A DNA stretch of 32,860 bases from a virus. Both the position numbers and the translations under genes were made by a program. The notes beneath the pieces are model-generated. The model worked only from the letters and a program-made list of their open reading frames with translations. It did not search any database and was not told the origin of the DNA. The DNA lies in the IMG/VR virus record IMGVR_UViG_3300027771_000003, positions 1-32,860 of that record; one strand, written 5' to 3'. Numbering within the stretch: the first letter of the stretch is position 1; every line of letters starts with the position of its first letter. Of this stretch, positions 1-32,860 are shown piece after piece.

Positions 1-120
1 ACAAAAAGCTTTGGCCCATGTTAAACGATGTGCAAAAACAGGTTGATTGGTATGGCGATAATCTCGACACCGATGATTGGAAAGTCATGTTCATGGCTAG
101 CCTACATAAGCAGCGTTCTG
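1..120. repeat. Left copy of 120-bp terminal direct repeat
   Basis: The first 120 bases are identical to 32741-32860. Joining the two copies gives a circle of about 32,740 bp and restores an intact ninB frame. Because the junction lies inside a gene, I read it as the overlap of a circular assembly rather than a physical end. A true short terminal redundancy cannot be excluded from sequence alone. Confidence 0.95.
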
Positions 121-290
121 TTCCAGGCATCGATGGTGGCTTTGTTGGTCTCTCTAAGCGAAGTAGTCGGCTGAACAAAGAAGAGTTCTCACAACTGATT
201 GAGGTCATCTACGCCTTTGGATCTGAGCGCAATGTTGTATGGAGTGAGCCAGCTCTTCAACTGTATAGCGAGTACAAGCAAGCCGCGTGA
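1..290 (+). CDS. ninB: NinB-family recombination protein, 3' part (gene crosses the window junction)
   Basis: This is the C-terminal part of a 142-residue NinB-family (YbcN-like) protein. Its first 52 codons are at the other end of the window, from 32602. In lambda, NinB (Orf) binds single-stranded DNA and helps the phage recombination pathway. The phrase QNKKLWPM, then QVDWYG, a Trp-Lys-x-Met-Phe segment, and a C-terminal AFGSERNVVWSE stretch match my knowledge of NinB proteins (lambda NinB is 146 residues). The frame is open from base 3. The stop overlaps the GTG start of the next gene (GTGA at 287-290), suggesting translational coupling. It sits in a nin-like block together with two nucleases. 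Confidence 0.88.
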   Translation, partial: KKLWPMLNDVQKQVDWYGDNLDTDDWKVMFMASLHKQRSVPGIDGGFVGLSKRSSRLNKEEFSQLIEVIYAFGSERNVVWSEPALQLYSEYKQAA

Positions 291-580
291 TAGACGAAGA
301 GGCAAGAGCCAAAGCCATGAAGATGCTGGCAAACGGTCACACCTACGCCAACATTCAGCGAGTGACGGGCATTAAAAACGTCACGGCTAGAAGTTGGGAT
401 GTGAAGCGGATAGCTGGCATTACCTCACTAACCACATTGCGCGTAACAGCTAAACACGATAGCGGTGCGCTCTATGAGATAGCCGAGATTGGCGATGGAT
501 GGGATACAGCAATGGGTCTTGATCTTCTTCGGTACAAATTTACAGATTTCCCTAAATACTTTATTGGTGATTATGAATGA
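287..580 (+). CDS. Small helix-turn-helix protein of unknown function
   Basis: A 97-residue protein that starts with GTG overlapping the ninB stop (GTGA) and ends overlapping the ATG of the Ref-like gene (ATGA), so it is embedded in a coupled operon. Residues 8-35 (MLANGHTYANIQRVTG, then NVTARSW) look like a helix-turn-helix. The C-terminal half is acidic and aromatic and I do not recognise it. Its position between recombination genes and the late genes would suit a late-gene regulator or a NinH-like DNA-binding protein, but nothing in the sequence proves either. Confidence 0.65.
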   Translation: MIDEEARAKAMKMLANGHTYANIQRVTGIKNVTARSWDVKRIAGITSLTTLRVTAKHDSGALYEIAEIGDGWDTAMGLDLLRYKFTDFPKYFIGDYE

Positions 581-885
581 AAAATGCTGAGGCTTTACAT
601 ATGGGTGATGTGGCTAGTCTTGGCTGCGTGGTATGTCGCAACCTTGGTCACGGTGAAAGTCCTGCCGAGATACACCATATACGCAAAGGGCAAGGTATGG
701 GGCAACGAGCATCTAATTACGAAGTGATACCACTTTGCCCACCACATCACAGAATCGGTGGGTATGGGATTGCAGTACACGCTGGACAGGAGACTTGGGA
801 GGCGGCTTTCGGGACAGAACTAACACTCTTAGAGCAAACTATTGACGATGTTAAATCACACAGAGGTCAAATCATTGGGCGTTAG
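577..885 (+). CDS. Ref-family (RecA-dependent) HNH nuclease, short form
   Basis: A 102-residue protein with a zinc/HNH layout: C17-x2-C20, the EIHHIR motif (H33-H34), then PLCPPHH (C54, H57, H58) and H68. The segment GMGQRASNYEVIPLCPPHHR is very like the C-terminal domain of phage P1 Ref, a nuclease that cuts double-stranded DNA within a RecA-made displacement loop. P1 Ref is about 186 residues with a basic N-terminal extension; that extension is absent here, so dependence on RecA is uncertain. It starts at ATG 577, overlapping the previous stop by four bases, and lies beside ninB and another nuclease. A plain HNH endonuclease is the alternative. Confidence 0.85.
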   Translation: MKNAEALHMGDVASLGCVVCRNLGHGESPAEIHHIRKGQGMGQRASNYEVIPLCPPHHRIGGYGIAVHAGQETWEAAFGTELTLLEQTIDDVKSHRGQIIGR

Positions 886-1210
886 TAAAGCAGAAGAATC
901 ACTGGCATTACAGATACGAGCGGTGAAGCTACCAGAGCCAGTAAGAGAGCATAAATTTCATGCAATCCGTAAGTGGCGTTTTGACTTCGCGTATCCTGAT
1001 CACTTATTGGCTATCGAAGTAGAAGGTGGCGTATGGTCAGGAGGCCGTCATACAAGGGGTTCAGGCTTCACTAAAGACTGCGAGAAGTACAACGCTGCCT
1101 TGATGGATGGGTGGCGCGTGTATCGCTGTACGCCCGATATGATTAAGAGTGGAATTGTAGTGAAAGACATAGAAACTATATTGGGGAAAGTATGCAAATC
1201 GAACACATAG
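848..1210 (+). CDS. PD-(D/E)XK-fold phage endonuclease
   Basis: A protein of about 120 residues with a Vsr/DUF559-like restriction fold: E18 in the first helix, D46 in WRFDFAYP, and E57/E59 in AIEVEGGVW, followed by RHTRGSGFTKDCEKYNAA with K80. This order (Glu, then Asp, then Glu-x-Glu) is the metal-binding pattern of PD-(D/E)XK nucleases. Similar proteins are common in phage nin-type regions, where RusA resolvases are often found, so a Holliday-junction or branched-DNA role is plausible but inferred. I chose ATG 848; TTG 842 is in frame but less likely, and neither has a strong ribosome site. The gene overlaps its upstream neighbour by 38 bases and the ParB-like gene by 19. Confidence 0.75.
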   Translation: MLNHTEVKSLGVSKAEESLALQIRAVKLPEPVREHKFHAIRKWRFDFAYPDHLLAIEVEGGVWSGGRHTRGSGFTKDCEKYNAALMDGWRVYRCTPDMIKSGIVVKDIETILGKVCKSNT

Positions 1211-1797
1211 AAACAGGGGCTTTAATCCCTTATATAAACAACTCACGGACGCACTCAGACGAGCAAGTTTTGCAAGTGGCATCCAGCATCAAAGAGTTTG
1301 GATTCACTAACCCGATATTAATTGACGGTGATGGTGGGATTATAGCTGGTCATGGGCGGCTAATGGCAGCTAAGAAGTTAGGATTAGCTATGGTTCCTTG
1401 CATACGTCTATCCCATTTAACAGAGGCACAGCGCAAAGCCTATGTGATCGCAGATAACCAGTTAGCATTAAACAGTGGGTGGGACTTAGATTCTTTGCGT
1501 GTTGAAATTGAGCGTTTAGATGAGCTTGATTTTGATATGGAATTGCTAGGTTTTGATGCCGATGTTATTAGCAAATTGCTAGATATTGAGGCTGAACTAC
1601 CCGAATTGCCAGATGGTGACAGAGACCCTTTTCAACAAAAGACATTTGTACTTCACGATGAACAAGTTGATTTAATAGATGATGCAATATTAAAAGCAAA
1701 AACAAGCCCTCAAATAGATACAGGGCTAAATGAAAATAGCAACGGCAATGCTATTGCTTGGATTTGTGAACAATGGTTAAAGGAGCAAAATGTCTAG
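1192..1797 (+). CDS. ParB/Srx-domain protein next to mom
   Basis: A 201-residue protein. Residues 1-95 form a ParB N-terminal (ParB/Srx) domain: it opens with an IPY-NNSRTHS stretch, followed by the P-loop-like GGIIAGHGRLMAAKKLG and then ADNQLAL. Many phages fuse such a domain to an adenine methyltransferase. Here there is no methyltransferase; instead the C-terminal tail from about residue 145 has a FVLHDEQVDLIDDAI segment and a NENSNGNAIAWICEQWL end that I associate with phage ParB/methylase proteins. It overlaps the mom gene by 8 bases and is therefore probably co-translated with it. ParB-like domains bind CTP or act as nucleases; a helper role in DNA modification is my inference. Confidence 0.82.
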   Translation: MQIEHIETGALIPYINNSRTHSDEQVLQVASSIKEFGFTNPILIDGDGGIIAGHGRLMAAKKLGLAMVPCIRLSHLTEAQRKAYVIADNQLALNSGWDLDSLRVEIERLDELDFDMELLGFDADVISKLLDIEAELPELPDGDRDPFQQKTFVLHDEQVDLIDDAILKAKTSPQIDTGLNENSNGNAIAWICEQWLKEQNV

Positions 1798-2533
1798 TGC
1801 AAAAGATATAATTATAAAACCAATAAACATGGCTGCGGCACGATCAATAGTTAAAAAAATACACTATAGCGGCAAAGTTACAAATAGCCAACTTCATTTT
1901 GGTATTTTCTTAAATGGTAAACTTGAAGGCGCTTTACAGTTTGGGCCAAGTATAGATAAACGAAAAACAGCAGGTTTGGTTAAAGATTCACTATGGAGTG
2001 AATTTATAGAACTAAATCGTATGGCGTTAAGTGATGTGTTGCCAAAAAATAGTGAAAGCAGGGCTATAAGTATTTGCATTAAATTAATTAAAAAGCACTA
2101 TCCTCAAATTAAATGGATTGTGAGTTTTAGTGATGGCGCTCAATGTGGTGATGGAACTATTTACAGAGCAAGTGGATTTTATTTAACTAGTATAAAAAAA
2201 AATACACAAATGCTTAGGATGCCAGATGGGACAATAACAGCTAAAAAATCTCTTGATTCGCATATAGTGAACGGAAAGTTTGGTGCTTTGGCTGCTAAAA
2301 AGGCTGGTGCTACGCCATTAGAAGGATACCAATTAAGGTATATTTATTTTATTGATAAATCATACAAAGAGAGGTTAACAGTGCCTATATTACCATTTTC
2401 TGATATTGACAAAAGAGGCGCTGGAATGTATAAAGGTATTAAGCGTGTGAAGCAGGCTACTGATGGGAACCACCCATCAAGCGGCGGGGCAGCACCGACC
2501 AACACGCTCCATCTTTCGGGGGTTCTCCCATGA
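1790..2533 (+). CDS. mom: Mom-family DNA adenine modification protein
   Basis: A 247-residue GNAT-fold protein of the Mom family. Phage Mu Mom converts adenine in DNA to a carbamoylmethylated form that blocks many restriction enzymes. Family hallmarks visible here are an early HYSG motif, then LHFGIFLNGKLEGALQFGPS, FIELNRMALSD, NSESRAISICIKLIKKHYP and WIVSFSDGAQCGDGTIYRAS, in that order. ATG 1790 has a good ribosome site (AAAGGAGC at 1779-1786). The block is much more AT-rich than its neighbours: 2041-2100 has 17 G+C of 60, against 32 of 60 at 3241-3300, suggesting separate acquisition. No Com-like translational activator is seen upstream. The stop overlaps the terminase small subunit start (ATGA). 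Confidence 0.85.
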   Translation: MSSAKDIIIKPINMAAARSIVKKIHYSGKVTNSQLHFGIFLNGKLEGALQFGPSIDKRKTAGLVKDSLWSEFIELNRMALSDVLPKNSESRAISICIKLIKKHYPQIKWIVSFSDGAQCGDGTIYRASGFYLTSIKKNTQMLRMPDGTITAKKSLDSHIVNGKFGALAAKKAGATPLEGYQLRYIYFIDKSYKERLTVPILPFSDIDKRGAGMYKGIKRVKQATDGNHPSSGGAAPTNTLHLSGVLP

Positions 2534-2895
2534 AAGAAACCACCCCAAAAAAACCACCTAATAGACCACTATTCCAAATCAACTGGGATACTGTCGACTC
2601 TATGTGTGCGATTCAATGTACGGGCGAAGAGATTGCAGGGGTATTAGGTTGTAGTTATAACACTTTATTTAGAGCTTGCGAAAAGGAACATTCTTGTACT
2701 TTTGAGGAGTATTTCGACCAAAAGAAATCAAACGGCAGAATGAGCCTAAGACGTAAGCAATATTCAACCGCTATGGAGGGCAATCCAACCATGCTTGTAT
2801 GGCTTGGTAAGAACTGGCTAGGACAGACTGACAAGATAGAAACAGCCATTACTAGCCTGCCTCCAATCGAAGTCGGACTCTATGCGGCTGACTAA
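2530..2895 (+). CDS. terS: Terminase small subunit (DNA-recognition subunit)
   Basis: A 121-residue protein directly before the large terminase, overlapping it by 14 bases and overlapping mom by 4. Residues 25-60 (CAIQCTGEEIAGVLGCSYNT and following) form the helix-turn-helix typical of small terminase-like DNA-binding proteins. The later RKQYSTAMEGNPTMLVWLGK-NWLGQTD stretch is also common in this group. It should recognise the packaging site and feed DNA to the ATPase. Assignment rests on the fold pattern and location. Confidence 0.85.
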   Translation: MKETTPKKPPNRPLFQINWDTVDSMCAIQCTGEEIAGVLGCSYNTLFRACEKEHSCTFEEYFDQKKSNGRMSLRRKQYSTAMEGNPTMLVWLGKNWLGQTDKIETAITSLPPIEVGLYAAD

Positions 2896-4099
2896 AGCCC
2901 AATCTAAAGTGTTTAGTGACGATACAAGATTTCGCGTAGTGGTAGCAGGCAGACGTTTTGGAAAGACTCACTTGGCTATTGTCGAGCTAGTCAGGCAGGC
3001 ACTACTAGGTAATGGTCGCCACTGTTGGTATGTGGCTCCAACGTACAAAGCCAGTAAGCAGATCGCATGGCTATTTCTATGTGACTTTATACCGAGAGAG
3101 TACATCGAAAAGAAGAATGAGAGTGAGCTATCAATACGGCTTCTTAATGGGTCGATCATAGCCCTTAAAGGTGCTGACAATCCCGATAGCTTGCGTGGTG
3201 TTGGCTTGAATTTCATTGTGCTGGATGAGTTCGCAGATATGAAGATCACGGCATGGACTGAGGTATTGCGTCCAACACTATCTGACAAGGAGGGCAGTGC
3301 GTTATTCATTGGATCACCCAAGGGACGTAATCACTTCTATGACTTATGGACTGATGGCATCGATGGGCGTGAGGAATGGTCTAGCTTTCAGTACACAACG
3401 CTTGATGGTGGCAATGTTCCTGAGAAAGAGATTGAGTCGGCAAGGCGTGACCTTGATGAGCGTACATTCAATCAAGAATATTTAGCCCAGTTCGTTAACT
3501 ACTCAGGGATTATCTATTACAACTTTGAGCGTGAACAGTCGGTAAAGAAGTCAGATGCACATTCACTTTTGCCATTACACATCGGAGTCGATTTCAACAT
3601 CAACCCTATGTCAGCCGTGGTGTTTACCCGTGAAAAGAATGAACTACATGCCGTTGATGAAATCGTTATACATGGGTCAAACACTGACGAAATGGCTGAT
3701 GAAATACATCACCGCTACCCTAACCGACCAATCACTATCTACCCTGACCCAGCAGCACGACAACGCAAGACAAGCGCAGGCGGCAAGACGGATTTATCTA
3801 TACTTGAAAACGCAGGGTTTACGGTACGAGTGAGGCCAGCACATACGCCAATCAGAGACAGAATAAACGCGGTTAATAGCCGACTAAAAACCACATCAGG
3901 AGAGCGGCATTTGCTTATTGATCCTAAATGTAAACACGTTATTAAAGGGCTTGAGAGACATACCTACAAAGAAGGAACTTCTCAACCTGACAAAGATTCG
4001 GGGTTTGACCACATGAATGACGCTCTTGGTTATTGTGTGGATTATTTATTTCCTGTGCGTAAAGACCGCGCAGAACGACAACCAACTAGGTGGACTTAA
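2882..4099 (+). CDS. terL: Terminase large subunit (packaging ATPase and nuclease)
   Basis: A 405-residue motor protein that cuts concatemeric DNA and pumps it into the prohead. The ATPase half has Walker A GRRFGKTH (residues 23-30), an adenine-binding WYVAPTYKASKQ region, Walker B FIVLDE (111-116) and the coupling motif IGSPKGRNH (143-151). The RNase H-like nuclease half starts at HIGVDFNINP with D237, continues with ITIYPDPAA, and ends with the acidic GFDHMNDALGY motif. All key residues are present, so it should be active. It overlaps the small subunit and its stop shares bases with the portal start (TAATG at 4097-4101). Confidence 0.96.
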   Translation: MRLTKAQSKVFSDDTRFRVVVAGRRFGKTHLAIVELVRQALLGNGRHCWYVAPTYKASKQIAWLFLCDFIPREYIEKKNESELSIRLLNGSIIALKGADNPDSLRGVGLNFIVLDEFADMKITAWTEVLRPTLSDKEGSALFIGSPKGRNHFYDLWTDGIDGREEWSSFQYTTLDGGNVPEKEIESARRDLDERTFNQEYLAQFVNYSGIIYYNFEREQSVKKSDAHSLLPLHIGVDFNINPMSAVVFTREKNELHAVDEIVIHGSNTDEMADEIHHRYPNRPITIYPDPAARQRKTSAGGKTDLSILENAGFTVRVRPAHTPIRDRINAVNSRLKTTSGERHLLIDPKCKHVIKGLERHTYKEGTSQPDKDSGFDHMNDALGYCVDYLFPVRKDRAERQPTRWT

Positions 4100-5463
4100 T
4101 GAATATCAAAGAAACACACAAAGCGTATGATAAAAACGCCCCACATTGGCAGTTTTACTTACGCTCTTATCTAGGTGGTAACGATTACCGCGAAGGGGAA
4201 TATTTGCTCAAGTATATTCTTGAAGATGAGAAAGAATACGCTAAACGCCTAGAACTAACGCCCATTGATAATCATTGCAAAAACGTGATCAATATTTACT
4301 CGTCATTCATTTGGCGATTGCCGCCCACTCGTAACTTCGGCAACTTAGTAGAAGATCAGGCGCTTAACTCATTCATTGAAGATGCTGACCTTGATGGACG
4401 AAGCCTAAACTCGTTTATGAGCGATGCTCAAATGTGGTCAGGTGTATACGGTCATGCTTGGATCATGATGGATAAGCCAGCCGTAACAGGCAACACTAAA
4501 GCTGATGAACTGGCCCAAGAAATTCGCCCATACCTCACACTTATTACGCCTGAAAACGTACTCGATTGGAACTATGAACGCGCTGCAAGTGGGCGCTATG
4601 AATTATCAATGCTCAAAATTCGTGAATGGATTAGTGGTGATAAATCATTCATCCGCATATGGGAAAAGGAAACCATTAAAGGTTATGAGGTTGAAGGTGA
4701 TGAAGCTAAAATAGTCAGTTATGACGTTAACCCACTAGGCATCATTCCTGCGGTGTGTTTATACGGCAACCGTTCACCTATTCGCGGCATTGGTCACAGT
4801 GACATAACAGACGTTGCATTGATGCAAAAAGCTATTTACAACGAGCTATCTGAGATTGAGCAATTAATCCGCATTTCTAATCACCCAAGCCTTGTTAAGT
4901 CGGTAGACACTGACGCAGGCGCTGGCGCTGGTAGTGTGATCGAAGTCTCTGATACTGACTCAATTCAACCGTATCTACTTCAACCTAGTGGCGGCAACTT
5001 GGATGCTATACGCGCAACCATTACCGATAAGGTTGAGGCGATCAACCGCATGACTCACATGGGCGCTGTAAGGGCTACAGACGCACAAACCAAGTCAGGC
5101 GTTGCACTACAAACTGAGTTCCAACTACTGAACGCTAAACTATCTGAAAAGGCTGATTTACTTGAGCTTGCCGAGGAACAATTATGGAACTTGTTCGCAT
5201 TATGGCAGGGCATTAACTCAGACATTACCGTTGATTACCCTGATACGTTTGATTTGCGTGATTACGGCACAGAACTTGAGTTCTTACAACGGGCTAAAGC
5301 ATCAGGCGTTAACAGTTCCACATTCGGTAAGGGCGTTGATAAAGCCATTGCGGAGCTTGTTCTAGGTGACGAAGACTTAGCGCAAGCCACTGTTGAGATT
5401 GAAGCAGGCCGCACATTGGGTGAATTTGCAGAACCGAACCTAGCATTAGTGGGTAATCCATGA
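4099..5463 (+). CDS. Portal protein
   Basis: A 454-residue portal, forming the dodecameric ring at one capsid vertex through which DNA enters and to which the tail attaches. Its place right after terL, its size, the early YLLKYILEDEKEYAKRLE helix and the later MGAVRATDAQTKSGVALQTE segment fit SPP1 gp6-like/DUF4055-type portals. I take ATG 4099, which overlaps the terL stop and follows AGGTGG at 4088-4093, rather than the in-frame GTG at 4090 that lies inside that ribosome site. The stop overlaps the next gene (ATGA). Confidence 0.88.
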   Translation: MNIKETHKAYDKNAPHWQFYLRSYLGGNDYREGEYLLKYILEDEKEYAKRLELTPIDNHCKNVINIYSSFIWRLPPTRNFGNLVEDQALNSFIEDADLDGRSLNSFMSDAQMWSGVYGHAWIMMDKPAVTGNTKADELAQEIRPYLTLITPENVLDWNYERAASGRYELSMLKIREWISGDKSFIRIWEKETIKGYEVEGDEAKIVSYDVNPLGIIPAVCLYGNRSPIRGIGHSDITDVALMQKAIYNELSEIEQLIRISNHPSLVKSVDTDAGAGAGSVIEVSDTDSIQPYLLQPSGGNLDAIRATITDKVEAINRMTHMGAVRATDAQTKSGVALQTEFQLLNAKLSEKADLLELAEEQLWNLFALWQGINSDITVDYPDTFDLRDYGTELEFLQRAKASGVNSSTFGKGVDKAIAELVLGDEDLAQATVEIEAGRTLGEFAEPNLALVGNP

Positions 5464-6365
5464 GCCAAGAGGCCATTAATCACGCTAACAACCTCACGGC
5501 TTTAGCTCAGTCTCATGGTCGTTTGATTGATGATGCGCTGATGGACTTAGAGCTTGAGGTGGCTAAGTTGATTGATGGTCTACCCACACAGGCTGGCGCA
5601 TTGAATGACCTATCCGCAGCCATTGCTATTCGTAGGAATTTACGCGAAGCGATAGAAGCGAAGTTACTCAGACCATACAGCGATATGGTTGATGGGCTTG
5701 ATGAAGTGGTGGCAGGCATTGCTCGACAGTATCAGTCGCAGCTAGTGGGCGGGTTATTACCAACCACTCAAGCCTCGGTGATTGCTGAACTAAAACGGCT
5801 CACTTTTAGTGGGTTTGAGGACATAGCCAGCGCCCATCTCGACACAATGGCAAGGCACGTTTATCAATCAACGCTAGTGGGTGAGGCTTCGACTGATTTG
5901 GTTCAACGCATACGCCACTCTATCAACGGTGTTTACATCAACGCCAACTCTGACGAGATCAATAAACTGGTTGAGTTCGTGCGTGAGAATAAAGACGACC
6001 CAGCCAAAGCTAAATCAGTAGAGCAGGCGGTGGCACGTTTACACACTGAGTACGCGGCAGATCGAACAGGTAACAACCTCAAGCGGTATGTTGGAGGTTA
6101 CTCACATGATGCTTTGATGCAGTTCAGCTCAAACCTTAATTACAGCGTGGCTAAAGAACTAGGCGCTAAGAAGTGGTTGTATTTTGGTGGGCTGGTTGAA
6201 GATAGCCGAGCGTTTTGTCAGAAATACAGAGGCCGAGTATTTACCACTGAGGAAATCAACGACATTTGGGCTAATGAAGTTTGGGCAGGCAAAGCACAAG
6301 GCAACCCCTTCACAGTGCGAGGCGGCTACCGATGCCAACACCACTTTAGAGCGGAGTTTGACTAA
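5460..6365 (+). CDS. Minor head protein (Mu F / SPP1 gp7-like)
   Basis: A 301-residue head morphogenesis protein. Its mostly helical N-terminal two thirds are followed by a conserved C-terminal module: YFGGLVEDSRAFCQKYRGR (241-259), then NPFTVRGGYRCQHHFRAEF, with C253, C292, H294 and H295 as likely metal ligands. This module is typical of Mu gpF-like proteins that follow portal genes and go into the prohead in few copies. Translation is coupled to the portal by a 4-base overlap. Confidence 0.85.
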   Translation: MSQEAINHANNLTALAQSHGRLIDDALMDLELEVAKLIDGLPTQAGALNDLSAAIAIRRNLREAIEAKLLRPYSDMVDGLDEVVAGIARQYQSQLVGGLLPTTQASVIAELKRLTFSGFEDIASAHLDTMARHVYQSTLVGEASTDLVQRIRHSINGVYINANSDEINKLVEFVRENKDDPAKAKSVEQAVARLHTEYAADRTGNNLKRYVGGYSHDALMQFSSNLNYSVAKELGAKKWLYFGGLVEDSRAFCQKYRGRVFTTEEINDIWANEVWAGKAQGNPFTVRGGYRCQHHFRAEFD

Positions 6366-6367
6366 CC

Positions 6368-6577
6368 ATGAAATACATTGATTTAGAAGACCCACAAACG
6401 GCTGAACGATATAACGAAGCCATTGCTGACTACACTGTTTTGTTCGGTGAGCACCCGCCAACGATTGAAGCGCCTATTCATTGGGACAGCTTAGAGTGGC
6501 TAGAATTGGTCGAGGATTGCATCTGCGAGGGTGAGCCTATGACATTAGATTATCAACAGGGAAATAACTATGAGTGA
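6368..6577 (+). CDS. Small acidic protein of unknown function in the head cluster
   Basis: A 69-residue acidic protein, rich in Glu, Asp and Trp (HWDSLEWLELVEDCICEGEP). It begins two bases after the minor head gene and ends 8 bases into the scaffold gene, so it is part of the same transcription and probably translation unit. I do not recognise a family. Its location suggests a head-assembly accessory or a small moron-like gene. Confidence 0.7.
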   Translation: MKYIDLEDPQTAERYNEAIADYTVLFGEHPPTIEAPIHWDSLEWLELVEDCICEGEPMTLDYQQGNNYE

Positions 6578-7235
6578 TGCAGTAGAAGTAATGGAAGTAA
6601 TCGAATCAACAGAACCAGAAAAGACGTTAACACAAGCCGAGGTCGATAAAATCGTTGCGGAGCGTGTGGGCAGAGAACGGCGCAAGTTTGAAAAGAAATA
6701 CGAGGGCGTTGATGTTGACCAGTTCACTAAGTGGCAAGAGCAACAAGCAAACGCCGAAGTAGAACAAGCCACAGCAAAGGGCGAGTTCGAGAAAGTAATC
6801 AAAATGCAGGCTGAAAAGAAAGACGCTGAGATTGCCCGCTTGAGCAAGTTGGTCACGAATAACGAAGTCGATGGTGCTTTATTACGAGCCGCAGAAACAG
6901 GCCAAGCCGTAGCGCCAACTCAAGTTACTGAGTTATTGAAGGGTAAAGTGCGGTTAAGTGCCGAAGGACGCGCAGAAGTATTGGATAACGATGGAACTAC
7001 TCGCTATGGTGACGATGGTTCTCCGTTGACAGTCAATCAATTAGTTAGCGAGTTCCTTACTACTAACCCTCACTTCGTCAAAGCCTCTTTAGGTGGGGCG
7101 GGATCAACAGGCGCGGTAGGTGGCAATACATCGAGGCTTAAATCGGTGGGTGATATGAATCCAGCAGAATACGCTGAACATCGTAGCAAGATTGGTCGTG
7201 GTAGAAATACAGGCGGTCATATCAAACCCAACTAA
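6570..7235 (+). CDS. Capsid scaffolding protein
   Basis: A 221-residue protein immediately before the capsid gene. Residues 18-90 are highly charged and helical (TLTQAEVDKIVAERVGRERR, then the KKYEGVDVDQFTKWQEQ region), predicting a coiled coil as in phage scaffolds. The C-terminal third is Gly-rich and disordered-looking and ends in basic residues that could contact capsid subunits. There is no protease motif here or in adjacent genes, so removal without cleavage is possible. Confidence 0.85.
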   Translation: MSDAVEVMEVIESTEPEKTLTQAEVDKIVAERVGRERRKFEKKYEGVDVDQFTKWQEQQANAEVEQATAKGEFEKVIKMQAEKKDAEIARLSKLVTNNEVDGALLRAAETGQAVAPTQVTELLKGKVRLSAEGRAEVLDNDGTTRYGDDGSPLTVNQLVSEFLTTNPHFVKASLGGAGSTGAVGGNTSRLKSVGDMNPAEYAEHRSKIGRGRNTGGHIKPN

Positions 7236-7254
7236 AAGCAAGGTGTATCCATTC

Positions 7255-7287
7255 GGTCACTTTGCATAAATTATTTGTAAGGTGACC
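7255..7287 (+). promoter_or_regulatory. Hairpin that would cover the capsid gene ribosome site
   Basis: GGTCACTT (7255-7262) can pair with AGGTGACC (7280-7287): 8 pairs, one a G-U. The right arm contains the Shine-Dalgarno AAGGTG (7279-7284) of the capsid gene that starts at 7291. Folding would hide the ribosome site, or the stem could be a processing or mRNA-stabilising element. Seen by eye only. Confidence 0.45.
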
Positions 7288-7290
7288 AAA

Positions 7291-8127
7291 ATGGCAGCAT
7301 CAACTACTACTACATTAGACGACCTGTTCGCTAATATCATTAAAGAAGCGATTTTCGTATCGCAAGAAACTTCCCTTGTTCGTAACCTCGTTACTACTTA
7401 TGACATTTCTGGCGAAGCTGGCAAAGTCGTTCAAGTTCCAGTTTACGGTGAGACTACCGCCTCGGCATTGACCGAAGGGTCGGATATGTCTAGCACTGCA
7501 ATCTCAACCACTAGCAAGTCAATCACTGTATCAGAATCAGGCGTTCAAGCCTTGTTGACCGATATGGCTGCTAAATCTGCTATGGGTGACGTTGCTGGTG
7601 ACTTAGGCCGCATCCTTGGCGAAGCCGTTGCTAAGAAGATGGATAAAGACCTTATTGCATTGTTCGCTGGTTTCAGCGCAGGCCAAGGTACAGCCGCACA
7701 GGAAATTACTGTTGCTGACATTGTTAAAGCTGCCGCAGTATTAAGCGCTAATAACGCTACAGGCACACCATCTGCTGTAATCCATCCGTACCAAGCGTAC
7801 CAGTTGAAGTCTAACCTAACCAATGCTTTCGTTAACCCGAATGGCGGTGACCTACAGAACGAAGCCATGAGAACTGGGTTCGTTGCCAATATCGCAGGCG
7901 TTAACATCTATGAATCATCCAATATTCTTATTGATGGTTCTGGTGATGCTATCGGTGCATTGTTTACTCCAGCCGCACTAGGTTTAGCGATCAAGTGGGA
8001 CATCAACATTGAACCTCAAAGGGACGCTAGTATGCGTGGTTTTGAGCTTAACGCTACTGCATGTTTCGGTGTGGGCGAGTTGGTTGACGCTTACGGTCAG
8101 AGTCTAACCTTTGACGCTGCCCTGTAA
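7291..8127 (+). CDS. Major capsid protein (HK97 fold)
   Basis: A 278-residue coat protein that builds the icosahedral shell. The pattern of an N-terminal helix, a VVQVPVYGETTASALTEGSD loop segment, a long SVTVSE/ALLTDMA spine region and a C-terminal FELNATACFGVGELVDAYG strand is typical of small HK97-fold capsids. It follows the scaffold and precedes connector genes. I take ATG 7291 because the in-frame GTG at 7282 is inside the AAGGTG ribosome site. It lacks a long N-terminal delta domain, agreeing with a separate scaffold gene. The codons look well biased for high expression. Confidence 0.88.
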   Translation: MAASTTTTLDDLFANIIKEAIFVSQETSLVRNLVTTYDISGEAGKVVQVPVYGETTASALTEGSDMSSTAISTTSKSITVSESGVQALLTDMAAKSAMGDVAGDLGRILGEAVAKKMDKDLIALFAGFSAGQGTAAQEITVADIVKAAAVLSANNATGTPSAVIHPYQAYQLKSNLTNAFVNPNGGDLQNEAMRTGFVANIAGVNIYESSNILIDGSGDAIGALFTPAALGLAIKWDINIEPQRDASMRGFELNATACFGVGELVDAYGQSLTFDAAL

Positions 8128-8137
8128 GGAGTAGTTC

Positions 8138-8551
8138 ATGGCTATGAGTGCTGACAAAGACTTGTCGGCCATCTTACCTGACATTCTAACCCTTGGGATT
8201 AACTCATTTGTGAGTGAGCATTCCAAGGCAAAGACTGATCTTGTGCGTAGATTACGCAGGGATTGGTGGCCTAAAAAGGGTCTGTCAGGTGAGCTTAATG
8301 CCAGCCTACTCACTGAATCTCAGTTTGCCAAGTGTGCTGCTTATCTAGTGTTGTGGAAGTACGCAATACCGATGCTGGCTACATGGGATGAAGGAGATCG
8401 CTTTTATAAGATGATTTCCTTTTACAAGCTGCGCTTTGAAGAGGAGTGGGACGAGTTATTAATTGATGGGATTGAGTATGACGCAGACGACGATGGAGTT
8501 GTCACTGAATCAGAAAAACTACCCATCCATTTTGGCAGGTTGACACGCTAA
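8138..8551 (+). CDS. Head-tail connector / head completion protein
   Basis: A 137-residue protein beginning at ATG 8138 behind an AAGGAG site (8126-8131). The DWWPKKGLSGELNASLLTES region, then YLVLWKYAIPMLATWDEGD and FYKLRFEEEWDELL, resembles proteins found between capsid and tail genes in siphoviruses that plug or adapt the portal. Function is inferred from family resemblance and order. Its stop shares bases with the next start (TAATG). Confidence 0.7.
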   Translation: MAMSADKDLSAILPDILTLGINSFVSEHSKAKTDLVRRLRRDWWPKKGLSGELNASLLTESQFAKCAAYLVLWKYAIPMLATWDEGDRFYKMISFYKLRFEEEWDELLIDGIEYDADDDGVVTESEKLPIHFGRLTR

Positions 8552-8976
8552 TGAATATCGGCATCACGATTAACACTTCTGCGGTAATGGCAGCTTTGAA
8601 AAAAGCGAGACCATCACCAAGGACGACTGAACGCGCTCTAGGTAGGGCCGCATCAGGACATATTTTAGATATGTTGAAACGTGTTGATAGTGGTGTCGGT
8701 CTTAATGGTCGCTTCAAGCCATACCATCCAAAGTATGCAGAATATCGAGCTAAAAAAGGTCGTGGTACAAATTCTGTAAATCTACAGTTCACAGGCAAAA
8801 TGCTTGCGGGCGTTAAGTTAATGACTAAAAGCCCGTCAAAGGCTGTCATTGGATTTACTCAAGAAGTAGAGCGGAAAAAGGCGATTAGTAACCAACGCAA
8901 ACGTCCTTGGTTCGGCGTGACTGACAGTGAGCAAGCGCAAATAACATCACGATTCAAGCGGGATATTTTCCGATGA
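8551..8976 (+). CDS. Tail completion / virion morphogenesis protein (Mu gpG or HK97 gp10-like)
   Basis: A 141-residue basic protein. Features are an N-terminal beta strand, a helix with GRAASGHILDML, a Gly/Lys-rich loop (YRAKKGRGTN), then LQFTGKMLAGVKL and a C-terminal RKRPWFGVTDSE. The TGKML and RPWFG motifs are typical of phage virion morphogenesis and HK97 gp10-type proteins, which finish the neck or tail end. It is coupled on both sides: TAATG upstream, ATGA downstream. Confidence 0.75.
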   Translation: MNIGITINTSAVMAALKKARPSPRTTERALGRAASGHILDMLKRVDSGVGLNGRFKPYHPKYAEYRAKKGRGTNSVNLQFTGKMLAGVKLMTKSPSKAVIGFTQEVERKKAISNQRKRPWFGVTDSEQAQITSRFKRDIFR

Positions 8977-9395
8977 GTGCGAGAGAAAATATTGCAGCTA
9001 ACATTGTAACAGTCTTGGAACTAATGATTAACCCGATGTTAAAGAAGATCACTCGCCAGCCATTTGATTATGAGCGGCTTTCTAATGCGCAGTTTCCCGC
9101 AGTTTGGGTTCAGAGTGCAGAAGAAATTAGAGAAGATATGACGCTCAGTGGAAATAGAGAATCCACTATTAATTACCAAATTGTTGGCTTTGTTAAAGGA
9201 GTCAACATTGATACAGCACGAAACGAATTGATTGAAGGTATTGAAAACGCTCTGGACGTTGACCGCACAAGAGGCGGCTACGCTAAGGACACACAAATAC
9301 TATCAGTAGATACAGATCAAGGCGCTACTGACCCAGTTGGCGGTATTACGTTAACGGCTCAAGTTCGTTATCAGTATATGAGAGGCGAATCCTAA
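8973..9395 (+). CDS. Tail terminator / minor tail protein U-like
   Basis: A 140-residue alpha/beta protein with FPAVWVQSAEE, INYQIVGFVKG and a C-terminal GGITLTAQVRYQYMRGE strand. This composition, size and position just before the major tail protein are those of tail terminator proteins, which stop tail-tube growth and join it to the head. Direct sequence evidence is weaker than position. Its stop overlaps the following small gene (TAATG at 9393-9397). Confidence 0.7.
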   Translation: MSARENIAANIVTVLELMINPMLKKITRQPFDYERLSNAQFPAVWVQSAEEIREDMTLSGNRESTINYQIVGFVKGVNIDTARNELIEGIENALDVDRTRGGYAKDTQILSVDTDQGATDPVGGITLTAQVRYQYMRGES

Positions 9396-9541
9396 TGAAA
9401 ATGTACAAAGGTAAATCATCCGTGATCGTTCACCCATCACAGATTGAGATCATGAAATCACGCGGTTGGTTAGAGCATAAGCCAACCGCAGCTAAACCAA
9501 AGAAAGTAATCACAACGGAGGCCGATAATGGCAACGCATAA
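9395..9541 (+). CDS. 48-residue protein between tail terminator and major tail gene
   Basis: A very short gene: ATG 9395 overlaps the previous stop, and its own last 14 bases overlap the major tail gene. The product starts MKMYKGKSSVIVHPSQ, continues with a helix-like IEIMKSRGWLE segment, and ends in a Lys-rich tail. The tight overlaps on both sides suggest it is translated. Similar short proteins with a ...HPSQ...MKSRGW pattern occur between connector and tail genes in other phages as far as I recall. Its role is unknown. Confidence 0.65.
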   Translation: MKMYKGKSSVIVHPSQIEIMKSRGWLEHKPTAAKPKKVITTEADNGNA

Positions 9542-9917
9542 CGCATCACAGGGTTTAATCAAAGTCGGCTCTGACACACTAGGCGAATTAAAGTCGTTTA
9601 ATTTCAGTGAGACCGCAGGGACGATTGAGACCACAAATCTATCGTCAACAGCTAAGACGTTCGCAGTCGGTCAAACCTCTTTTTCGGGTTCAGCCGAGGC
9701 TTTTTGGGATAACGATGATGCGTCTCAAACTGCTTTATCTAATGGCGCTATTGTCACGATGCATTTCTACCCAGAGGGCGCAACAACGGGCGATAAGTTT
9801 CGTTCTGGTACTTGTATCGTTTCCGAAGTGTCAACCAGTTTATCAACACAAGGAACGGTTGATGCGAGCTTCTCCTTCACGGGTTCAGGCGTTTTAACCG
9901 AAGCCACTGTTGCTTAA
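9528..9917 (+). CDS. Major tail tube protein
   Basis: A 129-residue, beta-rich, Ser/Thr-rich protein behind a strong ACGGAGG site (9517-9523). The pattern of GLIKVGSDTLGELKSFNFSE, TIETTNLSS, then FSGSAEAFWDNDD and DASFSFTGSGVL fits small siphophage tail-tube subunits, which stack as hexameric rings. It lies between the terminator and the chaperone pair, exactly where the tube gene is expected. Confidence 0.85.
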   Translation: MATHNASQGLIKVGSDTLGELKSFNFSETAGTIETTNLSSTAKTFAVGQTSFSGSAEAFWDNDDASQTALSNGAIVTMHFYPEGATTGDKFRSGTCIVSEVSTSLSTQGTVDASFSFTGSGVLTEATVA

Positions 9918-9932
9918 AAAGTTTAGCGGCTA

Positions 9933-9987
9933 GGGCTTCGGCCTGAAAAGCGTTTTCCCCGATGCGTTGCCGTTAATTCAATCGGGG
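9933..9987 (+). terminator. Possible attenuator: two hairpins after the major tail gene
   Basis: Within the 94-base gap after the tube gene there is a GGC-TTCG-GCC stem-loop (9934-9943) and a second inverted repeat, CCCCGAT (9957-9963) with ATCGGGG (9981-9987). Neither is followed by a run of T, so a partial terminator or mRNA end-protecting structure fits better than a full stop. This would lower expression of the chaperones compared with the abundant tube protein. Confidence 0.4.
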
Positions 9988-10011
9988 GATTAACTAATTG
10001 GGGAATTATCC

Positions 10012-10353
10012 ATGAGTAAAATTATAGATTCAGCGACAGTCCATTTCACCGAGCGTATGTCGAACATCCGTTCTCTTGTTGTTCCTGAATGGGATAGCAC
10101 TGAAATCTTCTTTCGCCCTAGCATGAACTTTAAAGATCAAGGCATTGTTCTCAAGTTGCATGGTGATGGACTACCAGCCGAAGCAATTGTTATGACGCTC
10201 ATTTTGAAAGCTATGGATAAAGATGGCTCTAAGATGTTCGTAAGAGCCGACAAGACTGAACTGTTACTTCGCGTTGATCCCGAAGTAGTGAGTCGAATTG
10301 TTAGTGATATGAGTGACGATGAGCCAACCGTTGAGGATGCAATAAAAAACTAA
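10012..10353 (+). CDS. Tail assembly chaperone, short form (gpG analogue)
   Basis: A 113-residue protein between the tube and tape-measure genes. By analogy with lambda gpG it coats the tape measure during tail assembly and is not in the finished virion. It ends in an acidic MSDDEPTVEDAIKN tail and its last codons contain a slippery heptamer (10344-10350). Most ribosomes should stop at 10351-10353; a minority make the longer fusion listed separately. Confidence 0.85.
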   Translation: MSKIIDSATVHFTERMSNIRSLVVPEWDSTEIFFRPSMNFKDQGIVLKLHGDGLPAEAIVMTLILKAMDKDGSKMFVRADKTELLLRVDPEVVSRIVSDMSDDEPTVEDAIKN

Positions 10354-10487
10354 AACAGGATCATGATTTGCGTTTCGCAATGGTATTAGCGGAACACCTT
10401 CACAAAACGCTGGAGGAAATCATGGTCTTGAGTACCGATGAAATAATATTGTGGGCAGCTTTTTTGGAGTTAAAGAATGGCAAGTGA
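10012..10487 (+). CDS. Tail assembly chaperone, -1 frameshift fusion (gpGT analogue)
   Basis: Slipping back one base at A-AAA-AAC (10344-10350) bypasses the 10351 stop and continues through 45 more codons, from CTA at 10350 to the TGA at 10485-10487, giving about 158 residues. The extension begins LKQDHDLRFAMVLAEHLHKT and ends in TDEIILWAAFLELKNGK, the kind of hydrophobic-aromatic ending seen in T domains that recruit tube subunits. The extension has no ATG positioned for independent expression of all of it and overlaps the tape-measure start by 11 bases, the classic arrangement. Confidence 0.85.
10344..10350 (+). promoter_or_regulatory. -1 ribosomal frameshift site AAAAAAC
   Basis: The zero-frame codons ATA-AAA-AAC make the canonical X-XXY-YYZ heptamer A-AAA-AAC, followed directly by the zero-frame TAA. 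Re-pairing on AAA-AAA lets ribosomes enter the open -1 frame. I did not find an obvious strong downstream hairpin by eye. Confidence 0.85.
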
Positions 10488-12333
10488 AAACGTCAATATA
10501 GTCATTAAAGCTGTTGATAAGACGAAGCGGTCTTTTCGTGCGGTGACTATGGGCCTGAACGCAATTAAGAAGGTTGCTTTTTCTATGCAATCCGCTTTGA
10601 TTGCGGTTGGCGTTGCTGGCTTCGGCTACCTTGTTAAAAAGTCTATGGATGCCACTGATGCCCTCGGCAAGTTTGCTGACAAGGTTGGCATAGGAACGGC
10701 TGAATTAGGCGGTCTAAGACACGCAGCAGAATTAACAGGCGTTGCTACCAATACTCTTGATATGGGCCTTCAGCGGATGGTTAGGCGTGTCTCTGAGGCC
10801 GCTAGTGGTTCAGGTGAAGCTAAAGACGCTTTAATTGAGCTTGGCCTAAGTGCTAAAGCATTAAACGAACTCGCCCCTGACCAACAATTCCGAGCAATAG
10901 CAGATGCTATGGAAGGTGTTGCGGGTCAAGGTAACAAGGTTCGTTTAGCAATGCGTCTATTTGATACCGAGGGCGTGGCGTTAGTTAACACCCTGAAAGG
11001 CGGTAGTGCTGCATTAATCGAGATGGACAAAGAAGCCGAGCGTTTAGGTTTAAGGTTGAGTCGTGGTTTAGTTAAAGGCGTTGAACGTGCTAATACCGCT
11101 ATCACCAACCTAACCAGTTTCCTTGGCGGGATGTTTACTCGGACTGTTGCAGAACTTGCTCCAGCAATTGAAACCATCACTAAGCAATTACAGGCTTGGT
11201 TTGAAATGAAAGTTTCAAGCGCAGGCGGTGCGGGTCAGCTTGCTAAAGATATGGCCATAAGTATCGTATCGGCAGCTAGGTCAATCGTGTCAGCGTTTGG
11301 ATCAATCACTAATTCTATCATAGGTTTTAGTAACGCTATGGGTGGCGTTGAAAACATCTATGAGCGTATGTTTGGCGACAAGCAAACCGTTAGTCTCTTA
11401 GAAGAAAAGATTGCCAGCACCGTTATTCAAATGAAGATGCTGCAAGATATGAGCAAGGGTAATAAGCCTTTAATTGCCTCACAAGCGCCCATGATCGCTG
11501 AACTGGAATTATCACTTTCCACTATGCGTGAAATGATAGCGACAGGTGACATTCTTAAAACAAATCCAATCACGCCAAAAATAGACACTTCCAGTACGCT
11601 AGAAGCTCTTGATTTGGTGCTGGCTAAACTCGCAGAAGTCAGCACTAAGAACGGCATTGAAGACGTTACAAGTCGCGATACAGCTTTAATTGATTTAACA
11701 GCAATGACGAACAGCCAGTTGATTGATTTGCAAGATGGTTACGCAGCAATGGCTGAGGGTAAGGCTTTAGCTCATCAAAACAGAATGACCGAATTAACGC
11801 ATCAATACCTATCCAAACAAAGCGCCATGCAGAAAGCCTCCAAGGTTAAAGGTTTTGACGATCTTCAAGATGAAGGTAAAGAAACTCTTAAAGTATTGAG
11901 CGGTCATTACAAAACAGCGTTCGCACTTAATAAGGCGTTTGCTCTTAAAGACGCTCTAGTTAATACATACAAGGCAGTTTCATTAGCACTAGCTTCGGCC
12001 CCATTCCCGATTAACCTCGGCTTAGGTGCTTTAGCGTTAGTTAACGGCATGGCTCAAGTCTCCGCTATCCGAAGCACTCAGTTCCGTGAAAAGGGCGGGC
12101 CTATGAGTGCGGGCAATCCATATATTGTTGGAGAGCGCGGGCCTGAACTTATTGTTCCTAACCACGCCTCAAACGTAGTGCCAAACGATCAATTAGCGGG
12201 CGGCAATTACACCATCAATATCTCAGCTAACGACACAGCAGGCTTTGACCAGCTACTAATGAAGCGTAGGGGAACAATCATGAGCCTTATTAATCAGTCG
12301 TTGAATGAGCGCGGGAGGCCAGCATTAGCATGA
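10477..12333 (+). CDS. Tail tape-measure protein
   Basis: A 618-residue protein that sets tail length and is ejected with the DNA. It has a conserved N-terminal region (SMDATDALGKFADKVGIGT, then a GLRHAAELTGVATNTLD segment) typical of phage tape measures, a long helical middle, a hydrophobic stretch around residues 500-525, and the C-terminal IVGERGPELIVP motif. At roughly 0.15 nm per residue the tail would be around 90 nm, a short siphophage tail; this is inference. The start overlaps the chaperone extension and the stop overlaps the next gene by 4 bases. Confidence 0.92.
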   Translation: MASENVNIVIKAVDKTKRSFRAVTMGLNAIKKVAFSMQSALIAVGVAGFGYLVKKSMDATDALGKFADKVGIGTAELGGLRHAAELTGVATNTLDMGLQRMVRRVSEAASGSGEAKDALIELGLSAKALNELAPDQQFRAIADAMEGVAGQGNKVRLAMRLFDTEGVALVNTLKGGSAALIEMDKEAERLGLRLSRGLVKGVERANTAITNLTSFLGGMFTRTVAELAPAIETITKQLQAWFEMKVSSAGGAGQLAKDMAISIVSAARSIVSAFGSITNSIIGFSNAMGGVENIYERMFGDKQTVSLLEEKIASTVIQMKMLQDMSKGNKPLIASQAPMIAELELSLSTMREMIATGDILKTNPITPKIDTSSTLEALDLVLAKLAEVSTKNGIEDVTSRDTALIDLTAMTNSQLIDLQDGYAAMAEGKALAHQNRMTELTHQYLSKQSAMQKASKVKGFDDLQDEGKETLKVLSGHYKTAFALNKAFALKDALVNTYKAVSLALASAPFPINLGLGALALVNGMAQVSAIRSTQFREKGGPMSAGNPYIVGERGPELIVPNHASNVVPNDQLAGGNYTINISANDTAGFDQLLMKRRGTIMSLINQSLNERGRPALA

Positions 12334-12902
12334 CCTATCCAACCACACCAACATTCAATGCGCTAAAAGTAGGCTCAGAAAGTCCGACGCTATTTTCTAA
12401 AGCGGTCAATGGTCGCACTCAAAGCCGAAAGATTGGCGGTCAATCCTGGTCGTTTACGGCTGGCTATGCGCCAATGACTCAGGCTGAGTTTAAACCTGTG
12501 TGGGCGTATTTAATCGCTAGAAAAGGCAGGCATGGCGTATTTACTGTAGTACCTCCTGTAATCTCTTCTACGAGTGGAACTGGCACAGGCACAGTAACGT
12601 GTACAACAGCAGCGATAGGCGCAGTAGCGGTCACTGTAGCGGGTCTTACGGGTACTCTAAAGACAGGGGACTTCGTTAAGTTCGCAAACCATACAAAAGT
12701 TTATATGTTGACCGCAGATCGTGATGGAGCTGGGGCAATTGCCATTGAGCCACCACTCACATCTGCACTCGCATCAAACGAACAAATGACTTACAACGAT
12801 GTGCCTTTCACTGTTCGCCTAGATAACGATTTGGTTGAGTTTAATATCGGTGGAAGCCCACTGTATAAGATTCGTGAAGTCGATTTCGTGGAGGCGTTAT
12901 GA
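12330..12902 (+). CDS. Distal tail / minor tail protein
   Basis: A 190-residue protein right after the tape measure. It opens with TYPTTPTFNALKVGSESPT, has SWSFTAGYAPMTQAEFKPVW, then a Gly/Thr-rich insert, and DFVKFANHTKVYMLTAD. I recognise this pattern from siphophage proteins encoded between the tape measure and tip proteins, analogous in position to distal tail proteins that cap the tube. Both ends overlap neighbours (ATGA). Confidence 0.75.
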   Translation: MTYPTTPTFNALKVGSESPTLFSKAVNGRTQSRKIGGQSWSFTAGYAPMTQAEFKPVWAYLIARKGRHGVFTVVPPVISSTSGTGTGTVTCTTAAIGAVAVTVAGLTGTLKTGDFVKFANHTKVYMLTADRDGAGAIAIEPPLTSALASNEQMTYNDVPFTVRLDNDLVEFNIGGSPLYKIREVDFVEAL

Positions 12903-13453
12903 GTCGTGGTATTCATGCTGACGTAATCACTGAGCTTGCCAAAGATTCGTTTAATACGGCTCATTTATTGCAGATAGATTTTGCAACCCCGATTTATTTA
13001 ACTGAGTCGCTTTACTCTATTACGCATGGTGGAAACACTTACGACTCAAGCAGTCATTTTATGAGCCTTTCAGATATTTCAGAAGCCTCAGACATTCAGT
13101 TGGGTAGCGTGTCAATCGGTCTAAGCGGTGTAAGCCAAGAATATATTGCCATTCTCTTGGGTCAGACTTACATAGACAGGCGTGTAGTTATAAGCCGAGT
13201 TGTTCTATCCGATGCAAATACCATCATAGGAAATCCGATTGTAATTTATGATGGTCGAACTCAGTCTTTTTCAATCAAAGATGGGTCAAATTCCAGCAAC
13301 ATTAATCTGATTGCATCTAGTCACTGGGCCGATTTTGAGAAAAAGTCAGGCCGTAGAACCAACAGCAACAGTCAAAAAATCCATTTTTCCGCAGATAAGG
13401 GCTTTGAGTTCGCGCCCAATACAATGCGTGATCTAAAGTGGGGCCGCGCATAA
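12899..13453 (+). CDS. Tail tip / baseplate protein (DUF2163-like)
   Basis: A 184-residue protein. The N-terminus, HLLQIDFATPIYLTESLYSI, then ITHGGNTYDSSSHFMSLSDI, and the later YDGRTQSFSIKDG segment resemble DUF2163-type tail proteins that lie before the large tip protein. Its end, RDLKWGRA, runs into the next gene through a TAATG overlap. It most likely links the tube to the central tip; that is from position and family pattern. Confidence 0.72.
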   Translation: MSRGIHADVITELAKDSFNTAHLLQIDFATPIYLTESLYSITHGGNTYDSSSHFMSLSDISEASDIQLGSVSIGLSGVSQEYIAILLGQTYIDRRVVISRVVLSDANTIIGNPIVIYDGRTQSFSIKDGSNSSNINLIASSHWADFEKKSGRRTNSNSQKIHFSADKGFEFAPNTMRDLKWGRA

Positions 13454-16400
13454 TGGGACTTTTTAGCTTTGTTGGCGACATTATTGATTTTGTTGGTGAT
13501 ATAGGCCAAACAATAATCGACATTACTGTTGATGCTCTTGGTGATGTGGTTGGTTGGCTTGTCAATATTCCCTCAATGGATGATTTAGAGGCGAAATACA
13601 AAGGCACATTAGTCAACAAACAATCAAACATTTCAGCCCGTCCTATTATATATGGGCAGAGAAAAGTAGGCGGCACTCGCGTATTTATGGCAACGAGTGG
13701 GGACGATAATACCTATCTCTACATCGTGCTTGATTTGTGCGAGGGCGAAATTCACAGTATTGGTGATATTTATATTAACGATGTTATTAGCACTGATAGT
13801 AAATTCTCAGGCTTAGTGACAATCAACAAGTATTTAGGCACTGATAGCCAAGCTGTAGACCCTATGCTTTTGGCTGCTTCAATTGGCTGGACTTCTGCCC
13901 ACAAACTATCTGGCGTGGCTTATTTGGCAGTTAGATTAAAATGGGATCAAGAGACATTCAGCGGCATCCCAACCATTCATGCAGTGGTGCAGGGAAAAAA
14001 GGTTTACGACCCGCGCACCAGCGCAACAGCAACAGTGGCGTTAAGCAGTAATCCAGCACTATGCCTACGAGATTATTTGACCAATTCTCGTTACGGCAAA
14101 GGCTTGGCAGCTTCATTCATTGACGATACCTTATTTAATGCGGCTGCAAATAAATGTGATGTGCTAGTAACTTCACACTCTGGCGGCAGCGGTACTCAAA
14201 AGATATTTGAATGTAATGGTGTAATCGACACTGAAAACACTGTTTTAATAAACGCTAAAAATTTGCTTTCATCCATGCGTGGTTTGATGCTTTACAGACA
14301 GGGATTGTACGGCCTAGTTATTGAAGACGAAGGTAGTTCGACATTCAGCTTTGATGAGTCACATATCATTGGTGGTTTAAGCATCCAAAGCGAAAGCAAA
14401 AAGACAAAATTCAATCGTATAATAGCCACCTTTCCCAACCCTGATGCTAACTGGCAGATGGATCAAATTGAATACCCAGTGGCAGGCAGTTCAGAAGAAG
14501 CAGGCTATCTAACAGAAGATGGCGGCATTGAGTTAGTTAAGCAGATCGACCTACCAACAACGACCAATATATACACAGCTAGAGACATTGCCGAGATAGC
14601 CCTAAAGCGTTCACGAAACGGATTAATTGTTAGCTTTACCGCAACAAGTGAAGCGTTGAGCGTGAGTGTGGGCGATATAGTTAGCATCACAAATAGCACC
14701 CCAGCTTGGTCGGCTAAACCCTTCCGAGTGCTTAAACTTAGCCTTAACTCCGATGGTACGGTTAGCCTTACGTTAATCGAGCATCAAGATAGCATCTACC
14801 CGTGGTCTACTAAGACCGAAGCGGACAATATCCCTGATACTAACTTACCTAATCCTTTCAGCGTAGTAGCGCCTACCAGTTTGGCAATTAGCACAGGAGC
14901 AACGCACTATCTACTTCAAACAGATGGGGCAATGCTTGTTCGCGCTAACGTGACTTGGACTGCGAGTGTAGATCAGTTTGTTACTCAATATGTAGTGCAA
15001 TGGAAATACGCCTCAGACTCAGTTTACGCAAACGATGTTACGACTTCTGCCGCCACCGCTTATATCTCAGGCTTTAAGACAGGCGAAAGTATAGATGTGC
15101 GCGTTAAGGCTGTATCTGCTTTAGGTGTGTCAAGCGCATGGTTGATTGTATCAGGGACATCCGTGACGGCTTATGCTACGGCTCCAGCACTACCCACAGG
15201 ATTTACAGCTACAGCAAAGCAAGGCGCTATTGAGCTAAATTGGACAAACCCAGCAGATGTTGATTTTGCTTATATAGAAATCAATCGTCATACAAGCAAC
15301 AGCCAAGGCGCATCAAGCCTATTCGTAAAGACAAGCAACACCACTATTATTGACCAAGTGGGTGAATCCACCACTCGCTACTATTGGGCTAGAGCGTTCA
15401 ACCGATCAGGTATATCAAGCGCGTGGACTTCTGTAGCTTACGCCACCTCGACAAGCTATCCCGTAGTAGACCCCACAATGACGCACACTGGTTTAGTGTA
15501 TTACGCCAGCAACCAAGCCAGCGCACCCGCTACACCAAGCGCCTCAAGCTACAGTTTTGCAACGGGAGCTATAACAGGCTTAACGTCTGGCTGGAGTATC
15601 ACGCCACCTGTATTAAACATTGGTCAAACTGGAAAGTATTGGTCGAGTCGTTGGGCGGTTGAAGAAACCACAAGCGGTGGCGGTACAGGCACACCCACAT
15701 TCCAAACAGCCGTAGCTCAGTTCACCTTTGATGGTGTGGTGACGTTTTCAAACTCAACTACATTAACGGATGGAAGTAATAGTATAAATGCGACCAGTTT
15801 TGATGCAGCAGGCGCAGCAGCAGCAGCACAAGCCGCCTCGGACGCAGTTGGTTCTGCAACACAAGCACGAATAGATGCTATAGCAGCAGCAGCAACCGAT
15901 GCTAGCACCAAGAAAACAGAAGCAATCGCTGCGGCAAATTTAACACTTTCTCAAACGCTAGCAAGTAAGGTTTACGCTCCAAGCACCACTGAAATCAATG
16001 GCGCATTTATTAAAACGGGAACTATTCAAGCCGCCTCAATTATTGCTGGCACGATCACTGGTTGGACGTTCAACGGCGGCACTATGGCCATCGGAACAGG
16101 TAATACACCAAGTTTTAAGGCTTTTGAGGTTAATGCGGCTGGCGCGGTTTGGACTGATGGAATCATTGGTGGCATTTTTAGCGGCAGCAACTTAAACGTC
16201 AGCACAGCGCCAGCGATAACAGGTGTTACACGACAAGCACATCCTGCTCTTTTTGGTCAAGTGCCCTCAAATCATGCGTCAACTAGTGCTCATGGCATTA
16301 GAGGGACAAATTTTTACGCAGTAGGCACCAGGGTACAGACGTCTGGCCTTATCGGTGCTGCAAACGGGTTCGACTTTTATGCTGAAGGGGCTGGCTCAAA

Positions 16401-16911
16401 CTATGGCCCTTTCACTGGCGCACATGATTGTCTTGTCGCGAATGATGAAACAGTTTCTATTGGAGATTTAGTGGTGGACCTTTCTTGTATCGCTAGGCGT
16501 GGTTTGTCTAACACACTTTTTTCTGTAGAGACTTCAAGCTCTGCAAATCAAGCAGCAGTGTTGGGCGTGATCGTAGCAAATAACGGCTTTTTATCAGACC
16601 GACAGCCAGCCGCTTTTATTGAAGAAATGACAAAGGATGGAATTGTTATGTCCTCAGATTATGAATCCGCTAAAAATAACTATCAGCTTATGGCGGTTAA
16701 CGCCGTTGGCGAAGGTCAAATAAATCTTGTCGGTGAAGCGGGCAATTTAGCCGCTGGCGATTTAATTGTGGCGAGTTCAACAGCAGGAAAAGGCATGAAA
16801 CAAGCCGATGATTTTGTCAGAAGTTATACCGTTGCGCGGGTGCGCGAATCAGTTTCTTTTAGCTCACCTAGCGAAGAAAAGCTAGTCGCTTGTATTTATA
16901 TGTGCGGCTAA
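13453..16911 (+). CDS. Central tail-tip protein (lambda J-like, with fibronectin III domains)
   Basis: A 1152-residue host-specificity type protein. The N-terminal 460 residues carry the structural hub, starting with hydrophobic/acidic segments and SNISARPIIYGQRKVGGTRV. Residues about 473-674 form two fibronectin type III-like domains. An Ala-rich helical region follows at about 783-819, then a GAFIKTGTIQAASIIAGTI segment typical of J-like proteins. The last 220 residues form a compact domain with GDLVVD, VLGVI and AAGDLIVASSTAGKGMKQ, probably receptor-contacting. ATG 13453 overlaps the upstream stop; GTG 13438 is in frame but inside the preceding gene. Confidence 0.88.
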   Translation: MGLFSFVGDIIDFVGDIGQTIIDITVDALGDVVGWLVNIPSMDDLEAKYKGTLVNKQSNISARPIIYGQRKVGGTRVFMATSGDDNTYLYIVLDLCEGEIHSIGDIYINDVISTDSKFSGLVTINKYLGTDSQAVDPMLLAASIGWTSAHKLSGVAYLAVRLKWDQETFSGIPTIHAVVQGKKVYDPRTSATATVALSSNPALCLRDYLTNSRYGKGLAASFIDDTLFNAAANKCDVLVTSHSGGSGTQKIFECNGVIDTENTVLINAKNLLSSMRGLMLYRQGLYGLVIEDEGSSTFSFDESHIIGGLSIQSESKKTKFNRIIATFPNPDANWQMDQIEYPVAGSSEEAGYLTEDGGIELVKQIDLPTTTNIYTARDIAEIALKRSRNGLIVSFTATSEALSVSVGDIVSITNSTPAWSAKPFRVLKLSLNSDGTVSLTLIEHQDSIYPWSTKTEADNIPDTNLPNPFSVVAPTSLAISTGATHYLLQTDGAMLVRANVTWTASVDQFVTQYVVQWKYASDSVYANDVTTSAATAYISGFKTGESIDVRVKAVSALGVSSAWLIVSGTSVTAYATAPALPTGFTATAKQGAIELNWTNPADVDFAYIEINRHTSNSQGASSLFVKTSNTTIIDQVGESTTRYYWARAFNRSGISSAWTSVAYATSTSYPVVDPTMTHTGLVYYASNQASAPATPSASSYSFATGAITGLTSGWSITPPVLNIGQTGKYWSSRWAVEETTSGGGTGTPTFQTAVAQFTFDGVVTFSNSTTLTDGSNSINATSFDAAGAAAAAQAASDAVGSATQARIDAIAAAATDASTKKTEAIAAANLTLSQTLASKVYAPSTTEINGAFIKTGTIQAASIIAGTITGWTFNGGTMAIGTGNTPSFKAFEVNAAGAVWTDGIIGGIFSGSNLNVSTAPAITGVTRQAHPALFGQVPSNHASTSAHGIRGTNFYAVGTRVQTSGLIGAANGFDFYAEGAGSNYGPFTGAHDCLVANDETVSIGDLVVDLSCIARRGLSNTLFSVETSSSANQAAVLGVIVANNGFLSDRQPAAFIEEMTKDGIVMSSDYESAKNNYQLMAVNAVGEGQINLVGEAGNLAAGDLIVASSTAGKGMKQADDFVRSYTVARVRESVSFSSPSEEKLVACIYMCG

Positions 16912-16940
16912 AATTTAGTTATTAATAGAAAGGAAATACC

Positions 16941-17327
16941 ATGAGTGAATTATCAAACTTCTTAGAAGATAAGTTTTTGGATGTAACCCTTAAAGGTGGT
17001 ACTGCTTACAATGTAAGTACGCCTCACCTAGCTTTATTTATTACCGACCCAACTGATGCGGGTTCTGGTACTGAATGCAGTTGGTCAGGCTATGCGCGTC
17101 AAACTATGGCGTTTGGCACAATCAGCGGTGGCAGTGTTACAACATCAAGTGAAATTACATTTCCACCCGTTGCTGGTTCAGATGTAACCATCACCCATAT
17201 TGGTGTTTATGATGCGTTAACTAACGGGAATCTCCTGTACCACACAAGCCTCGATAGTTCAAAAGTGCTAGCGGCAACCGACACCATGAGTGTGGCTGCT
17301 GGCGGTGTTTCGGTAACACTAAGCTAG
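16941..17327 (+). CDS. Tail fibre-associated protein
   Basis: A 128-residue beta-rich protein behind AAAGGAAA (16929-16936). The segments LALFITDPTDAGSGTECSWS and GYARQTMAFGT, then THIGVYDALTNGNLLYHTSL, match a family common next to phage fibre genes. Its exact place in the tip is unknown. It ends one base before the next gene. Confidence 0.75.
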   Translation: MSELSNFLEDKFLDVTLKGGTAYNVSTPHLALFITDPTDAGSGTECSWSGYARQTMAFGTISGGSVTTSSEITFPPVAGSDVTITHIGVYDALTNGNLLYHTSLDSSKVLAATDTMSVAAGGVSVTLS

Positions 17328-17328
17328 T

Positions 17329-18537
17329 ATGAACTTCGCCTCTCTCAATAGTTTTTCATTAGGAGGATACCCTCAGCTTTCGCAGTATTTAACTGCGAGT
17401 GTTGAGTGTGTTTGTACTGTTTCAACCGTGGGGAGGCGTGTAAGAAGTTTAGAAGCATCCGTTGATTGTAATGGAGTAGTTCAAGCAAATGCGGTAAGGG
17501 TAGCTAATCCAACGGCTCAAGTTACAGCCTCGGCTAGTGCGTCCTCCACCGCTATTAGATTAGTCTCGTTCAACTCAGCCGTTAACGGGTCAGCGTCTAC
17601 TAGCGCACAAGCTAAACGTACAGCTTGGGCTTCTGGTGGGGTTGTATCAAGTGCCGCATTATCGGCAGTAGGTAGTAATGCAACGACATTATCTGCTTCG
17701 ATTAATGTAACGGGCGCAACACTTACTATTGCAATTCGCAGCGCAGAGGCTTTGGCATCAATTAGTGTCTCAGCTTCTGTCAGCGCGATAGCTCATAAAT
17801 CTAAACCGATAGTAGGCCATTTTAATGGTTCTACTAATGTTACAGCAGCGGCAAATCGAATTGTAAACGCTAGCGCAGATGTAAGCTCATCAACAGATTT
17901 GAAAGTTTCAGTACCCCAGTTTCTTTCTGCAAGTGGTTCCATATCTAGTAGCGCATCAGTCCAAGTGGCTGGCACTAAGATTGTCACTACACAAGGTTCT
18001 ATAAACGGCAGCTTATCGACACAAGCGGTAGGCATACGAGTAGCGGTTGCACAAGGTTCTATATCTGGAAGTGATGCTGTAGTAGAAGCGGCATCTTTGA
18101 AGACGTTGACTTTACTAAGTGATGTAACCGCAAACGCGACAGTAGATGTATCAGCCAAGAAGACAGTCTACACGCAAAGCTCTATAACGAGCGTTGCAGA
18201 AGTTCAGACGATTGGCACAAAGGTTGTCTCTATTTCTGGTTCTGCAACAGGTAACGCATCTGCTCAATCTGTTGGCGTTAGAGGTGCTAATATTAATGGA
18301 CAAGTTTTTGTTGTTGGAAGTGTAGCAGCAAACTCTATCCGAGGCGTAATTGGTGATGCTTCTATTTATGCGTCTGCTTCCTCAACAGCAATAAGCTATA
18401 GAAACAGACTAATAAGCGGCTCTATAACAGCGACAGGAATATCAGTTGTTGGCGCTGCATACGTTAATATTTGGAGCGTTGCACCAATCCATAGGAAGGT
18501 CGTAGTAGGGTTGGAACATAGAACCGTAATAGGATAG
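17329..18537 (+). CDS. Tail fibre shaft made of 20-residue repeats
   Basis: A 402-residue protein whose short N-terminus (MNFASLNSFSLGG) resembles the attachment ends of phage fibres. Residues 21-381 are almost entirely tandem 20-residue units, about 18 of them, of the type x-x-G-S-[I/V]-x-x-x-A-x-[V/T]-x-A-x-[A/G]-x-[K/R]-x-V-x. The spacing is exact apart from one extra residue near 261. A short unrelated end, IHRKVVVGLEHRTVIG, follows. It is very rich in Ala, Ser, Val and Thr, and would fit a beta-solenoid or trimeric shaft. It lies between fibre genes. Confidence 0.75.
   Translation: MNFASLNSFSLGGYPQLSQYLTASVECVCTVSTVGRRVRSLEASVDCNGVVQANAVRVANPTAQVTASASASSTAIRLVSFNSAVNGSASTSAQAKRTAWASGGVVSSAALSAVGSNATTLSASINVTGATLTIAIRSAEALASISVSASVSAIAHKSKPIVGHFNGSTNVTAAANRIVNASADVSSSTDLKVSVPQFLSASGSISSSASVQVAGTKIVTTQGSINGSLSTQAVGIRVAVAQGSISGSDAVVEAASLKTLTLLSDVTANATVDVSAKKTVYTQSSITSVAEVQTIGTKVVSISGSATGNASAQSVGVRGANINGQVFVVGSVAANSIRGVIGDASIYASASSTAISYRNRLISGSITATGISVVGAAYVNIWSVAPIHRKVVVGLEHRTVIG
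17389..18471 (+). repeat. About 18 tandem 60-bp (20-codon) repeats within the fibre gene
   Basis: Units start at residues 21, 41, 61, 81 and so on to 241, then 262, 282, 302, 322, 342 and 362. Clear examples are residues 201-205 ASGSI, 221-225 TQGSI, 241-245 AQGSI, 282-286 TQSSI and 362-366 ISGSI, each followed about 12 residues later by a Lys or Arg. DNA identity between units is low except CACAAGGTTCTATA, present at two adjacent units, so the repeat is ancient and conserved at protein level. Confidence 0.75.
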
Positions 18538-18587
18538 TTCCATTTGAAAATACAACGCATAAATTTGAATTTAGAAGGCCGCAAATA

Positions 18588-18860
18588 ATGGACGTTTTCG
18601 TTAAACAACCCGCAGACACACTCGATTATGGTGTCAATTTAGTAAAGTGGTTAGCAAAGGACGATACGGTAAGCGGGGCAACAGCTACCGTTTCACCATC
18701 TGGTCTAACTATTGCTGTTACACAAACAACAAGCACTGAGCCGAAAATATGGGCTAGTGGTGGCGTTGATGGTACTGAATACCAAATCACGTTAACCGTA
18801 GTGACTACAGGCGGCAGAACAAAAGAATTTGAGTTTAAAATTGTAACTTTGGAACAATAA
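18588..18860 (+). CDS. Small fibre-tail adaptor-like protein
   Basis: A 90-residue protein starting [20 protein letters not shown] and ending in a beta-rich [20 protein letters not shown]. The KxPxxxLDYxVxxxxWL pattern, then a Ser/Thr-rich middle and a TxGGR strand, is typical of small phage fibre-tail adaptor proteins that link a fibre to the tip. It lies directly between two fibre genes and stops two bases before the next start, agreeing with that role. Confidence 0.68.
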
Positions 18861-18861
18861 A

Positions 18862-21264
18862 ATGAGCTTCGTTAATAATGTAAATTCAACACTCAACGCC
18901 AGCGCAACATCCAGTGCGACTAGCCTGCAAATTGTTAAAGCCGTTAGTCCGTATAACGACCCGCCAGCAAGCGGAAAGATTACGCTAATGGATAGTTTGA
19001 GTAGCCCGACTAAGATTGAGATTATCGCTTATACAGGCCGCACAGATAACACGACTTATTGGACGCTTACTGGTTGCACTAGAGCCTCAGAATCGACTAC
19101 AGCCTCATCGTGGACCGCAGGCGATAACGCCATTCAAGCATTTACAGCGGGTGATGCGGCAGAAATGCTCACCTCAATAAATAACGATGATTGGGTAGGT
19201 ACTGACCTAGCAATAGATAACGGTGGCACAGGTGCTTCTAGCGCCTCTGCTGCTCGTAACAATTTAGGTGTAGAGATCGGTGTTGATGTGCTATCCCCTA
19301 CAGGCGATGGCTCAAGTCTAACAGGCATTAGCTCATCTCCAATTATTAAGCCAACAATTACCAGCCCAACAACAGGGGCAACGGGTACAGCAGTAGCTAT
19401 TAATATTACAGGTAGTGGTTATGCTACTACTGCCCTATTCTCAGGCGCTCACGCTAGTTCTGTACTAGAGATAGCAAGTGATTCAGGGTTCGTAACTATT
19501 GTTGAAACAGAAACATCGGGATTAGAGAGCCTTACTACTAGCTCACTATTGCGACTCACTCAATACTTCGCTCGATTAAAGTACATCAGTGATAATCATA
19601 GTTCAGAGTGGAGTGACACTGTTAGCTTTACAACAATGCAGGCGGGTATAACAACCCCAAGCATTACATCCCCTGCAAACTCAGCAATAGATTTGCTACA
19701 AAAAGTAGACGTAACAACCTCTGCATTCTCAGGATTTGGACACGCAGAAACGCACCTAAGTACAGATTGGCAGATAGCTACTGATGCAGGATTTTCAACT
19801 GTAATAACATCCAGTATTTCTGATTTATCAAATTTAGTGGCATGGACATCTGACAATCTGCAAGTTTCAACAGTGTATTACATTCGGGCTAGGTACAAAT
19901 CTACCAGCTTTACCTCTGAGTATAGCGCAACAGTCAGCTTTACCACTAAGTCTGAATTTACAGCACCTATTGGCACTACAGGCGCACTTGGTTTTTCAGT
20001 TGCACCCTGTTCAGAAAACTTTGCGTCACTTGGCTTATCTGCATTATCAGGAACAAGTACAGCAGGGCATGACGAATACGGCAACTATCAACACACTAAC
20101 GGCTCAATCGTTTGCTGGATGCCAAAAGGCTACTATCGAGTGGGCAATAGTTCAGCAGCTAAATTCTCAACCTACGGCGCTAACACGCTAGAGATTGTTG
20201 GCACAGACACCTATGCCACCGAAGCCTTAGCTAATGTTGATGGGTTTGTTTTACATCGTGTATTCATTGACGGCGGTGCTGAAAAAGCAGGCGTATTTGT
20301 AGATAAATACAGAAACTCTAAGAGCGCCTCAAACGCCAATATTGCGGTCTCTGTTAAAAATGGCAACCCAATAAGCTTGACTAAAAACTTAGGCTACACA
20401 CCATCTTCTACCATGACAGGCTGTACTGGAATCTTCGCCGATGCCATCACGCTGGCTAGAGCGCGTGGCGCAGGCTGGAATAGCCAAAGCATATTTGTAA
20501 CGGGCTGGTTGATGATGGTGTCAGTTGCTCAAGGCCAAAATGCAGCGAATACAACAAACGTGGCTTGGTACGACAGTGGATTAACCACTAACTTTCCGAA
20601 GGGCGCTAATAACTCGTCTTTGCGAGATGTTAACGACACAAGCGTATTGTACACAGCCTCGCCAGATGAAGCAGAAAAGGGCTTAACAGGTTCAGGCGTT
20701 CCCTTTGCTAAAACCACGCACAATGGTGCAAACAATGGCGTTGCTGATGTGAACGGTTTGATGTATGAGGCTTTGATTGGCTACACAAACTATGGCGCAA
20801 ACGCTACAGACACCGCTGACAATACTACCACCACAGCTTACCTGCTAAAAACCACTACAGCTCTGAAAGACTTAACGGCAGGCTGGAATGGGGCAACGGA
20901 TGCGTTTGGTGTGGCGGGAACTTTAGCTACACGCTATGACGCTATCACTGTGCCTATTAGTGTTAATACGACTGGATGGATTTACTGGGGTAGCGGCACA
21001 AATGCAGTGTTTGACTCTGTAGCTACAGGCGTAGGGCGTGATTTGTGTGGTTTCTTACCGAAAGATAATAATGCTTATGATGCAACGGGCATCAATATGT
21101 TAGGTAATGACGGAGCGTATAAAACGAACCGAGCAAACTTGATGCCGCTTGCTTGTGGCCATTGGGGCAACGTTGCGCTAGCGGGCGTTGGCTTTCGCTT
21201 TTTTGCAAACGTTCGCTCGACTGACAACAAGCGTGCTGGCTTTCGGGGCGTGGCCTATGTCTAG
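18862..21264 (+). CDS. Large tail fibre / receptor-binding protein
   Basis: An 800-residue protein. The N-terminus ([20 protein letters not shown]) is followed by [20 protein letters not shown] near residue 118, a motif frequent in tail fibres. Two fibronectin III-like domains lie at about 160-255 and 260-365, each ending in ...VSFTT. The C-terminal 420 residues form a globular region ending AGFRGVAYV, which is typical of the tips of phage fibre proteins and probably contacts the receptor. It is the second large adhesin of this phage, besides the tail-tip protein. Confidence 0.82.
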
Positions 21265-21307
21265 TCACTTTGTAGGTGCGGCGATAGCCGTACTGTAAAC
21301 AATATGA

Positions 21308-21338
21308 TTAGCGTTACATCAATAATGGGCAACGCTAA
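21308..21338 (+). other. 8-bp inverted repeat in the 121-base gap after the fibre gene
   Basis: TTAGCGTT (21308-21315) and AACGCTAA (21331-21338) are perfect inverted copies with a 15-base loop. No T-run follows, so it is not a clear terminator. It could limit transcription into the lysis genes or protect mRNA. Nothing else is recognised in the gap except the AGGAGAG ribosome site before 21386. Confidence 0.4.
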
Positions 21339-21385
21339 ACGAACAGCAACCTATTCATATTTTAAATACAAGTTAGGAGAGCATT

Positions 21386-21937
21386 ATGCACTACAAGTAT
21401 AGGGAAGTTTCAACAGTAGGTCCGTTCGGCACATCGCTAACATCCCGCTGTGATGATGCACTAATGCTCGGCAAAATTGGGGAGTTCAGTTATTTGTACT
21501 CACTATTGCCCGTTGATCTAACTGCCCAGTTTCCAGAAATTGAGATGCAAGAAGTCACACTAACGGCTGATGAGTTAGCAGCGCTTAAAAGCAACGCAAC
21601 ATTACAGTTATACAAAAACTCAGCACGAGACAAGATCCGCAAGATCAAATCACTGGAAGATGATCTAACTGATCTGAAACAGATTGTGCAGTTTATATCA
21701 CGCGGATTATCAAGCATCTGGGTAACGCTACCCGCAACTGCCAAAAGTGCAAACCCGTATAAAACCATCTTTGACGATTTCACACTCGCGCTAACTGGTA
21801 TGGAATTGCGAGTTGATTTAGAAGCAGATGCCTCAACAACAATTACTAAGATTCTCTCTGATGAGGTTTTATTCGCAGCAATCGCTAAAGAAGAATATTT
21901 AGATAAATTCCATGACGCATCTGAAAGTAACATATAA
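21386..21937 (+). CDS. Protein of unknown function after the fibre gene
   Basis: A 183-residue protein behind TTAGGAGAG (21374-21382). It opens HYKYREVSTVGPFGTSLTSR and has a charged helix SARDKIRKIKSLEDDLTDLK in the middle. I recognise no domain. Genes in this spot often encode fibre assembly chaperones, and its size would suit that, but there is no motif to support it. Confidence 0.65.
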   Translation: MHYKYREVSTVGPFGTSLTSRCDDALMLGKIGEFSYLYSLLPVDLTAQFPEIEMQEVTLTADELAALKSNATLQLYKNSARDKIRKIKSLEDDLTDLKQIVQFISRGLSSIWVTLPATAKSANPYKTIFDDFTLALTGMELRVDLEADASTTITKILSDEVLFAAIAKEEYLDKFHDASESNI

Positions 21938-21949
21938 GGAATAATAAGC

Positions 21950-22417
21950 ATGAAATTATTACTAATCCCAGCAATCATTCTATTATCTGGCTGTGCCAGT
22001 GACGGTGACGTTGCACTTGATAAAAGTGTAGTTGAAGCTCAATTGGCTCAAAAGTCTCTACCTACATTTAGTATAACGTGCGTTACGGGGTGTGTCGCTG
22101 AGTACAACGACCCTAGTAAATCAGGTATCACACTACCTAAACGAACTAACGGTGCAGATGTAGCTATCTCAGCACTCGGTGTAGTGTCGGGCGCAATAGT
22201 TCCTGTAATCGCTGGTAAGGTTCTAGCAACCGCATTTAACGCGGCTGGCAATAAAGATTCGTATAACCAGACTGCAACGCCTACTGTTGTTAACCCTGTT
22301 GTAATAAAAGCAGACGCACCAGTTGTTGTTAACCCTGTTGTTGTTCCAGCTACGCCTCCAGTTATTGTTAATCCAGTGATTGTGCCAGCAGTACCCGTTG
22401 TACCCGTTGCTGAATAA
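21950..22417 (+). CDS. Phage lipoprotein with Pro/Val repeat tail
   Basis: A 155-residue precursor with a signal peptide and lipobox: KLLLIPAIILLSGC, with acylation expected at C15. A second Cys pair (CVTGC) follows near residue 44, and there is a hydrophobic stretch around 77-95. The last 45 residues are Pro/Val-rich, with three copies of a V-x-NPV unit, so the protein could span the periplasm or stick out from the membrane. In the lysis region an outer-membrane spanin is possible, but no partner inner-membrane spanin is evident. Superinfection exclusion is the other common role for phage lipoproteins. Confidence 0.72.
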   Translation: MKLLLIPAIILLSGCASDGDVALDKSVVEAQLAQKSLPTFSITCVTGCVAEYNDPSKSGITLPKRTNGADVAISALGVVSGAIVPVIAGKVLATAFNAAGNKDSYNQTATPTVVNPVVIKADAPVVVNPVVVPATPPVIVNPVIVPAVPVVPVAE

Positions 22418-22450
22418 CTACATACATTAAAACTTAGGTAAGGAATAAGA

Positions 22451-22723
22451 ATGGAATCCAGCGCACGTTTTGACAGGCTTGAGGATAAGATCGATAAGCT
22501 CACCGATGCAATGTCACTACTAATTAAACATGGCACTAAAATAGAAACTTTAGAAGCCCACAACAACACCCAAGACACGCGCCTAAATAAGCACAGTAGC
22601 GAGATTGATGAAAACAAAATTGCAATCGTTTTGCAGGGTAAAACCAGCAGCTCAAACGAGTGGTTTGTTCGTATTCTGATTGCAGCCTTAGTCTCTGCTG
22701 CGGCCTTTATATTAAGGAGCTAG
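22451..22723 (+). CDS. XhlA-like holin-associated membrane protein
   Basis: A 90-residue protein with a long N-terminal coiled coil (FDRLEDKIDKLTDAMSLLIK, then TKIETLEAHNNTQDTRLNKH) and one C-terminal transmembrane segment (about residues 70-88, ending FILRS). This is the layout of hemolysin XhlA-type proteins that accompany holins. It lies upstream of the lysozyme and holin. GTAAGGAA (22438-22445) is its ribosome site. It may be a regulator or second holin. Confidence 0.75.
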   Translation: MESSARFDRLEDKIDKLTDAMSLLIKHGTKIETLEAHNNTQDTRLNKHSSEIDENKIAIVLQGKTSSSNEWFVRILIAALVSAAAFILRS

Positions 22724-22725
22724 TC

Positions 22726-23901
22726 ATGGATTTAGAGAGTTTGAAGCAGTTCGCAACAGAACGTCAGGGTCAGATTATTGACGCTGTTATAAAATACGGC
22801 AATCAATCTTTAGCATCAAAAGCTCTAAAAATTAATCTAAGAACGCTAACGCGCTCACTAAAAAGAGTTACAGATCGTGCCTCAAGACAAGGATGGTCGC
22901 CAGAGCATGATTACACTCACCCCGTCCCATCTACCCATCAGGCGCTAGGAGTGTCAACCTACTACGACCTTCAAACAGGGGAACCACTGCGTCAGTGGGT
23001 TAAAAGTTCACTCAGAAAAGAGAGCCTTGTGGCTGACTTGCAGGGCGTGGCAGACGGTTTAAGCCAAGAGTTAACCAAGTACAAGCCTTTACCATTCACG
23101 CCTGACAAGGGCGTTAAAGAGCGACTAGCTACCGTAATAATCGGGGATGCTCACATAGGAATGTTGGTTAAGCGGAATTACGGTGGAGGTGATTGGGATT
23201 TATCCATTGCAGAAAAGGTGACGTTGCAGGCCATTAAGCAACTCATAACTAACTGCGGTAAAGGCACTGAGTTTTTGCTTTTAAACGTGGGTGACTTTTT
23301 ACATTGCAATACCCCCAATATCACTGCCGCAGGGACGAGCCTTGATAGCTCAGGTCATTGGATTGATTCGGTTGAGTCAGCCGTTAGAATCTATCGACAA
23401 GCCGTTGATTGGGCCTTAGAACTGAATCAGAAAGTAACTCTCTTAAATACCCGTGGCAATCACGATGAAGACCTAAGCATGGTCGTAAACTCTATGTTAT
23501 CCGTCTTTTATGAAGATCAACCCAGAGTGTGCGTTTTAAATAATACGTCCAAATTCATGCACTACCAATACCACCGCGTACTTCTGACAAGTCACCACGG
23601 AGACAAGGGCATTAAACATCAGCGCATCTATGAATATTTCACAAGGAACCATGCCAAGCTATGGGGTGAGACCACGGCTAGATATTGTCACCTCGGCCAC
23701 ATACACCACAAACAGCAGTCCGAGGTGGGCGGGGCTATGTTGTTTGAAAGCTGGAACAGCCTCGCAGCCGTTGACGAATACCACCACCAAGCGGGTTACG
23801 GTTCAGGACGTTCAATGTCTGCCGTGATCTACGACCCAGTGTGGGGAGAAACCCAAAGATTTAGAGTAGGTATAACTCAGTTATACGATGAGTGCGCGTG
23901 A
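22726..23901 (+). CDS. Calcineurin-like metallophosphoesterase with N-terminal HTH
   Basis: A 391-residue protein starting at ATG 22726 behind AAGGAGC (22714-22720). Residues about 10-45 look like a helix-turn-helix (AVIKYGNQSLASKALKINLR). From about 135 on it has every calcineurin-type metal motif in order: GDAHIG, LNVGDFLH, TRGNHDED (near 243), LTSHHGDKG and CHLGHIHHK (near 323). It should be a two-metal phosphoesterase acting on DNA, RNA or nucleotides. Its place between a holin-like protein and the endolysin is unusual; it may act on host nucleic acids or as a late nuclease. Confidence 0.85.
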   Translation: MDLESLKQFATERQGQIIDAVIKYGNQSLASKALKINLRTLTRSLKRVTDRASRQGWSPEHDYTHPVPSTHQALGVSTYYDLQTGEPLRQWVKSSLRKESLVADLQGVADGLSQELTKYKPLPFTPDKGVKERLATVIIGDAHIGMLVKRNYGGGDWDLSIAEKVTLQAIKQLITNCGKGTEFLLLNVGDFLHCNTPNITAAGTSLDSSGHWIDSVESAVRIYRQAVDWALELNQKVTLLNTRGNHDEDLSMVVNSMLSVFYEDQPRVCVLNNTSKFMHYQYHRVLLTSHHGDKGIKHQRIYEYFTRNHAKLWGETTARYCHLGHIHHKQQSEVGGAMLFESWNSLAAVDEYHHQAGYGSGRSMSAVIYDPVWGETQRFRVGITQLYDECA

Positions 23902-23903
23902 CC

Positions 23904-24317
23904 ATGATTATTGAAATGCTTCGGAAACATGAGGGCGTGGAGACTCACGCTTATGTAGATACAGTTGGTAAGACCACGATAGGTGTAGGCCGTAATATCG
24001 ACCCTAAAGGCGGCTTAGGCTTGTCTAGTGACGAGATCAACTACCTATTAGCCAATGACGTTAAGCGCGTTAATGCCGAGCTTGTAGCAGCGTTTAGTTG
24101 GTATAGGACGCTAGGCACTGCTCGCAAAGATGCCATTATGGATATGTGTTTTAACATGGGTTTGCCTCGCTTCAAGAAGTTTAAGAAAGCACTGGCAGGA
24201 ATGGCTAAGGGTGATTACAAAACAGCAGCGATAGAGTTCCTTGATAGTCGGTGGGCTAACCAAGTAGGCCAAAGGGCTATCACGGTCACGGACATTATCA
24301 GATCAGGAAAGTATTGA
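23904..24317 (+). CDS. T4-type lysozyme (GH24 endolysin)
   Basis: A 137-residue muramidase that cleaves peptidoglycan. It starts MIIEMLRKHEGVETHAYVDT, where E10 and D19, with T25 in TTIGVGRNI, form the Glu-Asp-Thr catalytic triad of T4 lysozyme. The MCFNMG motif and the C-terminal SRWANQVGQRA match the family, including a length near the 150-160 norm. There is no signal or SAR anchor, so it needs a holin to reach the cell wall. I prefer ATG 23904; GTG at 23892 and 23898 are in frame but inside the preceding gene. Confidence 0.92.
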   Translation: MIIEMLRKHEGVETHAYVDTVGKTTIGVGRNIDPKGGLGLSSDEINYLLANDVKRVNAELVAAFSWYRTLGTARKDAIMDMCFNMGLPRFKKFKKALAGMAKGDYKTAAIEFLDSRWANQVGQRAITVTDIIRSGKY

Positions 24318-24318
24318 T

Positions 24319-24720
24319 ATGGGCTGGCTTTCAAGTTTAATAGGTGGCGGCAGCGTAGTAGAACCTATTGTTGCTGTGGGCAATATCATAGATCAGATAT
24401 TTACCAGTGATCATGAACGTGAGCAAGCGGCTATCATTAAGCAGCGTTTGGCTATGCAGCCCGCTTTACTGCAAGCTGAGATCAGCAAGGTTCAAGCAGG
24501 CCATAGATCAACATTCGTAGCAGGGGCCAGACCGTTCCTTATGTGGGTATGTGGATTCGGGTTCCTATTTGCATTTGTGATCAACCCTATTCTCCAATGG
24601 CTTGCACCAGAACTTGGTTCGCCTGAACTACCCCTAGAAGCAATGATGGAACTCACCCTGGCTATGCTAGGTTTAGCAGGATTACGAACAGTAGAAAAAG
24701 TTAAAGGTCTTTCTAGATAA
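24319..24720 (+). CDS. 3TM-family holin
   Basis: A 133-residue membrane protein one base after the lysozyme stop. It has an N-terminal amphipathic region, a long helix (DHEREQAAIIKQRLAMQPAL), then GARPFLMWVCGFGFLF and two membrane spans (about 73-95 and 105-121), and ends with LRTVEKVKGLSR. The GxRPF and RTxEKxKG motifs are those of the Holin_3TM family. It is the likely pore former that times lysis. Confidence 0.88.
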   Translation: MGWLSSLIGGGSVVEPIVAVGNIIDQIFTSDHEREQAAIIKQRLAMQPALLQAEISKVQAGHRSTFVAGARPFLMWVCGFGFLFAFVINPILQWLAPELGSPELPLEAMMELTLAMLGLAGLRTVEKVKGLSR

Positions 24721-24732
24721 TTAGCGGGGAAT

Positions 24733-25047
24733 CTAGTCGCCCCATCTATCTTTATGTTTAATCGCTTCTGAATCTATCTTATCAGCGTAATCTCTTAATA
24801 GTTTTGTGATTCTGTGAGAACCTTCACCATAGTCATTTGGAATACTATCTAAAACGGTTTGTCTAAGTAGGTCTTCTAATTTCATTATAAAAACATTACC
24901 TGCCTCACAGTTATGATTTTGGCAGAAATCACCCTCTCGCAATACAAAACCAATGGTAGGATCTTCTGATCCAGTAAACCCGCTAGTCAAATCAAAATCA
25001 AAATCAGGGTGTGTTGAACCGCATTCTGTACATTTTGGAAAAGTCAT
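24733..25047 (-). CDS. Small protein with Cys pairs (zinc-ribbon-like)
   Basis: A 104-residue protein, opposite in direction to the lysis genes and ending 12 bases from the holin stop. It starts TFPKCTECGSTHPDFDFD and has a second cluster FCQNHNC near residue 45, so C-x2-C and C-x4-C could bind zinc. The C-terminal half is a charged helix (LRDYADKIDSEAIKHKDRW). I recognise no family. It belongs to a minus-strand group of small accessory genes that may be expressed in the prophage. Confidence 0.62.
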   Translation of the reverse strand: MTFPKCTECGSTHPDFDFDLTSGFTGSEDPTIGFVLREGDFCQNHNCEAGNVFIMKLEDLLRQTVLDSIPNDYGEGSHRITKLLRDYADKIDSEAIKHKDRWGD

Positions 25048-25060
25048 TATTTATTACTCT

Positions 25061-25237
25061 TTATTTATCAGCCGCATCATTTAACGCATCAGTAACCCAC
25101 TCGGCCAGCTTCTTACCTTTAGCAGCGTGAACCCATGCCGCCTTTTCTTGTGGGGTGCAGCGTATCTCAAGGCGTGATGATTTGGTCACTTCTTTGGCGG
25201 CGTTCTTCTGGCCTGTCATGCCATGTTGTTCAATCAT
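25061..25237 (-). CDS. 58-residue protein, probable ribbon-helix-helix type
   Basis: A small gene starting at ATG 25237 and ending 13 bases before the zinc-ribbon gene. The product has SSRLEIRCTPQEKAAWVHAA followed by KKLAEWVTDALNDAAD. A beta strand of the form x-R-x-E-I-R-C-T followed by two helices is typical of ribbon-helix-helix DNA-binding proteins (DUF1778-like or Arc-like). It could be an antitoxin or a local repressor, but no toxin gene is recognised beside it. Confidence 0.6.
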   Translation of the reverse strand: MIEQHGMTGQKNAAKEVTKSSRLEIRCTPQEKAAWVHAAKGKKLAEWVTDALNDAADK

Positions 25238-25254
25238 TATTCACTTCCAGTTCC

Positions 25255-25441
25255 TTAACTAACGCTGGCATCACGTCCCACCTCTTTCTTTGCCCTAGCG
25301 ATTTCAATTTCTGTAAGCCTAGCAGTAAATTCTTCAACCATTACTAAAGCTAGGCTAACTTGGTTATCTGTTACGGCTGTTGGGAGCAGCCTAAGTGCGG
25401 CGCAAAATACCTCATAGTTGTTGGTTGGTTGGTTCGTTCAT
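25255..25441 (-). pseudogene. Small gene interrupted by a frame change in a CCAA repeat
   Basis: ATG 25441 has a good ribosome site (GGAG at 25448-25451), but reading straight gives only MNEPTNQQL before a stop. The frame change lies in a tetranucleotide run, three and a half CCAA units (25421-25434 on the plus strand as TTGG). Removing one unit opens a continuous 60-residue frame ending at 25255, through NYEVFCAALRLLPTAVTD and a charged helix EEFTARLTEIEIARAKKE. So the gene is switched off, frameshifted, or decoded by +1 slippage at the early stop. The function is unknown. Confidence 0.55.
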
Positions 25442-25454
25442 GTGATTCTCCAGT

Positions 25455-25468
25455 GGGGCCGAAGCCCC
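25455..25468 (-). terminator. GGGGC-TTCG-GCCCC stem-loop between two minus-strand genes
   Basis: On the minus strand this reads as a perfect 5-bp G/C stem with a TTCG loop, between the stop of the 84-residue gene and the ribosome site of the interrupted gene. It lacks a T-run, so it may pause transcription or protect an mRNA end. Confidence 0.45.
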
Positions 25469-25479
25469 TATTATTATAT

Positions 25480-25734
25480 TTATAAATTAGCGATTCTTTC
25501 TTTTGCAATTTTATACGTAGCCTTACAAGCAATCTCAAATGAAGGGTATGATTTATCAAACCCGCTATTTCCAAATCGTACAAAATGACTTTTTTCCATA
25601 TAGCCTTTTTGAACGCCTCCGTAAATATCACCAAAATTATCTTCATAAGCTAAAGCCTCGTATGCAATGGGACGGGCATTTTTATCAATCTTATTAGATA
25701 AAACTACTTGGCTAAATCTATTGTTGTCAGTCAT
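25480..25734 (-). CDS. Small protein of unknown function next to attP
   Basis: An 84-residue protein with an AYEALAYEDNFGDIYGGVQK segment and SHFVRFGNSGFDKSYPSFEI. I recognise no domain. It is the first gene of the minus-strand accessory group and probably has its own promoter, since a perfect 12-bp palindrome lies 45 bases before its ATG. The opposite and other frames here are also open, but this one has the most protein-like composition. Confidence 0.6.
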   Translation of the reverse strand: MTDNNRFSQVVLSNKIDKNARPIAYEALAYEDNFGDIYGGVQKGYMEKSHFVRFGNSGFDKSYPSFEIACKATYKIAKERIANL

Positions 25735-25778
25735 TGGGTGCGCCTTTTATTTATTAATTTACTTAACCTATAACTATA

Positions 25779-25790
25779 TTGTACGTACAA
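25779..25790. promoter_or_regulatory. Perfect 12-bp palindrome TTGTACGTACAA
   Basis: It lies 45 bases upstream of the 84-residue minus-strand gene, in an AT-rich intergenic stretch where its promoter must be. A symmetric site of this size would suit a dimeric regulator, possibly the ribbon-helix-helix protein encoded downstream. It differs from the AATGT/ACATT operators of the CI region. Confidence 0.45.
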
Positions 25791-25887
25791 CTAGAAAGGA
25801 TGTAAAGGGTTTAGGAAAATAAATAAAAATAGTATTAAATTTCGATATCCGGTTGTCTTGGAAATTGTTTACAACTATATTCCTTCC

Positions 25888-26122
25888 GTTCCGAATATAC
25901 AGTGGTCGTAAATTATAAAAGTGAGTTATTACAGGCTAAATAATTCTAATTTTATTCGGATATACTGCGTTAAGTCTTTGTTTTATATCAATAATGAATC
26001 AGATTGCAAATCCGCTAACCCCGGTTCGATTCCGGGTTCGGCCTCCATTCTCACGCTGCTTACAGCGATAGTGCATACTAACTTCCGAATAGGTCCGAAT
26101 AAAGTTCCGAATATACAGTGGT
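25888..26122. other. attP: Phage attachment region (attP) with integrase arm-type repeats
   Basis: This lies in a gene-free stretch (25735-26144) next to the integrase. The core is the 3' half of tRNA-Cys at 26002-26047. Flanking it are two identical 19-bp copies of GTTCCGAATATACAGTGGT, at 25888-25906 and 26104-26122. A related TTCCGAAT lies at 26083-26090, and a 10-bp inverted pair TTTATTCGGA (25951-25960) and TCCGAATAAA (26094-26103) is also present. Repeated sites on both sides of a core are what a lambda-type integrase uses as arm sites. The part from 25735 to 25887 holds only the palindrome noted separately. Confidence 0.82.
26002..26047 (+). other. 3' half of tRNA-Cys(GCA), attP core
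   Basis: Bases run from the anticodon loop TTGCAAA (26004-26010; anticodon GCA at 26006-26008) through a perfect T arm, CCCGG-TTCGATT-CCGGG (26020-26036), the acceptor strand TTCGGCC (26037-26043), T, and CCA (26045-26047). No D arm or 5' acceptor strand precedes it and the anticodon stem is mismatched, so it is not a working tRNA. It would replace the 3' end of the host gene on integration, keeping that tRNA intact. Confidence 0.88.
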
Positions 26123-26144
26123 GTATATCCGTACAGTTAGGGCT

Positions 26145-27149
26145 TTATTTAAGGGTTGGAGTGACTTTAATTTTTCGGTTATAGTTTTGAGCTTGCGCTT
26201 CCGTTTTATGACCTGAGAACTCTTGCAAGTTTCCTTCGTAGTCTGACATTGATTTGGCTTTAATGTCGTGGAAAGTAAAATTGTTGTTCCACTCCCCAGC
26301 ATAATTTAATTTAGCCTCCGCTCTTGCCTTGTCATACCAGTTTCTTAATGTGCCTTGTGCTGGATGATTACCTTTCTTATCGCAAAATACATATTTAAAA
26401 CTGGTTACTTTTGAAACAGAAAGCGCAAGATCAACAGCAGCCCTTAAACGTGGGTTCCACGCCTTAATCTGTTTTGCCCCTGTCTTGCCTTGTTCGATGT
26501 AAATACCTTCTTTGCGTAACTGGCTTCGCTCCAGACTCCATACGTCTGCTTGCCTCGCTGCACAGCAATAGCTTATTTCCATAGCTGCGGCACACAGTAC
26601 CCATTTAACCATTGCTTCCGCTAACACAGCGTTATATTCCCAATTCTCAATATAACGATCACGATGCGGTTCTGGAAACTTTCTTACACCCTTAGCAGGA
26701 TTGTCGTTCACCTTGCCATTTTCATAAGCCCAACTGAATACTGCGCTTAAAAAAGAGTGTTCACGGTTAGCTTGCACCTTGGCTTTCTCTGCGCGTATAT
26801 CCATGTATTGACGGATATGCTTCGGCTTGATGCGGTGGCGGTTTGTCTTACCAAAAACAATTAAAACTCTAACAGAATATTCTTCATAGTCAATTCTGGT
26901 TCTAGTAGAGAGCCGCTTGTAATTAGCTCCAGCAAAATACTCACGCACAAGCTGAGAAAAATCGCCTGTCTTTTCGCTATGAACAGAAACCGCTTCATAA
27001 TAATTAGCCATAATAATAGCTTTATCAGTAGTCAGCGATCCAAGTCGAACACAGCCGCCAGACTTAGGGCGATACTCAAAAGCAGCCTTTCCTAGATAGC
27101 ATCTGATCGGAAGCCAATCGGGGCCATTTATACGCTTTCGTGGTGACAT
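26145..27149 (-). CDS. int: Tyrosine-recombinase integrase
   Basis: A 334-residue site-specific recombinase reading towards attP, which begins 23 bases past its stop. It has an N-terminal DNA-binding part, a SAM-like core-binding domain at about 63-155, and a catalytic domain: R199 in CCAARQADVW, K222 in GKTGAKQ, H294 in FHDIKAKS, H314 in SGHKT, and Y323 in QNYNRK. The second catalytic arginine position (H-x-x-R) holds lysine (K297), which I recall from one integrase subgroup but which is unusual overall. It is preceded two bases upstream by an excisionase-like gene, so the two are probably co-expressed. Confidence 0.92.
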   Translation of the reverse strand: MSPRKRINGPDWLPIRCYLGKAAFEYRPKSGGCVRLGSLTTDKAIIMANYYEAVSVHSEKTGDFSQLVREYFAGANYKRLSTRTRIDYEEYSVRVLIVFGKTNRHRIKPKHIRQYMDIRAEKAKVQANREHSFLSAVFSWAYENGKVNDNPAKGVRKFPEPHRDRYIENWEYNAVLAEAMVKWVLCAAAMEISYCCAARQADVWSLERSQLRKEGIYIEQGKTGAKQIKAWNPRLRAAVDLALSVSKVTSFKYVFCDKKGNHPAQGTLRNWYDKARAEAKLNYAGEWNNNFTFHDIKAKSMSDYEGNLQEFSGHKTEAQAQNYNRKIKVTPTLK

Positions 27150-27151
27150 TA

Positions 27152-27373
27152 CTAACCCATCCGTGAAAAGTCTGGTTCATTATGAACTGAATCTACATTA
27201 AATCGCAAATGAGTGGGGTGGTTAAAGCTGTACCAAGTTACGTGCGGGCAACCATTGCGGTCTTTCATGTAGAATATGCCGTGGTCAGATAAAACTTGGC
27301 ACTGTTTTTTGTGGGCGGTAAACCCCGTTACAGTCGCCAAATCAATGATGCTCATTAACTGGCTTTCAGACAT
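27152..27373 (-). CDS. DUF4224-type protein, probable excisionase
   Basis: A 73-residue protein ending just before the integrase start. The pattern SIIDLATVTGFTAHKKQCQV, then a GIFYMKDRNGCPHVTW strand, is that of DUF4224 proteins, which often sit directly upstream of integrase genes and resemble small winged DNA-binding excision factors. Role as excisionase is inferred from location. Confidence 0.7.
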   Translation of the reverse strand: MSESQLMSIIDLATVTGFTAHKKQCQVLSDHGIFYMKDRNGCPHVTWYSFNHPTHLRFNVDSVHNEPDFSRMG

Positions 27374-27516
27374 TCGCTTATCCTTTCTTCCAAAGCCGTA
27401 ATTTTTTCACGGTAATAATCGGTAAACTGGGGGTTAGATTTGATCGCCTCTTCATACATCGCCACCTCATTATTCAGTGGCGATATAGCGATCTTTTGCT
27501 TTAATGTTAAATTCAT
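27355..27516 (-). CDS. 53-residue helical protein of unknown function
   Basis: The ATG at 27516 overlaps the stop of the gene before it (TGATG), and the 3' end overlaps the excisionase-like gene by 19 bases. The product is mostly helical (TLKQKIAISPLNNEVAMYEE, then REKITALEERISECL), with a likely coiled coil. No family is recognised. Confidence 0.55.
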   Translation of the reverse strand: MNLTLKQKIAISPLNNEVAMYEEAIKSNPQFTDYYREKITALEERISECLKAS

Positions 27517-27737
27517 CACTTGTATCGGCAATCCCATTCTTCTACTACGCAACTGGGGGATACGAAAGATCGGCCCAAACCTGTTCTCTTTTTAGCTGAA
27601 TCGCGCGACCACTTAACAAGAACTATCCTGCGACTCAATTCATTGATCAACTCTTGGTCTGATAGCATCGTTATGGGAACTGGCACATCGACTTTCAATG
27701 TGCTGTTAAAAATACTGTAACCGACTTTCGTATTCAT
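27516..27737 (-). CDS. 73-residue basic protein of unknown function
   Basis: It starts at 27737 behind a strong AGGAGG site. The middle, LSDQELINELSRRIVLVKWS, is helical, followed by a basic tail RDSAKKRTGLGRSF. It belongs to the minus-strand recombination operon, between the SSB-like gene and the integrase block. I recognise no family. Confidence 0.6.
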   Translation of the reverse strand: MNTKVGYSIFNSTLKVDVPVPITMLSDQELINELSRRIVLVKWSRDSAKKRTGLGRSFVSPSCVVEEWDCRYK

Positions 27738-27745
27738 AAAACCTC

Positions 27746-28060
27746 CTAAAACGGGATTGATTCACCATCAAATTCATCAGTGACTGGGCCTTTATCCCAA
27801 GCACCCATTACTGCTGCTTTAGCTTGGTGAACCTGCGTTGACTGTTGAGGCGGCTGCTGGTGCGTTTGATTTTCTTTTATTGTGAAACTAAACGACATTG
27901 CCGGAGCCTTTGGGTTGCCGTCTTTTTTACGCGTCCATCCACTAACCCAGTATTCAATTCCATTCACCTCGGCAGAACCTTTGTATTGGGGGTGAGTTTC
28001 AGATTTACGATCCTGATTCGCCCACACACTGCCCCTATTTGAATTATCATAATTACTCAT
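27746..28060 (-). CDS. Probable phage single-stranded-DNA-binding-type protein
   Basis: A 104-residue protein coupled to the ERF gene by an ATGA overlap. It has a beta-rich first half (SAEVNGIEYWVSGWTRKKDG, then MSFSFTIKE) and ends in an acidic tail DEFDGESIPF. Bacterial SSB proteins end in a similar acidic tip, usually ...DDDIPF, through which they recruit partner proteins. The tip and neighbour suggest a DNA-binding partner for the annealing protein, but I see no full OB-fold match. Confidence 0.6.
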   Translation of the reverse strand: MSNYDNSNRGSVWANQDRKSETHPQYKGSAEVNGIEYWVSGWTRKKDGNPKAPAMSFSFTIKENQTHQQPPQQSTQVHQAKAAVMGAWDKGPVTDEFDGESIPF

Positions 28061-28716
28061 GCTGCTTCCCCTTTAAAAGTTGATTTTCTAACTGCCGCTT
28101 GCTGCTTTCCATTTAACTGATACCAAATATGCTCTTTTTCGTGCGCTTCTAGTTCAGTCCACACTTCCTCTAATCCAGATTCATCCTCTGCGTCATAGGC
28201 TTCTACCAGAGCCATTACCGCTTTTTGCATAAGTGCCTTATCAACACGCTTTTTAGGTAACTCTGCTGGCTCACTTGAAATACCCTCAAGAGCCATATTC
28301 TGCGATGTGTTAGCCGCTTGGGGGGTTCGTAACATAGTAGACTCACCATCGTCATCAACGCTCGGGATACCAGCTAGTGACTGCAATGCGTATCGTCTGG
28401 CGTAAGTGATCGCACTACCAGCCGCCTGTGGGTCGCGTTTAGTCATAGGCAACATATACTCACTTTGAATCCATTCGCCAGATGTGTGCATTAACATGGT
28501 GGTGACGCCAACATATGTCTCACCTGATACGGGTAACTGTACAAAAGACAGTCCGTTATTAGAAAATGGCTCTTTAACCACTTTAATAACGCTCGTAAGG
28601 TCAGCGTAGCTGGATTTAAAAAACGGGTTTTTACTTTCTTTAATTGCTCCACCCATTTCTGCCTGCGCCAAGCATAACGCTGTGGCTAACTCTTTGATTG
28701 ATTCACTCTGTTTCAT
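28057..28716 (-). CDS. erf: ERF-family single-strand annealing recombinase
   Basis: A 219-residue annealing protein of the ERF family (prototype P22 Erf), which pairs complementary single strands in phage recombination. The N-terminal 120 residues carry the family core: MGGAIKESKNPFFKSSYADL, the following helix, the LPMTKRDPQAAGSAITYARR motif, and YALQSLAGI. The remainder is a looser C-terminal region. It starts at 28716, overlapping the gene before it by 4 bases, and its stop overlaps the SSB-like gene, so annealing and ssDNA-binding activities are made together. Confidence 0.93.
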   Translation of the reverse strand: MKQSESIKELATALCLAQAEMGGAIKESKNPFFKSSYADLTSVIKVVKEPFSNNGLSFVQLPVSGETYVGVTTMLMHTSGEWIQSEYMLPMTKRDPQAAGSAITYARRYALQSLAGIPSVDDDGESTMLRTPQAANTSQNMALEGISSEPAELPKKRVDKALMQKAVMALVEAYDAEDESGLEEVWTELEAHEKEHIWYQLNGKQQAAVRKSTFKGEAA

Positions 28717-28883
28717 TGCATTAAATCCCTGTTATTAAAATAAAGCTGGTCAAAGCGCTTGTTGTACGCTCTATGAGCCTCAGTCTGCGTGACTGGGTTG
28801 TATGGGTTTTCTTTATGACCCATCATTCGCCAATCTATTTCCGCGATGGAGGCGGCTAAAAATTCCTTTACTTCAACCTTCAT
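28713..28883 (-). CDS. 56-residue protein of unknown function, upstream of erf
   Basis: I take ATG 28883 (KVEVKEFLAASIAEIDWRMM); the longer in-frame start at 28925 is poorer because it reads through an intergenic-like stretch. The stop overlaps the erf ATG. It is a charged, helical protein with no family I recognise, in the coupled recombination operon. Confidence 0.55.
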   Translation of the reverse strand: MKVEVKEFLAASIAEIDWRMMGHKENPYNPVTQTEAHRAYNKRFDQLYFNNRDLMQ

Positions 28884-28940
28884 AATTGAATCCCACTTAA
28901 AATTAATACGATGACAAACGCCCAAACGTGAATCGCTTGG

Positions 28941-29324
28941 CTACTCACCTTGATAATCCTTAACAATGTTTTTATCGTAGAAGTCAGCAGCCGATTGATT
29001 CATCAGTTTGCAAAGTGCCATCCAGTTCTGAGCGGCCTCAATCATGGTGGTGCTAGGGTCGGCTTTTAATGCCAGCATTTGAATGTCGTTATGAGCCTTT
29101 TCTCTTGTTGAGAAACATAAATGCTCAAGAAATTCGCCAGTATCAACACTTCCTACTGGGGTGGTAAATTCACCCTCACAAGCAAGCTCGCTGATAAACT
29201 CTTGAAGACTAGGGGCAACCTCTTGCCCGTAAACATTAATCTCCAGGTATCTATTGAGTTGACCATCACGATAGCTCTGCGCTGCGGCTTCAAGATCAAA
29301 ATTGCTAGTATTAAATAGGTTCAT
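28941..29324 (-). CDS. First gene of the recombination operon, unknown function
   Basis: A 127-residue acidic helical protein (SLQEFISELACEGEFTTPV, then AAQNWMALCKLMNQSAADFY). ATG 29324 follows AGGGCG and sits just downstream of the operator-promoter at 29357-29385; a longer in-frame start at 29354 would place the ATG very near the transcription start. I recognise no domain. Confidence 0.6.
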   Translation of the reverse strand: MNLFNTSNFDLEAAAQSYRDGQLNRYLEINVYGQEVAPSLQEFISELACEGEFTTPVGSVDTGEFLEHLCFSTREKAHNDIQMLALKADPSTTMIEAAQNWMALCKLMNQSAADFYDKNIVKDYQGE

Positions 29325-29356
29325 AATAACGCCCTGTGTTAACTCACTGTACAAAC

Positions 29357-29385
29357 AATGTTAGCACACTGACATTAGAAGGCAA
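29357..29385 (-). promoter_or_regulatory. Promoter with overlapping operator for the recombination operon
   Basis: On the minus strand, TTGCCT (-35, 29380-29385) and TAACAT (-10, 29358-29363) are 16 bases apart. An imperfect 20-bp palindrome, AATGTTAGCACACTGACATT on the plus strand (29357-29376), covers the spacer and -10 box. It shares the AATGT/ACATT half-sites with the CI-Cro intergenic region, so the CI repressor probably shuts off this operon in the lysogen. Confidence 0.72.
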
Positions 29386-29480
29386 GAGAAAGCGACAAAT
29401 AAAGGCAAAAAGATAGTGAGGGGTACTAAGGGGGAGGGTTAACGCAGTATTAAATATAGGAATATGTTTTTGATTATGGG

Positions 29481-29690
29481 TTAAGGTGGAGCTTGGCCTC
29501 TATCCATGACGTTATGGATGCCGAGGTTAACGGCAGGCAAGCAGGGTAGGTCGCCAGTAGCTACATCATGCTTGGGTTGCAGAATATTCATGTAATCAGT
29601 AAAAACAAGATGCCACTTCCAGATATGATCCTCTATCATCCAGGCTAGCTTTTTACAGCGTAATTTTGAGTAGTTATAATTAAATTGCAT
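29481..29690 (-). CDS. Possible 69-residue gene downstream of the repressor
   Basis: An open frame starting 5 bases past the repressor stop. The product begins QFNYNYSKLRCKKLAWMIED and ends LGIHNVMDRGQAPP. It has no clear ribosome site and no family I recognise. It could be co-transcribed with the repressor, or be unused sequence. The 126 bases between it and 29355 hold the operator-promoter, and otherwise nothing I can name. Confidence 0.35.
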   Translation of the reverse strand: MQFNYNYSKLRCKKLAWMIEDHIWKWHLVFTDYMNILQPKHDVATGDLPCLPAVNLGIHNVMDRGQAPP

Positions 29691-29695
29691 AATAT

Positions 29696-30328
29696 TTATT
29701 CGGCTACATAACTGCCGACTATAACTCCTATAATGTGTGTATTTTCACCACACTGCTGAATCGGATAGGCTGTATTTAAAGGCTTCAAATACCTTATGCC
29801 GCCGTCTACCACATATTCTCTAAAGACAGATTCCATTGTGTCTTTATCAATTGCTATTACTCGATCCCCTGTTTTTGGTTTTTTTGATGGGTCAACGAAG
29901 ATAAGCGCACCCATAGGATACGACCTACCGTTACTCCTTGTCATCACATCGTTTTGCACCTCTAACGCAAACGAATTATCGGAAATATCATGGGGGCAAC
30001 CGACCCACTGATAGCTTTGATCCATGCGAAAAGTTCCTTCTACTAACTTCGCCAAAGATGCCCAACTTATTATTGGTGCTTTCTTCGTAATGGGTTGAAG
30101 TTTCAATCCAGCCAGTAGCCCGAGCTTGTCATCTGACAGTAGTTGTTCAGTTGAGTACCCAAATGCCTTTGCTAGTGAAACAAGTGTGTCGCCTTTAACC
30201 TCGGCTAGAGGGTTAGTTTCTATTTGGGCTATTCGCCCACGACTTAAATTTGTTTTTTTGGAAAGGTCTAGCTGTGTCCACCCTTGTTCTTTTCGTAAGC
30301 CTTTAACTCTTTTACCGAGGTCTAACAT
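29696..30328 (-). CDS. CI-like repressor with degenerate cleavage residues
   Basis: A 210-residue lysogeny repressor. Residues 5-60 are a Cro/CI-type helix-turn-helix (RVKGLRKEQGWTQLDLSKKT). Residues 84-210 are an S24/LexA-like C-terminal domain, recognisable from GALIFVDPSKKPKTGDRVIA and YLKPLNTAYPI. But the usual catalytic D-S-M is N-D-V-M (V128) and the catalytic lysine position holds R170; the 42-residue spacing shows both are at the correct sites. The Ala-Gly cut site expected after PIISW is also absent. It may therefore not self-cleave upon DNA damage. ATG 30328 follows CAGGA. Confidence 0.9.
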   Translation of the reverse strand: MLDLGKRVKGLRKEQGWTQLDLSKKTNLSRGRIAQIETNPLAEVKGDTLVSLAKAFGYSTEQLLSDDKLGLLAGLKLQPITKKAPIISWASLAKLVEGTFRMDQSYQWVGCPHDISDNSFALEVQNDVMTRSNGRSYPMGALIFVDPSKKPKTGDRVIAIDKDTMESVFREYVVDGGIRYLKPLNTAYPIQQCGENTHIIGVIVGSYVAE

Positions 30329-30350
30329 TTTTGATTCCTGTGTTGTATGT

Positions 30351-30417
30351 ATGTTAGCAAGGTTACATTAATTAAGTGTGCTTGTGGTTGACACCTAATG
30401 TATCTTACAGTAACATT
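30351..30417. promoter_or_regulatory. Operator region between repressor and cro
   Basis: Two imperfect palindromes of the AATGT/ACATT type are visible. One is at 30351-30368, starting ATGTTAG and ending GTTACAT; its first part is the complement of a TAACAT -10 box for leftward transcription of the repressor. The other, of 21 bases, is at 30397-30417, starting AATGT and ending AACATT; it covers the -10 box of the cro promoter. The repressor or Cro should bind here. Confidence 0.68.
30388..30416 (+). promoter_or_regulatory. Rightward early promoter for cro and replication genes
   Basis: A consensus -35 TTGACA (30388-30393), a 17-base spacer and -10 TAACAT (30411-30416). Transcription should start near 30422-30424, at or next to the cro ATG. 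Confidence 0.85.
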
Positions 30418-30423
30418 CCTTAC

Positions 30424-30609
30424 ATGAAAATACTTAAATCAGAAGCAATTGCTACTTTCGGTGGCGTTGTAAAGCTAGCAGACGCTCTGGGGATTCGACA
30501 TAGCGCGGTGTGCCAGTGGAAGGAATTTGTTCCACCACTTCGCGCCTATCAGATTGACGAGCTTCTAAATCAAATAAATCGAACTGCTCCGTCAAAGGTT
30601 CCCTTATGA
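30424..30609 (+). CDS. cro: Cro-like repressor
   Basis: A 61-residue DNA-binding protein. ILKSEAIATFGGVVKLADAL, then GIRHSAVCQW, is the pattern of Cro-family helix-turn-helix proteins; FVPPLRAYQID follows as in other members. It is divergent from the CI-like gene and would oppose it. I chose ATG 30424: no ribosome site precedes it, and the promoter places the message start at about that base, so the mRNA may be leaderless. An upstream in-frame start at 30376 lies before the promoter's -10 box and is therefore excluded. The stop overlaps the following gene (ATGA). Confidence 0.88.
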   Translation: MKILKSEAIATFGGVVKLADALGIRHSAVCQWKEFVPPLRAYQIDELLNQINRTAPSKVPL

Positions 30610-30824
30610 CTGAAAAATACAAAATGACAGTTAACATTGATTTAGACCGAGATATAGTTTTCGGCAAAATGTGTGCTGCACTAGGTGTTTCTAAAACGGA
30701 ACGCATTAATTTACTCATTGCTCAAGACCTTGATTTTCATGAACGGCTATGCAGTGAATTATCGGACGCCTTTCCTAGCTTCTCCATAGATGCGAGAAGA
30801 ATACGCGAGAGGGGCTTAGGGTGA
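30606..30824 (+). CDS. 72-residue early protein, possible ribbon-helix-helix
   Basis: It follows cro by a 4-base overlap and ends overlapping the GTG of the initiator gene. The stretch YKMTVNIDLDRDIVFGKMCA followed by GVSKTERINLLIAQDL could be a strand-helix-helix DNA-binding unit. It occupies the position of cII in lambda-like phages, but I see no CII similarity. Confidence 0.6.
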   Translation: MTEKYKMTVNIDLDRDIVFGKMCAALGVSKTERINLLIAQDLDFHERLCSELSDAFPSFSIDARRIRERGLG

Positions 30825-31591
30825 GCTTCACGCAAATGGCAAAAGCCAAGCCAATTAAGGTAGGTAATTCTGGTAGAAAGTTAGTGTTAATGATGCTGGC
30901 CGATATATCTGACGACTCGGGTAGGTGTTTTCCTAGCTATCAACATTTGGCTGATGTGTGTGAAATGTCACGCAGATCAGTAATCACTCATATCTCAAAG
31001 TTAGAAGAGGATGGTTATTTAAAGGTCACTCATAGAAAGTTAAAAGGTGAACTGCTGAATAGCTCTAATATTTATCATTTAATTCTAAAATCAGCCGCCA
31101 ACACTGATGAAACGTGTGGTGAAAATTCTGCACTAGGTAGTGAAACGGTTGCACTAGGTAGTGAAAATTCTGCACTAGGGGGTAGTGAAATGGTTTCACC
31201 CATAACCTATCACTCTTCTTATCCTATCAAGGAACCTATCAAGAAAAAGGCTGTCGCCTTAAATATTCCCGAATGGTTAGACGCTGATCTTTTTAATGAT
31301 TACCAAGTCATGCGTAAGTCAATCAAGTCGCCAATGACGATCAAGGCATCAACCATCCTGATTAACAAACTTTCCAAACATCGTGATGAAGGTCACGACA
31401 CTAGCGAACTACTTGAGAACGCAATTCTCAACAACTGGAAATCCATTTACCCAAATAATAAACCAACTGGAGGCTACGCCAATGTCAGCCAAATCAATCA
31501 GCAATCTAATAACTCAGCCCCTGCAAGGGTCAGAGCAGCCAACGCAGAACGAGAGGCACAGAGGGCAAGAACTGAACGAGCGGTTAATTGA
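30821..31591 (+). CDS. Replication initiator (O-like) with winged helix-turn-helix domain
   Basis: A 256-residue protein starting at GTG 30821. Residues about 15-80 form a winged helix domain (FPSYQHLADVCEMSRRSVIT, then ISKLEEDGYLKVTH) as in phage O-type proteins that bind origin iterons. A short Gly/Ser/Ala-rich linker (residues about 100-125) is encoded by the iterons themselves, and the C-terminal part likely binds the next replication protein. This mirrors lambda O, where the origin is inside the gene. Its last 110 bases overlap the P-like gene in another frame. Confidence 0.8.
   Translation: MSFTQMAKAKPIKVGNSGRKLVLMMLADISDDSGRCFPSYQHLADVCEMSRRSVITHISKLEEDGYLKVTHRKLKGELLNSSNIYHLILKSAANTDETCGENSALGSETVALGSENSALGGSEMVSPITYHSSYPIKEPIKKKAVALNIPEWLDADLFNDYQVMRKSIKSPMTIKASTILINKLSKHRDEGHDTSELLENAILNNWKSIYPNNKPTGGYANVSQINQQSNNSAPARVRAANAEREAQRARTERAVN
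31117..31199 (+). repeat. Origin-type iterons inside the initiator gene
   Basis: Four related 17-19-base units lie at 31117-31135, 31138-31156, 31159-31177 and 31183-31199. The consensus is TAGTGAAAATTCTGCACTA, with TAGTG and CACTA inverted at its ends. Unit spacing is 21, 21 and 24 bases, always in frame, and it encodes the linker ALGSETVALGSENSALGGSE. A purine/pyrimidine-skewed stretch follows (31204-31250). By analogy to lambda, this is the phage replication origin. Confidence 0.78.
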
Positions 31592-31940
31592 TCGACTCTG
31601 GGAAGTGATGACTGACTTATTTGGTCACAAGTGGACTAGCAGCCATGACTTCTCTGATAACGGCAGTTGGAGTTCATTCCTTGATGACTTGAACGGGCAG
31701 CAGTTTAAGAAGGGAATTGATGCGTTAAAAGATTGGACAGAATCCTGGCCTCCTACTGCAACAGACTTTAGGAATATGTGTCTAGGCAGAGCTAGGGGTG
31801 GTGAAGAGCAACATATGATTGCCAGCCAGCAGGCAAGGCAGGCAGAAGGATTGCCTTTGATGATTACCAAAGAGATTACGCCAGAAGAGCGTGAATACGG
31901 AAATTCACAAGCAGCAGCATTGAAAGGATTATTTGGATGA
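31482..31940 (+). CDS. Replication protein P-like (helicase loader candidate)
   Basis: A 152-residue protein starting at ATG 31482 behind GGAGG (31469-31473); an in-frame start upstream at 31383 lies inside the initiator gene without a comparable site. The segments IDRLWEVMTDLFGHKWTSSH and WPPTATDFRNMCLG, then MITKEITPEER, resemble the middle and C-terminal parts of lambda P-type proteins, which recruit host DnaB helicase. It is about two thirds the length of lambda P (233), so the N-terminal part differs. The 110-base overlap with the initiator gene is large. Confidence 0.72.
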   Translation: MSAKSISNLITQPLQGSEQPTQNERHRGQELNERLIDRLWEVMTDLFGHKWTSSHDFSDNGSWSSFLDDLNGQQFKKGIDALKDWTESWPPTATDFRNMCLGRARGGEEQHMIASQQARQAEGLPLMITKEITPEEREYGNSQAAALKGLFG

Positions 31941-32356
31941 TCGCAATACCAACAGCAAGAATTGGAGCAATTACTTACAAACTAGGCATATTTAACAAGT
32001 ATTTCTATCTTTCAAGTCATGGTGAATGGTTGTTAGCCAGCAGCCAGAATGAAATTAAAAAATTATTCAGTTCAAATTTAACCGAAGTTTCAGCAACATC
32101 TATAGTTTATTGGGAGCGTGACGGAATAGAGCCTAAAGGCAAGTTAAAAGCTGCCGTGAGTCGCTCAATAATCACGGACGCAATGAAAGGGGCTGAACCA
32201 AAAACGATTCGTGAATATGCGGAAGAGTTAGGGATGGATAAAGATAATTGTAAGGAAAGATTTAGAGAATTACGAAAGAGCGGTCTAGTTATCAGCACTG
32301 GCCCTAAGCGTTGTGAGATTAACAGGCGTGATTGTGCAGGATACATACTCTCATGA
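31937..32356 (+). CDS. Protein with C-terminal winged-helix segment
   Basis: A 139-residue protein coupled to its neighbours on both sides by ATGA overlaps. The C-terminal half has TIREYAEELGMDKDNCKERF followed by RELRKSGLVISTGPKRCEI, which fits a winged helix-turn-helix. The N-terminal half (AIPTARIGAITYKLGIFNKY) is unlike anything I know. A replication or regulatory role is inferred from position. Confidence 0.6.
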   Translation: MIAIPTARIGAITYKLGIFNKYFYLSSHGEWLLASSQNEIKKLFSSNLTEVSATSIVYWERDGIEPKGKLKAAVSRSIITDAMKGAEPKTIREYAEELGMDKDNCKERFRELRKSGLVISTGPKRCEINRRDCAGYILS

Positions 32357-32553
32357 AAAACTACCTACCCCTTCCTAAGCCTGTAAGCCCCTGTACCAAT
32401 GATTTGATTAATGCCTACCTAGCACAAGGGTTAGTTATTAAAAAATGCTTACACGGCGAATCTGGCGGTCTAACGAGTATGTATAAATCAATCATGCACC
32501 CAACTGCTAGAAGAATAGCTTCAAGGAAGTTTAACGAGCGGAGAACAGCATGA
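32353..32553 (+). CDS. 66-residue basic protein of unknown function
   Basis: ATG 32353 overlaps the preceding stop (ATGA). The product has LPLPKPVSPCTNDLINAYLA and a basic C-terminal tail (ARRIASRKFNERRTA). I do not recognise it. Its stop overlaps the first of two tiny frames that precede ninB. Confidence 0.6.
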   Translation: MKNYLPLPKPVSPCTNDLINAYLAQGLVIKKCLHGESGGLTSMYKSIMHPTARRIASRKFNERRTA

Positions 32554-32605
32554 AATTAACTAGCTGGCTAGGTTGCCTATGAGCAAGTGGGCCGAAGCAC
32601 TATGA
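32550..32605 (+). other. Two tiny coupled reading frames before ninB
   Basis: ATG 32550 gives a 10-residue peptide MKLTSWLGCL ending at 32582, and ATG 32579 gives an 8-residue peptide MSKWAEAL ending at 32605. Each shares an ATGA with its neighbour, linking the 66-residue gene to ninB (ATG 32602). They may carry ribosomes through by stop-restart rather than make useful peptides. Confidence 0.5.
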
Positions 32606-32860
32606 GTGAAGTTATATTCAGCGTTGATAACAAAAACGTGTCGAGCATGATCCAGCAGATTGTTCAAATGATTAACAAGGGTCTGTTTATTGGCCCAGTG
32701 GAAGTTGTTCTAAGACGGGCAGCTAGATCATTAAGTCAAAACAAAAAGCTTTGGCCCATGTTAAACGATGTGCAAAAACAGGTTGATTGGTATGGCGATA
32801 ATCTCGACACCGATGATTGGAAAGTCATGTTCATGGCTAGCCTACATAAGCAGCGTTCTG
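32602..32860 (+). CDS. ninB: NinB-family recombination protein, 5' part
   Basis: The first 52 codons before the repeat end encode SEVIFSVDNKNVSSMIQQIV and the following segment, leading into LSQNKKLWPM; the frame continues into the part listed at 1-290 once the circle is closed. The full protein would be 142 residues. ATG 32602 overlaps the stop of the preceding 8-residue frame. Confidence 0.88.
   Translation, partial: MSEVIFSVDNKNVSSMIQQIVQMINKGLFIGPVEVVLRRAARSLSQNKKLWPMLNDVQKQVDWYGDNLDTDDWKVMFMASLHKQRS
32741..32860. repeat. Right copy of 120-bp terminal direct repeat
   Basis: Identical to 1-120, base for base. See the left copy for interpretation. Confidence 0.95.

Follow-up and report, generated by a model that had tools for sequence, protein, structure and literature searches.

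Self-cleavage of lambda CI and LexA, which proceeds without RecA at alkaline pH, depends on a Ser/Lys dyad, and most models and prophage-induction screens take repressors with an S24 domain to be SOS-responsive. The CI-like repressor encoded in the 32,860 bp viral sequence analysed here (IMG/VR record IMGVR_UViG_3300027771_000003; hereafter the window) has an S24 fold from which serine, lysine and cut site are all missing, and this raises the question of how a prophage with such a repressor would leave lysogeny. A first-pass annotation made from the sequence had described these losses and proposed that the prophage might not respond to SOS by autoproteolysis and would need an antirepressor, a partner or some other signal.

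An S24-fold repressor without its catalytic residues

The open reading frame is a lambda/P22-type repressor with a helix-turn-helix (HTH) and a Peptidase_S24 domain (Table 1). Pfam searches give an N-terminal HTH_3 match (1.4e-11) and a Peptidase_S24 match (1.2e-14, residues 107-204) that is the only S24 domain in the whole window. An AlphaFold2 model computed from a 26-sequence alignment adopts the S24 fold (pLDDT 82), and its top PDB matches are lambda CI and the lambda CI C-terminal domain, with a TMt of 0.82 against the latter (1kca). The clear C-terminal S24 fold reported in the first-pass annotation is thus borne out.

Table 1. Features of the window that bear on repression and induction.
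Feature	Position	Strand	Basis or remark
CI-like repressor, 210 aa	29696-30328	-	translation, Pfam, phmmer
HTH of the CI-like repressor	residues ~4-66, within 29696-30328	-	
S24-fold C-terminal domain without catalytic residues	residues ~81-208, within 29696-30328	-	
Residues 85-95, PIISWASLAKL, place of the cleavage loop	30044-30076	-	alignment with P22 C2
V128 codon, site of the nucleophilic serine (lambda Ser149)	29945-29947	-	alignments
R170 codon, site of the general-base lysine (lambda Lys192)	29819-29821	-	alignments
Small orphan gene, 69 aa	29481-29690	-	ATG 5 nt past the cI stop codon
Operator-like palindrome ATGTTAGCAAGGTTACATTA (OR type)	30351-30370		cI-cro interval, conserved in the clade
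Matching palindrome ATGTTAGCACACTGACATTA (OL type)	29358-29377		before the leftward genes
cro-like gene, divergent from cI	30424-30609	+	P22_Cro, 9e-17
Palindrome TTGTACGTACAA	25779-25790		overlaps the promoter of the left-end three-gene group

A single gap-poor phmmer alignment with the lambda CI structures places V128 opposite Ser149 and R170 opposite Lys192, and MAFFT alignment with P22 C2 and the CI of Hafnia phage yong1 gives the same placement. The two sites are 42 residues apart in the window repressor and 43 in lambda CI. The Ala-Gly scissile bond is also absent, the window sequence standing against PLISWVSAGQW in P22 C2. Both substitutions, their codon positions, the lack of Ala-Gly after PIISW and the spacing argument for a secure alignment had been put forward in the first-pass annotation, and all of them hold; the comparison with S24 repressors that it proposed as a check finds no Ser or Lys at the catalytic sites. 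Because the chemistry of the Ser/Lys dyad is established for lambda CI and LexA, RecA-stimulated self-cleavage would be lost, and with dyad and cut site both gone it follows as a logical consequence that removal of the repressor would need a factor from outside.

The surroundings are those of a lambdoid immunity region. With an exact 120-bp direct repeat at the two ends (1-120 and 32741-32860), the genome is probably complete, at ~32.7 kb. The cro-like gene and the replication genes, including an O-like gene, stand in lambdoid order, and ERF- and SSB-like genes are presumably present in the window as well. The cores of ATGTTAGCAAGGTTACATTA and ATGTTAGCACACTGACATTA are conserved among relatives, as is the position of ATGTTAGCACACTGACATTA, and the two palindromes are likely the OR and OL operators. 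The window also contains an integrase gene. We take the segment 25985-26050 (...GATTGCAAATCCGCTAACCCCGGTTCGATTCCGGGTTCGGCCTCCA) to resemble a tRNA-Cys 3' half of gammaproteobacterial type, for which the corresponding attB 3' half would presumably be ...TTGCAAATCCGCTAACCCCGGTTCGATTCCGGGTTCGGCCTCCA, and repeats CACTGTATATTCGGAA occur on both sides of it; this is probably attP with integrase arm sites. The integrase together with the tRNA-Cys-like attP segment argues that the phage is temperate.

Searches of IMG/VR with the repressor returned 25 close relatives, a second ring at 60-66% identity and more at 57-60%, and the window clade as considered here comprises 21 distinct proteins that are 57-100% identical. 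All 21 have Val or Leu at the serine site, Arg at the lysine site and no Ala-Gly. Among the relatives, the serine-site codons are GTG, GTC, GTT, GTA, CTG, CTT and CTA, and those at the lysine site are AGA, AGG, CGA, CGG and CGT. The HTH domain of the repressor has a median dN/dS of 0.08 and the C-terminal domain one of 0.14; by this measure the latter is under purifying selection, and a second contig encodes a protein identical to the window CI. Because the residues are kept while the codons drift and dN/dS is low, this is a maintained state and not the decay of one phage; the same observations, together with the identical protein elsewhere, rule out a sequencing error or a pseudogene. Judged from these comparisons, the loss of serine, lysine and cut bond is maintained by selection across this clade of marine temperate phages.

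A small gene behind cI and the stages of motif decay

In all clade members with sequence in this region, the cI stop codon is followed at a distance of 2-33 nt by the start of an open reading frame of 66-71 codons. The first-pass annotation was confined to 29696-30328, which is correct for the repressor, and the small gene of the window lies outside that interval and went unmentioned. From its position it is probably carried on the same transcript as cI. Its dN/dS of 0.08-0.3 in most close pairs led us to reject a non-coding element, and the absence of a hydrophobic segment led us to reject a membrane protein of the RexB kind. The protein is marked by the motif N-x-SKMRCKKLAWM-x-E-x-x-IWxW...TD...P, with QGPP or NGPN at its C-terminus. 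It has no family match in Pfam, NCBIfam or PHROGs, and tblastn with it against 50,697 phage records (E up to 1) and 72,556 plasmid records yields no match. Structure prediction gives a pLDDT of 54 and no confident fold.

A search with the small gene yielded 59 loci, in most of which a repressor gene lies directly upstream. These repressors include those of the window clade, an S24 subfamily in which Gln stands in for the serine (L130), a subfamily in which Ser and Lys are present and Ala-Gly is absent (L118), and a LexA-like S24 repressor whose catalytic sites read DDAM and IRR (L121, L124 and L125); in the families typified by L126 and L137 the S24 match is weak or absent. We note that the repressors of L121 (2320-2964) and L124 (2319-2963) have Ala for serine and Arg for lysine with the small gene behind them, probably a separate, independent loss of the catalytic residues. 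Elsewhere, the small gene itself occupies the cI position (L135, L143 and L147), followed in L135 and L147 by a repressor-like gene without S24, or it has no adjacent repressor (L142, L146, L154-156 and L169). An integrase is encoded on 9 of the 14 contigs with the small gene in such unusual settings. The 63.7 kb L142 contig carries the small gene twice, one copy with an internal stop, and has an integrase and no S24 repressor.

A tree of the S24 C-terminal domain was built from 75 distinct domains, 33 with the small gene behind them and 42 without, under a sampling guided by sequence similarity. A branch with 100/99 support separates the 33 from the rest, and on this tree the small gene was gained once and serine was lost separately at least twice. 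Within the 33, L179/L254 retain Ser, Lys and Ala-Gly with the small gene behind; six domains keep Ser and Lys and have lost Ala-Gly; four have the serine replaced (by Gln in three and Leu in one) and keep Lys; and neither residue is left in the 21 members of the window clade. Outgroup repressors without the small gene kept Ser and Lys in 42 of 42 sampled and Ala-Gly in 39. In L303, L304 and L305 the S24 repressors have Ser and Lys intact, and Ala-Ala instead of Ala-Gly. The distribution would fit an order of loss in which the cut site went first and the catalytic residues afterwards. A link between the small gene and motif decay is suggestive, with one gain, similarity-led sampling and, in L179, the gene together with an intact motif. 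The case for a strict tie between the small gene and dead repressors is weakened by the intact L179, which came from a terminase-anchored sample, and by the contexts without an S24 repressor.

Comparison with known repressors and the proposed mechanism

Relative to P22 C2 and lambda CI, which are classed as self-cleaving in MEROPS S24, the window shares the HTH and S24 domains, the divergent cro, the replication genes and the paired operators, and differs in the absence of Ser, Lys and Ala-Gly from a repressor for which self-cleavage should be impossible. The closest cultured repressors are 33-36% identical to the window CI. A direct precedent is the CB repressor of N15 (P0002: ...YALTVGNQIQRNYQPGD...ITIQRL...), whose S24 domain likewise lacks the dyad, Gln occupying both catalytic positions, and which has been shown to be non-proteolytic (PMC10432266). 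The two proteins are not closely related, their catalytic-site substitutions differ, and no small gene lies behind N15 CB; N15 also differs in being a prophage in linear plasmid form whose antirepressor gene is known; the title of a 2007 paper by Mardanov and Ravin (cited in PMC4488713) places the antirepressor in the SOS regulon. The Gifsy repressors GfoR and GtgR are again non-cleaved repressors of lambdoid prophages, 136 aa long and described as lacking an autocleavage motif, and are inactivated by LexA-controlled antirepressors (PMC3121763); at 210 aa and with an S24 domain, the window CI is not of this short type.

Non-cleaving S24-fold repressors are thus already known from N15. The window clade, the preserved intermediates and the orphan companion gene, by contrast, had no counterpart in the searched libraries, collections and papers; our literature search found no paper dedicated to CI proteins with a dead S24 dyad. 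Annotation pipelines label the window CI a peptidase, and predictions of SOS-inducible prophages that are based on domains would be wrong for this marine phage clade. The preserved stages of loss and the companion gene make the replacement of a self-cleaving switch testable with natural proteins.

The account that we consider probable is that the window CI is a functional repressor of the lambda/P22 type in which self-cleavage has been abandoned, and that lytic growth is started by an outside protein. In dimeric or higher oligomeric form, CI would bind the OR and OL palindromes and repress both early promoters, and it would be naturally Ind-minus, resistant to inactivation by RecA filaments. 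By analogy with N15 and Gifsy, the lytic start would most likely come about by antirepression, through a phage protein that binds CI, and inactivation by a partner protein is favoured because of these two precedents. The small gene is the strongest lead obtained; its product is the nearest candidate to act on CI, and it could be an inactivator, a stabiliser or unrelated; we regard the gene as a candidate modulator that may equally be an ordinary accessory gene. Counting against this account, no antirepressor was identified, and the small gene has locations with no repressor beside it (L142, L146, L154-156 and L169) and is also found behind the intact repressors of L179/L254.

Alternative explanations

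The main rival for the role of the small gene, drawn by analogy, is that it is a Hex- or Rex-like accessory gene expressed in the lysogen with cI, which would serve exclusion or damp RecA-driven cleavage; the protease site would then have become purposeless and decayed, and the prophage would leave mainly by chance loss of repression. We consider this possible, at clearly less than an even chance. Like hex and rexAB, the small gene lies on the same strand as cI, directly behind it and upstream of OL, from which its co-expression would follow by position, and 434 Hex is made from the PRM transcript and blocks RecA-mediated cleavage of the 434 and P22 repressors (PMC3564112). The graded decay in the small-gene clade, from an intact motif in L179 through loss of Ala-Gly to loss of Ser and Lys, would suit this explanation, as would the presence of the small gene in lysogeny regions without S24 repressors. 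Against it, Hex has 158 aa and the small protein 69, and tblastn of the phage collection detected no relatives of the small gene; with a single gain on the repressor tree, its association with decay may also be due to chance.

A more ambitious and rather doubtful proposal is that the small gene represents a new class of lysogeny-switch partner that controls removal or stability of the repressor, that its arrival freed self-cleavage to decay in the order Ala-Gly, Ser, Lys, and that it also travels with unrelated repressors that are dead or protease-free.

Also unlikely is an SOS-controlled antirepressor of the kind known from N15 and Gifsy, encoded away from the immunity region, for which the candidates would be three small genes at 24733-25734. 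The position of this left-end group outside the immunity region resembles that in Gifsy (PMC3121763). The group is preceded by the strong promoter TTTACA-17-TACAAT (- strand), which the perfect palindrome TTGTACGTACAA overlaps, and both are conserved in L021, L022, L024 and L026 even though these have a different gene at the head of the operon. One member (25061-25237, - strand) encodes a 58-aa ribbon-helix-helix-like protein that is 74-87% conserved in the otherwise divergent L009, L021 and L024. On the other side, TTGTACGTACAA differs from the gammaproteobacterial LexA box and the candidates have no sequence relation to known antirepressors; the left-end group as the place of an induction gene is speculative. 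The complete genome contains no CTGTN8ACAG site, and no perfect LexA box occurs in the relatives either. A weight matrix of E. coli sites, whose motif may differ from that of the host, gives a lone near-consensus site at 19797, inside a tail-fibre ORF. LexA-like palindromes also occur near the integrase stop, at 26119-26138 in the window, 11174-11193 in L024, 10624 in L022 and 11518 in L026; they score 13-24 with the matrix, overlap repeats resembling integrase arm sites and are probably arm-type sites, with an SOS role possible. No convincing LexA site thus stands in front of a candidate gene, the perfect box being absent and the matrix sites lying only in the tail-fibre ORF and beside the integrase. 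The search for an antirepressor that the first-pass annotation had recommended identified none convincingly in the window; a search of genome contigs for the host gave HTH matches only. The interpretation in the first-pass annotation is supported for the repressor, with dyad and cut site gone and fold intact, whereas the antirepressor, partner or other signal would be needed by logic, no antirepressor having been identified.

Removal of CI by another protease is improbable, whether by cutting in trans of the host LexA or UmuD type, by ClpXP or by an ImmA-like enzyme. UmuD shows that cutting in trans can occur in principle, and the repressor of ICEBs1 is inactivated by a protease of the ImmA type. 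Cutting in trans by an S24 protease would need the cleavage bond, which is also gone here, and no ImmA-like gene was noticed among the genes examined. That other residues restore self-cleavage, or that the gene is a pseudogene or an assembly error, is extremely improbable, since nothing was found in favour of it, the site offers no candidate nucleophile, and the clade-wide conservation, codon drift, low dN/dS and identical protein on a second contig all speak against it.

Finally, the small gene family (A3) has a few middle and C-terminal versions, such as ...QKQNLMGGKFxEDxEPQGPP, ...FMQTNFGNNQNEQCQQGPP and ...FGxNKFDxAQGPP, which appear interchangeably on different N-terminal parts in what looks like mosaic exchange.
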